From contig CAIWRB010000123.1 in the NCBI GenBank assembly GCA_903914955.1, forward strand, positions 1-49,258: 49,258 nucleotides of DNA, in the 5' to 3' direction. This DNA is from an uncultured Chloroflexota bacterium (GTDB lineage: Bacteria; Chloroflexota; Anaerolineae; Anaerolineales; Villigracilaceae). How positions within the stretch are numbered: position 1 is the first letter of the stretch; each line of letters starts with the position of its first letter. The translations under genes were made by a program, and so were the position numbers. Below the pieces are notes generated by a model that saw only the letters and a program-made list of their open reading frames with translations, had not been told where the DNA came from and ran no database searches. Of this stretch, positions 1-49,258 are shown one piece after another.

Positions 1-531
1 GTCATGGAACTCATGCTGCGGGAAAGTAACGAGATTCTTCGTGTGCGGGTTGGGACCATTATTGTCGAACACAAACTCGGCTTTGTCTGTGCCAATGCGG
101 GCATTGATCACTCCAATGTAATGGGAGATGGTGATAAAAATATAGAATATGTTTTACTCCTTCCCGAAGACCCCGATCTATCTGCGCGAAACATCCGTGA
201 ACAGATAAAACAAACAACGAAAAAAAATATCGGCGTCATGGTTATCGACTCGCATGGCCGCGCGTGGAGAAACGGCACAGTTGGAATTTGCATCGGATTA
301 AGTGGCTTGCCCGCGATCATCGATGAACGCGGCTGGAAGGATCTATTTGGCTACACACTTCAAATCACGATAGTAGGCGTGGCAGATGAACTCGCCGCGG
401 CCGCATCCCTCGTGATGGGGCAAGCCTCCGAAGGAATCCCCGCCGTTCATGTGCGCGGATTCCCCTATCCGCTAGGAGAAGGCTCGCTCAAGGAACTCAT
501 CCGCCCGAAAGAACAGGATATGTTCCGCTAA
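1..531 (+). CDS. cofE: Coenzyme F420-0:L-glutamate ligase, C-terminal part (partial at window edge)
   Basis: Adds L-glutamate to F420-0 with GTP, the tail-building step of coenzyme F420 synthesis in the cytoplasm. The open frame runs in from the left edge, and about 176 codons are visible of the roughly 250 usual for the family, so the N-terminus is outside the window. Family hallmarks are NAGIDHSNV near residue 31, a GRAWRNGTVG segment followed by CIGLSGLP near residue 100, and an acidic, alanine-rich helix ADELAAAASLVMGQA before the end. It heads a run of F420 genes on the same strand (FbiB-type reductase, cofD, cofC), which strongly supports the call. A TATAAT box overlaps its last bases and may drive the next genes separately. 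Confidence 0.93.
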   Translation, partial: VMELMLRESNEILRVRVGTIIVEHKLGFVCANAGIDHSNVMGDGDKNIEYVLLLPEDPDLSARNIREQIKQTTKKNIGVMVIDSHGRAWRNGTVGICIGLSGLPAIIDERGWKDLFGYTLQITIVGVADELAAAASLVMGQASEGIPAVHVRGFPYPLGEGSLKELIRPKEQDMFR

Positions 532-537
532 TATAAT
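532..537 (+). promoter_or_regulatory. -10 box for the 579 gene
   Basis: A perfect TATAAT starts directly after the cofE stop codon, 41 bases before the next start codon at 579. No convincing -35 hexamer is present 17 bases upstream. A GAGG ribosome binding site lies at 571-574. An internal F420-cluster promoter is plausible. Confidence 0.45.
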
Positions 538-578
538 TCCAATGTTCGTCTGGTATCTTTAAATAAAATTGAGGCACA

Positions 579-971
579 ATGAAAAACTTTCCACAGGAAT
601 TTCTCGACCTTCTCAAAGATGAAACAAAAGCATATTTGTTCCTTGCAACCACAATGCCCGATGGATCGCCGCAAGTTACGCCGATATGGTTTAGCGCAGA
701 TGAGAATTACATCCTCATTAACACACACGAAGGACGCACAAAAGACCGCAATATGAAAGCGCGTCCCAAAATCGCCCTCGTCATTCAAGACCCCAAAACG
801 CCTTATCGTTATGTTCAAATTCGCGGAGATATCGCTGAGTTCACCACTCAAGGCGCCGACGAACACATCAACCAACTCTCGCTCAAATATGATAATGAAC
901 CGTGGAAATATCAGGAAGGACAAAAGCGGATCATCTTCAAAATTAAGCCGAATCACTTTGACGTCCACTGA
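579..971 (+). CDS. PPOX-class (split beta-barrel) F420/FMN-dependent oxidoreductase
   Basis: A 130-residue protein of the pyridoxamine-phosphate-oxidase-like split-barrel superfamily. The pattern is FLATTMPDGSPQVTPIWF (substrate and flavin strand), then NTHEGRTKDRNMKARPKIAL, which is the region that contacts the cofactor phosphate in this family. Members bind F420, FMN or haem. The neighbours make F420, so an F420-dependent reductase is the best guess, but the substrate cannot be told. The start ATG has a GAGG element 4 bases upstream. The 3' end overlaps the probable TTG start of the next gene by 14 bases, suggesting translational coupling. Confidence 0.82.
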   Translation: MKNFPQEFLDLLKDETKAYLFLATTMPDGSPQVTPIWFSADENYILINTHEGRTKDRNMKARPKIALVIQDPKTPYRYVQIRGDIAEFTTQGADEHINQLSLKYDNEPWKYQEGQKRIIFKIKPNHFDVH

Positions 972-1572
972 TCTCCACACATTCCTGCGGACTCGTCGCT
1001 CGATCCGCCGCTTCAAAACCGACCTGATTCCTGATTCAGTGATCGAGGAAATTCTCACCACTGCCACATTCGCCCCCTCCGCGCATCATCGCCAACCCTG
1101 GAGATTCGCCGTAGTGACAGATTTATCTGTCAAAACAAAACTTGCCAATGCGATGGCAGAAAAATTTCAACATGAACTTGAAACCGACCATCTTTCACCT
1201 GATGAAATTTCAAAACGAGTAACACGTTCCAAAGACAGAATCCACTCCGCGCCTGTTGTAATTATCTTAAGTGTAGATATGACCGATATGGACAAATATC
1301 CTGATAGACACAGAAAAAAAGCCGAATACATCATGGCAACCCAATCCGCCGCGAACGCGGGCATGCAGCTACTGCTTGCCGCGCACGCTGAAGGACTGGG
1401 CAGCGTCTGGGTTTGCAGTCCGCTATTTGCACAGGAAATTGTGCAGGCTGCTTTGGAACTGCCGAAAACATGGGAACCTCAAGCCATGTACTTTCTTGGC
1501 TATCCAACAGAAATTCCACAGGTAAGAGTAAGAAAATCCATAAAGGAAATCGTCAAACGTTTGAACGTTTGA
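958..1572 (+). CDS. FbiB C-terminal-type nitroreductase (dehydro-F420-0 reductase-like)
   Basis: A flavin-dependent nitroreductase-fold protein of about 204 residues. It starts with FLRTRRSIRRFK, then APSAHHRQPWRFAVV, and ends with GLGSVWVCSPLF and WEPQAMYFLGYP, a pattern typical of the C-terminal domain of actinobacterial FbiB. In FbiB that domain reduces dehydro-F420-0 and is fused to a CofE-like ligase; here it is a separate gene next to cofE. The frame is open back to 811, but the first 49 codons lie inside the split-barrel gene and look non-coding. I therefore take the TTG at 958, 14 bases inside the previous gene, as the start. This choice is uncertain because no clear ribosome binding site precedes it. 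Only 8 bases separate it from cofD. Confidence 0.82.
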   Translation: MTSTDLHTFLRTRRSIRRFKTDLIPDSVIEEILTTATFAPSAHHRQPWRFAVVTDLSVKTKLANAMAEKFQHELETDHLSPDEISKRVTRSKDRIHSAPVVIILSVDMTDMDKYPDRHRKKAEYIMATQSAANAGMQLLLAAHAEGLGSVWVCSPLFAQEIVQAALELPKTWEPQAMYFLGYPTEIPQVRVRKSIKEIVKRLNV

Positions 1573-1580
1573 ACCTACCC

Positions 1581-2504
1581 ATGAAAATCGTAGCCCTTGC
1601 GGGCGGAGTCGGTGGTGCGAAGCTTGCCCACGGACTCGCCCAAATCCTTGCATCAGAAGATCTGACTGTCATCGTCAACACGGGCGATGATTTTGAGCAT
1701 TTGGGAATGTACATTTCTCCCGACTTGGATACAGTCTGCTATACACTGGCTGGACTTGCGAATCCAGAGACAGGCTGGGGGCGTATAAATGAAACCTGGA
1801 ATACGATTGCAAATATAGAAAAACTTGGCGGACCGAATTGGTTTCGCCTCGGCGATCAGGATATTGCCACGCATCTTGAAAGAACAAGAAGAATGAAAGC
1901 AGGCCAATCGCTGTCACAGATCACAAAGGATTTTTGCGCGGCCTGGGGAATCAACCATACGGTTTTGCCAATGTCTGACTCACCAGTGCGAACCATGGTG
2001 GATACAGACGAAGGTGAGCTGGCGTTTCAGGAATATTTTGTTCACAGGCATTGCGAGCCGAGAGTCAAAGGCTTTCGGTTTGAGGGAGTCGATTCCGCTG
2101 AACCTGTTATCGGCGCGCGCGAAGCGATCGAATCAGCAGAGGCAATTGTCATTTGCCCATCAAATCCCTGGGTGAGTGTCGATCCGATTTTCCAAATCCT
2201 CTCCCCTGCCCTTATCCAAAAGGGGGAAGGAAAAAAAGTGATCGCGGTCTCGCCCATTATCGGCGGGCAGGCAGTGAAAGGTCCTGCGGCAAAAATGTAT
2301 ACAGAACTTGGGATCGAACCTTCGGCATTGGCTGTGGCTGAACATTATAGGAACTTGTTATGCGGATTCGTGTTGGATAACGTGGACAGACAGTTATCAG
2401 ATAAAATTGAAACAAAGACCCTGGTTACGAACACGCTTATGAATAACTCATCAGACCGTGCACGATTGGCAACGGATGTGCTAAACTTTGTCAGGAGTTT
2501 ATAA
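1581..2504 (+). CDS. cofD: 2-phospho-L-lactate (or PEP) transferase for F420-0
   Basis: Transfers the activated phospholactate or phosphoenolpyruvate group onto Fo to form F420-0 or dehydro-F420-0. It has 307 residues, the usual length. The N-terminal ALAGGVGGAKLAHGL is the nucleotide-binding loop of the CofD family, followed by VNTGDDFEHLGMYISPDLDTV. VICPSNPWVSVDPI and VIAVSPIIGGQAVKGPAAKM are further signatures. The ATG at 1581 puts the GGVGGAK motif at the very N-terminus, so upstream in-frame starts are rejected. Residues about 207-219 are encoded by a palindrome-like stretch resembling an intergenic repeat at 34314-34339 (see the repeat at 2199-2237). cofC follows after 2 bases. Confidence 0.95.
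   Translation: MKIVALAGGVGGAKLAHGLAQILASEDLTVIVNTGDDFEHLGMYISPDLDTVCYTLAGLANPETGWGRINETWNTIANIEKLGGPNWFRLGDQDIATHLERTRRMKAGQSLSQITKDFCAAWGINHTVLPMSDSPVRTMVDTDEGELAFQEYFVHRHCEPRVKGFRFEGVDSAEPVIGAREAIESAEAIVICPSNPWVSVDPIFQILSPALIQKGEGKKVIAVSPIIGGQAVKGPAAKMYTELGIEPSALAVAEHYRNLLCGFVLDNVDRQLSDKIETKTLVTNTLMNNSSDRARLATDVLNFVRSL
2199..2237 (+). repeat. Palindromic repeat-like segment inside cofD
   Basis: The stretch CCCTGCCCTTATCCAAAAGG begins at 2204 and continues into a G/A-rich arm, forming an imperfect hairpin. Its first 20 bases match the intergenic palindrome at 34314-34333 at 17 positions. It is read in frame as SPALIQKGEGKK. A second arm with GGGGGAAGG and an A-tract mirrors the intergenic copy. 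Confidence 0.55.
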
Positions 2505-2506
2505 AC

Positions 2507-3115
2507 ATGACACTTTGGGCAATTGTCCCTGTAAAACCTTTGCGACGAGGTAAGTCGCGTTTGTCTGGAACGCTTACCGAAGATGAAAGAACCGCACTAA
2601 ATCAAGAATTGTTGGAACATACCCTTAAAACGCTATCAACTTTAAAAGAGTTGGATCAGGTATTGGTCGTGAGCCGCGACCCGCAGGCGCTGACAATTGC
2701 GCGCAATCATGGTGCAAAGACTGTGCAGGAAGATGGTCAATCGCATTTGAATACAGCGCTGGCTCGCGCGACGGTTGTCGCAAAAGTGCACGCAACCCAC
2801 GGCGTTTTAGTTTTGCCCGCCGATCTGCCTTTGCTGGAGCGTGAAGATGTTCTGGCGTTGATCGATCGCGCAGTGAAGCCTCCAGTGGTGGTGATCGCGC
2901 CTGACCGTCATGGCAAAGGTACAAACGCATTGTTGATCTGTCCTGCGGGGCAAATTGAATATGACTTCGGTGAAGATTCATTCCAACGTCACTGCGACCG
3001 TGCGCTAAAATCTGGTGCGCGTTTGGAGATCGTCGAATTACCGTCACTCGGATTAGACCTGGATCTTCCAGAAGATTTGGAAATGGTAAGAAAGTTGGAA
3101 GGATTGAAGACATGA
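2507..3115 (+). CDS. cofC: 2-phospho-L-lactate guanylyltransferase (CofC/FbiD)
   Basis: Activates phospholactate or phosphoenolpyruvate with GTP to give the donor used by CofD. It has 202 residues. The N-terminus WAIVPVKPLRRGKSRLSG is the nucleotidyltransferase loop typical of CofC, and LVLPADLPLLEREDV carries the metal-binding aspartates. APDRHGKGTNALLICP is the family's third motif. The start is 2 bases after the cofD stop, with GGAG inside the end of cofD as a likely ribosome binding site. The downstream gap holds a degenerate interspersed repeat before the Mer-like gene. Confidence 0.93.
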   Translation: MTLWAIVPVKPLRRGKSRLSGTLTEDERTALNQELLEHTLKTLSTLKELDQVLVVSRDPQALTIARNHGAKTVQEDGQSHLNTALARATVVAKVHATHGVLVLPADLPLLEREDVLALIDRAVKPPVVVIAPDRHGKGTNALLICPAGQIEYDFGEDSFQRHCDRALKSGARLEIVELPSLGLDLDLPEDLEMVRKLEGLKT

Positions 3116-3208
3116 TGTCACTGCGAGCGCTTGGCGCTAAGCATTCTTCTGTTGTAATGGAAGTTGATTCGTCGCTCACTCCGTTCACATCTCGCAAGGA
3201 TATTTAAT
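3116..3208. repeat. Degenerate interspersed inverted repeat (GCGAG / CTCGC type)
   Basis: The gap between cofC and the Mer-like gene starts with TGTCACTGCGAGCGC and ends with GATTCGTCGCTCACTCCG and CTCGCAA. The ends form opposite arms of a decayed long hairpin. A related element follows the permease gene at 6990-7055. Elements of this look are widespread dispersed repeats in several bacterial groups; assignment here is by eye. Confidence 0.5.
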
Positions 3209-3229
3209 CTTTATTTCAAGGAGAAAACC

Positions 3230-4228
3230 ATGACCGAACGTGTTGCCCTTTACCTGCAAGATTCGCACGACCTGCGTGATGGAATGGATTATGCAAGATA
3301 CGCAGAAGAGAAAGGCTTTGAAGCTGTTTGGCAAGCTGAGAGTCGTTTGGTGCGAGATGCGATCGTGCCCATGGCGGCTTATGCGGCAGTGACGAATAAA
3401 ATTAAAGTCGGCTCTGGCGTAATCAATAACTGGACTCGTAACATTGGTCTACTCGCCGCCACTTTCCTAACTTTGGATGATCTTGCGCCAAACCGCGTCA
3501 TCTGCGGAATTGGCGCCTGGTGGGATCCACTAGCAAAGAATGTTGGCATTGACCGAAAGAAACCGCTTCTCGCCATGCGTGAGACAGTCGAAGTCATGCG
3601 GCGCTTGTTGAATATGGAACGCGTCACCTTTCATGGCGAATTCCATCACGTAGACGGCATTGAATTGGATGTAGTCCATGGCCGCCGCGAGCCGCGCAAC
3701 GTCCCTATCATGATCGGCGCGACTGGCGATTTGATGATGGAAATGACAGGCGAGATTGCGGATGGTTGTGTGATGAATTATTGCGTTGCACCTGAATATA
3801 ATGACAAAGCGCTGGAACTGCTTGAAAAAGGCGCGAATAAAGCTGGGCGGAAAATCGAAGACATTGACCGTCCGCAGTTGATCGTGTGTTCAGTGGATGA
3901 AGATCACGACAAGGCGATCGAGTACACCAAAGAATTGCTTTGCCAGTATCTCGCCCAACAACCGCATATCGCGAAGGCTTCGAATGTTTCGCAGGAAGTC
4001 ATCAACAACATCCAGTCCACTTTGGGATGGCCCGCCACGAAAGAACAGATCAACAAGGCCAAGCACTTTGTCCCTGATGAATTGGTTCACAAGATCACGG
4101 CTTCGGGCACGCCCGCAGAAGCGCGCGCCAAAGTTGCTGAATACACCAAGCGTGGATGTACCTGCCCCATTCTGTACCCAGTCGGCGGAAATTTCAAGCT
4201 GCTGATCGACACGTTCGCACAGAGTTAG
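3230..4228 (+). CDS. LLM-class F420-dependent oxidoreductase (Mer-like)
   Basis: A luciferase-like (beta/alpha)8 barrel enzyme of 332 residues that most likely uses F420H2. [26 protein letters not shown] matches the N-terminus of methylenetetrahydromethanopterin-reductase-like proteins, written here in two parts: VALYLQDS and [25 protein letters not shown] and [16 protein letters not shown] are further family motifs, and [12 protein letters not shown] is the loop near the cofactor phosphate. The ATG at 3230 has AAGGAG at 3218-3223, so the longer open frame from 3164, which runs through the repeat, is rejected. Its place after cofC ties it to F420. The substrate is unknown: a true Mer role in a folate or methanopterin C1 pathway is possible but not shown. 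Confidence 0.88.
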
Positions 4229-4235
4229 CCTTCTC

Positions 4236-4272
4236 AGACCTCGGAGGTTTTGAAAACCTCCGAGGTCTTTTC
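4236..4272 (+). terminator. Rho-independent terminator / palindromic repeat after the F420 cluster
   Basis: A perfect 16-bp inverted repeat, AGACCTCGGAGGTTTT and its complement, is separated by a single G (4252) and followed by T residues. It lies 8 bases after the Mer-like stop codon. The perfection and length also suit a dispersed palindromic repeat used as a terminator. The following 160 bases to 4429 are AT-rich and presumably hold the promoter of the ABC importer; no consensus boxes stand out. Confidence 0.85.
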
Positions 4273-4429
4273 TGATGTAATTTTTTTAATGTGAGCCATG
4301 GCACTTTGACGTGGCTTTTTGCTTTGGCCATTCTTCTGCTAAATAGATTTTATTTTTGAGTAAAAAATTATCACTTGGTTTGTCAATGCATGATAAGCGA
4401 GTTGAAAAAAAAATACGGGAGATTCTTGC

Positions 4430-5425
4430 ATGAAATTTCGTACCACACTTGTTCTTTTGCTCGTTACACTACTCGCGGCCTGCGCGCCAGCTGAGACAGC
4501 TGTCCCTGTCGCTGACTCAGCTAGGCAGGTCGCAACTGAAGCGCCTGTTAAAAATGTCGGCACGCTGAAGATCGCAGTCCTCCCGATCATAGATACGCTT
4601 CCGATTTATGTCGCTGAAGCGGAAGGTTTATTTGCAAAACACGGCGTGACGGTTGAATTTATTCCCGTTGCATCAGCACCAGAACGTGATCAATTACTGG
4701 CGGCAGGCCAAGCCGACGGAACCATTAACGAAACGCTTTCGGTGATGCTGTTCAATAAAGATGGGATTCAAATGCAAGCGGTGCGTTATGCATTGAGACC
4801 AAGCGAAGGCTATGGACATTTCTTCATTCTCGCATCTGCGAAAAGCGGCATCACCAATGCGCAGGGACTCAAGGGCGTCGAGATCGGCGTGTCGCAAGGC
4901 ACAGTGATCGAATATGTGACCGAGCGTTTATTGCAATCCGAGGGGCTCAGCGCTGATGAGATCAAGACCATTGCTGTGCCGAAAATTCCCGATCGCATGG
5001 CATTGCTCGCTTCTGGAAAACTTAGCGCCGGCGTTTTGCCCGATCCACTCGCATCACTCGCGATCAGTCAAAGCGCGGTCAAGGTGCTTGACGATTCGCT
5101 TCATCCTGAATATGGTTTCAGCGTGATCTCATTTCGCAAGGAAGTGATCGACGCCAGCCCCGATGCGGTCAAGGCATTTCTAGCCGCGATCGAAGAAGCC
5201 GCCGATCTCATCAATCTTGATTCCAGCAAATACACTTCGCTCTTGAGCGACAAGGGACTCGTCCCGCCGCCATTGCTGAAAACTTTTCAAGTCCCGCCTT
5301 TTCCTGATCAGGCCGTTCCCACTGAAGCGGAATGGAATGATGCTTTGGAATGGGCTAAAGGAAAAGGAATGTTGACGGTTGATGTTTCTTATGCAGACTC
5401 AGTCAACGCATCGCTTCTGCCCTAG
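4430..5425 (+). CDS. ABC importer substrate-binding lipoprotein (NMT1/SsuA-like)
   Basis: A 331-residue periplasmic-binding-type lipoprotein. A basic start MKFRTT, a hydrophobic stretch and the lipobox LLAAC (Cys18) predict a membrane-anchored exported protein. The mature part begins with LKIAVLPIIDTLPIYVAEAEGLF, given here as LKIAVLPIIDTLP and YVAEAEGLFAKHGV, the hallmark of the nitrate/sulfonate/taurine/thiamine-precursor family. The next genes encode the matching ATPase and permease. The ligand cannot be inferred, and no thiamine riboswitch is visible upstream. GGGAG at 4420-4424 is the probable ribosome binding site. Confidence 0.9.
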   Translation: MKFRTTLVLLLVTLLAACAPAETAVPVADSARQVATEAPVKNVGTLKIAVLPIIDTLPIYVAEAEGLFAKHGVTVEFIPVASAPERDQLLAAGQADGTINETLSVMLFNKDGIQMQAVRYALRPSEGYGHFFILASAKSGITNAQGLKGVEIGVSQGTVIEYVTERLLQSEGLSADEIKTIAVPKIPDRMALLASGKLSAGVLPDPLASLAISQSAVKVLDDSLHPEYGFSVISFRKEVIDASPDAVKAFLAAIEEAADLINLDSSKYTSLLSDKGLVPPPLLKTFQVPPFPDQAVPTEAEWNDALEWAKGKGMLTVDVSYADSVNASLLP

Positions 5426-5442
5426 CCGAAAATTGATTCCGT

Positions 5443-5448
5443 TATAAT
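5443..5448 (+). promoter_or_regulatory. -10 box upstream of the ABC ATPase gene
   Basis: A perfect TATAAT lies in the 62-base gap between the binding-protein and ATPase genes, 39 bases before the ATG at 5488. No -35 match is seen at the right spacing. A secondary internal promoter is possible. The rest of the gap has an imperfect GCGGGA / TCCCGC inverted repeat around 5450-5483. Confidence 0.35.
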
Positions 5449-5487
5449 GAGCGGGACGTTGCCCTTTGGCAGCCTCCCGCTTCGCTT

Positions 5488-6255
5488 ATGATCAAAATTA
5501 ACTCGCTGACATTTAATTATCAAAATAATGTTCCGCTATTCAGTGGATTCGATTTTAACATCTCACGCGGTGAGACATGTGCGATTCTCGGTCCCTCAGG
5601 CTGTGGAAAAACAACATTGCTTTATTTACTGGCAGGATTACGTCAGCCGACTTCAGGGCAAATTTCCATTGGCGGCCAACTCCTCACCCGTCCCCGCCCG
5701 CAGACCGGACTCATTCTCCAAGATTATGGATTGCTTCCATGGTCAACTGTCTATGAGAATGTAGAACTGGGGATCCGAGTCCGCGATTTTTATGGACCAG
5801 ATGGAAAACATGCACCGGATAATTTTCAGTCAAAAAATAATATAAGTGTCTGGCTTGAACGTCTGGGGCTCAGCGAAGTAGCGGATAAATTCCTATCCCA
5901 GATCTCTGGCGGCCAACGTCAACGCACAGCCATTGCGCGCACGCTTGCGCTTGAGCCCGACCTGCTTTTGATGGATGAACCTTTCTCATCGCTGGACGCC
6001 ATCACGCGCGAAGATTTGCAAAACCTGACTTTAAGTTTATGCGTCGAAAATAATTTGACGCTGGTCATTGTCACACACGCAATTGAAGAAGCGGCTGCAT
6101 TGGGCAAAAAGGTACTATTATTAAATCAAGCGCCAAACAAAAATGCTCATATTTTCGATAACCCGAATGCGGGTCAAAAAAATCATAGGAGCAGTCAGGC
6201 ATTTCACGAGCTATGCGATTTATTGTGGAAGGAAATGCAACATGAATCGGCGTGA
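5488..6255 (+). CDS. ABC transporter ATP-binding protein (SsuB/TauB-like)
   Basis: A 255-residue ATPase energising the importer encoded on both sides. The Walker A is GPSGCGKTT near residue 33, the ABC signature ISGGQRQR near 138, and Walker B LLLMDEP followed by SSLDA, then the switch histidine in VIVTHAIEEA. It ends overlapping the permease gene by 14 bases, so the two are translationally coupled. The start ATG lacks a strong ribosome binding site. Confidence 0.92.
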   Translation: MIKINSLTFNYQNNVPLFSGFDFNISRGETCAILGPSGCGKTTLLYLLAGLRQPTSGQISIGGQLLTRPRPQTGLILQDYGLLPWSTVYENVELGIRVRDFYGPDGKHAPDNFQSKNNISVWLERLGLSEVADKFLSQISGGQRQRTAIARTLALEPDLLLMDEPFSSLDAITREDLQNLTLSLCVENNLTLVIVTHAIEEAAALGKKVLLLNQAPNKNAHIFDNPNAGQKNHRSSQAFHELCDLLWKEMQHESA

Positions 6256-6982
6256 TGTTTTATTTGCTACACTGGGATTGATCTTGATCTGGCAGATCAC
6301 CGCGTTGATCGTTCACCGTCCCATTTTGCCCGCGCCGTGGGAAGTGTTCGTTGTATTCTTCAAAGAGTTGGGCAATGGACTCTTGATTCATTTCGGCGTC
6401 AGCTTATGGCGAGTCAGCGCGGGAATGGCGCTCTCAGTGTTGGTCGCTGCGCCCGCAGGGCTGGCAATTGGCGGGTCAAAGACGATGGACCGATTCCTCT
6501 CTCCCATTATTTATTTGCTGTATCCAATTCCAAAAGTGGTGTTTGTACCAGTAGTCTTATTGTTCCTGGGAATCGGTGACACTGCGAAAATCACACTTAT
6601 CTTTTTGATATTATTTTTTCAGATCATCGTACTTGTCCGCGACCAGGCAGTTGGAATCCCACCGCAGTTGATCCAAAGTTTACAAAGCCTCGGCGCGGGA
6701 CGACGCGCATTATTTCGATTCGTTTATTTACCTGCCAGCCTGCCAGCGATTCTGACGGCACTGAGACAATCCATAGGCACAGCGGTGGCGGTGTTATACA
6801 TCTCTGAACTATTCGCAACAAAATATGGGTTGGGTTATTACATTTATTATCAGGGAAGCACGCTATTTAATTATCCCGCCATGTATGCGGGCGTGGTGGC
6901 AATGAGTTTACTGGGACTTGGCATGTACTTCGGCGTGGATTGGCTGGAGCGGAAATGGTGCAGGTGGAAATTTGTTAGTTGA
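6242..6982 (+). CDS. ABC transporter permease (SsuC/TauC-like)
   Basis: A 246-residue inner-membrane permease with about six hydrophobic helices. The cytoplasmic coupling loop is visible as QSLQSLGAGRRALFRFVYLPAS (EAA motif), here split as QSLQSLGAG and FVYLPASLPAIL. The start at 6242 lies 14 bases inside the ATPase gene; the open frame to 6143 is rejected because it duplicates coding in the ATPase. It completes a binding-protein, ATPase and permease set. Confidence 0.91.
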   Translation: MNRRDVLFATLGLILIWQITALIVHRPILPAPWEVFVVFFKELGNGLLIHFGVSLWRVSAGMALSVLVAAPAGLAIGGSKTMDRFLSPIIYLLYPIPKVVFVPVVLLFLGIGDTAKITLIFLILFFQIIVLVRDQAVGIPPQLIQSLQSLGAGRRALFRFVYLPASLPAILTALRQSIGTAVAVLYISELFATKYGLGYYIYYQGSTLFNYPAMYAGVVAMSLLGLGMYFGVDWLERKWCRWKFVS

Positions 6983-6989
6983 TATTGTC

Positions 6990-7055
6990 ATTGCAAGACA
7001 GCGCTCTGGCTCGAAGCAATCTCCAATTATTTGAGGAATGCACCGCACGCAAGTG
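6990..7055. repeat. Degenerate interspersed repeat after the permease gene
   Basis: The gap between the convergent permease and menA genes holds GTCATTGCAAGACAGCG, then CGAAGCAATCTCC. This is one recognisable arm of the same repeat class as at 3116-3208. The opposite arm is decayed (CGTGACATGAAG). No clear terminator is seen. Confidence 0.45.
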
Positions 7056-7072
7056 CAGACGTGACATGAAGT

Positions 7073-7969
7073 TTACGAAACCAATAACCCCACCCAAAAC
7101 AAAACACTATACAGCAGCGCAGTCTGACCTGTCCCTGCGAGCGCTGCGTTAAGCGGACGACCTGTTTGCGTAAAAACTATTCGAAAAGTTTTGATCGCAA
7201 TCGGCAAAGAGAACCACGCGAGTAATGAGGCAGCGGGAACAATTTTAAAACTCACTAAAACAGGCAAAAGTAAATATGCAATACCCATGCACAAAACATA
7301 TTCTGATCTTGTGGCTTTTTCGCCAAGCCGCACCGCCAGCGTATGCTTGCCAGCGGCACGATCATTCTCAAGATCACGCAAATTATTGACGACTAAAATC
7401 GCAGTGACGATCAATCCCACAGGCACAGACATCCACCACGCGGCGGCGTTGACCGAACCGACTTGAACATAATAGGTCCCTGCAACTGCAGCAAATCCAA
7501 AAAATATAAACACAAACAAATCGCCGAGTCCATAATAACCAAGCGGAAACGGCCCACCGGTATAAGCTATCGCCGAGACAATGGCTGCTACGCCGATCCA
7601 GATCACGGGCCAGCCGCGAAGCGATGCGAGATAAAGTCCGCATAAGGCTGCCAGAAAAAAGATGATCCACATTCCGCGTTTGACTTGCGCTGGCGTAAGC
7701 AACCCCGCTTGAGTCACACGCAGCGGGCCTTGTCTTTCGGCAGTATCCGCGCCGCGTTCGAAATCAAAAACATCGTTGGCAACGTTACTGCCAATTTGCA
7801 AAAGCAAAGCTACAAATAATGCCGCGAGCGCAGGCAAAATTTGAAACAAACCAGCTTGCCAAGCCAGCGCACATCCCATGACCACACCAGACGCGGCAGC
7901 GGGCAAAGTCCGCGGTCGAATCGCGAGCCACCAGATTTGAAATAAATTCGGTTTCGTTTGATTTTTCAT
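7073..7969 (-). CDS. menA: 1,4-dihydroxy-2-naphthoate polyprenyltransferase
   Basis: An integral-membrane UbiA-family prenyltransferase of 298 residues. It attaches the isoprenoid tail to dihydroxynaphthoate to give demethylmenaquinone. The two aspartate-rich motifs are NDVFDFERGAD near residue 65 and NNLRDLENDRAAGKHTLAVRLG, here NNLRDLENDRAAGK, near residue 195. About eight hydrophobic helices follow a short basic N-terminus. It is divergent from ubiE/menG, which catalyses the next step, with 45 bases between the start codons. A TATACT box at 7978-7983 lies only 8 bases before the ATG, so the transcript may be leaderless. Confidence 0.94.
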   Translation of the reverse strand: MKNQTKPNLFQIWWLAIRPRTLPAAASGVVMGCALAWQAGLFQILPALAALFVALLLQIGSNVANDVFDFERGADTAERQGPLRVTQAGLLTPAQVKRGMWIIFFLAALCGLYLASLRGWPVIWIGVAAIVSAIAYTGGPFPLGYYGLGDLFVFIFFGFAAVAGTYYVQVGSVNAAAWWMSVPVGLIVTAILVVNNLRDLENDRAAGKHTLAVRLGEKATRSEYVLCMGIAYLLLPVLVSFKIVPAASLLAWFSLPIAIKTFRIVFTQTGRPLNAALAGTGQTALLYSVLFWVGLLVS

Positions 7970-7977
7970 TGCCGCGC

Positions 7978-7983
7978 AGTATA
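7978..7983 (-). promoter_or_regulatory. menA -10 box (leaderless position)
   Basis: Read on the minus strand this is TATACT, 8 bases before the menA ATG. An initiation point 6-8 bases downstream would fall at the start codon. No Shine-Dalgarno sequence is visible. A second minus-strand candidate, TATAAA at 7998-8003, would give a leader of about 20 bases. Confidence 0.5.
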
Positions 7984-7999
7984 ACGAATTTTCAGCGTT

Positions 8000-8005
8000 T
8001 ATAAT
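8000..8005 (+). promoter_or_regulatory. ubiE/menG -10 box (near-leaderless position)
   Basis: A perfect TATAAT lies 9 bases before the ATG at 8015. A transcript would have at most a few untranslated bases, and there is no purine-rich ribosome binding site. The -35 region is not recognisable. Confidence 0.5.
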
Positions 8006-8014
8006 AGGTCAACT

Positions 8015-8707
8015 ATGAGCAACCTCACCGGAACGGAACGTTCCAAATACGTACAATCCATGTTCACAAAAATAGCCCATCGTTATGACTTGATGAATCG
8101 ACTCATGACCGGCGGCCAGGATATCCGTTGGAGAAAGCAGGTCATCAAACTTGCGCGGCTAACTCCCAACGCAGCACTGCTTGACCTGGGAACTGGCACC
8201 GGCGATCTGGCACGCGAGGCACTTTTGCAGCAGCCGCAAGCCAAAGTCACTGCCGCAGATTTTACAATTGAGATGATGAGAGTTGGAAATAAAAATGGAA
8301 ATTTGGAATGGTCAGCTTCCGACGCATTAAACCTGCCGTTCAAAAATATAACCTTTGATGCAATAGTTTCAGGTTTTCTAATGCGCAACGTGACCGATAT
8401 TCAGCAAGCCTTGAAGGAACAATATCGCACACTCAAACCCGGTGGACGGATCGTGATCCTCGACACCACGCGCCCAAAGAAAAATTTACTCTCGCCGTTT
8501 ATTTGGCTTCACATGCACTTCATCATCCCCACTATCGGTGGATTACTTTCCGGCGAACGTGATGCCTATAATTATTTGCCCGACACCACCGAAAATTTTC
8601 TAACCGCAGAACAACTCGCCGCGCGCATGATCGCTGTCGGATTCAAGAAAGTGGATTTCAAACGCATGATGTTCGGCACGATCGGAATACATTGGGGAGA
8701 AAAATAA
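8015..8707 (+). CDS. ubiE: Demethylmenaquinone methyltransferase
   Basis: An S-adenosylmethionine-dependent class I methyltransferase of 230 residues that converts demethylmenaquinone to menaquinone (the MenG reaction; UbiE in quinone-mixed species). The N-terminus has VQSMFTKIAHRYDLMNRLM and the AdoMet loop is LLDLGTGTGDLA near residue 57. LKPGGRIVILDTTRP is motif II/III, and the C-terminal YLPDTTENF with FGTIGIHWG matches the family. Adjacent menA gives strong pathway support. Only menaquinone genes are seen here, so a MenG role is favoured. Confidence 0.94.
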   Translation: MSNLTGTERSKYVQSMFTKIAHRYDLMNRLMTGGQDIRWRKQVIKLARLTPNAALLDLGTGTGDLAREALLQQPQAKVTAADFTIEMMRVGNKNGNLEWSASDALNLPFKNITFDAIVSGFLMRNVTDIQQALKEQYRTLKPGGRIVILDTTRPKKNLLSPFIWLHMHFIIPTIGGLLSGERDAYNYLPDTTENFLTAEQLAARMIAVGFKKVDFKRMMFGTIGIHWGEK

Positions 8708-8741
8708 TTTACATCCGGAGCGCGGACTGAAGTCTGCACTC

Positions 8742-9704
8742 TTAATCGTAGACTTCTGGATTGACGCAATTCGGTAATCGCTCGCCATTCAAGCCTGCAA
8801 TCAAATTCTCCGCGGCGAGCAGCGACATCATGTCACGGGTGTGCTGACTGGCGCTTCCAAGATGCGGAACGATGAGACAGTTCTCCAGCTCAAATAATGG
8901 ATTATCAGTTGGCAATGGCTCAGGGTCGGTGACATCCAATGCGGCGGCGAAAATCTTTTTTGATTTCAGCACATCGTATAAAGCAACTTGATCCACCACC
9001 CCGCCGCGTGAGGTGTTCACCAAAATCGAATTGAGTTTCATCTTCGCAAGAAAATCTGCATTAACCAGATGTCTCGTCTTTTCGGTCAACGGCACATGGA
9101 TCGAGACAAAATCTGATTCGCGCAAAAGTATATTCAGGTCAACGGCTTGCGCTCCGTAAGCAGATTGTGCTGATGGGTCATGATAGATCACGCGCATATC
9201 AAAACCTTGGGCACGTTTCGCCACGGCTTGACCAATTCTCCCGAACCCGACAATTCCCAATGTGGCACCGACAAAATCTGCGCCGAGCAGAAGTTTTGGA
9301 TTCCACGTTTTCCAATTTCCCGAGCGCACATATTTTTCACCTTCCACCACGCGGCGGGCGGATGCGAACAACAAAGCAATTGCCATGTCGGCGGTGGCAT
9401 CTGTCAATACACCGGGTGTGTTGCCAACCGGAATTCCACGCGCAGTGGCGGCGGCCACGTCAATATGATCCATGCCAACGGACATACTGCTGATGACTTT
9501 TAGTTGAGATCCAGCCGCATCCATCAATTCGGCATCTATTTTTTCGGTGAGCAGGCAGAGCAACCCATCCATGCCGCGGACATGTTGTAAAAGTTCCTCG
9601 CGTGCGGGCGGCATTTCAGCGGACCAAATATCACAAGTTGGAAAATGTTCCTTGACGAGATCCAACCCACGGTCTGGAATGATGCGGGTGATAAATATTT
9701 TCAT
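8742..9704 (-). CDS. D-2-hydroxyacid dehydrogenase (glyoxylate/hydroxypyruvate reductase-like)
   Basis: An NAD(P)-dependent D-2-hydroxyacid dehydrogenase of about 320 residues. The Rossmann motif is LGIVGFGRIGQAVAKRA near residue 148. The catalytic arginine is in VNTSRGGVVD, the glutamate in DVTDPEPLP, and the histidine in VPHLGSAS. The N-terminus MKIFITRIIPDRGLD is typical of glyoxylate reductases. I choose the internal ATG at 9704 rather than the open-frame start at 9743, which would overlap the divergent thioesterase gene. The substrate (glyoxylate, hydroxypyruvate or similar) is not determined. Its start codon is only 21 bases from that of the thioesterase, and a TATACT box lies 6 bases upstream. 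Confidence 0.9.
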   Translation of the reverse strand: MKIFITRIIPDRGLDLVKEHFPTCDIWSAEMPPAREELLQHVRGMDGLLCLLTEKIDAELMDAAGSQLKVISSMSVGMDHIDVAAATARGIPVGNTPGVLTDATADMAIALLFASARRVVEGEKYVRSGNWKTWNPKLLLGADFVGATLGIVGFGRIGQAVAKRAQGFDMRVIYHDPSAQSAYGAQAVDLNILLRESDFVSIHVPLTEKTRHLVNADFLAKMKLNSILVNTSRGGVVDQVALYDVLKSKKIFAAALDVTDPEPLPTDNPLFELENCLIVPHLGSASQHTRDMMSLLAAENLIAGLNGERLPNCVNPEVYD

Positions 9705-9710
9705 GCCCGG

Positions 9711-9718
9711 AGTATAAT
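9711..9718. promoter_or_regulatory. Shared, two-way -10 element of a 21-bp divergent gap
   Basis: The octamer AGTATAAT contains TATAAT on the plus strand (9713-9718, 7 bases before the ATG at 9726) and TATACT on the minus strand (9711-9716, 6 bases before the ATG at 9704). Both genes would be transcribed from the same -10 element without an untranslated leader. Confidence 0.6.
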
Positions 9719-9725
9719 CTCGCGC

Positions 9726-10196
9726 ATGACCAAAATCAAACAACCCAACTCACGTCACTGTTTTATTTGCGGATTGGAAAATCCGATCGGCTTGCATTTG
9801 CATATTTATGAAACTGAACCAGGCGTTATCGAAACTTCATACACCGCGCCTGATCATTTTCAAGGATACCCCGGCGTTTTGCATGGCGGGATCGTCGCGG
9901 CCATTCTCGATGAAGTCAGCGGGCGCGCGTTCATGGGCGATGCCGAGACACCTCGATTTATGTTCACGGGAAAACTCGAAGTGAAGTATCGCAAGAATGT
10001 TCCCGTTGGGCAACCACTAAAGATCATCGGCAAAGCGATCAGGGATAGAAAAAAATTTGTCGAAGCATGGGCGGGGATTTTTGATGAAAGCGGCGAACTA
10101 CTTGCGGAGGCAAATGCGATTCACATCAACGTGCCGCCTGATAAATTGGATATGTCGAAGCTGGATGAATTGGGCTGGAAAGTTTATCCTGATTGA
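9726..10196 (+). CDS. PaaI-family hotdog thioesterase
   Basis: A 156-residue hotdog-fold protein, probably an acyl-CoA thioesterase. HCFICGLENPIGLHL is the N-terminal signature of one subgroup. GYPGVLHGGIVAAILDEVSG carries the HGG and the catalytic-face acidic residue of the central helix. The following strand FTGKLEVKYRKNVPVG completes the fold. The start at 9726 is taken because it lies just after a TATAAT box and keeps the Cys motif near the N-terminus; the open frame from 9645 would run into the divergent gene. The acyl substrate is unknown. Confidence 0.88.
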   Translation: MTKIKQPNSRHCFICGLENPIGLHLHIYETEPGVIETSYTAPDHFQGYPGVLHGGIVAAILDEVSGRAFMGDAETPRFMFTGKLEVKYRKNVPVGQPLKIIGKAIRDRKKFVEAWAGIFDESGELLAEANAIHINVPPDKLDMSKLDELGWKVYPD

Positions 10197-10209
10197 AAAC
10201 GCTCTAGCT

Positions 10210-10215
10210 TATAAT
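10210..10215 (+). promoter_or_regulatory. -10 box of the molybdenum hydroxylase/CcrM operon
   Basis: A perfect TATAAT lies 26 bases before the FAD-subunit ATG at 10242, with a GGAGG ribosome binding site at 10231-10235. The -35 region is not evident. It may serve the eight closely spaced genes that follow. Confidence 0.5.
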
Positions 10216-10241
10216 ACAGATGAATTTCACGGAGGCACCCC

Positions 10242-10988
10242 ATGATCACGATTTATCATCGTCCGCAAACACTGGAAGAAGCCCTGACTCTTTTGGCTCA
10301 ACCCAACACCGTTCCACTCGGAGGAGGAACGCTTCTCGCTGCGCGGCACCCGACAGCTGATTCCGTACAAGCGGTTGATCTTCAATCTTTGGGATTGGAC
10401 TCGCTAACAAAAAAAGGCAACGATCTCGAAATCGGAGCGACTTGCACGCTTCAAACCTTGCTCGAAAATGAAAATTGTCCCGAAGCATTGAAAGCCGCCA
10501 TCAAACTCGAAGCGCCGATCAACACCCGTAATTCAGCGACTACCGCAGGTACACTCGTCGCATGTGATGGACGTTCACCGTTTGCAACCGCCTTGCTTTC
10601 TTTGGACGCGAAATTAACAATAGTCAGTAAACAGTCATCAGTTATCGGCGTGGGCGAGTTTTTAGCATTGCGTCCGAGTGGACTGATCACCTCCATTACG
10701 ATTCCGCTTAACACAAAATTCGCATTTGAATTCGTCTCCCGCACTCCCACCGATAAACCCATCATCTGCGCCGCGTTGACTCAGTGGAGTTCAGGCCGCA
10801 CACGGCTCGCGCTGGGCGGCTTTGGCAAGAGTCCCATGCTGGCCATGGATGGCGGTGAATCCGAAGGGCTCGAATCTGCAGCGCGTATCACTTATCACGA
10901 GGCAACCGACGAATGGGCCAGCGCCGAATATCGCATGGATGTGGCGGCGGTGCTGGCGAAAAGGTGTCTGGAATATTTCAACGCGTAA
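10242..10988 (+). CDS. FAD-binding subunit of a molybdenum hydroxylase (YgfM/CoxM-like)
   Basis: A 248-residue FAD-domain protein of the xanthine dehydrogenase/CO dehydrogenase medium-subunit family, near the short length of E. coli YgfM. The FAD pyrophosphate loops are VPLGGGTLLAAR near residue 25 and INTRNSATTAGTLVACDGR near residue 92. It should pass electrons from the Fe-S/Mo subunit to an acceptor. Its partner is not adjacent but is encoded 6.5 kb downstream at 17531 within the same tight gene run. Codons about 127-136 are a four-unit heptad repeat (10621-10648). The stop lies 2 bases before the next start. Confidence 0.88.
   Translation: MITIYHRPQTLEEALTLLAQPNTVPLGGGTLLAARHPTADSVQAVDLQSLGLDSLTKKGNDLEIGATCTLQTLLENENCPEALKAAIKLEAPINTRNSATTAGTLVACDGRSPFATALLSLDAKLTIVSKQSSVIGVGEFLALRPSGLITSITIPLNTKFAFEFVSRTPTDKPIICAALTQWSSGRTRLALGGFGKSPMLAMDGGESEGLESAARITYHEATDEWASAEYRMDVAAVLAKRCLEYFNA
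10621..10648 (+). repeat. Heptad repeat (TNATCAG type) inside the FAD-subunit gene
   Basis: Four consecutive 7-base units are TAGTCAG, TAAACAG, TCATCAG and TTATCGG, read in frame as part of IVSKQSSVIG. Similar units occur at 23594-23621 and, as a long hairpin, at 41479-41522. Confidence 0.6.
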
Positions 10989-10990
10989 GC

Positions 10991-11239
10991 ATGCAAACAA
11001 TCCCTCTCACTCTTTCACCTTTCTTTCAAGAGTATGACCTGACCCTCTTAAACCCAGAGAATGATTCGCATACAATTATTGAGCGCACACTACAATTTGG
11101 AAACCGCGCAGAGGTACGCTGGCTATTTGAAACCTATTCGCGGGAACAAATTATTTCCTGGGTCAAGCAATTTGGAAAAGATAAACTTCCCCAACCGCAT
11201 CGTGCGTTTTGGCAAATTGTCTTGGAAGTAACCAAATGA
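10991..11239 (+). CDS. DUF6922-type protein, likely antitoxin partner
   Basis: A small protein of 82 residues. The pattern FFQEYDLTLLNP, then IIERTLQFGN and EVRWLFETYSREQIISWV resembles the DUF6922 family often encoded directly before nucleotidyltransferase toxins. The ATG at 10991 is 2 bases after the preceding stop. Its TGA overlaps the ATG of the toxin gene in an ATGA arrangement, a classic sign of coupled translation in a toxin-antitoxin pair. There is no visible DNA-binding wing domain as in AbiEi, so any neutralising mechanism is inference. Confidence 0.72.
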   Translation: MQTIPLTLSPFFQEYDLTLLNPENDSHTIIERTLQFGNRAEVRWLFETYSREQIISWVKQFGKDKLPQPHRAFWQIVLEVTK

Positions 11240-11880
11240 CAGAAATATTCTGGAATACAATCACAGAAGACGCGCGCCTCGTTTTGACTAATTTTTCGCG
11301 AAGCGCAATTGCCAAGAGTTTTTATCTGGCGGGTGGAACTGCTCTAGCCATGCAACTTGGGCATCGTTACTCTGTCGATTTGGATTTCTTTTCAACCCAT
11401 GAAGATATACCCACCATCCGAACCGAATTGGAGAATTCGCTTTCGACCTTTCCAACCCTATTGGCAGACTCTTCCTGGGGGAATCTCGTTTATCTTGCAA
11501 AGAATGTCAGAGTTGGCTTTTATGGATACGGATTTCCACTTGTTGCTCCATTAATTGAAATTGAAGGAGTGCGGCTGGCATCTATTGAAGATATTGCATT
11601 AATGAAACTTGACGCGCTGCTTTCACGCGCCGCGCAGAAAGACTTTTTTGATCTTTATTTTATTTGTAAAAATATATCATTGGAACAATTATTCAAGCTG
11701 TCTACTCAAAAGTATCCGTCCGTTCGAGACTTTGAATCGCAAGTCGCAAAGCGGCTGGTATATTTTGAAAATGCGGAAAACGAAAGCGATCCTTCGCTCC
11801 TGGAGAATGTTTCGTGGCAAACCGTAAAAGAGTATTTCATTAAACAAGCTAAAGAGATTGGGCAAAGTTGGCTGCAATAA
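11236..11880 (+). CDS. AbiEii/AbiGii-family nucleotidyltransferase toxin
   Basis: A 214-residue nucleotidyltransferase-fold protein. FYLAGGTALAMQLGHRYSVDLDFFS holds the active-site pattern: GGTALA and the metal-binding DLDFF near residues 33-52, here quoted as GGTALAMQLGHR and SVDLDFFS. KLDALLSRAAQKDFFDLYFI matches the later KxDA...RxKDxxDL motif, with KDFFDL intact. All expected catalytic acidic residues appear present. The gene starts on the ATGA overlap with the DUF6922 gene and ends 13 bases into the methyltransferase gene. AbiEii relatives are toxins of type IV systems and phage-abortive systems; the activity here is inferred. Confidence 0.82.
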   Translation: MTEIFWNTITEDARLVLTNFSRSAIAKSFYLAGGTALAMQLGHRYSVDLDFFSTHEDIPTIRTELENSLSTFPTLLADSSWGNLVYLAKNVRVGFYGYGFPLVAPLIEIEGVRLASIEDIALMKLDALLSRAAQKDFFDLYFICKNISLEQLFKLSTQKYPSVRDFESQVAKRLVYFENAENESDPSLLENVSWQTVKEYFIKQAKEIGQSWLQ

Positions 11881-12941
11881 AACTTCCCCTTAACCAGATC
11901 CTGCAAGGTAACTGTGCTGAAATTCTCAAATCGCTTCCTGAGAATTCGGTGGATTTGGCATTCGCCGACCCTCCCTATAACCTGCAATTACAAAATGATC
12001 TATATCGTCCCGACTTTAGTAAAGTGGATGCGGTCAACAACAAATGGGACAAGTTCAGCAGTTTCGCGGAATACGACACATTCACCAGCGAATGGTTATC
12101 CGCAATTCGGCGGGTTTTGAAAGAGACCGGAACGATCTGGGTCATTGGCTCATATCATAATATCTATCGCGTTGGCGCGCTCATGCAGAACCTGGGATTT
12201 TGGATATTGAACGACATCATCTGGCTGAAGACAAATCCCATGCCAAATTTTCGGGGCGTGAGATTCACCAACGCGCATGAGACCATGATCTGGGCACAAA
12301 AGAAAAAAGGCGCGAAATATACTTTCAATCATCATGCTATGAAAGCCTTGAACGATGATCTGCAAATGCGGTCGGATTGGCTTCTTCCACTGACGACAGG
12401 CAAAGAACGAATCAAATCGAATGGCACGAAAGCCCATCCCACACAAAAACCAGAGTCATTGCTATATCGGGTGATAATGTCGAACAGTAATATTGGGGAT
12501 GTGATCCTCGATCCATTTTTTGGGAGCGGGACAACTGGCGCAGTTGCAAAGAAACTGGGACGAAACTTTATCGGCATTGAGCGTGACAAAAAATATATCA
12601 AAGTTGCGCAGAAGCGGATTGACGCGATTACACAGTCCCCTGCTGAGGCGCTGACCGTGACTGAGAAACGGAATCAGGTTCGGGTACCATTTGGAGCGCT
12701 GCTTGAGGCGGGATTTTTATCTCCAGGACAAAGGCTATTTTTTAAAGAAGATAAATCCATTCGCGTTGTAATTCTATCAAATGGTCATTTAAAATATAAA
12801 TCTCAAACAGGTTCGATCCACGCGCTGGCGAAATCAATCGCGGGCGGAGCGGTGAATGGCTGGGACATGTGGTTTTATAAAGAGAATGGCGAGTTGAAAG
12901 TGATCGATGAATTGAGAGAAAAAATAAGAACGTCTAAATAA
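11868..12941 (+). CDS. CcrM-like adenine-N6 DNA methyltransferase (predicted GANTC) with RAMA domain
   Basis: A beta-class DNA methyltransferase of 357 residues. DPPYNLQL (motif IV) comes near residue 34, and DPFFGSGTTGAVAKKLGRNF (AdoMet motif I) near residue 210, the order of CcrM. IWVIGSYHNIYRVG, NPMPNFRGVRFTNAHET and AHPTQKPESLLYRV closely resemble Caulobacter CcrM. A C-terminal RAMA-type domain begins at VPFGALLEAGFLSPGQ, also as in CcrM. From memory of CcrM, the identity is high enough to predict GANTC specificity. It starts with TTG at 11868, 13 bases inside the toxin gene. No restriction endonuclease is adjacent, so it looks like an orphan regulatory or epigenetic methylase. Confidence 0.88.
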   Translation: MAAIKLPLNQILQGNCAEILKSLPENSVDLAFADPPYNLQLQNDLYRPDFSKVDAVNNKWDKFSSFAEYDTFTSEWLSAIRRVLKETGTIWVIGSYHNIYRVGALMQNLGFWILNDIIWLKTNPMPNFRGVRFTNAHETMIWAQKKKGAKYTFNHHAMKALNDDLQMRSDWLLPLTTGKERIKSNGTKAHPTQKPESLLYRVIMSNSNIGDVILDPFFGSGTTGAVAKKLGRNFIGIERDKKYIKVAQKRIDAITQSPAEALTVTEKRNQVRVPFGALLEAGFLSPGQRLFFKEDKSIRVVILSNGHLKYKSQTGSIHALAKSIAGGAVNGWDMWFYKENGELKVIDELREKIRTSK

Positions 12942-12953
12942 TCAGGAGGCAAA

Positions 12954-15863
12954 ATGTCAAAATCCTTTAATTTAGTTGAAGAAAAATATATTCCCGAATT
13001 GAACTCCACGGCAAAACTATACGCGCACAAACGAACAGGTGCGCGCTTGCTTTCGATCATCAATGATGATGAGAACAAAGTCTTTTCGATCAACTTCCGC
13101 ACCACACCAAAAGATTCAACTGGCGTAGCGCATATTTTAGAACATTCTGTTTTGGGCGGGTCGGAAAAATATCCTGTCAAGGAACCGTTCGTGGAATTGC
13201 TGAAAGGCTCGCTGGCGACATTCGTCAATGCGTTTACGTACCCTGACAAAACCTGTTATCCAGTCGCAAGCCAGAACCTGCAGGATTTTTATAATTTGAT
13301 CGACGTGTATATGGACGCAGTTCTGCATCCGCTCATCACAAAAGAAACGCTGATGCAGGAAGGCTGGCACTTTGAGATCAATGGTCCCGATGAACCGTTG
13401 ACTTATAAAGGTGTGGTTTTCAACGAGATGAAAGGCGCATATTCTTCACCCGATGGCCTTTTGCAAACTCGCGTAATTGAGTCGCTGTTTCCCAAACATA
13501 CATACGGCGTTGACTATGGTGGCGACCCGCGCAACATTCCCGATCTTACGTACGAAAATTTCAGGAATTTTTGGGAAACATATTATCACCCATCCAATGC
13601 CTTCATATTCATGTACGGAAATGACGATCCTGAAAAACGGCTCAAGTTGATGGAAGGTTATCTCAAGGGTTACAAGAAAAAGAAAGTTAAATCTGTTGTC
13701 CCACTTGCAAAATCATTTAAGCGCGCGAAGAAAGTTGAATACTCCTACGATGCCGGCAGCGACTCAGTTATCGAAAAGAAAAATTATCTCGTGGTCAACT
13801 GGAAACTGCCCGATACTTCTGATGAAGTCTTAGGTTACAGCTTCCGCGTTCTCAGCAATATTTTGATCGGCACACCTGCCTCGCCGCTTAAGAAAGCATT
13901 GCTTGATTCAAATCTTGGCGAAGACCTGGCTGGCCTTGGTTTGGAAAGTGATATGCGGAACATGATTTTCTCAACGGGTCTGAAAGGCACGCGCGCGCGT
14001 CATGCGAAGAAAATTGAGAAGCTCATTTTCACCACACTTAAAAACCTCGTGCACGAAAGCATTGATCCCGACATGATCGCGGCGGCGATGAATACACTTG
14101 AATTCCGTTTGCGCGAAAACAACACAGGCTCATTCCCGCGTGGCATTGCGCTCATGCTCCGCGCCCTCTCCACCTGGCTTTACGACGACTCCCCTTTCAA
14201 GATGCTCGGCTTCGAAGATTCTCTCAAAGAGATCAGAACGCGATACTCTGCCGATAAAAATTATTTTGAAAATTTGATTCAGACTCATCTACTGGACAAT
14301 ATTCACCGCACTACATTACGCCTCACACCTGACCCTGAGCTAGGACGTCGTTTCGATGCGGATGAAAAATCGCGACTCGAGGCGATCCGCTCCGCGCTGA
14401 ATGAAAGTCAAATTGCGGAGTTGGTCGAGAATACAAAGAAGCTCAAGGAATTGCAGGAGACTCCAAATTCACAAGAGGCACTGGCGACACTTCCAGTTCT
14501 AAAAATGAACGACCTCGATAAAAAGATCAACACAGTTCCAGTTGAAGAATTGCAATTACAAGATGCCTCAACGCTGTATCACGATCTCTTCACGAACGGA
14601 ATCGTCTATCTTGATCTCGGCTTTGATCTGCACGCGCTTCCTGCGGATTTAATTCCACTCACGGAGATCTTCGGACGCGCGCTATTTGAAATGGGAACAG
14701 ATACCGAAGACTACACTAAACTGTCGCAGCGGATCGGGAAAAGCACGGGTGGAATCTATGCCGATGCGGTCAGCGCATCAGCTCTCGGGTCAAGAGAGAG
14801 CGTGATCAAGCTATTTATACGAGGCAAATCCACAGTGGCGCAATCTGCTGAGATGCTGAACATTCTCAAAGATGTGCTTCTCAAAACAAATTTTAATAAC
14901 CGAAAAAGACTCAAGCAAATAGTGTTGGAGGAAAAAGCTGGACTTGAATCCGGGCTGGTGCCGGGGGGACATCGCTTTGTTAATTCACGCCTGCGCGCAC
15001 AGTTCAACGAATCGGGCTGGGCAAACGACCAGATGAAAGGTATCGGGTATTTGTTTGCGTTACGCGAACTCGCGAATGACATTGATAAAAAATGGAAGTC
15101 GGTGTTAAAGAGACTTGAGAAGATCCGCGACCTGCTCATCAACCGCAACGCGTTGATCTGCAATGTGACTCTTGATGGCGAAAACTGGAAAACATTCAAA
15201 TCTCAATTTGATTCATTTCTTTCGGATTTGCCCGCGAAGAAGATTCGACTTTCATCTTTTGATGTTCAAACCACAACTCAAAAAGAAGGATTGACAATTC
15301 CCGCGCAAGTAAATTATGTTGGCAAAGGCGCGAACTTGTACGATCTCGGTTATCAACTCGATGGTTCAGTTGAAGTTGTACTAGGGTATTTGGGAATGGA
15401 TTATCTTTGGGAAAAGATCCGCGTGCTCGGTGGCGCTTATGGAGCATTCACATCCTTCGACGACCGCTCTGGTGTGTTCACCTATCTTTCATACCGCGAC
15501 CCGAACATTGACGCGACCATTGAAAGCTACGACAAAGCTGCTGAATTCCTAAAAGGGTTGGATAATTCACGCCTCTCAACCAACGAGTTGACCAAAGCCA
15601 TCATCGCCGCCATCGGCAACCTCGATGCATACCAGTTACCTGATGCAAAGGGATATACTTCATTGATGTGGCATCTGACTGGCCGGTCAGATGAAATGCG
15701 ACAAAGAATCCGCGACCAGGTGCTTTCGACGAACGGCGAAGATTTTATTGCCTTTGGTGAAATTTTAGAGAAAGTGGCGCAATCAAATGCAGTTGTAGTG
15801 ATCGGCTCGCAAAGCGCGATTGAAAGCGCGAAGGCTGGATTGAAGATCACAAAAGTATTATAG
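12954..15863 (+). CDS. M16C metalloprotease, presequence protease (PreP)-like
   Basis: A zinc peptidase of 969 residues, the usual length for the PreP/M16C group, with two homologous halves in one chain. The inverted zinc motif HILEH lies at residues 60-64, with the distal glutamate in VVFNEMKGAYSSP. LKGSLATFVNAFTYPDKT is another typical block. It degrades unstructured peptides inside a closed chamber; no signal peptide is visible, so it is probably cytoplasmic. It follows the methyltransferase by 12 bases with AGGAGG just before the ATG, and the next gene starts 8 bases downstream. Confidence 0.92.
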   Translation: MSKSFNLVEEKYIPELNSTAKLYAHKRTGARLLSIINDDENKVFSINFRTTPKDSTGVAHILEHSVLGGSEKYPVKEPFVELLKGSLATFVNAFTYPDKTCYPVASQNLQDFYNLIDVYMDAVLHPLITKETLMQEGWHFEINGPDEPLTYKGVVFNEMKGAYSSPDGLLQTRVIESLFPKHTYGVDYGGDPRNIPDLTYENFRNFWETYYHPSNAFIFMYGNDDPEKRLKLMEGYLKGYKKKKVKSVVPLAKSFKRAKKVEYSYDAGSDSVIEKKNYLVVNWKLPDTSDEVLGYSFRVLSNILIGTPASPLKKALLDSNLGEDLAGLGLESDMRNMIFSTGLKGTRARHAKKIEKLIFTTLKNLVHESIDPDMIAAAMNTLEFRLRENNTGSFPRGIALMLRALSTWLYDDSPFKMLGFEDSLKEIRTRYSADKNYFENLIQTHLLDNIHRTTLRLTPDPELGRRFDADEKSRLEAIRSALNESQIAELVENTKKLKELQETPNSQEALATLPVLKMNDLDKKINTVPVEELQLQDASTLYHDLFTNGIVYLDLGFDLHALPADLIPLTEIFGRALFEMGTDTEDYTKLSQRIGKSTGGIYADAVSASALGSRESVIKLFIRGKSTVAQSAEMLNILKDVLLKTNFNNRKRLKQIVLEEKAGLESGLVPGGHRFVNSRLRAQFNESGWANDQMKGIGYLFALRELANDIDKKWKSVLKRLEKIRDLLINRNALICNVTLDGENWKTFKSQFDSFLSDLPAKKIRLSSFDVQTTTQKEGLTIPAQVNYVGKGANLYDLGYQLDGSVEVVLGYLGMDYLWEKIRVLGGAYGAFTSFDDRSGVFTYLSYRDPNIDATIESYDKAAEFLKGLDNSRLSTNELTKAIIAAIGNLDAYQLPDAKGYTSLMWHLTGRSDEMRQRIRDQVLSTNGEDFIAFGEILEKVAQSNAVVVIGSQSAIESAKAGLKITKVL

Positions 15864-15871
15864 GAATCAAC

Positions 15872-17524
15872 ATGAAACAATATCGCTGGATCATTCTCGG
15901 AATCGTAGCTTTTCTCGCCATTGCTTTCGTTTCCTACAAGTGGGCAACAGGAATCATGGACTCGCTTTATGCTTATCGATCACCATTTGCAAGCGACCCG
16001 ATTCCAGCAGGAGATGCAATTGGCAAACCGGCTTCGAAGCATGTTGTGGCGATCATGGTGGATGCCCTGCGGGTTGATACAGCCGCAGACTCGGATGTGA
16101 TGCCATATCTAAACCAATTGCGGTCAGAAGGCGCGTCAGCCATCATTCATTCGGGCACGCCCTCCTATTCCTTCCCGGGCTGGAGTGTGTTGATGATTGG
16201 GGCATGGACTGACCTTTCAGATGGCCCCGCGATGAATCCACCCGATGGCGAATCTGCCAGTACATGGACTCAGGACAACGTTTTCACAGCCGTTCACAAT
16301 GCGGGCATGAAGACCGCTTTCTCTGGCACTTACTTCTTCCCGCAAGTCATCCCGCCGCAATCGCTGGATGCAAGTTTCGTTGTTCAAGATGAGACCGTCG
16401 CCAATGACCAGCTAAGCGCTGATGAAGCTGTGAAGTTCATTCAAAACGGTGAATATCAATTCCTGCTGGTTCACATCAATCAAGTGGATTGGGCTGGACA
16501 TCATGAAGGCGGTCCACGCGACCTTCATTGGAATCAAGCCGCGACACGGGCAGATACACTGATCAAACAAATCGTATCCAGCATGAATTTCAAACAGGAT
16601 ACTGTTTTGATCTTCTCCGACCACGGACAAATTGACGCAGGCGGGCACGGCGGACAGGACCCGGTCGTTTTGATACAACCATTTATCATGGCAGGCGCAA
16701 CCGTAAAACCTGGCTCATATGGTGACATCGATCAAGTGGATGTAGCTCCCACGATCACAACTTTGCTAGGCGCAAATATTCCCGCTCTAACGCAGGGACA
16801 AGTCCTCACGCAGATGTTGACATTATCCGATTCGCAATTGTCAAATATGCGCAGTGCCTCCATCCTACAACAGCAGACTCTTTATCAGGCATATTCCAAA
16901 GTAATGGGAGTTGAACCCGTTCAGGTCAAACTTGACCCGAATCATTATCCGATTACCATTTTCAAATCAGCAATGACTTCCATCAAGAACGACCGTTTGA
17001 ATCGGGAACGATTGCCGCGTTTCATCATCGCTGGAATCCTCGCACTCATTCCCTTGTTCTTCCTTTTTAAAAATCGCGGCAAGACTTTGATGTGGTTCTT
17101 AATTAACACGGCAATCTATCTCGCAGTTTTTCACTTTCAATACGCCATTCTGCAGGGACGAACATATTCTCTAAGCTCCGTACTCAGTTCAAGCGATATC
17201 ATCAACTCAACAGCAATAAGTACTGCCATTGCCTTTGTGGCTGCGTGGCTGGCGAGTTTGATCATTCTGCGCGTATATTCCGAAAAACCTTTACAAGCTG
17301 CTAATATTCATCTCGCGTTCGCGTACATCGTGTTATACATTGTCTCGTTGCCCGCACTTTGGAGTTATGCCTACAATGGCGCACTTGTTTCATGGACATT
17401 GCCTGAGATGGCAAGCACCTTCATGGCATTTCTGTCCATTTTACAAATGTTGATCCTTGCGGTAATGGGATTATTATTTATGGGCATTACACCACTAATT
17501 ACTTTTGCTTTCAAGAAAAGGTAG
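15872..17524 (+). CDS. Membrane-anchored alkaline phosphatase-superfamily phosphodiesterase
   Basis: A 550-residue protein with an N-terminal membrane anchor (residues 7-24), an extracytoplasmic catalytic domain and four to five C-terminal helices from about residue 390. IMVDALRVD holds the first metal aspartate and GTPSYSFPGWSVLMIG the nucleophile region. HINQVDWAGHHEGG and FSDHGQIDAGGHGG carry the later metal-binding Asp and His residues. This layout resembles GPI-ethanolamine-phosphate transferases and nucleotide pyrophosphatase-like proteins, so a lipid or envelope glycan substrate is possible but unproven. It is tightly spaced with both neighbours. Confidence 0.83.
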   Translation: MKQYRWIILGIVAFLAIAFVSYKWATGIMDSLYAYRSPFASDPIPAGDAIGKPASKHVVAIMVDALRVDTAADSDVMPYLNQLRSEGASAIIHSGTPSYSFPGWSVLMIGAWTDLSDGPAMNPPDGESASTWTQDNVFTAVHNAGMKTAFSGTYFFPQVIPPQSLDASFVVQDETVANDQLSADEAVKFIQNGEYQFLLVHINQVDWAGHHEGGPRDLHWNQAATRADTLIKQIVSSMNFKQDTVLIFSDHGQIDAGGHGGQDPVVLIQPFIMAGATVKPGSYGDIDQVDVAPTITTLLGANIPALTQGQVLTQMLTLSDSQLSNMRSASILQQQTLYQAYSKVMGVEPVQVKLDPNHYPITIFKSAMTSIKNDRLNRERLPRFIIAGILALIPLFFLFKNRGKTLMWFLINTAIYLAVFHFQYAILQGRTYSLSSVLSSSDIINSTAISTAIAFVAAWLASLIILRVYSEKPLQAANIHLAFAYIVLYIVSLPALWSYAYNGALVSWTLPEMASTFMAFLSILQMLILAVMGLLFMGITPLITFAFKKR

Positions 17525-17530
17525 GTTCAC

Positions 17531-20527
17531 ATGAATATCACACTACAGATCAATGGCACAGAAACCAATTTAGACCTTGCCCCCTCAATCACTTTGCTGG
17601 CCGCCCTGCGCGGACTTGGCTTTCACGGGGTCAAGTTCGGCGATGAAGGCGGCTTGAGCGGTTCGGATACGATCCTGCTCGACGGCAAACCTGTCAACGC
17701 GGGCTCGCTGTTGGCAGCGCAGGCTGAAGGTCACAAGGTCGCCACCATCGAAGCACTCGGCGAACATCCCGAACAAGGCTGGAAGTTAACCGATGGCCTG
17801 CATCCGCTGCAAAAGGCTTTCGTTGAAACGGGTGCGATCCAATGCGGCTATTGCACGCCTGCGCAAATCCTCGCCGCGAAATCTCTACTCGAGAAGAATC
17901 CAAACCCAAGCGAAGCCGAAGTCCGCGAGGCAATTTCTGGCGTGCTGTGCCGCTGCACAGGTTACCTCAAACCTGTGCAAGCTGTGTTGAAAGCTGCCGC
18001 GGAATTAAGAGGCGATGCTCCACTCGAACTGGGATCCATCAATTGGGATTTCGGCACGCCAAAAGATGACTCCCCACAGGGTCAAGATGATGCTCGTACT
18101 TCAAACCTGACGGGTGTGCAGGTTCGTCCAAAAGTAGTTTTATCTCCCGAATCAAAAACCTACCAAACTGTCGGCAAGCCAGAGATCAAAGTGGACGCGG
18201 TCAAACTGGTGCAAGGCAAACCCGCCTTCACCGCAGATTTCGAAAAGCGCGGAATGCTGCATGCAAAAGTTTTACATTCTCCGTACGCGCACGCCTTGAT
18301 CAAGAATATTGACACCAGCAAAGCAAAGGCACTCGAAGGTGTTGCCGCAGTTCTAACCTGGCAGGATCTTCCGCGCGTAGTGTATTCCACCGCGGGGCAA
18401 TCCGACCCGATCCCTGGGCCATTAGACGCATTTTCGCTGGATAAAAAAGTCCGCTTCGTTGGGGATCGAGTGGCTTTCGTCGCGGCGGAAACCTCCGAAA
18501 TCGCGGAAAAAGCTCTGACACTCATTGATGTTGAATATGAAGTGTTACCGATGATATTAGACTCACGGCAATCAATGAACCCAGATGCCATCCAAATCCA
18601 CGATGAGCCTGAGTATGTCAACTTTGCTGATTCCAATCCGGAAAAAAATCTCGCAGCTGAGATCCGCATTAATATTGGTGATGTAGAAAAAGGATTCGCG
18701 GAAGCCGATGAAATTTTTGAGGCGGAATATGAAGTGCCAAAAGTTCAACAGGCGCATATCGAGCCGCACGTGGTCGTGACATATTGGGATGAAGATGATC
18801 GTTTGGTAATTCGCACATCCACGCAAGTGCCGTTCCATGTACGCAGGATGATGGCGCCTGTGCTGGGATTACCCATCAAGAGAATCCGCGTGGTCAAACC
18901 GCGCATTGGCGGAGGCTTCGGCGGCAAGCAGGAAGTGTTAATGGAAGATGTGGCCGCGCATTTGACGATCGCCACCAAACTACCAGTGATGTACGAATAC
19001 ACCCGCGAAGAGGAATTTATCGCGGCGCGCTCGCGTCACCCAATGCGTGTCAAAATGAAAACAGGCGTGAAGAAAGACGGCACGATCACAGCCAATTCGA
19101 TGTACGCTCTTTCAGATACGGGTGCGTATGGCTGTCACGCGTTGACCGTGACAGGTAATACTGGTCACAAGGCAATGGCGTTGTATGTCGGCGACGGCGA
19201 ATATCGCAAAGCGCCCAACATCCGTTTTTACGCGGACGTGGTTTACACCAACACTCCACCCGCTGGAGCGTTCCGCGGTTACGGCGTTCCGCAGGGATAC
19301 TGGCCGCTCGATCGTCACATGGAAAAGATCGCGCGCGCCATGGGCTTTGACCCGATCGACTTCCGCTTGAAGAACGCGATACACGCCGGGGAATATCATC
19401 CATTTTCAGTGGCATGGAATGAAGGCCGTGAACCGCGCCCTGAAATTGTATATACCGTCGGACTGGAACAATGCGTTGCACAAGCTCGAGCCACCATCAA
19501 TTGGGATGATAAATATGGGAATGAGGAATGGCGAGCGCAATTGTCAATCCAAAATAAAAAATCAAAAATCCGTAAGGGTATCGGCGTCGCCATGGTCATG
19601 CAAGGCACAGCCATTCCGTATCTCGACATGGGTGGAGCATCCATCAAGATGAATGATGATGGCTCGTTCAATTTGCTCGTTGGCGCAACCGATCTGGGAA
19701 CTGGTTCCGACACCGTCCTCGCGCAAATGGCCGCTGAAGTTTTAGGCGTTCCGATTGAAGATATGATCTGCTATTCATCCGATACCGATTTCACGCCGTT
19801 TGATGTAGGAGCGTACGCGTCATCAACAACATACATTTCAGGCACCGCGGCTGTCAACGCGGCCAAGATTGTAGCGGAAAGGATCAGAGTAAGAGCGGTT
19901 CAAATGTTCAAGGCTGCAGGGCTGAATGTTGAACCTGCCAGCCTGCAACTTTCCAACCGCATGGTAGTTGCTCCAAATGGTCAAACAATTCCACTGAGCG
20001 AAATCGCACTCGATAGTTTACACAGAAACAATCAGGAACAGATCATGGGCGTGGCGAGTTATGTCTCACCGGTATCACCGCCGCCATTCGCAGCGCAGTT
20101 TGCCGAAGTCTCTGTCGATATGGAAACTGGTCAAGTCACAGTGGACAGGCTCGTGATGGCGGTCGACTCGGGCGTCATTATCAATCCGCTGACAGCCTCA
20201 GGTCAGATCGAAGGCGGCATGACTCAAGCCCTTGGCTACGCCGTCAACGAAGAAATGCGCTACGATGAAAAAGGCCGCGCCATCGAGCGTGACTTTGACC
20301 GCTATCACCTCTTCCGCGCAGATGAGATGCCTGAGTTGGAAACCATCTTCGTCGAGACGTTTGAACCGAGTCATCCATTTGGCGTGAAAGCTGTCGCAGA
20401 AATTCCTATGGATGGAGTAGCGCCTGCGGTTGGCAATGCCATCTTCGACGCGATCGGCGCAAATGTGGACGAAATTCCAGTCACGCCTGAAAGAGTTTGG
20501 AAGGCGCTGAAAACAATACAAAAATAA
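17531..20527 (+). CDS. Fused [2Fe-2S]/molybdopterin subunit of a xanthine dehydrogenase-family enzyme (XdhD-like)
   Basis: A 998-residue fusion of a CoxS-type Fe-S domain (1-160) and a CoxL/XdhB-type molybdopterin subunit (about 170-998). The C-terminal helical [2Fe-2S] site is intact: C105, C108, C140, C142 (QCGYC and LCRC). All four ligands of the plant-type cluster are missing: aligned positions are D38, S43, D46 and G58. In the Mo domain, RIGGGFGGKQ, PPAGAFRGYGVPQG and HPFGVKAVAEIPMDG are present, the last with the catalytic Glu. The fusion and degenerate first cluster recall E. coli XdhD and selenium-dependent hydroxylases. A heptad-repeat segment encodes about residues 672-681. The substrate is unknown; XdhC and the FAD subunit lie nearby. 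Confidence 0.9.
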   Translation: MNITLQINGTETNLDLAPSITLLAALRGLGFHGVKFGDEGGLSGSDTILLDGKPVNAGSLLAAQAEGHKVATIEALGEHPEQGWKLTDGLHPLQKAFVETGAIQCGYCTPAQILAAKSLLEKNPNPSEAEVREAISGVLCRCTGYLKPVQAVLKAAAELRGDAPLELGSINWDFGTPKDDSPQGQDDARTSNLTGVQVRPKVVLSPESKTYQTVGKPEIKVDAVKLVQGKPAFTADFEKRGMLHAKVLHSPYAHALIKNIDTSKAKALEGVAAVLTWQDLPRVVYSTAGQSDPIPGPLDAFSLDKKVRFVGDRVAFVAAETSEIAEKALTLIDVEYEVLPMILDSRQSMNPDAIQIHDEPEYVNFADSNPEKNLAAEIRINIGDVEKGFAEADEIFEAEYEVPKVQQAHIEPHVVVTYWDEDDRLVIRTSTQVPFHVRRMMAPVLGLPIKRIRVVKPRIGGGFGGKQEVLMEDVAAHLTIATKLPVMYEYTREEEFIAARSRHPMRVKMKTGVKKDGTITANSMYALSDTGAYGCHALTVTGNTGHKAMALYVGDGEYRKAPNIRFYADVVYTNTPPAGAFRGYGVPQGYWPLDRHMEKIARAMGFDPIDFRLKNAIHAGEYHPFSVAWNEGREPRPEIVYTVGLEQCVAQARATINWDDKYGNEEWRAQLSIQNKKSKIRKGIGVAMVMQGTAIPYLDMGGASIKMNDDGSFNLLVGATDLGTGSDTVLAQMAAEVLGVPIEDMICYSSDTDFTPFDVGAYASSTTYISGTAAVNAAKIVAERIRVRAVQMFKAAGLNVEPASLQLSNRMVVAPNGQTIPLSEIALDSLHRNNQEQIMGVASYVSPVSPPPFAAQFAEVSVDMETGQVTVDRLVMAVDSGVIINPLTASGQIEGGMTQALGYAVNEEMRYDEKGRAIERDFDRYHLFRADEMPELETIFVETFEPSHPFGVKAVAEIPMDGVAPAVGNAIFDAIGANVDEIPVTPERVWKALKTIQK
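19545..19572 (+). repeat. Heptad repeat (AAATCMA type) inside the Fe-S/Mo subunit gene
   Basis: Four 7-base units are CAATCCA, AAATAAA, AAATCAA and AAATCCG. They are read in frame as SIQNKKSKIR between EEWRAQ and KGIGVAM. Compared with E. coli XdhD as I recall it, this region carries an extra stretch of about 11 residues. Confidence 0.55.
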
Positions 20528-20542
20528 CAATCGGAAAAACTT

Positions 20543-21886
20543 ATGCCTGATCAAATCTATGTTATCGGACATGTCAACCCGGATACAGATTCAATCGCAT
20601 CTGCCATGGGATACGCCTGGCTGCTCCGCGAACGTGACGGAGTCAACACCATTGCCGCGCGTGCGGGCGCTCTCAACGCGCAAACCTCGTGGGTGCTAAA
20701 AACACTTGGAATTGATTCGCCCTTCCTGCTGACAGACGCCTCTCCGCGCTTTGAATCGGTCATGCGCCGCCTCGACACCATTCGCCCTGATTCACAGCTA
20801 GGCGCGGCATGGATTCTCGCCTCGCGCACTGGCGGCATTGCTCCAATTGTCAGCGAAGATGGCAAACCATACGGCATCATCGACGGCATGAGTTTATTCA
20901 AATATTTCACCGATACGCTCGGTCCGCGCCCCGGCGATACAACCGTGCGCGAGATGATGTCTGCGCCCTGCAAAGACGCGGCGGATATAAACGTCCCAAA
21001 ATTCGCGGCCAACGCGCACATCCGCGACGCGCTCAACAAGATCCTTCGAGATGAGCATGATGATTATTGGGTCGTAGATGAACACGGTCTGTACGTGGGC
21101 ATTGCCAGTCAGCGTGAAGTGCTCAACCCGCCACGATTAAAAATTATCCTTGTAGATCACAACGAACCGCGCCAGGCCATTGCCGCGCTTGAAGAAGCCG
21201 AACTGATCGAGATCCTCGATCATCACCGCCTCGGAAATCCATACACCCATCAACCGATTCGATTCACAGTCGATATTGTTGGATCAACTTCGACGCTGGT
21301 AACGGAACTAACCGCCGAAGCCGGATTCTCCATGCCGCCTCCGCTGGCAGGCACATTACTTGCCGGGCTGTTAGCTGATACGCTCATCCTGACATCTCCC
21401 ACCACCACGCCGCGTGACAAAACCGCCGCAGAAAAATTATCCCGCTGGGCGTTCGTTGGCGGAAGTCCGCTCAAAGGTGAGACGCTTGAATCGTATGGCA
21501 AAGCCGTGCTCAGTGCGGGTGCGGGACTCTCCAACCGGGATGCCAAGGATGTAGTCAGCACAGATATCAAACCCTTTGAAGGCGGCGGATTCAAATTCGC
21601 TGTGGCACAAGTTGAAGTGACCGACATCATGCAGCTCACCGATCATCTTGAACCGCTCCAATCTGCGCTCAATGATCTGCGTGACAAACGCGGACTTGAC
21701 TTCGCCCTGCTGCTGGTCACAGACATCGTACGAGGCACAAGCCGGCTTCTGATTACATCCAACGCCCCATCCATTTTGGACGATCTTCCCTACCCGCCGC
21801 TCCCAGACGGCACACTCGAAGCGCAAGGTGTAGTTTCAAGAAAAAAGCAGTTATTACCTGCAATATTAGGTTTGCTAGAACGGTAA
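20543..21886 (+). CDS. ppaC: Manganese-dependent inorganic pyrophosphatase with CBS pair (family II, CBS-PPase)
   Basis: Hydrolyses pyrophosphate to phosphate in the cytoplasm. It has 447 residues, longer than the 310 of plain family II enzymes, because two CBS domains (about residues 70-190) are inserted in the DHH domain. GHVNPDTDS at 9-17 and VDHNE plus ILDHH around 203-230 are the metal-binding motifs, and the C-terminal DHHA2 domain contains GTSRLLITSN and GVVSRKKQLLP. CBS domains of such enzymes bind adenine nucleotides and set activity. I see no DRTGG domain between the CBS units. It closes the tight gene run, 15 bases after the hydroxylase subunit. Confidence 0.93.
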   Translation: MPDQIYVIGHVNPDTDSIASAMGYAWLLRERDGVNTIAARAGALNAQTSWVLKTLGIDSPFLLTDASPRFESVMRRLDTIRPDSQLGAAWILASRTGGIAPIVSEDGKPYGIIDGMSLFKYFTDTLGPRPGDTTVREMMSAPCKDAADINVPKFAANAHIRDALNKILRDEHDDYWVVDEHGLYVGIASQREVLNPPRLKIILVDHNEPRQAIAALEEAELIEILDHHRLGNPYTHQPIRFTVDIVGSTSTLVTELTAEAGFSMPPPLAGTLLAGLLADTLILTSPTTTPRDKTAAEKLSRWAFVGGSPLKGETLESYGKAVLSAGAGLSNRDAKDVVSTDIKPFEGGGFKFAVAQVEVTDIMQLTDHLEPLQSALNDLRDKRGLDFALLLVTDIVRGTSRLLITSNAPSILDDLPYPPLPDGTLEAQGVVSRKKQLLPAILGLLER

Positions 21887-21933
21887 ATCCTAGACCTTCC
21901 GCCAAGAGACATTTATTACGGTACAATGGAAGT

Positions 21934-22002
21934 ATGATTAAGTACGTAAAAAACACACCCAAACCATGTTTGAAACAGGATAAGGCGGCTAAGTATGAGT
22001 AA
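21934..22002 (+). CDS. Possible 22-codon leader peptide before the HepT-like gene
   Basis: A short open frame MIKYVKNTPKPCLKQDKAAK(YE) runs from the ATG at 21934 and ends in a TAA that overlaps the start of the next gene (ATG at 21995) by 8 bases. The overlap would couple translation. It shows no motif of a MntA nucleotidyltransferase. It may be a chance frame or the remnant of a lost antitoxin; evidence is only positional. Confidence 0.25.
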   Translation: MIKYVKNTPKPCLKQDKAAKYE

Positions 22003-22324
22003 TCAGGACGCCGTCTATTTACATCATATCTTCGCCGCCATTGAACAGATAGACCGCTACACAAGAGGTATGTCTGAGAGTGAATTTCTTTCGCGCGCCA
22101 TGGTACAGGATGCTGTGGTACGCCAGATCGAAGTCATTGGAGAAGCAGCCAATTGCATATCACCCGAATTCCAAGGCGAACACCCAACCTTGCCGTGGAC
22201 AAACATGACAGGTATTTGTAAAAAGATCATTCCCGAAAATTTCAGCGTCAACCTGGCAAGTGTTTGGAACACCGTCCAGGACGATCTTCCGCTCCACAAA
22301 CACGCAATCAAAAAATTTTTGTAG
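21995..22324 (+). CDS. HepT-like (DUF86) protein with degenerate active site
   Basis: A 109-residue all-helical HEPN-fold protein. DAVYLHHIFAAIEQIDRYTRG, here AIEQIDRYTRGM, and VVRQIEVIGEAANCIS, then NLASVWNTVQDDLP match the HepT family. HepT ribonucleases need an RX4-6HXY motif between these blocks, usually like RNRLIHGYF. Here the region reads CKKIIPENF, so the Arg, His and Tyr are all replaced. It therefore should not be an active RNase. No MntA antitoxin gene is adjacent, only the short frame at 21934. It could be a decayed orphan or a repurposed binding protein. Confidence 0.78.
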   Translation: MSNQDAVYLHHIFAAIEQIDRYTRGMSESEFLSRAMVQDAVVRQIEVIGEAANCISPEFQGEHPTLPWTNMTGICKKIIPENFSVNLASVWNTVQDDLPLHKHAIKKFL

Positions 22325-22410
22325 AGAGTTCTCATCAGCCCGCGCATCTGTAAAATTCGCTGCGCTATGATTTTACGATTCATAAGCACGTTAACGACGG
22401 AAAGAGTAAC

Positions 22411-22743
22411 ATGGACATAATCCCCAATTCCCATTTAATCGAAAAAGATATCCCCTCTCACCGTGCAAGTTGGAAAAAGATCGAACCTTTTGCATTAACC
22501 TTTAACGGTTACAAACATTGGGGTTCCTTCAAAAGATGCCGCGAAGTCGCCGAAGAAGGCGTCAAGTTATATCGCGGACAGAAAAAACTCAACCAGTCGC
22601 TGACCGACTTGCGCACATGTCTCTTCTTCGAATCGCGCCGCTGGAAACATTATGAAAAAAATCCATCCAAAAAAGGAATGGAGTATGCTCATATTTTGGT
22701 GGAAGCGATCCGCGTGCGGGTGATCGCGAAGGAAATTGGATAA
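22411..22743 (+). CDS. Hypothetical protein, 110 residues
   Basis: I do not recognise a family. The protein is basic and soluble, with no signal or membrane segment. It has aromatic and charged stretches such as WKKIEPFALTFNGYKHWGSF and FFESRRWKHYEKNPSKKGME; residues 45-105 look helical. The ATG at 22411 follows GGAAAGAG, a fair ribosome binding site, at 22399-22406. The length and codon make-up match neighbouring genes and no better frame overlaps it, so it is probably real. It lies between the HepT-like gene and xdhC. Upstream, GTAAAAT and ATTTTAC (22350-22376) form a weak inverted repeat. Confidence 0.62.
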   Translation: MDIIPNSHLIEKDIPSHRASWKKIEPFALTFNGYKHWGSFKRCREVAEEGVKLYRGQKKLNQSLTDLRTCLFFESRRWKHYEKNPSKKGMEYAHILVEAIRVRVIAKEIG

Positions 22744-22798
22744 CTTTTTGGAGTGTAATCTGGTTGGACAGCAAGCTGCCCAACTCCAAAGCTAAAAC

Positions 22799-23596
22799 AT
22801 GATTTCCATTTACCAAGCGCTTGCTGAAATCGAAAAAAATAACGGGTCTGCCGCACTGTGTACGGTGACGAGCAGTGAAGGCTCCACGCCGCGCCATGTT
22901 GGCAGCAAGATGCTGGTCTATCCCGACGGAAAATTCATCGGCACGGTCGGTGGCGGAGATCTCGAACATCGTGTACTCGATGAAGCGTGGATGTCCATCA
23001 GCGACGGTCAACCGCGCAAATTGCATTACAACATGGCCGACCCCTCACGCGGCGACGTCGGCGTGTGCGGCGGACAGGTGGAGGTATTTGTGGAACCAAT
23101 TCTTCCAGCCCCGCTTCTCGTAGTTATTGGCGCGGGACACGTTGGCAAGGCTGTCGTCCATTTGGCGAAATGGCTGGGATTCCGCGTAGCGGTCAACGAT
23201 GACCGTGCGGAATTTTGCAACGCAGAATCGACACCGGAAGCAGATGCGTATTATCCAGTGACAATGGATAAACTCCCCAAACATATAATAATTGACAAAC
23301 ATACGGTTCTTATCTTAACAACCAGAGGTTCAGCCATCGACGCGTCTGGACTCACCCCGCTGTTGGATTCTCCGGCCGCGTACATCGGAGTCATTGGCTC
23401 ACGCCGAAGGTGGGCAACCACTGTAAAAGCGTTGAAGGAAAAAGGCGTCAGCGAGGAAAAGATCGCCAAAGTCCACTCACCAATGGGATTGGAATTACAA
23501 GCCGAAACGCCGGAAGAAATCGCTGTGAGTATTATGGCGGAAGTGATGATGATCAAAGATAAAGGGACAGGCAAGTCGATGCATAGCGAGAAGTGA
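22799..23596 (+). CDS. xdhC: Molybdenum hydroxylase maturation factor XdhC/CoxI
   Basis: Protects and sulfurates the molybdenum cofactor and loads it into xanthine dehydrogenase-family enzymes. It has 265 residues with an N-terminal XdhC domain (TSSEGSTPRHVGSKMLV; GTVGGGDLEH; DVGVCGGQVEVF) and a C-terminal Rossmann domain starting LLVVIGAGHVGKAVVHLAKW near residue 110, then YIGVIGSRRRWATT. The client is most likely the enzyme encoded at 10242 and 17531. It has no strong ribosome binding site; an imperfect hairpin (GTTGGACAGC / GCTGCCCAAC) lies just upstream at 22764-22785. Its stop codon lies within the first unit of a heptad repeat. Confidence 0.93.
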   Translation: MISIYQALAEIEKNNGSAALCTVTSSEGSTPRHVGSKMLVYPDGKFIGTVGGGDLEHRVLDEAWMSISDGQPRKLHYNMADPSRGDVGVCGGQVEVFVEPILPAPLLVVIGAGHVGKAVVHLAKWLGFRVAVNDDRAEFCNAESTPEADAYYPVTMDKLPKHIIIDKHTVLILTTRGSAIDASGLTPLLDSPAAYIGVIGSRRRWATTVKALKEKGVSEEKIAKVHSPMGLELQAETPEEIAVSIMAEVMMIKDKGTGKSMHSEK

Positions 23597-23621
23597 TCAG
23601 TCAACGGTCATCAGTTTTCAT
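23594..23621 (+). repeat. Heptad repeat (TNATCAG type) at the 3' end of xdhC
   Basis: The units are TGATCAG, TCAACGG, TCATCAG and TTTTCAT. The first contains the xdhC TGA stop codon. The 25-base core matches the copy at 10623-10647 at about 20 positions. Confidence 0.55.
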
Positions 23622-23643
23622 TCGAAGCAGGAAACGATTCGGG

Positions 23644-23673
23644 TTGGAATTCGTAAAGAAATAAGACTATAAT
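23644..23673 (+). promoter_or_regulatory. Promoter of the SPFH gene
   Basis: TTGGAA (23644-23649) and TATAAT (23668-23673) are 18 bases apart. The gene start at 23705 is preceded by AAGGAG at 23691-23696. This gives a leader of about 25 bases with a strong ribosome binding site. Confidence 0.65.
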
Positions 23674-23704
23674 TTGAACATGCTTATAAAAAAGGAGAAA
23701 AAAC

Positions 23705-24748
23705 ATGGCTAGAATATTTGATGTCATTGAATATGCAAATGAAATGAACGATGAGATCGTCCATCGCTTCCCGGAATCAGGGATCGGGGATTATCGCATC
23801 GGTTCACAGGTGATCGTGCGTGAGAGCCAGAGCGCCGTCTTCTTCCGTGACGGAAATGCGTTGGATGTGTTCAAGGCCGGGCGACATACCATCGCGACTG
23901 CAAATATTCCGAAGGTCATTGATTTCATCGGCAAGGCTTTCAATGAAAGAACTCCATTCCCTGCTGAAGTTTATTTCGTTTCGATGAAGGAATTCGCGAG
24001 CAAAAAGTGGGGCACGCCGCAACCGATCATTGTGCGTAATCCCAACATGGGACTCGGCGTGGCGTTACTCCAGGGATTTGGCACCTATTCATTCCAAATA
24101 AAAGACCCACAGCAATTCGTGACTCAGATCGTTGGAACCACCGGCACATATCGGAGTTCAGAAATTGAAGAACGTCTGCGCACGATGCTGCTCTCGAAGC
24201 TGCAAGATGTGCTCGGCGAAACAGCCGCAAAGAATTCCGTGCCCGAAATGATCGGCTTGACCGAAGAGATCGGCGCGGCAGTCCGCGCAAAAGCGAAAGA
24301 AGATTTCGAAGCCATCGGCTTGATGTTGAAGACATTTTACGTTGGCAACTTAAAGCCCTCTGATAAATCGGCTCAGGAACTGCGCGATATGGGTATGCTG
24401 GATATGCAAACCTACACTCAACTGCAAGCCGCGGATTCGATGCGCGATGCAGCTCAGAATCAAAGCGGCGGCGCTGGTCTCACGGCTGGCATTGGCGCTG
24501 GCATGGGCATCGGCAATTTAATGGGACAGGCTTTACAAGGCGGAATGCAGAACAATTCACAGGGCGGTAGCGCTCCCGCTGGCGCGAGTATGCCTGACAT
24601 CATGACTCCCGCCGAAGCGGCCAAGTTCATGAAAGTGACCGAGGATGATATTATGGCTTCCATTACTGATGGAACTCTGAAGGCCAAGAAAGTCGGCAAG
24701 GCTTTCCGCATCAGTAAAGATAATCTTGAATCGTTTATGAACAGCTAA
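23705..24748 (+). CDS. SPFH/band-7 domain protein with C-terminal excisionase-like helix-turn-helix
   Basis: A 347-residue protein. Residues about 25-215 form an SPFH domain of the YdjI/COG4260 type (VFKAGRHTIATANIPKVIDF and FGTYSFQIKDPQQFV). This group usually ends in a zinc ribbon. Here a Gly/Gln/Met-rich linker (about 253-297) is followed by MTPAEAAKFMKVTEDDIMAS and GTLKAKKVGKAFRISKDNLE, a helix-turn-helix of the excisionase (HTH_17) type with its usual basic wing. No membrane segment is evident. It has its own promoter and terminator, so it is a single-gene unit. The function is unknown; the fusion suggests a scaffold that binds DNA or protein partners. Confidence 0.85.
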   Translation: MARIFDVIEYANEMNDEIVHRFPESGIGDYRIGSQVIVRESQSAVFFRDGNALDVFKAGRHTIATANIPKVIDFIGKAFNERTPFPAEVYFVSMKEFASKKWGTPQPIIVRNPNMGLGVALLQGFGTYSFQIKDPQQFVTQIVGTTGTYRSSEIEERLRTMLLSKLQDVLGETAAKNSVPEMIGLTEEIGAAVRAKAKEDFEAIGLMLKTFYVGNLKPSDKSAQELRDMGMLDMQTYTQLQAADSMRDAAQNQSGGAGLTAGIGAGMGIGNLMGQALQGGMQNNSQGGSAPAGASMPDIMTPAEAAKFMKVTEDDIMASITDGTLKAKKVGKAFRISKDNLESFMNS

Positions 24749-24775
24749 GTTGGTAAATAGGTATTAGTGAATATT

Positions 24776-24810
24776 AAAAGAGACTTTCCAATTGGAGAGT
24801 CTCTTTTGTT
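24776..24810 (+). terminator. Terminator after the SPFH gene
   Basis: AAAAGAGACTTTCCAA pairs with TTGGAGAGTCTCTTTT with one G-T wobble, followed by further T residues. It lies 27 bases after the stop codon and is nearly symmetric, so it could act in both directions. Confidence 0.85.
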
Positions 24811-24828
24811 TTCAGATTGGCAGGTTTG

Positions 24829-24860
24829 AACATCCAAACGTTTACACCTGCCAACTTGCA
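24829..24860 (-). repeat. Octad repeat directly after nnr, copy 1
   Basis: On the plus strand the units are AACATCCA, AACGTTTA, CACCTGCC and AACTTGCA. They end 4 bases from the nnr stop codon. A copy at 28396-28427 matches at 27 of 32 positions and has the same placement after another minus-strand gene. A flanking GGCAGGTTTG at 24819-24828 can pair with part of it. Confidence 0.65.
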
Positions 24861-24864
24861 CCTC

Positions 24865-26487
24865 TTATTCCAGATCGCTGATTACATCTACAACACTATT
24901 CAAAATATCGCTGGCCATCACAGATGCGGTTGTGCCGAGATCTTCAGCGGCGAGCAGCCCTGCCTGGGCGTGGATGTATGCACCTGCGACGGCGGCATCG
25001 TAAGCATCCAAGCCTTGCGCGCGCAGGCCGACGATCAAGCCAGCCAGCACATCGCCCGTGCCAGCACGCGCCAGCGCAGGCGATGCAACGGGGATCACGG
25101 TCATCTGTCCATTGGGCGAAGCGATCACGGTGAACGCGCCTTTCAACACAACAACGTGTCCCCATTCTTTCGCATATTTGCCGGCGACGGCTTCGCGGTC
25201 TTTTTGAATTTCATCCTTCGATAAATTAGTCAACGCAGACATCTCACCGGGATGCGGAGTGAGCACACTGAGCGGCGGAAGTTTATTGTGCCAATCAGAA
25301 ATTTGTGCGAGTAATCGCAACCCGTCCGCATCCACAATCATGGGCGGCAGAACTGCGAACGCACCTTCCTTTGATTCTTTTTCATTATGAACAAAACCAA
25401 TATGTGATGTCTGCTTCTTGGCATTGGACTTGCCTGCGAGCAATCCTTCCAAAAATTCTTTTGTCTTGGCTTCGAGTCCGATTCCTGGGCCGACGAGTAA
25501 TGCTGATGCGCTTTCAAGAGATTTGTTCAACGCTGAAGAATCGCCTGCGATATTGCCCATGTCGTGCGGAAGCAAAATCCACGTGGCCTCTGGGAGTTGA
25601 CCCGCCAGCACAAGATGCAGCGGACTTGGTACAGCCATGGTGACAAGTCCCGCGCCTGAGCGATATGCGGCCAAACCAGCCAGCAGCGCTGCGCCAGTGT
25701 AGTTGATGGAACCAGCAGCTATCAGTGCAGTACCAAACGTCCCTTTGTGTGAATCGAGCGCGCGCTCGGGAAAAAGTCCAGATACCAGTTCATCATCCGC
25801 CACTTCGGTTTTCAAATCATAAAAAGAAGCGAGATCGTCAGGCAAACCAATATCCACAACAGCCAGATCACCGACAAATTCAAAAGCGGGCAATTTCAAC
25901 ATTCCGCGTTTGACCGCCGCCATCGTGACCGTAAGATCGGCGGGCAGACACTCCAGTGCGGCATCGCCAGTTTCACAATCGATGCCAGAGGGACAATCCA
26001 CAGCAACGATATAAGGCGGCATTTCCATATCTGCCATGATAAAAAGGGATTGCTCCAACACAGACGAAATCTCAACCTTGAGCGGAAGTTTTATTCCAGT
26101 GCCAAGCAAACCATCCAACAAAATATCAGCAGATTCAAAACACATACCCAGCGCGGAAAGATCCTTGTCTGTTTCTGCGAAGGTCACTTCCCCACCCGCT
26201 TCGATGAGACGCGCCACCAATTCATCCTTCTTCTTACGCTTGACCACATAAGCGCGCGCATGCCAGCCTTCCTCAACAAGATGAGTCAACGCGACAAGCG
26301 TATCGCCGCCATTGTTGCCGGGACCGACGAGACCAAGGACTTCCTCCCACTCATCATCGAACGCGATCTCATTCACAATTTCCGCAAGCCCGCGGCCTGC
26401 GTTTTCCATCATGTCGGCATATGGCAAGCCGTTTGCGTCTGCTTCTTTTTCAATATCGCGCATCTGCGTGACGGTTACGAGTTTCAT
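24865..26487 (-). CDS. nnr: Bifunctional NAD(P)H-hydrate epimerase/dehydratase
   Basis: Repairs hydrated NADH and NADPH. It has 540 residues in two domains: an N-terminal epimerase (about 1-215) with ADMMENAGRGLAEIV and GPGNNGGDTLVALTHL, and a C-terminal ADP/ATP-dependent dehydratase (about 235-535). The second carries GAGLVTMAVPSPLHL, ALLVGPGIG, IVDADGLRLL, VLTPHPGEMSAL and RAGTGDVLAGLIVGL, all typical. The start ATG has GGAGA 6 bases upstream. It is the last gene of the minus-strand group SCP2, aldehyde oxidoreductase, nnr, but a hairpin with T-tract separates it from the oxidoreductase. Confidence 0.96.
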   Translation of the reverse strand: MKLVTVTQMRDIEKEADANGLPYADMMENAGRGLAEIVNEIAFDDEWEEVLGLVGPGNNGGDTLVALTHLVEEGWHARAYVVKRKKKDELVARLIEAGGEVTFAETDKDLSALGMCFESADILLDGLLGTGIKLPLKVEISSVLEQSLFIMADMEMPPYIVAVDCPSGIDCETGDAALECLPADLTVTMAAVKRGMLKLPAFEFVGDLAVVDIGLPDDLASFYDLKTEVADDELVSGLFPERALDSHKGTFGTALIAAGSINYTGAALLAGLAAYRSGAGLVTMAVPSPLHLVLAGQLPEATWILLPHDMGNIAGDSSALNKSLESASALLVGPGIGLEAKTKEFLEGLLAGKSNAKKQTSHIGFVHNEKESKEGAFAVLPPMIVDADGLRLLAQISDWHNKLPPLSVLTPHPGEMSALTNLSKDEIQKDREAVAGKYAKEWGHVVVLKGAFTVIASPNGQMTVIPVASPALARAGTGDVLAGLIVGLRAQGLDAYDAAVAGAYIHAQAGLLAAEDLGTTASVMASDILNSVVDVISDLE

Positions 26488-26499
26488 TACGTTTCTCCA

Positions 26500-26534
26500 A
26501 AATAAATAAAAGGGCGACCACTAGGGATCGCCCC
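26500..26534 (-). terminator. Hairpin terminator/attenuator between the aldehyde oxidoreductase and nnr
   Basis: On the minus strand a GGGCGA / TCGCCC stem (26512-26533) is followed by a T-rich run (26500-26511). It begins 5 bases after the oxidoreductase stop codon and 13 bases before nnr. The stem resembles a common dispersed GGGCGAC-type repeat. It should reduce read-through into nnr. Confidence 0.7.
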
Positions 26535-26538
26535 TACA

Positions 26539-28356
26539 TCATTTCCAAATATCCTTCGCCACATCTTCCAACCCCAGCTCGATCAACTTCTCTTTGGACG
26601 GTTTGCCGCTTTCCTTATCCCAACCGCGTGCTTCGTAATACGCATTGAGCATGGCAGGAAAATCAGGGACAAATCCCGCTGCGCCGCCTTCGCTGTAAGG
26701 CTCAAGAAAAGCCTTCGGCAATTTATCGTTCGTGCGCGTTAATCCCATGCGGTTATTGATGGCGCGTTTGAGATTCCAGCCGCGTTCGCCTGAGCGCATC
26801 ATATCTTCGAGAGTCCATTCATAACCGCAGGCCGCATTGACCAGATCTACTTGCATTTGCGGGTCAACATTGGCGAAGATACACATCACAAAGGAATTAA
26901 AGAAGGCCCGCCAATTTTGATGACGCGCCACATTCGCTGCTTTCTCGGCCTGAGCGTGACGGTCAAAATAGATGATGCCGATATTCTCCTGCGTAGTGCC
27001 CCAATCCACGAGAAAATAATCGGATTGATTATGGCACGCGCCGCGCGGACTGGTCGCATACGCAAGCGCCATTCCCGAAACTCCACGCGGGTCGTGATAT
27101 GCAACTTCAAGTCCATTCACCTGCACGGCTTCATCTTCCGCACCAAACGCCGCTCCAAATTGACGCGACCCTCGCGATAACAATTCACCGATCCCTTCAC
27201 GGCGCGCGATCATTTGGATCAACTGCCGCACCACCATGAAGTTTCCCCATGTCAACTCAAGTCCGTCAGTATCATGTTTGGTCAACTTGCCCATTTCATA
27301 CAAATGAAATGCAAGTCCGATGGTGTTGGCCGTGCTGATCACATCCATACCGTATTGATCGCACAACTCACCGAGCCGTACCACTTCAACCAGATCTTCA
27401 ATTAAAAGATTTGGGCCAAAACCGACGATCGTTTCGTATTCAGGGCCCTTGCGCTTCTTGGCGTCGCCAATATTCACCACGCGTCCGCATGCGATCACAC
27501 AACCCTGACATGCGCTAGTCCCCACCAAAATACTTTCAGTCATTTTCGAACCAGAGATGTTATCTACGTTTCCAAACGAACCCTGATGATAATACTTCGA
27601 CGGCATTTGCCCGAGATATTCCGAAAAATTTGCTACGCTCGCCGATCCAAGTTCATGCATAATCCTCGCCGCATTGTCCTGCTTGAGCGTGCGGTTGGCT
27701 TCGGAACGTAAATTGGAATAACGCTCCGCCTCCGCAACTTCAATTTTCTTTTGTCCATGCACCGCGATGGCTTTTAGATTCTTCGAACCCATCACCGCGC
27801 CTAGACCAGTGCGCCCCGCCATGCGCCCGTGGTCGCAGCAAATGGATGAATACAAAACTCCACGCTCACCTGCTTGTCCGATCACAGCGACGTGTGCGCC
27901 TTTGATTCCGATTTCCTCTTTGACAAGTTCCTGCGTCTCATAGACATCCTTGCCCCAAATATTCGCGGCGTTTCTGACCTCAAACCTGCCTTCTTCGATC
28001 CAGAGATATATGGGGCTTTGAGATTTTCCTGTGATCCATAATCCATCATAGCCAGCCTTGCGGAGTTCAGGTCCCCAAAATCCACCGATGTTGGATTCAG
28101 CCCATAATTGCGTGGCAGGACTTTTTCCGCAGATCACAAAGCGACCTGTTGTTGGTCCCGAGGTTCCAGTCAACGGCCCATTGATAAACAGCAAAGGTGA
28201 TTCAGGCGACAGCGGGTCGAGTTCCTTCGTCAGGTAGGGATATAGAATCCGCGCCGCAAGGGATGCGCCGCCGAGAAAATCACGCTCCCATTCTTTTGGG
28301 ATGATAAATTCTTCAGTCGTGCCGGTAGTTAGGTTAATTTTTAGAATTGGCTGCAT
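26539..28356 (-). CDS. Tungsten-dependent aldehyde:ferredoxin oxidoreductase
   Basis: Oxidises aldehydes to carboxylic acids with ferredoxin, or runs in reverse, using a tungsten bispyranopterin and one [4Fe-4S] cluster. It has 605 residues, the usual size. The N-terminal FLGGASLAARILYPYL and GPLTGTSGPTTGRFVICGKSP are pterin-binding blocks. C283, C286 and C290 (SACQGCVIAC) give the CxxCxxxC part of the cluster site, and the fourth ligand is probably the Cys in NAACGYEW. A C-terminal RTNDKLPKAF block is typical. No ferredoxin gene is nearby. The start lacks a good ribosome binding site. Aldehyde specificity is unknown. Confidence 0.94.
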   Translation of the reverse strand: MQPILKINLTTGTTEEFIIPKEWERDFLGGASLAARILYPYLTKELDPLSPESPLLFINGPLTGTSGPTTGRFVICGKSPATQLWAESNIGGFWGPELRKAGYDGLWITGKSQSPIYLWIEEGRFEVRNAANIWGKDVYETQELVKEEIGIKGAHVAVIGQAGERGVLYSSICCDHGRMAGRTGLGAVMGSKNLKAIAVHGQKKIEVAEAERYSNLRSEANRTLKQDNAARIMHELGSASVANFSEYLGQMPSKYYHQGSFGNVDNISGSKMTESILVGTSACQGCVIACGRVVNIGDAKKRKGPEYETIVGFGPNLLIEDLVEVVRLGELCDQYGMDVISTANTIGLAFHLYEMGKLTKHDTDGLELTWGNFMVVRQLIQMIARREGIGELLSRGSRQFGAAFGAEDEAVQVNGLEVAYHDPRGVSGMALAYATSPRGACHNQSDYFLVDWGTTQENIGIIYFDRHAQAEKAANVARHQNWRAFFNSFVMCIFANVDPQMQVDLVNAACGYEWTLEDMMRSGERGWNLKRAINNRMGLTRTNDKLPKAFLEPYSEGGAAGFVPDFPAMLNAYYEARGWDKESGKPSKEKLIELGLEDVAKDIWK

Positions 28357-28395
28357 TTTAGTTTACAGGTTATACAGTTAGCATGTGTACAGGTT

Positions 28396-28427
28396 AACCT
28401 TCAAACTTTTAAACCTGCCAACCTGCA
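28396..28427 (-). repeat. Octad repeat directly after the SCP2 gene, copy 2
   Basis: Plus-strand units are AACCTTCA, AACTTTTA, AACCTGCC and AACCTGCA, ending 6 bases from the SCP2 stop codon. Units of similar type (ACAGGTT, GTTAACC) continue towards 28364. The copy at 24829-24860 is its partner. Confidence 0.65.
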
Positions 28428-28433
28428 AACGGA

Positions 28434-28844
28434 TTAAAGAATTTCTTCCGTCGCCTCACCCGCGACGCGGACGAAATCCAGTACGGTGGGGACATTGCGC
28501 ATCATATATCCCATATTGCCCTGAACTTTTAATTTCATAGTCATCATGGCGGTCATGGGATTCATCTTGCCCTTTAATATTGCGGTGATGTTATTGTAGG
28601 TTGCAATCATGACGAAAGTGGGTTTGGGGTAGGCGGATGGGTCGGGCTTGTATTCTGCCTTTCGGCACTTCCCATGCCACAGGTCAAGATAGAATGTGAG
28701 TTCCTCTTTTAAGTTGCCTTCTGGTTCAATCCGAAAGAATAGATCTCCTTCCCAAATCTTTGCAATATCAGCATAGCGTTCATCCGTGTTAAGTTTTTCT
28801 TCAAGCCCCTTTAGCCATTCTTCGCTTGGAAAGATCGCAGACAT
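28434..28844 (-). CDS. SCP2 sterol-binding-type domain protein
   Basis: A 136-residue stand-alone SCP2-fold protein. FPSEEWLKGLEEKLNTDERYADIAKIWEGD and the later PTFVMIATYNNITAILKGKM, MTAMMTMKLKVQGN match bacterial SCP2 proteins that bind lipids, acyl groups or sterol-like ligands, quoted here in part. The start at 28844 has GGAGG 7 bases upstream; the open frame to 28871 lacks a ribosome binding site and is rejected. It is the first gene of the minus-strand group ahead of the aldehyde oxidoreductase, suggesting, weakly, a link to fatty or aromatic aldehydes. Confidence 0.85.
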   Translation of the reverse strand: MSAIFPSEEWLKGLEEKLNTDERYADIAKIWEGDLFFRIEPEGNLKEELTFYLDLWHGKCRKAEYKPDPSAYPKPTFVMIATYNNITAILKGKMNPMTAMMTMKLKVQGNMGYMMRNVPTVLDFVRVAGEATEEIL

Positions 28845-28865
28845 AGTTTGCCTCCAAATAGGATT

Positions 28866-28900
28866 TTCCATAATTGTACCATTATGGAATTATGCATAAT
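28866..28900. promoter_or_regulatory. Inverted repeats (candidate operator) between the SCP2 and ABC genes
   Basis: TTCCATAAT and ATTATGGAA (28866-28889) form a 9-bp inverted repeat with a 6-base spacer, followed by the perfect 12-base palindrome ATTATGCATAAT (28889-28900). A minus-strand TACAAT (28873-28878) inside the first could be the SCP2 -10 box. The symmetry suits a dimeric repressor site. Confidence 0.5.
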
Positions 28901-28905
28901 AATCC

Positions 28906-28934
28906 TTGCGCAAATGAAAAAAATGGTCTATGCT
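28906..28934 (+). promoter_or_regulatory. Promoter of the amino-acid ABC importer
   Basis: TTGCGC (28906-28911) and TATGCT (28929-28934) are 17 bases apart. Transcription would begin near 28941, at the foot of two tandem hairpins. Confidence 0.5.
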
Positions 28935-28942
28935 TAACGTTG

Positions 28943-28980
28943 CGGGATGAATATCATCCCGTGGCAATTTAATAATTGCC
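28943..28980 (+). promoter_or_regulatory. Two tandem leader hairpins before the binding-protein gene
   Basis: CGGGATGA / TCATCCCG (28943-28961) and GGCAATT / AATTGCC (28963-28980) are two perfect inverted repeats, one base apart. They would form the 5' end of the transcript about 25 bases before GGAGGA. An mRNA-stabilising or regulatory role is possible; no known riboswitch class fits. Confidence 0.55.
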
Positions 28981-29007
28981 CAATATTCATGTCTCTTGGA
29001 GGAGCAA

Positions 29008-29916
29008 ATGAAAAAACTGTTCATGCTGGCCAGCCTGCTCGTTTTGGCCTCACTGGTACTTTCTGCTTGTGGCGGGGGCGCTGCCAAAGCGGACAATGTT
29101 CTTGATAATGTTAAGAACCGCGGCTATATTTTGATCTCGACTGATCCGAACTATGCGCCACAATCATTTCTTGACACAACCGCCAAACGTCCAGCCGACA
29201 CCAAATGCCCATCCGATGCTTTAACCACAACCGAAATGCAAGGCTTCGACGTGGATGTTGCCAAAGCGATCGGTGATGCCCTCAAAGTTGAAACCTGTTT
29301 TGCCACACCGGGTTGGGATATTCTCACAGCTGGTAACTGGGCCGACAAATGGGATATGAGCGTGGGCTCGATGACCATCACTACCGCCCGCCAGAAGGTC
29401 CTTGATTTCAGCGTGCCTTACTACTACACTCCAGCAGTTATTGCCGTAGCCAAAGACTCCAGCTACGATACACTTGACTCTCTTGCTGGTCAGGCTTTGT
29501 GCGCCGGCGTTTCCACCACATACGAATCATGGCTGAACAATGATATGGTTGCTCTTGGCCTGCCCGAATCATCAGTCTACTTCAAAGTTCCAGCCGGTGT
29601 AACAGTTGTTCCGCTTGACAGCGATCAGGAATGTGCACAATCCATCGCCGCAGGCCGCACCGACTTCGTTGGCTATGTCACCTCTGGCACCGTGGTGGAT
29701 GCGAATCTCGCGGCGGGTTTGCCTGTGAGAAAACTCGAAGGCGTTGTATATTCTGAAGACCTCGCCGCAGCATTTGACAAGGCCGCCACTCTCAGCACAA
29801 CTTCCCTGCGCGCCGAAGTGGATAAGATCTTTACCGCCATGCATGCTGACGGCACCCTCTCTGCCCTTTCCATCAAATGGCTTGATGGTCAGGATCTGAC
29901 TCAAGCTCCCAAGTAA
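29008..29916 (+). CDS. Amino-acid ABC importer substrate-binding lipoprotein (family 3)
   Basis: A 302-residue exported lipoprotein: MKKLFMLASLLVLASLVLSAC is a signal with lipobox LSAC (Cys about 21), followed by Gly/Ala residues. GYILISTDPNYAPQSF, GFDVDVAKAIGDAL and VGSMTITTARQKVLDFS are hallmarks of the polar amino-acid (SBP family 3) group. It carries a small Cys-containing insertion (DTTAKRPADTKCPSD) after the first strand. The ATG at 29008 has GGAGGA at 28999-29004; an upstream in-frame TTG at 28996 is rejected. The ligand may be arginine or a derivative, given the dimethylargininase-like gene at the operon end, but this is inference. Confidence 0.91.
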   Translation: MKKLFMLASLLVLASLVLSACGGGAAKADNVLDNVKNRGYILISTDPNYAPQSFLDTTAKRPADTKCPSDALTTTEMQGFDVDVAKAIGDALKVETCFATPGWDILTAGNWADKWDMSVGSMTITTARQKVLDFSVPYYYTPAVIAVAKDSSYDTLDSLAGQALCAGVSTTYESWLNNDMVALGLPESSVYFKVPAGVTVVPLDSDQECAQSIAAGRTDFVGYVTSGTVVDANLAAGLPVRKLEGVVYSEDLAAAFDKAATLSTTSLRAEVDKIFTAMHADGTLSALSIKWLDGQDLTQAPK

Positions 29917-29932
29917 TTTTTGGCAGATACAA

Positions 29933-29968
29933 AAGGGAAGCGACTTTAGGTCGCTTCCCTTATTTTTT
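29933..29968 (+). terminator. Terminator/attenuator inside the amino-acid importer operon
   Basis: A 12-bp perfect stem AAGGGAAGCGAC / GTCGCTTCCCTT with loop TTTAG is followed by a T-rich run. It lies between the binding-protein and permease genes. Partial termination would make the binding protein more abundant than the membrane parts. Confidence 0.85.
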
Positions 29969-29987
29969 ATTTTCAAGGGAGATCGGC

Positions 29988-30836
29988 ATGAATATGTTTT
30001 CAAAAAAACAGGACGCACCCAAATCACAAGCCGAATTAATCTATGAAGCCCAGGGGCGCAAGGAAACTCAATTCCGCGCCAATGTGGCACTCTCCTGGTT
30101 TATATTACTATTTATTCTCGTCTTCACTTTCAGCGGCCAGGAAATCACCATCGGGTCAAAAACCTTTAGCGGTATTCATGTCGATACCCAGTTCATGAAA
30201 AACAATTTGACCTTTATAGCCGGCGGGGTGAGTCAAACGATAAAAATCTCCATTCTGTCCATTGGGCTTGCGATGACTCTCGCTCTGTTAGCGGCTCTTG
30301 GACGGCTGTCTACTCTCCCCCCGGTCTACGCGCTAAGCACTTTTTATGTCTCACTCATCCGCGGGACCCCTCTTTATTTGCAAATATTCTTTTTCTTTCT
30401 TGCCCTGCCGCAATTGGGCATTATTCTGCCCGGCCTTGTCGCAGGCGTACTGGCTCTTGGTCTTAATTACGGGGCGTATATGTCTGAAGTATTTCGCGCC
30501 GCATTAAGCTCCGTGGGCAAAGGCCAGCGTGAAGCCGCTATAGCACTCGGATTGACACCGAACCAAACCATGCGGCGCATCGTACTTCCACAGGCCCTGC
30601 GCTTCGCCATTCCGCCTATCGGTAACGATTTTATAGCCATGACCAAAGACTCAGCGCTGGTCTCTGCCACGGGCTTCGTACACGAACTGATGTGGCGTTC
30701 CACCAAAGTTGGGCGCGCGCAATTCCATAATCTTGAGGCGTTGATCATGGCCGCTCTTTTCTACTGGGGTATGACCCTGATCCTGACCTACATCCAAAGC
30801 ATCATAGAAAAACGCCTCGCCAAAGGAGACCGATAA
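29988..30836 (+). CDS. Amino-acid ABC transporter permease (HisM/GlnP-like)
   Basis: A 282-residue inner-membrane permease. A cytoplasmic N-terminus of about 30 residues precedes TM1 ([17 protein letters not shown]). The family-typical [20 protein letters not shown] and the EAA loop [20 protein letters not shown], then [17 protein letters not shown] are present. The segment between TM1 and TM2 is longer than usual. AAGGGAG at 29975-29981 is the ribosome binding site. The ATPase gene begins 1 base after its stop. Confidence 0.93.
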
Positions 30837-30837
30837 C

Positions 30838-31599
30838 ATGGTTCCCATTGTAAAAATTTCCAACCTTGATAAATATTTTGGCCGCCTGCATGTATTAAAA
30901 AACATCAGTCTTGAAGTTATGCCGCGCGAAGTGGTCTGTCTCATTGGGCGCAGTGGATCAGGCAAAAGCACATTATTGCGTTGCATCAACTTTCTTGAAA
31001 CTCCCTCGCATGGAAGTATTGAAGTGGATGGTGTTAAAGTGGAAGGCGGCGAAAAAGGAAAACTGAACCGCCAACTCATCCATGAGGTGCGCTTGAGAAC
31101 TGGCATGGTCTTTCAGGAATTCAATTTATTCCCGCACATGAGTGTGTTGGAAAATGTGATCGAGGGTCCGGTCCAGGTCAAAGGGATGGATCGTGCTGCT
31201 GCCATCGCATTAGCCGAGAAGAATCTAAACCACGTGGATATGCTCTGGAAAAAAGATGAGTATCCCATGCGTCTTTCCGGCGGGCAAAAGCAGCGTGTTG
31301 CCATTGCGCGTGCGCTTACCATGGAACCAAAAGTCATGCTCTTTGATGAACCCACCTCTGCGCTTGACCCTGAACTCATTGGCGAAGTACTCAACGTTAT
31401 GAAGAAGCTCGCCCAAGATGGCATGACCATGATCATAGTCACCCACGAAATGGGATTCGCCCGCGAAGTGGCAGATCGCGTACTCGTAATGGGCGATGGC
31501 GAATTGATCGAAGACGCAAATCCCACCGATCTATTCAACAGTCCCAAAGATCCGCGCACAAAAGCCTTGATCGACCGTTATCGCTCTGGAGAACAATGA
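30838..31599 (+). CDS. Amino-acid ABC transporter ATP-binding protein (GlnQ/HisP-like)
   Basis: A 253-residue ATPase. Walker A is GRSGSGKST near residue 37, the Q-loop is in [18 protein letters not shown], the signature is [15 protein letters not shown] and Walker B is [15 protein letters not shown]. The switch region is [15 protein letters not shown]. It ends overlapping the hydrolase gene by 4 bases (ATGA), so the hydrolase is co-expressed with the importer. Confidence 0.95.
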
Positions 31600-32360
31600 C
31601 CCTCGCAATAACACGCGATATCAGCCCGCGCTTCAACGAATGTGAGTTGACTCACATCGACCGCACCCCGATAAATTTAGATATCGCGCGCGCACAACAT
31701 CATGAATATGTCAGCGCACTCGCATCCATAGGATGTCAGATCGTGGAATTGCCCGCCGAAACAGATCTACCCGACTCAGTCTTCGTGGAAGATATCGCTT
31801 TTATTCTGGAAGAAGTAGCGGTCATCACACGGCCCGGAGCTGATTCTCGCAAACCAGAAACAGACTCCATCATCCGAGCATTGACTCCCCACCGCGCGCT
31901 GGTACAGGTCACCGCGCCCGCCACAGTGGATGGTGGTGATGTGCTTGTGCTGGGGAAAAATATTTATGTCGGATTATCAACGCGCAGTAATTCAGCCGCC
32001 ATCGAACAACTACAAAATTTATTGGGCATTTATGGTTACAAAATCATTGGCGCAGAAATGACGGACTGTCTGCACTTAAAGACCGCCGTCACCCGCGTGG
32101 ATGATAAAACTCTGCTCATCAATAAGAATTGGGTTTCAGTAGATTATTTCTCAGGTTATGATTTGATCGAAGTAGACCCATCCGAACCGTTTGCGGCAAA
32201 TTGTTTGCCAGTGAATAAACATATCATTTACCCCACATCATTTCCAAAGACGCGCGCAAAACTCGAATCACGCGGATACAAGATCCAATCTGTAACAGTG
32301 GATGAACTCGCGAAAGCCGAAGGTGCAGTTACCTGCTGCAGCTTGATCATTTCACAGTAA
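31596..32360 (+). CDS. Dimethylarginine dimethylaminohydrolase (DDAH)-like amidinotransferase-fold enzyme
   Basis: A 254-residue guanidino-modifying enzyme. [11 protein letters not shown] supplies the substrate-binding acidic residues, [11 protein letters not shown] the following block, [13 protein letters not shown] the catalytic His, and the catalytic Cys is in the C-terminal VTCCSLI. This matches DDAH, which hydrolyses methylated arginine to citrulline and dimethylamine; arginine deiminase proper is longer. It overlaps the ATPase gene by 4 bases, so uptake of an arginine-like compound and its first degradation step seem to be coupled. Exact substrate (arginine, ADMA or another guanidino compound) is not shown. 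Confidence 0.88.
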
Positions 32361-32408
32361 ACAGAATCAGACTTGGGTAAGCGCGAAACGGGCTCTTCAT
32401 CCAAAACA

Positions 32409-32437
32409 AAAATCCCCGAAAAGCTATCGGGGATTTT
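32409..32437. terminator. Two-way terminator between the DDAH gene and tRNA-Leu
   Basis: AAAATCCCCGA and its complement TCGGGGATTTT form a stem around AAAGC(TA). T residues follow on both strands. It lies 50 bases after the DDAH stop and 10 bases after the 3' end of the minus-strand tRNA, so it can end both transcripts. Confidence 0.8.
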
Positions 32438-32446
32438 CATTGCTTG

Positions 32447-32528
32447 TGCGCTAGAGAGGACTTGAACCTCCACGCCTTACGGCACACGCACCTCAAGCGT
32501 GCCTGTCTGCCAATTCCAGCACTAGCGC
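32447..32528 (-). tRNA. tRNA-Leu(GAG)
   Basis: On the minus strand the acceptor stem GCGCTAG / CTAGCGC closes the cloverleaf, with discriminator A. The anticodon arm is CACGC-TTGAGGT-GCGTG, giving anticodon GAG for CUC/CUU codons. A long variable arm (TGCCGTAAGGCG) identifies a class II tRNA, and GGTTCAAGTCC is the T loop. CCA is not encoded. A strong promoter lies 12 bases upstream of the 5' end. Confidence 0.95.
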
Positions 32529-32539
32529 AAGCAGGGCGT

Positions 32540-32567
32540 ATTATAATCGGCTTGCTTTTCTTGTCAA
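32540..32567 (-). promoter_or_regulatory. tRNA-Leu promoter with palindromic -10 shared with plsX
   Basis: On the minus strand TTGACA (32562-32567) and TATAAT (32540-32545) are 16 bases apart, a near-consensus promoter. The -10 lies in the palindrome ATTATAAT (32540-32547), which also gives TATAAT on the plus strand (32542-32547) for plsX, with its start at 32591. Confidence 0.85.
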
Positions 32568-32590
32568 GCGCATAAATCACAGGAGATATT

Positions 32591-33607
32591 ATGGTCAGAA
32601 TCGTTGTAGATGCAATGGGGAGCGATAATTTTCCAGTACCAGATGTGGAAGGCGCGGTTCAGGCGGCGCGTGAATATGGCGTGGAAATTATTTTGGTGGG
32701 CGACGAAGCGATCATCCAGCCCGCGCTTGATGCACAAAAAACCGAGGGGCTAAAAATTCGCGTTGTGAATGCGCCTGAGATGTTGTCGATGGAAGACAAG
32801 GGTGAGAAACTTGTTTTGAGAGCGCGCAGTAAAGACGCGAAGAATTCAATGGCTGTCGGCATTGACCTGGTTAAGAGCGGCGAAGCGGATGCGTTCGTCA
32901 CTGCTGGAAATACTGGCGCAGGCATGGTGACCGCATTGTTCCGCCTTGGGCGTATTCGTGGCGTTGACCGCCCAGCGCTCGCTCCGATCTTCCCAACCGC
33001 AACTGGCACATGTGTAGTGCTTGATATCGGCGCGAATCCTGATTGCAAACCTGAGAACCTGTTGCAGTTCGGAATTCTGGGAAGCATCTACGCCGAGAAA
33101 GTACGCGGCGTGAAGAATCCAAAAGTGGGGCTGGTCTCCAACGGCGAAGAAGAAGGCAAAGGTAATGAGTTGGTGAAAGGCGCAACACCCTTGTTCAAGG
33201 CGTCGAAGTTGAATTACTTCGGGAATGTGGAAGGTAAAGAAGTGATCGGCGGCAAAGTGGATGTAGCTGTGACGGACGGATTTACCGGCAATGTCATGCT
33301 AAAATCATCTGAAGCAGTTGCCAAGCTGATCACGGACAGGATCCGCGAGATCATCAAGAATGGAAGCATCCTCACCAAGATCGGAGGCCTGCTCGTGAAG
33401 CCCGCTCTTGGTGCGATCAAGAAACTGCTTGACCCAAGCGAGCAGGGTGCGGCCCCCCTGCTGGGCATTAATGGACTGGTCTTCATCGGTCATGGCCGCT
33501 CGGACGCTTTCGCCATCAAGAACGCGATCCGCGTGGCAAAACATGCCGTGGATGTAAAGGTGCTGGACGCAATGAAATCTGCAATAGAAGAGAGTTTAAA
33601 AAACTAA
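32591..33607 (+). CDS. plsX: Phosphate acyltransferase PlsX
   Basis: Makes acyl-phosphate from acyl-ACP for phospholipid synthesis; a soluble or peripherally membrane-bound enzyme. It has 338 residues, the standard length. VDAMGSDNFPVPDVEGAV at the N-terminus, DAFVTAGNTGAGMVTAL, DIGANPDCKPENLLQFG and GFTGNVMLKSSEAVA are the family blocks. An AGGAG ribosome binding site precedes the ATG. The usual partners (rpmF, fabD, fabH) are not adjacent; instead a NERD-like protein follows 1 base after the stop. Confidence 0.96.
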   Translation: MVRIVVDAMGSDNFPVPDVEGAVQAAREYGVEIILVGDEAIIQPALDAQKTEGLKIRVVNAPEMLSMEDKGEKLVLRARSKDAKNSMAVGIDLVKSGEADAFVTAGNTGAGMVTALFRLGRIRGVDRPALAPIFPTATGTCVVLDIGANPDCKPENLLQFGILGSIYAEKVRGVKNPKVGLVSNGEEEGKGNELVKGATPLFKASKLNYFGNVEGKEVIGGKVDVAVTDGFTGNVMLKSSEAVAKLITDRIREIIKNGSILTKIGGLLVKPALGAIKKLLDPSEQGAAPLLGINGLVFIGHGRSDAFAIKNAIRVAKHAVDVKVLDAMKSAIEESLKN

Positions 33608-33608
33608 C

Positions 33609-34304
33609 ATGAAAATCATCAAGAATGAAAAACTAATTTCTCGAAACGGCAAGATCGGTCAATATACCAGTTTAGGCGCTTTGGTTGTGCTTGGACTGGG
33701 CATGTACATTTCATTTTCAAAGCCCGATCTTTTTACCTATTCAGTGATTTGTTTGCTGGTCGGATTTATCATGACCCAAGTCGGCATGTATATGGGCAAT
33801 CGCTGGGGACGATCTCCGCGTCCCGATGAAAAATTTGACGTAGGACTTAAAGGTCTGCCCGGCGAATTCAATATGTATCACTATTCATCGCCGGTATCGC
33901 ATTTGCTGGTTGGGCCATCCGGGGCGTGGGTACTGCTCCCCTTTCATCAAAAAGGAAAAGTGGAATTCACGAAGAACCGCTGGAGGATGAGCGGTGGCGG
34001 ATTCATGCAAATGTACATGCGTATCTTTGGACAGGAAAGCATCGGCCGCCCGGAGATCGACGCGGAAAATGAAGTACAAACACTCAGGAAATTTTTTGCG
34101 AAAAAACTGGATGAATCATTTATCCCTGAGATCAATCCCATTTTGGTCTTCACCAGCGACGAGGCCGAATTGGAAGTTGGCGACTCTCCCATCCCCGCAA
34201 TGAAGATGAAACAACTCAAGGAGTTCATGCGACAGGGTGTAAAGAACCGCGTACTCACAGTTGATCAGATCGCAAAGATCACAAGTCTTTTTGATAAAGA
34301 ATAA
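33609..34304 (+). CDS. Membrane protein with NERD-like domain
   Basis: A 231-residue protein. Two hydrophobic helices (about 22-36 and 41-59) are followed by a soluble domain. KGLPGEFNMYHY, SHLLVGPSGAWVLLPF, GKVEFTKNRWRM and INPILVFTSDEAEL follow the order of a nuclease-related (NERD-like) domain. I cannot identify a complete nuclease active site, so activity is uncertain. It starts 1 base after plsX and is surely co-transcribed with it. A palindromic repeat follows its stop at 34314-34339. Confidence 0.62.
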   Translation: MKIIKNEKLISRNGKIGQYTSLGALVVLGLGMYISFSKPDLFTYSVICLLVGFIMTQVGMYMGNRWGRSPRPDEKFDVGLKGLPGEFNMYHYSSPVSHLLVGPSGAWVLLPFHQKGKVEFTKNRWRMSGGGFMQMYMRIFGQESIGRPEIDAENEVQTLRKFFAKKLDESFIPEINPILVFTSDEAELEVGDSPIPAMKMKQLKEFMRQGVKNRVLTVDQIAKITSLFDKE

Positions 34305-34313
34305 ATACACTAA

Positions 34314-34339
34314 CCCTGCCCTCTCCCAAAAGGAGAGGG
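34314..34339. repeat. Palindromic repeat CCCTCTCC / GGAGAGGG
   Basis: An 8-bp perfect stem (34319-34326 with 34332-34339) has loop CAAAA. An A-tract, not a T-tract, follows on the plus strand, so it is a poor plus-strand terminator. It resembles the coding segment at 2199-2237. The remaining 125 bases to dinG hold no clear promoter consensus. Confidence 0.6.
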
Positions 34340-34465
34340 AAAAATTCAAAATTCTTTTCATGGTACACTTGTTCTATCTTTAGAATCACTCACGATTAAG
34401 TGGTTTGTAAATATGACAAGTGAAAATCAAATTCTGAATTTAGCAATTACGAGATACTCCGTACC

Positions 34466-37261
34466 ATGACATCCATTGTTTCAATTGACATAGAAACCAC
34501 CGGTCTCGATGAAAACCGCGAAGCCATTATTGAAATTGCTGCAGTTAAATTCAACGGCCGCCGCGTGGAAGATGAATACTCGACACTCATCAATCCGGGC
34601 AAGGCCATCCCTGATTTCATTACGGGATTAACCGGCATCGACAACGCCATGGTGCGTCAGGCTCCGCGCCTGCTTGACATTAAGCAGGAGCTTTTAGCCT
34701 TTGTCGGCAACTCACCCATTCTTGGACACAACGTTAAATTTGATATCGGCTTCCTGCGCAAAGCGGGACTGTTCCCCAATCATCAAACAATTGATACATA
34801 CGAACTCGCATCCGTGTTGATGCCAACCGCGAGCCGCTACAATTTAGGGTCACTCGGTCAGCAGTTAAATATTCCACTACCCGCTACACATCGCGCACTG
34901 GACGATGCCCGCGTCACTCAAGCTTGTTATGTGCGTCTGCTCGATATGGCGCGCGAACTTCCACTTGAAACTTTGCAGGAGATCGTTGAGCTTAGCAACT
35001 TTGTAGATTGGGACGCGGGCTGGGCATTTGAACAGGCGCTGCAAGCAAGAGTCAAGGAAGGAATTAAAGCCAAGGCGACTCACAGCGATTCAACTCCAAA
35101 ACCAAAATTTGATTCAACAAAAAAGAATTTTTCGCCCATTGAGAAGAACGAAGAACCAGTTGCGCTTGACCCTGAAGAGGTTGCGTCTGTCTTGGAGTAC
35201 GGCGGGCCGTTTGCACAATATTTTGAATCCTACGAGAATCGCCCCGAACAGGTGGATATGCTCAAAGCTGTCACCCAGGCCCTTTCGAACGGCAATCATC
35301 TCTTAGTCGAAGCGGGAACTGGTGTTGGTAAATCGTTCGCGTATCTTGTGCCGGCGGCCATGTTCGCAGTCCAGAACAATACTCGTGTGGTCATATCCAC
35401 CAACACCATTAACCTGCAAGATCAGCTCATCAAAAAAGATATTCCCGATCTGCAAAAGGCGTTAAATTTGGATGTACGCGCCGCAGTATTAAAAGGCCGC
35501 TCGAATTATTTATGTCCGCGCAGGTTGCAATTTATGCGCACACACGGCCCAAAGGACGCGAATGAAATGCGAGTGCTCGCCAAGCTGATCGTTTGGAAAC
35601 TTGAAAACGACAGCGGAGATAGAAACGAACTGAACCTTACTGGCCCGATCGAACGCGAAGTCTGGGGCAGGCTTTCTGCGGAAGATGATGCCTGCACAAC
35701 GGAAACCTGCCTCGGACGAATGAGCGGCACCTGTGCATTTCATCGCGCCAAGCAAGCCGCGCTCAGCTCGCATCTGTTGATTGTCAATCACGCGCTCCTG
35801 CTTTCAGATGTTTCCACAGGCAGCAAGGTTCTGCCCGAATATGATTATCTGATCGTGGATGAAGCCCATCACATGGAAAATGCCGTGACCAGCGCGCTCT
35901 CATTCCGCATGACTCAAAATGATCTGGAGCGGATGCTAAAAGAATTGGGCGGATCATCGGCGGGGCTGCTCGGCAGATTGCTAACCGAGACTCACGATGC
36001 GCTTCGTCCCTCCGACTTTGGACTGCTTCAACAAAAATCAAAACGAGCCACAGATCAGGCATTTCGTCTTGAGCAAATCACGAAAGAGTTTTTCAATATT
36101 CTCAGTGACTTCATCGCCATTCAACGTGAGGGGCAACCCGTGAGTAATTATTCATGGCAATTACGTATTGTGCCCGCTTCACGCACTCTGCCCGGCTGGG
36201 ATGATGTTGAGATCATGTGGAGTCAGATCAGCGAAACCATGGGCTTGCTCCTGAAAACACTGGATGAAATTTACAAGGCGCTGGGCGAAATCTACGCAGA
36301 AGGTCACGAGAACGTTCAAGATGTGATGGGAACCCTAGGTAGTTTAATGCGCCGTATGGGCGAAGCCGTAGCAGCGTCCTCTGGCATGATGCACAAACCA
36401 TCCAACGAACTGATCTATTGGGTGGAAGTAAATCCACGCGGAGAGAGGCTCTCACTAAACGCCGCCCCGCTGCGAGTTGGTCCGCTGGTGCAGAAACATT
36501 TGTGGCATGAAAAAGCCTGTGTCATCATGGCATCTGCAACACTGACAACACACGGCGAATTTCGCTATTTGCGTAACACGCTGTCTGCTGATGAAGTGAA
36601 TACGCTGGCGCTCGGCTCACCATTCGATTACGAATCGAGCACCTTGCTTTATGTCGCCAATGATATGCCTGAGCCGAACGCACAGGGCTACCAGCAAGCG
36701 CTTGACCGCGCCATCATCTCCACAGCCAAAGCCACCGGCGGACGAATGCTCGTATTGTTCACATCCTATGCCGCGCTTAAGAAAACAGCGCAAGCCATCA
36801 CCGGCCCGCTGGGACGAGAGGATATTTTCGTCTTTGAACAGGGCGAAGGCGCGTCACCAAACGCATTGCTTGAATCCTTCAAATCCACAGAACGCGCTGT
36901 ACTACTTGGCACACGTTCCTTCTGGGAAGGTATAGATGTGCCCGGCGACTCGTTATCTGTTGTTGTCATCACCAAGCTTCCTTTCGGCGTGCCATCCGAC
37001 CCTATCATCTCGGCGCGTTCTGAACTATACGAAGACTCTTTCAATGAATATTATCTGCCTGAATCCATTTTGAAATTCCGCCAGGGATTTGGACGTTTGA
37101 TCCGCTCCGCATCAGACCGTGGTATTGTCGCGATCTTCGACAGACGCGTGTTGACAAAGCAATATGGCAAACTATTTCTGGAATCACTTCCGCAATGTAC
37201 CGCGCGTCAAGGTGCCGCCGCAGGGTTGGCAAAGATGGCAGGTGATTGGCTGGGCGTTTAG
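34466..37261 (+). CDS. dinG: DinG-family helicase with N-terminal DEDDh exonuclease
   Basis: A 931-residue superfamily 2 Fe-S helicase. Residues 1-165 form an exonuclease domain: SIDIETTGL (DxE), ILGHNVKFDIGFL, and HRALDDA, as in Firmicute-type DinG. The helicase part has Walker A VEAGTGVGKS near residue 285 and DEAHH near 464. Four candidate Fe-S cysteines occur around 350 (YLCP) and 409-423 (DDACTTETCLGRMSGTC). Late motifs include LGTRSFWEGIDVPG and RQGFGRLIRS. It is expected to resolve damaged DNA or R-loops. The Firmicute proteins of this layout sometimes act as single-strand exonucleases with a weak helicase; here the Fe-S cysteines look intact. Confidence 0.93.
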   Translation: MTSIVSIDIETTGLDENREAIIEIAAVKFNGRRVEDEYSTLINPGKAIPDFITGLTGIDNAMVRQAPRLLDIKQELLAFVGNSPILGHNVKFDIGFLRKAGLFPNHQTIDTYELASVLMPTASRYNLGSLGQQLNIPLPATHRALDDARVTQACYVRLLDMARELPLETLQEIVELSNFVDWDAGWAFEQALQARVKEGIKAKATHSDSTPKPKFDSTKKNFSPIEKNEEPVALDPEEVASVLEYGGPFAQYFESYENRPEQVDMLKAVTQALSNGNHLLVEAGTGVGKSFAYLVPAAMFAVQNNTRVVISTNTINLQDQLIKKDIPDLQKALNLDVRAAVLKGRSNYLCPRRLQFMRTHGPKDANEMRVLAKLIVWKLENDSGDRNELNLTGPIEREVWGRLSAEDDACTTETCLGRMSGTCAFHRAKQAALSSHLLIVNHALLLSDVSTGSKVLPEYDYLIVDEAHHMENAVTSALSFRMTQNDLERMLKELGGSSAGLLGRLLTETHDALRPSDFGLLQQKSKRATDQAFRLEQITKEFFNILSDFIAIQREGQPVSNYSWQLRIVPASRTLPGWDDVEIMWSQISETMGLLLKTLDEIYKALGEIYAEGHENVQDVMGTLGSLMRRMGEAVAASSGMMHKPSNELIYWVEVNPRGERLSLNAAPLRVGPLVQKHLWHEKACVIMASATLTTHGEFRYLRNTLSADEVNTLALGSPFDYESSTLLYVANDMPEPNAQGYQQALDRAIISTAKATGGRMLVLFTSYAALKKTAQAITGPLGREDIFVFEQGEGASPNALLESFKSTERAVLLGTRSFWEGIDVPGDSLSVVVITKLPFGVPSDPIISARSELYEDSFNEYYLPESILKFRQGFGRLIRSASDRGIVAIFDRRVLTKQYGKLFLESLPQCTARQGAAAGLAKMAGDWLGV

Positions 37262-37266
37262 TATTT

Positions 37267-38118
37267 ATGCCAAATGCTTACTTCATCTTTTTTGAACTCG
37301 TCATCTACATCCAATTTGCAATTTGCCTTCGCCATGCAATAAAACATGGCGCTCCCAACCTGATCAAATTATTTGCAGGCGCGTTATTCGGGGTATTGCT
37401 TGAACTTGCCACCATTCGCCAATTAAATGCCTATCAATATGGACGGTTCATTCTTATGATTCTGGATGTTCCGCTCTGCATCGGCGTAGCATGGAGTTGC
37501 ATCATCTATGCCGTGATGGAATTCTCGGATGGAAGCAGCCTGCCTTATTTCACACGCCCCATCCTCGACGGTTTACTCGCACTGAATATTGATCTGGCAA
37601 TGGACGCCATTGCCATCCGCCTCGGATTCTGGAATTGGGGTCAGGGCTTGAAATTCCAATATTTCGGCGTACCTTATGCTAATTTCTGGGCATGGTTTTG
37701 GGTGGTTTCATCCTTCTCTTTTGGCTATCGCCTTGTAGCTCTTCGCACCGATTGGATCGGAAAGTGGTTGCCCTCATTCTTTGGGATCACCATCGGATTA
37801 ACTTGCGTGATGTTTACCAACGCATTCATCACCTTCATTATCCCTTTTGATTATCACACCCTGACCATTGCCCCGGTATTGACCGGCGCTCTTTTTGTTG
37901 TCATCGTCTCACGTCCGCATTTTTACCAAACCCAAGTCGACCCTTTGGCTTTTTGGATTCCATTCCTTACACATTTTTATTTAATCATCGCAGGATTGAT
38001 CTCTGGAGTCATTCTTGACCCTCCCGCCTTATTATGGATAGCCCTGTCCATGTTTATGCTTGCGCTGATTCTGCACCGGACGTCCTTCCAACATATCCTT
38101 CTTCAAAAATCACAATAA
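37267..38118 (+). CDS. Carotenoid biosynthesis-type (DUF422/CruF-like) membrane protein
   Basis: A 283-residue integral membrane protein with about seven hydrophobic helices. LFGVLLELATIRQLNAYQYG, DVPLCIGVAWSCIIYAVMEF and DAIAIRLGFWNWG match the order and residues of the carotenoid-biosynthesis membrane family (bisanhydrobacterioruberin hydratase or CruF relatives). No other carotenoid genes are nearby, so the role is uncertain. I prefer the ATG at 37267, 5 bases after the dinG stop. A TTG at 37246 inside dinG is an alternative start. Confidence 0.72.
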   Translation: MPNAYFIFFELVIYIQFAICLRHAIKHGAPNLIKLFAGALFGVLLELATIRQLNAYQYGRFILMILDVPLCIGVAWSCIIYAVMEFSDGSSLPYFTRPILDGLLALNIDLAMDAIAIRLGFWNWGQGLKFQYFGVPYANFWAWFWVVSSFSFGYRLVALRTDWIGKWLPSFFGITIGLTCVMFTNAFITFIIPFDYHTLTIAPVLTGALFVVIVSRPHFYQTQVDPLAFWIPFLTHFYLIIAGLISGVILDPPALLWIALSMFMLALILHRTSFQHILLQKSQ

Positions 38119-38160
38119 TAAAAGAGAACTGCCTCTCTCGAAGCAGTTCTCTTTTATTAT
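38115..38160. terminator. Two-way terminator between convergent genes
   Basis: An 18-bp perfect stem (38115-38132 with 38143-38160) contains AAAAGAGAACTGC and ends in A- and T-rich flanks. It directly touches the last base of the dcd stop codon and the end of the carotenoid-type gene, so both transcripts end here. Confidence 0.9.
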
Positions 38161-38714
38161 CACAACTTGGGCAACACAATCGATTGCTGATTTTGGTACT
38201 TTCCCTTTTTATCTGCGTATGAAATATCGCACTCCTCATCCGCCTCAAAGAACAGGACTTGCGCCAAACCTTCATTGGCATAAATTTTCGCCGGCAATGG
38301 GGTGGTATTGGAAATCTCAAGGGTCACAAATCCTTCCCACTCAGGCTCAAAGGGAGTCACATTCACAATGATCCCGCATCTCGCGTAAGTTGATTTTCCC
38401 AGACATATCGTCAACACCTTGCGTGGAATACGAAAATACTCGATCGTGCGCGCCAGGGCAAATGAGTTTGGCGGAACCACACATACATTACCCACAAAAT
38501 CCACCATGGATTTGACATCAAAGTTCTTCGGGTCAACCGTCGCGGAAAAAACATTGGTAAAAATCTTAAACTCGTTCGCGACGCGTACGTCATATCCATA
38601 CGATGAAACGCCGTAGGAAATCACACCTTCGCGGACTTGATTCTCCACGAACGGTTCGATCATCCTATGTTCATGCGCCATCTTGCGGATCCAGCGGTCG
38701 GGTTTTAATCCCAT
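38160..38714 (-). CDS. dcd: dCTP deaminase
   Basis: Deaminates dCTP to dUTP for thymidylate synthesis; possibly bifunctional. It has 184 residues, a standard length. [35 protein letters not shown] and [20 protein letters not shown] are diagnostic; the last contains the catalytic Glu. The family Q/GLA block [12 protein letters not shown] follows. Two adjacent ATG codons lie at 38717 and 38714; the second has better spacing (6 bases) from AAGGAG, so I choose 38714. A homotrimer is expected. Whether it also hydrolyses dUTP is not decided by the sequence. Confidence 0.95.
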
Positions 38715-38861
38715 CATATTCTCCTTGTTGAACAGTGATTCTGATTTTTAAACTGTAATCATTTTATAACATATTTGCAAACATTCAACCCCCAATCTCT
38801 GATATAGTAACATTTGCACAGTCTGCGGGCTGATTTCATAAAAGGTATAGGAGAGAAAAAA

Positions 38862-39458
38862 ATGAAAAAGTTTTCAAGCTTTCTTGGCAACGAGATCGTC
38901 CTCGGATTGCTGATCGCCATATTGAGTGTAATAACCGCGTTGGCCAGCTATCAGGGAGCACTCGCTGACGGGGCTCAGAACGATTTCGAGATCAAAGGTA
39001 TGAAAAACCTGAATGACGGCAATGCTGAATATCTCACAGCCAATCAGGAAATCACACAGGATTACAGTTATTATGACACTTGGTATATTAATCAAGAAAG
39101 CAACCCCGATATAGCAGAGTATTTTCAAATCCAATTTTCAGACGAGCTGTTAGCTTCCATTGAAAGTTCGGGAAATGAAAATCCCTTTAGTGACGCCTAT
39201 TACACTGCGAAATATGAAATTCCAAATCAATATTTTGAAGATTCCGATGTTAACTTCGAAACCGCTAATAACTGGAATGACCGCGGCGATCGGCTTCAAC
39301 TCATTATGGCAATCCTCGCAATTGGACTGGCATTTGCAGCCTGGGCTTCCTTGAACAAGGAAGAAAGCAACTTGCGGGGATTCTTCTCATTGTTATCCAT
39401 CATCGCACTAGTGATCGGATTGGTTGTGTACTTATTCTTTTTACCGATCATCGCTTAA
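38862..39458 (+). CDS. Membrane protein, DUF4337-like topology
   Basis: A 198-residue protein of unknown function. It has one N-terminal helix (about 11-30), a polar acidic region of about 110 residues, and two C-terminal helices (about 144-160 and 174-195). The polar region is rich in Tyr, Asn, Asp and Glu (ITQDYSYYDTWYINQES). The layout resembles DUF4337-type proteins, but similarity by eye is weak. GGAG lies at 38849-38852 before the ATG; the open frame from 38814 is rejected. A TATAGT at 38803-38808 could be its -10 box. Confidence 0.65.
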   Translation: MKKFSSFLGNEIVLGLLIAILSVITALASYQGALADGAQNDFEIKGMKNLNDGNAEYLTANQEITQDYSYYDTWYINQESNPDIAEYFQIQFSDELLASIESSGNENPFSDAYYTAKYEIPNQYFEDSDVNFETANNWNDRGDRLQLIMAILAIGLAFAAWASLNKEESNLRGFFSLLSIIALVIGLVVYLFFLPIIA

Positions 39459-39471
39459 TAACAACTCTCCA

Positions 39472-39507
39472 ACAGTCCTGTCTTAAAAAGACGGGACTGT
39501 CTTTTTT
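39472..39507 (+). terminator. Terminator after the membrane protein gene
   Basis: ACAGTCCTGTC pairs with GACGGGACTGT (one G-T wobble) around TTAAAAA, followed by six T residues. It lies 13 bases after the stop codon. Confidence 0.88.
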
Positions 39508-39542
39508 ATTAATAGACCTTTTGCAAAAGTCTTAAGATTTTC

Positions 39543-39593
39543 CGCACAGACGCGCAGAGAAGTTCTTAACCTCGGCGAACTCTGCGTCTGTGC
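39543..39593. repeat. Imperfect inverted repeat (GCACAGACGC type)
   Basis: GCACAGACGCGCAGAGAAGT (39544) faces GAACTCTGCGTCTGTGC (39577-39593), with two small bulges. It fills much of the 219-base gap before the DUF1684 gene and looks like a dispersed repeat. The remaining gap holds a T-rich stretch and the promoter below. Confidence 0.6.
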
Positions 39594-39642
39594 AGTTAAA
39601 ATAATCCGTCTCTTTTTTATGTATATAAACGGTCGAAAATAA

Positions 39643-39671
39643 CTCCGAAGTCTTTTTAGTAAAGGTATAAT
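39643..39671 (+). promoter_or_regulatory. Leaderless-type promoter of the DUF1684 gene
   Basis: TATAAT (39666-39671) lies 6 bases before the ATG at 39678, with no Shine-Dalgarno. CTCCGA (39643-39648) occupies the -35 position 17 bases upstream. The identical arrangement is found before thrB. Confidence 0.5.
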
Positions 39672-39677
39672 TCCAAT

Positions 39678-40499
39678 ATGACAAGCACTATATACCAACA
39701 AACCATCAACGAATGGCGCGCTGAACGCGATAAAAGCATCCGCAAGGAAAATGGCTGGCTTGCACTCGCCGGCCTCTACTGGCTGAAACTTGGAAAGAAT
39801 CAACTTGGCTCTGATCCCAAATCTGAAATTGTATTGCCCGCGCGCATCTCTGCCAACATCGGCTATCTCGAATACAATGGCAAGTCAGTTTCGCTGCACA
39901 CGATCCAAAATCAAAGAATCAACGTAAACGGCACAGAAACAGATTTCGCCATCCTACAACCTGACATCTCCGAAACCCCAAGTTTTATAAAATTACAGGA
40001 TATCCAACTGGTCGTCATTCAACGTGGAAAAAAATTTGGCGTGCGCGTTTGGGATAATCAACGCGAAGAGCGACGATCATTCCCCGCCCATACCTGGTTC
40101 GACATCGATGAAAAATATTGCGTCCCTGCGGAATATATTCCTTATGACCGCCCTAAGATATCCTCCTTCCCGGATGTAGCGGGAGAGAAATCCGAAATCT
40201 CAGTTGAAGGATATTTATCTTTTGATATCAATAAAAAGAAATACCAACTCGATATCAACAAGGAAAATGATGGTACGCTATTCATCCGCTTCTCTGATCT
40301 AACCTGCAGGGAAAATACCTACCCCGCAGGCCGCTATCTTGTTGCTGAAGTTGAACCCGACGGGCAAATATACATCGACTTCAATAAGGCCTACAATCCG
40401 CCCTGCTCCTTTACAGATTTTGCCACTTGCATTTTCGCCCCCGAACAAAATCACCTTGACTTCAGGGTGATAGCGGGTGAAAAATATTCTCACCATTAA
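39678..40499 (+). CDS. DUF1684 protein
   Basis: A 273-residue soluble protein of the DUF1684 family. WRAERDKSIRKENGWLALAG and LYWLKLGKNQLGSDP at the N-terminus and DFNKAYNPPCSFTDFATCIF at the C-terminus are the conserved ends. HTWFDIDEKYCVPAEYIPYD forms the central block. Cys and His residues near the C-terminus are conserved in the family, but its biochemical role is unknown to me. No signal peptide is present. It is a single-gene unit with its own promoter and terminator. Confidence 0.85.
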   Translation: MTSTIYQQTINEWRAERDKSIRKENGWLALAGLYWLKLGKNQLGSDPKSEIVLPARISANIGYLEYNGKSVSLHTIQNQRINVNGTETDFAILQPDISETPSFIKLQDIQLVVIQRGKKFGVRVWDNQREERRSFPAHTWFDIDEKYCVPAEYIPYDRPKISSFPDVAGEKSEISVEGYLSFDINKKKYQLDINKENDGTLFIRFSDLTCRENTYPAGRYLVAEVEPDGQIYIDFNKAYNPPCSFTDFATCIFAPEQNHLDFRVIAGEKYSHH

Positions 40500-40507
40500 A
40501 TAAAAAC

Positions 40508-40531
40508 TGCCGTGATGAACGGCAATTTTTT
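40508..40531 (+). terminator. Terminator after the DUF1684 gene
   Basis: TGCCGT / ACGGCA (loop GATGA) is followed by six T residues, 9 bases after the stop codon. Confidence 0.85.
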
Positions 40532-40566
40532 GGTCGAAGCAATTTTCCAATTATTATCACAGCTAC

Positions 40567-41436
40567 TTAAAACATTCCCATCAAAGCCTCTGGAACCCAG
40601 AACTTACCATATCCCATAAAACCAACCACAATTGAAGCGGATAATATCGCCACACCAACAGCGATCAGGATACGATCCCTCCTTTGATATGTCAACACAT
40701 CCAGCCATGTGCGTGGACCAACGCCAAAAGCGCGCAGATCCATCGCGTCAATAATATCTTCGCTGCCAATAATAGCGTGGATGGTCACTGGGACAAATAT
40801 AGGCCCGAGCTTCCGCACCTGCGCGATCAAGCCTCCGCTGATCTTCTCGAGTTCGTAACCCCGCGCGCGCTGGGCATCCATTGTCAGTTGGAAATCCCTG
40901 CCAAAGGTCGGGATGAAGCGCATGGTCAGATCCATGGCGTAGGCGAATTTATCGGGGAGTCCCAATCCTTTGAAGGTGATTCCATAATAAGCAGGATTGA
41001 GTGAGTAGGGAATCAGAATCGTCATCACCGCGATACTGGTAACACGCACCAGTTGACTGATGGCGAAAAAAGCGCGCTCGACAGTGATCTTCAAAACAGG
41101 AGTCCAACCCAATAGTGAAAAAGATGCGCGAAACTCTCGGATCAAATGTTCCTGCTTATAGACTTCCGTTCCTCCGCGGCCTGTAAGAAATGTGAGAATG
41201 GCAAAGAAGAAAACAAAACCGACGATAAACAAAAACGCGCGGCGGATTTCATGCCACTTCACACCAGATGTCAAAAGTACAAACATTGCAATCACAAAGA
41301 AGGGAAGCAAAAAGCGTACATCCCAAAATGAAAGCGTGGAGACAAGACAGCACACATAGAAGATAACCCACGCGCGCGGGTCAAATGATTGAATAAAGGA
41401 ATTTTCACGTATTCGATAACGCCAGGCGACTAACAT
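40567..41436 (-). CDS. ecfT: Energy-coupling factor transporter, transmembrane subunit EcfT
   Basis: The membrane scaffold of an ECF vitamin or metal importer. It has 289 residues, with hydrophobic helices in the N-terminal half and at the end. The two short coupling motifs that contact the ATPases are visible as AQRARG (near residue 190) and LRAFGVG (near 235), preceded by FAYAMDLTMRFIPTFGRDF. It is the last gene of the minus-strand order EcfAA, S, T. A long perfect hairpin separates it from the S component gene and may lower its expression. The start ATG has little ribosome-binding signal. Confidence 0.92.
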   Translation of the reverse strand: MLVAWRYRIRENSFIQSFDPRAWVIFYVCCLVSTLSFWDVRFLLPFFVIAMFVLLTSGVKWHEIRRAFLFIVGFVFFFAILTFLTGRGGTEVYKQEHLIREFRASFSLLGWTPVLKITVERAFFAISQLVRVTSIAVMTILIPYSLNPAYYGITFKGLGLPDKFAYAMDLTMRFIPTFGRDFQLTMDAQRARGYELEKISGGLIAQVRKLGPIFVPVTIHAIIGSEDIIDAMDLRAFGVGPRTWLDVLTYQRRDRILIAVGVAILSASIVVGFMGYGKFWVPEALMGMF

Positions 41437-41478
41437 AAGATTAAGGATGAATTATCAATGATGAAGGGTGAATTCGAG

Positions 41479-41522
41479 TAAACAGTAATCAATGACCAAA
41501 GCTGATCACTGATTACTGTTTA
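41479..41522 (-). repeat. Heptad-built long hairpin between the S and T genes
   Basis: A 13-bp perfect stem pairs 41479-41491 (TAAACAGTAATCA) with 41510-41522. Its 7-base units TAAACAG and TAATCAR match the repeats at 10621 and 23594. No clear T-tract follows on the minus strand, so partial termination or mRNA processing are both possible. Confidence 0.65.
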
Positions 41523-41533
41523 TTGAAAATTGA

Positions 41534-42484
41534 CTATCTGCCAGACTGTTTGCGAGTAGCCGCGTACGCGACAACCAGCATCGGTACGAGGATAGCGGCA
41601 AAGATCAGGTTGGGACCGGCGGCTGGAAGGAACTCACCAACAATGGCAGCAGGAAGGCTAAAGCCGTTAATGACCATATCAGAGAGCGACGCGAAGAGAA
41701 GCCCGACAATATTGCCCAACATGCCCCAGGTCACCGCAGTGGCAACATCTTCATTCTTGAAGAAATAACGTACTGCAAAGATCAACGCAAAGCCGATGAG
41801 TATGGCAATGCCTGCGAAGAGAGAAATTTGCGCGTCACCGAAAATGCCGTTATCTACATCAAAAAATAACATGTTGGCTTGTGTGCGATTCATGAAGAAT
41901 AACAAAGCGGTGATCACAGCCAATGCACCGCTGACATACAACACCATATCCATGCTTTTCTTCTTATCTGAGAACAGCATCCACATGCCAGAGACGAATC
42001 CGATCAAGCCGTTGCCAATGCTCCATTGCGGAGAAAGACCGAAGCCCGTCAACGCATCACCGAACATGTTGCCCACAGCGCCTGTGAAGAATCCAACGAC
42101 GGGGCCAAAGGCAAAACCGAAGAACATCGGGATTGCGATGGCTGGACGAAGCGATACCTGACTCAATGAAGGCACAACAAAAACTGTTCCATTGAACAGC
42201 CAGGAAAATACCGCATACAACGCTGCGCCAATGGCCATCCAAACAACTTCGCGTGTGCCTACTTCCCAGGCCTTGTTTGCTTGTGTGGCAAAGTACACGC
42301 CAAACGCAATGGCAATGCCGATCACAACAAACACAAAGCGCGAAACAACACTGGCCTGATCCACCGAGAAGTTAAACAAAGCGCCTTCAGTGGGTTCCTT
42401 TGCCCCAAGTACAAACATAACCACGGCAAATAAGGCAAGTACTGCGACTAATGAAATTAATACATTGGTGAATTTCTTATCCAT
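41534..42484 (-). CDS. ECF transporter S component, extended form
   Basis: Substrate-binding membrane subunit. It has 316 residues, far longer than the usual 170-220, with two extra N-terminal helices (about 7-28 and 46-67). The core starts near WMAIGAALYAVFSWLF, continues with SLRPAIAIPMFFGFAFGPVVGFFTG (quoted in part: LRPAIAIPMFFGFAFG) and GNMFGDALTGFG, and has further helices to the end. The substrate is unknown; VGNMFGD and NGLIGFVSG resemble vitamin-type S components. It lies between the ATPase and T genes, so the three encode a complete system. The ATG at 42484 has AAGGAG; the open frame to 42541 is rejected. Confidence 0.85.
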   Translation of the reverse strand: MDKKFTNVLISLVAVLALFAVVMFVLGAKEPTEGALFNFSVDQASVVSRFVFVVIGIAIAFGVYFATQANKAWEVGTREVVWMAIGAALYAVFSWLFNGTVFVVPSLSQVSLRPAIAIPMFFGFAFGPVVGFFTGAVGNMFGDALTGFGLSPQWSIGNGLIGFVSGMWMLFSDKKKSMDMVLYVSGALAVITALLFFMNRTQANMLFFDVDNGIFGDAQISLFAGIAILIGFALIFAVRYFFKNEDVATAVTWGMLGNIVGLLFASLSDMVINGFSLPAAIVGEFLPAAGPNLIFAAILVPMLVVAYAATRKQSGR

Positions 42485-42510
42485 CTTACATTCTCCTTTT
42501 GTTTTTTTTC

Positions 42511-42540
42511 TGGGGTAAAACGGTTTGCCGTTGCACCCCA
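42511..42540 (-). promoter_or_regulatory. Hairpin between EcfAA and the S component gene
   Basis: On the minus strand TGGGGT-GC-AACGG pairs with CCGTT-TT-ACCCCA. An A-tract follows rather than T, so it is not a terminator. It sits just upstream of AAGGAG and may protect or stabilise the downstream message. Confidence 0.55.
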
Positions 42541-42545
42541 AAGTC

Positions 42546-44168
42546 TTAAATATGCGCCAACGCTTCGGCTCTCATAAAACGGCCTGTCGTGCTGAGTCGC
42601 TTGAGATTGAGAGCCAGCAGTGAGGTGGGTATGATGCGATTGGCTTTGAGTCGATCAAAGTCGCGGAGCACATCCTGTGGCTTTCCATCCGCGATGAGTC
42701 TTCCATCTGCAATGATCAAAACACGATTGGCGTAAATTGCCGCGAGGTCAACATCGTGTGTGATAAAGATAATGGCTTCAAATGCGGGCATTTGTAAAAT
42801 CGAATCCATGAAGTTCATGTAATTCTGATAATCCTGTCCGGCAGTCGGCTCATCCATCACGAGGATTCGGGAACGCATTGCAAGAATGGCCGCAATGCTC
42901 ACGCGCTTTTGCTGGCCGAATGAAAGCGCCAGCGGCGGGTCATTTTCTTTTTCAGAAAGGTTCACGATCTTTAGCGCCTCTTTCACCTCCAGCTCAATTT
43001 GTTCCTTCGTGTGTTTCATATTCGTCGGGCCAAACGCAAGCTCTTCACGAACGGTTGGCGCAAACAACATGTGGCTCGGACTCTGAAACACATAACCTAA
43101 CATGCTCGCGATCTCCGCAACACTTGCTTCGGTCGTATCACGGCCACCGACAAAAACCTTCCCAGATTTCGGCTTCAACAAACCGATGGCATGTTTTACA
43201 AAAGTAGTTTTACCAGCGCCATTCGGGCCCAGCACTGCGATCACATCACCACGATTTATTTGAAGATCGATCCCATGCAGGATCTCAACTTCGGATTCAT
43301 ATCCAAAAGCGACATTTTCAAACCTGACCAGCGCTTCATCGCTTGAAAGTGAGCGGGTCACTCCGGGCAGAACCTTGATCTCCGCTGGCGGCGGATCCAG
43401 CTTCGCGCGTTCGATAATATCTTCCGCGGGCAATTTCACTTCACGATAATTTACTACTTTAGATAACCCCGAAACATCACCAAGGTAACGTATTTCGCCT
43501 TCACTCATGAACATCACGCGCTCAGGTTTGATGCGCAGCACATCCTCCACGCGATGCTCCACCATCAAAATGGACAGTCCCTGGTCGGCCAATAAACGCA
43601 CCGCATCCAAAGTATCCTGCGCGGAGGCAGGGTCAAGGCTTGCAAGTGGTTCATCCAATAGAACAATTGATGGGCGCATGGCAAGCACACCCGCCAGTGC
43701 CACTTTTTGTTTTTCTCCACCAGAAAGACTGAATGTATCCCGATTACGCAATTGGGAAATTTTTAGAAAGTTTAGGGCTTCATCCACACGTGAATATATT
43801 TCCCCGCGAGGCATCCCAAGATTCTCAAGCCCGAACGCAACTTCATTCACAACTTTTGTACCAAGAATTTGACGCTCAGGGTCTTGCAACACTGTTCCGA
43901 TCTTTTGTGAAATTTGAGAAAGTTTCCAATCTTTAACTTCCCCGCCAAAGACCAGAATTTTTCCGCTCATTTCGCCTTTATACGAACGCGGAATTAATCC
44001 ATTTATACAACGCACTAGGGTGGTCTTACCGCATCCGCTGGCGCCAGCAATTAAAAGAACCTCACCGGGGTTGGCAGTGAATGAAAGATTATGAATCGCC
44101 GCACCTTGACGGTCACGATAGCGAAAGGATAAATTATCTACAACAAGTGGGAGTGAAGTGGATGCCAT
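42546..44168 (-). CDS. Fused double ATPase of an ECF transporter (EcfAA)
   Basis: A 540-residue protein with two ABC ATPase domains. The first has GASGCGKTT near residue 42, LSLSGGEKQKVALAG-like signature (FSLSGGEKQKVA) and IVLLDEPLASLD. The second has GPNGAGKTTF near residue 315, ALSFGQQKRVSIAA and ILVMDEPTAGQD. It replaces separate EcfA1 and EcfA2 subunits. I choose the ATG at 44168: a consensus promoter (TTGACA, 17 bases, GATAAT) ends 9 bases before it, implying a leaderless transcript. It heads the operon EcfAA, S, T. Confidence 0.93.
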   Translation of the reverse strand: MASTSLPLVVDNLSFRYRDRQGAAIHNLSFTANPGEVLLIAGASGCGKTTLVRCINGLIPRSYKGEMSGKILVFGGEVKDWKLSQISQKIGTVLQDPERQILGTKVVNEVAFGLENLGMPRGEIYSRVDEALNFLKISQLRNRDTFSLSGGEKQKVALAGVLAMRPSIVLLDEPLASLDPASAQDTLDAVRLLADQGLSILMVEHRVEDVLRIKPERVMFMSEGEIRYLGDVSGLSKVVNYREVKLPAEDIIERAKLDPPPAEIKVLPGVTRSLSSDEALVRFENVAFGYESEVEILHGIDLQINRGDVIAVLGPNGAGKTTFVKHAIGLLKPKSGKVFVGGRDTTEASVAEIASMLGYVFQSPSHMLFAPTVREELAFGPTNMKHTKEQIELEVKEALKIVNLSEKENDPPLALSFGQQKRVSIAAILAMRSRILVMDEPTAGQDYQNYMNFMDSILQMPAFEAIIFITHDVDLAAIYANRVLIIADGRLIADGKPQDVLRDFDRLKANRIIPTSLLALNLKRLSTTGRFMRAEALAHI

Positions 44169-44177
44169 GGCGCTGAT

Positions 44178-44206
44178 ATTATCTATTCGCAAACGAAGAC
44201 TGTCAA
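44178..44206 (-). promoter_or_regulatory. Promoter of the ECF operon (leaderless position)
   Basis: On the minus strand TTGACA (44201-44206) and GATAAT (44178-44183) are 17 bases apart, nearly ideal for a housekeeping sigma factor. The ATG is 9 bases beyond the -10 box, so the leader would be 0-3 bases. Confidence 0.8.
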
Positions 44207-44228
44207 GTAGGAAATGCCAGCAATATTT

Positions 44229-45263
44229 TTAACCGCCCACCACCTCGATCAATGCGTCATACACTGCGGGAATAATTTTCGGGGATGTGAAAGATTCAGT
44301 AATAATGGATGGATCCTTCAGCCCATGACCTGTGCAGACCACAACGATCCTTTTTCCACGAGCATCAAATTTCCCGATGGCTGATTCTGCTATCAAGCCA
44401 GCCAATCCAGCCGCAGAGGCAGGTTCCACCCAAACGCCTTCGCTTGCGAGAATTTTCTGGGCCGATAAAATTTCCGCATCCGATACCGCGATGATCCTGC
44501 CATTGGATTGTTGCGCGGCTTCAAGAGCCTGCTCCCCGCGTGCAGGACGACCAATCCGAATGGCGGTTGCAATTGTCTCAGGTTTATCAACAGGATGCCC
44601 CAACACAAGCGGAGCGGACCCTGCTGCTTGCACACCCAACACTCGCGGCAATCCTTTTTGATATTGCTTGAATCCAGCCCAATAAGAAGTGATATTCCCC
44701 GCATTGCCAACCGGCAGACACAACCAATCAGGCGCCCTTTCCAATACATCACAAATTTCAAAGGCGGCGGTTTTTTGTCCTTCCACACGATATGGATTAA
44801 TTGAGTTCACCAGTGCGATCGGAGTCTTTTGCGTGATCTCCACAACCAGTGAAAGCGCATCATCGAATGAGCCTTGGATTTGAATCACTTCTGCGCCGTA
44901 AGCGATCGCGCCTGCCAGCTTCCCAGCGGCCACTTTCCCCTCAGGGATGAGCACAATCGAGCGCAACCCCGCGCGTGACGCGTACGCTGCTGCAGAGGCG
45001 GCTGTGTTGCCTGTGGAGGCACAGATCACAGTCTGTGCGCCGCGGCCAACGGCTTCGCTGATGGCCGCCGTCATCCCGCGATCCTTGAATGAACCCGTGG
45101 GATTCAAGCCTTCAAATTTGACGAATAATTCACAGCCAAATTCCGTGCTCAAACGCGGCATGGGAATGAGCGGCGTATTACCTTCGAGCAGGGAAATATT
45201 CTGTGTGTGCGCGGGCAGGTCAAGCAAATGCCCATAGCGATGGATCAAGCCTTGATAAGTCAT
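44229..45263 (-). CDS. thrC: Threonine synthase
   Basis: A pyridoxal-phosphate enzyme converting O-phosphohomoserine to threonine. It has 344 residues, the short class. FEGLNPTGSFKDRGM carries the PLP lysine near residue 60; ASTGNTAASAAAYASRAG binds the phosphate and substrate; LPVGNAGNITSYWAGF is the glycine-rich PLP-phosphate loop. VEPASAAGLAGL is also typical. I choose the ATG at 45263, preceded by CGGAG, over the open-frame start at 45338, which would overlap thrB. It is divergent from thrB with only 41 bases between the starts. Confidence 0.95.
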   Translation of the reverse strand: MTYQGLIHRYGHLLDLPAHTQNISLLEGNTPLIPMPRLSTEFGCELFVKFEGLNPTGSFKDRGMTAAISEAVGRGAQTVICASTGNTAASAAAYASRAGLRSIVLIPEGKVAAGKLAGAIAYGAEVIQIQGSFDDALSLVVEITQKTPIALVNSINPYRVEGQKTAAFEICDVLERAPDWLCLPVGNAGNITSYWAGFKQYQKGLPRVLGVQAAGSAPLVLGHPVDKPETIATAIRIGRPARGEQALEAAQQSNGRIIAVSDAEILSAQKILASEGVWVEPASAAGLAGLIAESAIGKFDARGKRIVVVCTGHGLKDPSIITESFTSPKIIPAVYDALIEVVGG

Positions 45264-45290
45264 TTTCAACTCCGAGTTAAGAATGAGACG

Positions 45291-45298
45291 ATTATAAT
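45291..45298. promoter_or_regulatory. Symmetric -10 element shared by thrC and thrB
   Basis: ATTATAAT is its own reverse complement and supplies TATAAT to both strands: 45293-45298 for thrB, 6 bases before its ATG, and 45291-45296 for thrC, 27 bases before its ATG. CTCCGA at 45270-45275 lies at the thrB -35 position. Confidence 0.6.
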
Positions 45299-45304
45299 GT
45301 CCAC

Positions 45305-46192
45305 ATGATAAAAATCCGAGTCCCCGCCACATCTGCAAATTTGGGCCCAGGTTTCGATTGTCTAGGTCTCGCGCTGAATATTTGGAATGAAGTCACTTTT
45401 GAATATGCTGAAAAAAACAGCCATCATGTGACGGGCGAAGGCGCGGAGAAGTTGAACAAAGGCTCGAGGAATTTATTGACGAAGGCTTATTCGCTCGTGC
45501 ATGATGTGTGCCGAAAGGGAATAAAAGCCGTGGATATTTGCGCACATAACGAGATCATCATGAGCAGCGGGCTTGGATCCAGCGCGGCAGCAATTATCAC
45601 AGGATTATTTGGAGCGAACGAAATGCTCGGAAAGCCTTTGAATGAAAATGAGCTATTGAAACTTGCAAATGAAATGGAAGGCCATCCTGATAATGTCGCA
45701 CCTGCGTTATTGGGCGGTTTGGTCGTTTCGGTAATGGCGGCCAAGGAAATTATTACACGCCGATATGAGATCCCAGAATTTATGATCGTGATCGTCAAAC
45801 CAAATGTAGACTGGCCAACACGCGCGGCGCGCGCAGTTTTGCCGAAATCAATTTCACGCGCAGATGCGATCTATAACATTGGGCGCACAACGCTCGTGGT
45901 GGATGCGTTACGAAGCGGAGATCTTGAGCTTTTACAAAAAGTAATGGATGACCGCATCCACCAGCCCTATCGTTTAAAATATATCACTGGCGGAATGGCT
46001 GCTTATAAAACAGCCAAACAATTTGGCGCGGCTGCGCTTTCTGGCGCTGGCCCATCAATTATTGCATTTGTCCCTTCTGAAAAAGCTGAGCAAACAAAAA
46101 CGCAGATTATGCGGGTATTTGAAGAACGGGGAATTACTACAAGAGGAATTATTACCAAACCTAGCATGAAAGGCGCACATCGCATTGCGTGA
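45305..46192 (+). CDS. thrB: Homoserine kinase
   Basis: A GHMP-family kinase of 295 residues that phosphorylates homoserine for threonine synthesis. VPATSANLGPGFDCLGLALN at the N-terminus, IIMSSGLGSSAAAI (the ATP-binding GHMP loop, near residue 83) and AAALSGAGPSIIAFVP (C-terminal motif) are all present. The ATG at 45305 is the first codon after a -10 box 6 bases away, with no Shine-Dalgarno, so it seems leaderless. The divergent thrC acts on its product. Confidence 0.96.
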   Translation: MIKIRVPATSANLGPGFDCLGLALNIWNEVTFEYAEKNSHHVTGEGAEKLNKGSRNLLTKAYSLVHDVCRKGIKAVDICAHNEIIMSSGLGSSAAAIITGLFGANEMLGKPLNENELLKLANEMEGHPDNVAPALLGGLVVSVMAAKEIITRRYEIPEFMIVIVKPNVDWPTRAARAVLPKSISRADAIYNIGRTTLVVDALRSGDLELLQKVMDDRIHQPYRLKYITGGMAAYKTAKQFGAAALSGAGPSIIAFVPSEKAEQTKTQIMRVFEERGITTRGIITKPSMKGAHRIA

Positions 46193-46215
46193 GATGGAAC
46201 AGAAAGCGGCATAAT

Positions 46216-46258
46216 AAAGCAGGATTTGAAGTTTTTATTTAACTTCAAATCCTGCTTT
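46216..46258. terminator. Two-way terminator between thrB and terC
   Basis: An 18-bp perfect stem (46216-46233 with 46241-46258, AAAGCAGGATTTGAAGTT) has loop TTTATTT. It lies 23 bases after thrB and 3 bases before the end of the convergent terC. Confidence 0.9.
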
Positions 46259-46261
46259 TCA

Positions 46262-47113
46262 TTACTTATATTTATTTTTCGTGACCGCCCTTTTTTTACT
46301 TTTTGGCTTTTCTTTCGTGACAGTATTGGCTTTCATGGTAGGTGCCACAGGCTGCAATTCCAACCTTTGTTCTTTATACGCATCCCGTAAGTTGACAGGC
46401 TTTACATGGCTGTCACGTACTCGCAAGTTGATCATTTCCACAAACACCGAAAATCCCATCGCAAAGTAGACATATCCCTTTGGAATATGCTGACCAAATC
46501 CTTCGGCGATGAGGGTAAGACCTATCATGAGCAGGAAACTCAGCGCAAGCATTTTTATCGTAGGGTGGTTTTCGACAAATTCTCCGATCGGTCCTGATGT
46601 AAAGATCATGACACCAGCAGCGATGACTACCGCAGTGATCATGATCATAATTTCATTTGACATACCCACAGCTGTGATAACAGAATCCAGTGAAAAAACA
46701 ACATCAAGGAGCACGATCTGGATGATGACACTGCTGAAATTAGCAGCGACCTTACTGGAAGAATGTCCTTCCTGCCCTTCAAGTTTGTCATGAATTTCAG
46801 ATGTGCTTTTGTAAAGCAAGAATAAGCCGCCTGCCAGCAATATTAAATTATGACCTGAAAAGCCAAAGCCGAACAATACAAATATGGGCTCTTCAAGGCT
46901 GATGATCCAGGAAAGGGAAAGTAGCAACAAAATGCGCGAAAAAACAGCAAGGGCAATGCCTGTTGTGCGGGCCCGTGACTGGTCGCTTTTAGGCAATTTT
47001 CCTGCAAGAATAGAAATAAAAATGATATTGTCCACGCCAAGTACTAATTCAAGCGCCACTAATGTAAGCAGAGCGACCCATGATTCGGGTTGTGATATCC
47101 AACTAAAGTCCAC
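46262..47113 (-). CDS. TerC-family integral membrane protein
   Basis: A 283-residue membrane protein with about seven to nine helices, related to TerC/Alx. The two acidic helices that define the family are LELVLGVDNIIFISILAG (near residue 20) and VLLDVVFSLDSVITAVG (near 135). Family members are linked to metal export (Mn) or tellurite resistance. The C-terminus is a basic tail (EKPKSKKRAVTKNKYK). It starts with GTG at 47113, with AGGAG 8 bases upstream. The gene is monocistronic and convergent with thrB. Confidence 0.92.
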   Translation of the reverse strand: MDFSWISQPESWVALLTLVALELVLGVDNIIFISILAGKLPKSDQSRARTTGIALAVFSRILLLLSLSWIISLEEPIFVLFGFGFSGHNLILLAGGLFLLYKSTSEIHDKLEGQEGHSSSKVAANFSSVIIQIVLLDVVFSLDSVITAVGMSNEIMIMITAVVIAAGVMIFTSGPIGEFVENHPTIKMLALSFLLMIGLTLIAEGFGQHIPKGYVYFAMGFSVFVEMINLRVRDSHVKPVNLRDAYKEQRLELQPVAPTMKANTVTKEKPKSKKRAVTKNKYK

Positions 47114-47220
47114 GTTTGATACTCCTGAAAAAAGAATGCTTTATTTTAATGGCAATTGCAAAAATCGGGGCATTAACTCGGTTCATTCGCTTTGATCAAA
47201 TTAACCTCAGAATGGTGGTT

Positions 47221-47226
47221 TATAAT
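47221..47226 (+). promoter_or_regulatory. -10 box upstream of the CapA-like gene
   Basis: A perfect TATAAT lies 84 bases before the ATG at 47311. The inverted repeat GTAC-GAA-GTAC (47230-47240) just after it could be an operator. No good -35 is present. Confidence 0.45.
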
Positions 47227-47261
47227 TTGTACGAAGTACCAAATTTTACATCTCTAATTTC

Positions 47262-47279
47262 GAGGCAGATAACTGCCTC
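47262..47279 (+). promoter_or_regulatory. Leader hairpin before the CapA-like gene
   Basis: GAGGCAG / CTGCCTC with loop ATAA forms a perfect 7-bp stem in the predicted leader, 31 bases before the start codon. No T-tract follows. A regulatory or stabilising role is possible. Confidence 0.45.
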
Positions 47280-47310
47280 TCATTTTATTTGAACACATCG
47301 AGAACCCATC

Positions 47311-49071
47311 ATGGCTGGCAATGCTCCAAGAGCACATCTTTCACGAAGATCCATCAGAAAAAAGGACACAAAGAATTTTTATTTTCTCTTTGTAATTATT
47401 CTTTTACTTGCAGCATGTCAACCATCGTTGTGGGGTACACCGCCCCCACCTCCCACACTCGGCCCGCCAACCATTCCTGCCACACTACCAATACCTACGC
47501 TAAACCCCACGTTCACGCCGAGACCACCGACGTTTACCCCCACTTCCGTTACGCTCGATAAGTTACATATATGGGTCAGTCAGGCAGTCCCGCCTTCTCT
47601 GCGGGAGTTGTATTCTCAAAAAGGATTTCAAGTATCAACATCAAAGCAGGAAGTAACCAGCCTGTTCATTGATATTACAAAATCCAGCAATGAGAGTCGG
47701 AATATTTCTACATGGACATACGCACTCGTCGCCCCGTTTCCAACCTTGGTGGATAACCTAACCTCAGAGGAACTGTTTTCGGCATGGAGCGCTTCATCCT
47801 CCGGACCATTTAACGGGATCCCACTCCTGATGGATGAATCCACACTGGCAACCTTTTCTGCAGTTTGGGGTCAGCCAACGCCAGGAGCCGTGCAGGTGGT
47901 CTTGCCAGAGCAATTGCTTGAAACCGCCTGGAATCAAATGCCGGCCTGGGCGATCATTCCATTCACATCCATTGAACCAAAATGGAAAGTATTAATGATC
48001 GATGGACAATCCCCCATCCAAAAGAAATTTGACCCAAAAATTTACCCACTGAACCTCGCATTCCAATTAACTTGTGGCGATCCATGCCCGCATCCAAATT
48101 TAAACGAGTTAACTTTTGACAACCGTGACCCAAAAAAGTTGACAACGCTTATCATGACCGGCGTGACTGCGATGGTCCGCGCCACAGCAGCAACGATGGA
48201 CGCTAAAGGTATTTTGTATCCCGGGGAGGCAATCCGTGATATGCTTCTCGAAGCGGATATTACGCATATCAATAATGAAGTCCCATTTTATAGCCATTGC
48301 CCCTCACCGGACCAGAATCAAAAAACTCTGGTATTTTGTAGCTCGCCGCGCTACATCAAATTGCTAAATGACATAGGCACCGATGTCATGGAACTTTCAG
48401 GCGATCACTTCGCTGATTACGGACAGGATGCGATGTTCGAAACCATGGACATCTATAAGGCAAATAATTACAGGTATTATGGCGGCGGCCTAAATTTGGA
48501 GGATGGCCGCAAACCCTTACTGCTTGAGAACAATGGTAATAAGCTGATGTTCATCGGCTGTAATTATAAAGACGGCTATGCCACCGCGACAGACAAAGTG
48601 CCTGGGGCAGTGCCCTGCGATTTTGATTATATGACCGGGCAAATCGCTTATTATCGCGCGCAAGGCTATTTGCCGATCTCAACTTTTCAATATCACGAAT
48701 TCGATTTCCCCGAAGCCACCCCTCAACAACGGATAGATTTCCGCACCATGGCAGATGCGGGTGCAGTAATTGTGAGCGGCAGTCAGGCGCATGCGCCACA
48801 GGTAATGGAATTCTATCAAGGCGCATTTATCCATTATGGCTTGGGAAATTTATTTTTCGACCAAGTCCCAAAAACTGGACGAAGCCCAAAGCAAAATGAG
48901 TTCATCGACCGCCACATCTTTTATAATGGGCGATATCTTGGCGTAGAATTGGTGACAGCCTTCCTTGAAGATTATGCCCGCCCGCGTTACATGAAACCAG
49001 CCGAACGAATTAAATTCCTAACCAAATATTTCTCCGATTGCGGCTGGGATTTTTTACCAAATGTTCCGTAA
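47311..49071 (+). CDS. CapA-family lipoprotein with extra N-terminal domain
   Basis: A 586-residue exported lipoprotein. A long basic N-region (MAGNAPRAHLSRRSIRKKD) precedes a hydrophobic core and lipobox LLAAC (Cys37), then a Pro/Thr-rich linker (about 43-75). Residues about 78-250 form a separate domain I do not recognise, possibly binding-protein-like (VSQAVPPSLRELYSQKGF). The CapA metallophosphatase-like domain (about 265-570) has ITHINNEVPF, VMELSGDHFADYGQ, YHEFDFPEATPQQRI and SGSQAHAPQ and IHYGLGNLFFDQ. CapA proteins act in poly-gamma-glutamate or envelope polymer metabolism; the substrate here is unknown. The ribosome binding site is weak. Confidence 0.88.
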   Translation: MAGNAPRAHLSRRSIRKKDTKNFYFLFVIILLLAACQPSLWGTPPPPPTLGPPTIPATLPIPTLNPTFTPRPPTFTPTSVTLDKLHIWVSQAVPPSLRELYSQKGFQVSTSKQEVTSLFIDITKSSNESRNISTWTYALVAPFPTLVDNLTSEELFSAWSASSSGPFNGIPLLMDESTLATFSAVWGQPTPGAVQVVLPEQLLETAWNQMPAWAIIPFTSIEPKWKVLMIDGQSPIQKKFDPKIYPLNLAFQLTCGDPCPHPNLNELTFDNRDPKKLTTLIMTGVTAMVRATAATMDAKGILYPGEAIRDMLLEADITHINNEVPFYSHCPSPDQNQKTLVFCSSPRYIKLLNDIGTDVMELSGDHFADYGQDAMFETMDIYKANNYRYYGGGLNLEDGRKPLLLENNGNKLMFIGCNYKDGYATATDKVPGAVPCDFDYMTGQIAYYRAQGYLPISTFQYHEFDFPEATPQQRIDFRTMADAGAVIVSGSQAHAPQVMEFYQGAFIHYGLGNLFFDQVPKTGRSPKQNEFIDRHIFYNGRYLGVELVTAFLEDYARPRYMKPAERIKFLTKYFSDCGWDFLPNVP

Positions 49072-49073
49072 AG

Positions 49074-49094
49074 CTCCCTGCTTTAGGAGTGGAG
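49074..49094 (+). repeat. Imperfect hairpin of IS605 end type
   Basis: CTCC-CTGC-TTTA-GGAG-T-GGAG starts 2 bases after the CapA stop codon and is followed by ATGT. The shape (two stacked stems, one bulge, TTTA loop) resembles the subterminal hairpins of IS200/IS605 elements. It may be the element's outer end or a leftover right end. Confidence 0.45.
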
Positions 49095-49149
49095 ATGTAA
49101 GGAACGGTTTTGCTTGTAGCATACAGCGATTAGCTGTATACTAGCTGTT

Positions 49150-49258
49150 ATGAGCGCACAAACTTATAAAAGCAATCGTCATATTTTCTACTCCTGTAAG
49201 TACCATGTTGTTTTTTGTCCGAAGTATCGCCGCAAGGTACTTGTGAACGGCATAGAGA
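49150..49258 (+). CDS. tnpA: IS200/IS605 Y1 transposase TnpA, N-terminal part (partial at window edge)
   Basis: The first 36 codons are visible. HIFYSCKYHVVFCPKYRRKV is the highly conserved N-terminal block of Y1-type (HuH) transposases; the catalytic HuH and Tyr lie further on, outside the window. The frame is intact up to the edge, so it may be functional. TATACT (49137-49142) lies 7 bases before the ATG and overlaps the left-end hairpin, so the transcript would be nearly leaderless. Transposition would be by single-strand peel-and-paste. Confidence 0.9.
   Translation, partial: MSAQTYKSNRHIFYSCKYHVVFCPKYRRKVLVNGIE

Follow-up and report, generated by a model that had tools for sequence, protein, structure and literature searches.

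Results

The divergent gene pair and its intergenic region

The window analyzed here, a whole stretch of 49,258 nucleotides from an uncultured bacterium of the Villigracilaceae (Chloroflexota, Anaerolineae), contains a 2-hydroxyacid dehydrogenase gene (DH) and a thioesterase gene (TE) that are transcribed away from each other. The identities given to the two genes in a preliminary description of this DNA agree with both the open reading frames (ORFs) and the family models (PF02826/PF00389 for DH; 4HBT for TE). The top NCBIfam model for DH was glyoxylate reductase, with a score below the cut-off of that model. Read directly from the letters of the window, the start-to-start gap is exactly 21 bp (9705-9725). 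It runs from CAT (9702-9704) through GCCCGG (9705-9710), AGTATAAT (9711-9718), and CTCGCGC (9719-9725) to ATG (9726-9728). The features of the locus are the following:

8742-9704, minus strand: 2-hydroxyacid dehydrogenase (DH), 320 aa, PF02826/PF00389; predicted leaderless, with a putative +1 at or next to 9704
9705-9725: entire intergenic region; 21-bp divergent gap (of the 39 distinct divergent relatives, 35 have a gap of 20-22 bp)
9708-9719: core CNGAGTATAATC, window version CGGAGTATAATC; no variation at column -5 or at columns -3 to +6 in any of the 35 compact loci
9711-9718: octamer AGTATAAT, overlapping -10 elements of both strands; invariant in the 35 loci with the 20-22 bp form
9711-9716, minus strand: TATACT, -10 element for DH, with the DH ATG 6 nt away; in 35 of 39 loci, the two start codons lie 6-7 nt from the same box
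9713-9718, plus strand: TATAAT, -10 element for TE, 7 nt from its ATG; the TATAAT-to-ATG distance peaks at 6-7 nt in the same genome
9726-10196, plus strand: 4HBT hotdog thioesterase (TE), 156 aa; predicted leaderless, with a putative +1 at or next to 9726
9734-9739, minus strand: weak -35 candidate TTGATT, 17 nt from TATACT and within the TE coding sequence; 9 of 12 matches

The 21-base distance, with TATAAT 7 nt and TATACT 6 nt before the respective start codons, had been claimed beforehand and is exact in letters and coordinates. The two hexamers (TATAAT, 9713-9718; TATACT, 9716-9711) overlap by 4 bp (TATA) on opposite strands, and the overlap is conserved. The overlapping opposite-strand -10 elements that define a bidirectional promoter are, hence, present at 9711-9718.

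The scanned region contained two promoter-like sites versus 2.6 expected in shuffles, and the terminator-like sites showed no excess (3 versus 3.0 expected). Across the orthologous loci, no conserved -35 element was visible on the DH or the TE side, and the candidate TTGATT showed no conservation among relatives that could be separated from that of the coding sequence.

Conservation of the gap among relatives

The TE relatives comprised 30 loci from 61 genomes, 64 from the genome collection, and 20 added regions. These 114 loci resulted in 88 distinct rows, of which 39 had a divergent DH and 49 did not. The gap measured 20 bp in 10, 21 bp in 24, and 22 bp in one of the divergent loci (35 of 39), and each -10 element in these 35 lies 6-7 nt from its own ATG. 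Ten consecutive columns, GAGTATAATC (-3 to +6 around TATAAT), were identical in all 35 compact loci, as was an additional C at column -5, two columns to the left of GAGTATAATC. The spacer bases adjoining the TE ATG were variable among these loci; at the third codon positions of TE in the same loci, 1 of 37 columns was invariant and 36 were variable. The preliminary description had suggested aligning the orthologous gap, and both its length (20-22 bp, 35/39) and its octamer (35/35) proved to be conserved.

The N-terminus of DH is two to three residues longer in many relatives, with the ATG-to-box distance unchanged. The core letters occupy different TE reading frames in the loci with 6-nt and 7-nt spacing, and coding, therefore, does not explain the conserved core. 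A reading of the core as an N-terminal extension of TE (e.g., ...QSIIPRM) was rejected because the 6-nt and 7-nt loci keep the letters while the frames differ. As judged from the aligned sequences, the DH/TE arrangement is beyond chance and represents a true, well-conserved feature.

Start codons and Shine-Dalgarno motifs

For the start-codon test, in-frame starts before a stop were listed within 300 nt upstream in the 35 compact loci. The ATG at the gap was the sole possible start of TE in eight loci, of DH in 13, and of both genes in six. In the remaining compact loci, additional in-frame starts occur upstream within the opposite gene, and the sequence alone does not dictate the start there. 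In most loci carrying both genes, the tblastn matches start at residue 1 or 2; therefore, the true starts cannot be much further inside the genes. A TTG equivalent to that at 9743, 39 nt upstream of the DH start, is present in 18 of the 35 loci and absent in 17. For the 18 loci that carry it, a DH start at this codon, which would overlap TE, is considered the less likely choice.

A Shine-Dalgarno (SD)-like motif (AGGA, GGAG, or GAGG) at positions -13 to -4 was found in 0 of the 35 compact loci, for either DH or TE, as would be typical of leaderless genes. In seven of 38 loci, including the window, a GGAG directly abuts TATAAT on its upstream side. This GGAG would serve as an SD only if transcription started further upstream, and it would fall outside a leaderless mRNA.

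As a control, DH genes away from TE were checked in 13 genomes. An intact close orthologue was located elsewhere in four genomes and beside TE in one (G004); a DH fragment at a contig end was found in one (G010), and only distant paralogues in seven. Of these four DH orthologues away from TE, L204, L206, and L208 show a clear SD ahead of the corresponding start codon, and L207 shows a weak AGGA. In four further loci (L026, L030, L063, and L064), TE directly follows the end of a ubiE-like gene (assigned by eye, ...HWGEK-stop) and has GGGGAGA upstream, and no TATAAT occurs within 40 nt of the TE start. As these copies of DH and TE carry SD or SD-like motifs, the SD absence seems to be tied to the gap and not to the genes. 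The earlier claims of one two-way -10 box and of two leaderless genes with no room for a ribosome binding site are backed here by comparison (for the latter, no SD in 35 loci and the position of the starts) rather than by mapping.

Altered gaps and loci without the dehydrogenase

Four of the 39 divergent loci (L005, L035, L079, and L153) depart from the compact form. In L005, the gap measures 63 bp and holds one box per gene: AGTATATC, located 6 nt from DH, provides only a leftward -10, and GTTATAAT, 6 nt from TE, only a rightward one. Each copy is without the final base needed for the opposite direction, and this single case would look like a two-way promoter split into two one-way promoters. 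In L035, where the gap is 38 bp, an inverted duplication is present (by eye) and no leftward -10 could be clearly recognized at the appropriate distance, and in L079, the TE start is 10 nt from the box. In G004 (L153, contig C35), the 22-bp arrangement is kept; the same locus was also found, as L223, by the 7/7 pattern described below. We observed by reading that L153 carries an insertion with a hairpin after the first copy of the TE start and that the start region is repeated beyond it; the insertion resembles a small mobile element flanked by a duplicated target.

Among the 49 rows without DH, 12 keep a TATAAT 5-7 nt before the TE ATG. Of the 38 DH-containing loci with TATAAT beside TE, 37 (all but L005) carry the AG needed to complete the leftward box, versus five of these 12. 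Under a looser count, eight of the 12 fit the minimal leftward box ANTATANT (five with AG; L068, L078, and L082 with AA), and the sequence contrast between the two groups is only moderate. The AG is also kept in L015, L022, and L067, which have no intact divergent ORF where DH would stand. L067, one of the five DH-absent loci with AG, contains a short DH-like remnant (by reading), whereas L015 and L022 have no divergent start. Because eight of the 12 DH-absent loci fit the minimal box, and L015, L022, and L067 keep the AG, these letters alone are no proof of a working leftward promoter. Two near-identical loci, L075 and L152, also among the five with AG, lack DH beside TE; in L075, the TE ATG is exactly 21 bp away from the start of a divergent ORF for an ABC-type ATPase (assigned by eye), with the same box.

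These loci bear on the alternative that the gap drives only TE, with DH read from a promoter inside the TE gene through a longer leader. The persistence of TATAAT at 5-7 nt in the 12 loci without a divergent DH would suit this alternative, as would the leftward TATACT, one base off the consensus, and the further in-frame upstream DH starts in 22 of 35 loci. However, neither the AG nor the CNG on its left side varies among the 35 compact loci, and the DH ATG is located 6-7 nt from its own box in them. DH is without an SD in 35 of 35 loci, as opposed to the SD or SD-like motifs of DH elsewhere, and in L005, a leftward AGTATA of its own lies 6 nt from DH. We consider a gap serving TE alone to be very unlikely.

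Spacing between TATAAT and ATG in the genome

The pattern TATAAT-N3-10-ATG had 321 matches in the genome of the window, compared with 174 for the reversed pattern. Among the first 100 of the 321 matches listed, 28 had a spacing of N6 and 19 of N7, and the other spacings ranged from 1 to 16 matches. The signal was weaker in an even-step sample of G025 (seven for N6 and eight for N7 versus three and one in the controls). With the looser motif TANNNT, no clear spacing peak was seen in the sample of either genome.

In the genome of the window, leaderless genes seem to form a regular class, which is consistent with the survey of Zheng (2011) for Chloroflexi (PMC3160421). In that survey, leaderless genes are preceded by a TA-like signal located roughly 12 bp from the start codon, and such genes occur in four of 12 Chloroflexi genomes, with a mean of 4.7%. 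The DH/TE genes resemble them, as the first T of the -10 element is located 12 bp (DH) and 13 bp (TE) before the start codon. The signal is likewise of the TATAAT type found in the Chloroflexi genes. The DH/TE pair is divergent, whereas the word "divergent" appears 0 times in the survey.

Recurrence between other gene pairs

The arrangement was counted as a pattern in 37 genomes, 23 from the genus of the window and 14 others from the order. The form CAT-N6-ANTATANT-N6-ATG (6/6) occurred at 30 sites, and its reversed control at none; the 6/7 form occurred at 47 sites (control, 3) and the 7/7 form at 11 (control, 0). An off-spacing box (12/13) gave 10 sites, which are halved to about five for a symmetric pattern. 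The 23 genomes of the genus hold 27 of the 30 6/6 sites and 40 of the 47 6/7 sites.

For the ORF check, 60 sites were fetched (19 of 30 for 6/6, 30 of 47 for 6/7, and 11 of 11 for 7/7). At 27 of 60 sites (14 of 19, 13 of 30, and 0 of 11, respectively), the pattern was flanked on each side by an ORF of 80 aa or more. Once the DH/TE sites were removed, 20 of 53 sites had such flanking ORFs, against one of 10 in the off-spacing control. The 27 two-sided sites comprise seven DH/TE pairs, nine mutL/HAD hydrolase pairs, four pairs of a methyltransferase and an aminoacyl-tRNA editing domain, four pairs of a 186-200-aa protein and a glycosyl hydrolase 18, and three singletons; the families of the other pairs were searched for a few members per pair. 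The only addition that the 7/7 layout makes to the class is the disrupted DH/TE locus in G004 (L223). The mutL/HAD layout was fetched at nine loci, among them L173 (G000:C19:11954-11979) from the genome of the window itself, where a perfect 26-bp palindrome, CATTGGCAGATTATAATCTGCCAATG, extends across the gap and both start codons.

A stricter pattern, submitted to 199 genomes of the class, was present in seven of the 10 genomes of the family of the window versus one of 189 others, so the stricter form is concentrated in this lineage. The 18-bp box type (TATNATA with 5 nt on each side) is apparently not the preferred form here, as it occurred at eight sites versus 30 for the 6/6 form of ANTATANT in the 37 genomes. 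The genome of the window has one TATTATA site with a 17-bp gap (G000:C262:10733-10755). The class may be under-counted because the patterns were exact and restricted to ATG starts (as opposed to GTG and TTG) and to the spacings listed.

The unit had been described as unusually compact, and its compactness (20-22 bp) stands; it is no one-off, since it recurs between other gene pairs of the family. We lean toward the view that the family keeps a dedicated class of such units, in which back-to-back start codons, both transcription start sites, and one two-way -10 box fit into 20-22 bp, the same orthologue being leaderless inside the unit and SD-led elsewhere.

Recurrence also bears on the possibility that GAGTATAATC is mainly the operator of a regulator and that its likeness to a -10 element is secondary. 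Ten identical bases in 35 of 35 loci seem to exceed the needs of a -10 element alone, and the core is nearly palindromic. Nevertheless, the other pairs of matching layout carry ATTATAAT with varied flanks, the fixed quantity is the distance to both ATGs, and seven of the 12 loci with TE but no DH retain the rightward -10 without the AG. An operator as the main function, thus, appears highly improbable, slightly more so than a promoter for TE alone.

Proposed mechanism and relation to known promoters

From the observed sequence, the conservation of box and spacing, the SD absence, and the recurrence at other pairs, we infer a minimal bidirectional promoter whose symmetric box feeds two leaderless mRNAs, with a probability of roughly 0.8. 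RNA polymerase with the housekeeping sigma factor would bind the pseudo-symmetric AGTATAAT in either orientation. In the rightward orientation, it would use TATAAT and start on the AUG of TE or no more than about 1-2 nt away from it; in the leftward orientation, it would use TATACT and start at or next to the AUG of DH. The spacing places the predicted transcription starts 22 bp apart. Both mRNAs would be leaderless, and ribosomes would, accordingly, initiate directly on a 5'-terminal AUG. Only one polymerase is expected to fit at a time, which would make occupancy of the box exclusive.

In the bacterial bidirectional promoters described by Warman, Grainger, and colleagues, a near-symmetric -10 element permits polymerase to bind in both directions (PMC10268837, PMC12825309). 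Among these promoters, the commonest spacing between start sites is 18 bp, 10 and 23 bp are also common, and the definition covers 7-25 bp. The DH/TE gap shares the overlapping -10 elements on opposite strands, and its predicted spacing of 22 bp lies inside this definition and near the 23-bp class. The box of the published 18-bp class is TANNNTA by our own derivation, whereas the DH/TE box is ANTATANT. The DH/TE mRNAs are predicted to be leaderless, while the word "leaderless" occurs 0 times in these two papers.

The preliminary description held that the overlapping boxes would make transcription of DH and TE mutually exclusive; under such a switch, the cell would pick one of the two. Since the boxes have four bases in common, there should be no space for two polymerases at once, and steric exclusion is stated for bidirectional promoters of this kind (PMC12825309). 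Gap length and overlap are also conserved, though separate boxes would need just a few extra bases. Against such a switch, the basal activity of five out of five E. coli bidirectional promoters tested was too low for competition, and divergent RNA was repressible when one direction was substantially activated (PMC12825309). Moreover, L005, with its split boxes, retains both DH and TE. Exclusive polymerase binding is, then, still to be expected, but exclusive expression does not follow from it, given the low basal output of the five E. coli promoters; the claim was too strong in that respect, and we regard a hard either/or switch as unlikely. With the minimal bidirectional promoter, basal firing would probably allow both genes to be expressed in one cell, and a strongly activated direction could repress the opposite one.

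Related systems have been described in other bacteria. In Mycobacterium tuberculosis, prpD (Rv1130) and the divergent regulator Rv1129c both have leaderless mRNAs with mapped start sites, and closely juxtaposed divergent promoters are called common in this species (PMC3898074, figure legend). The prpD/Rv1129c pair shares the divergent leaderless pairing with DH/TE; one common -10 box is not stated in that legend. The EcoRV control region has divergent promoters with overlapping polymerase sites and no joint binding (PMC5333194). It differs in being regulated by a C protein, and EcoRV is stated in that article to lack the leaderless feature. Two-way boxes, leaderless genes, and a divergent leaderless pair (M. 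tuberculosis, PMC3898074) are already known. What is new is the apparent fusion of a two-way box with leaderless genes in a 20-22 bp unit that is conserved at several loci of one family. No title or abstract among the matches listed from the open-access literature described such units in Anaerolineae, subscription papers being mostly outside the scope of that search.

If the family does keep such a dedicated class of units, the balance between two proteins would be set by which way a single polymerase faces on a single box, and the rest of the intergenic DNA would play no part. The unit is small enough to be tested in full, and it offers a clean system for asking whether two genes are coupled through the direction that polymerase takes on a shared box. 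The DH/TE orthologues would also provide a system for watching a position-dependent switch between SD-led and leaderless expression.

Neighboring genes in the window

The window contains a second compact divergent pair, ubiA (minus strand) and ubiE (plus strand), separated by a 45-bp gap (7970-8014) in which each gene has a box of its own. The box of ubiA, AGTATA (minus-strand TATACT), lies 8 nt from the ubiA ATG, and that of ubiE, TATAAT, lies 9 nt from the ubiE ATG. The adjacent FAD-binding gene, by contrast, has a TATAAT at 10210-10215, room for a leader, a GGAGG at 10231-10235, and its ATG at 10242.
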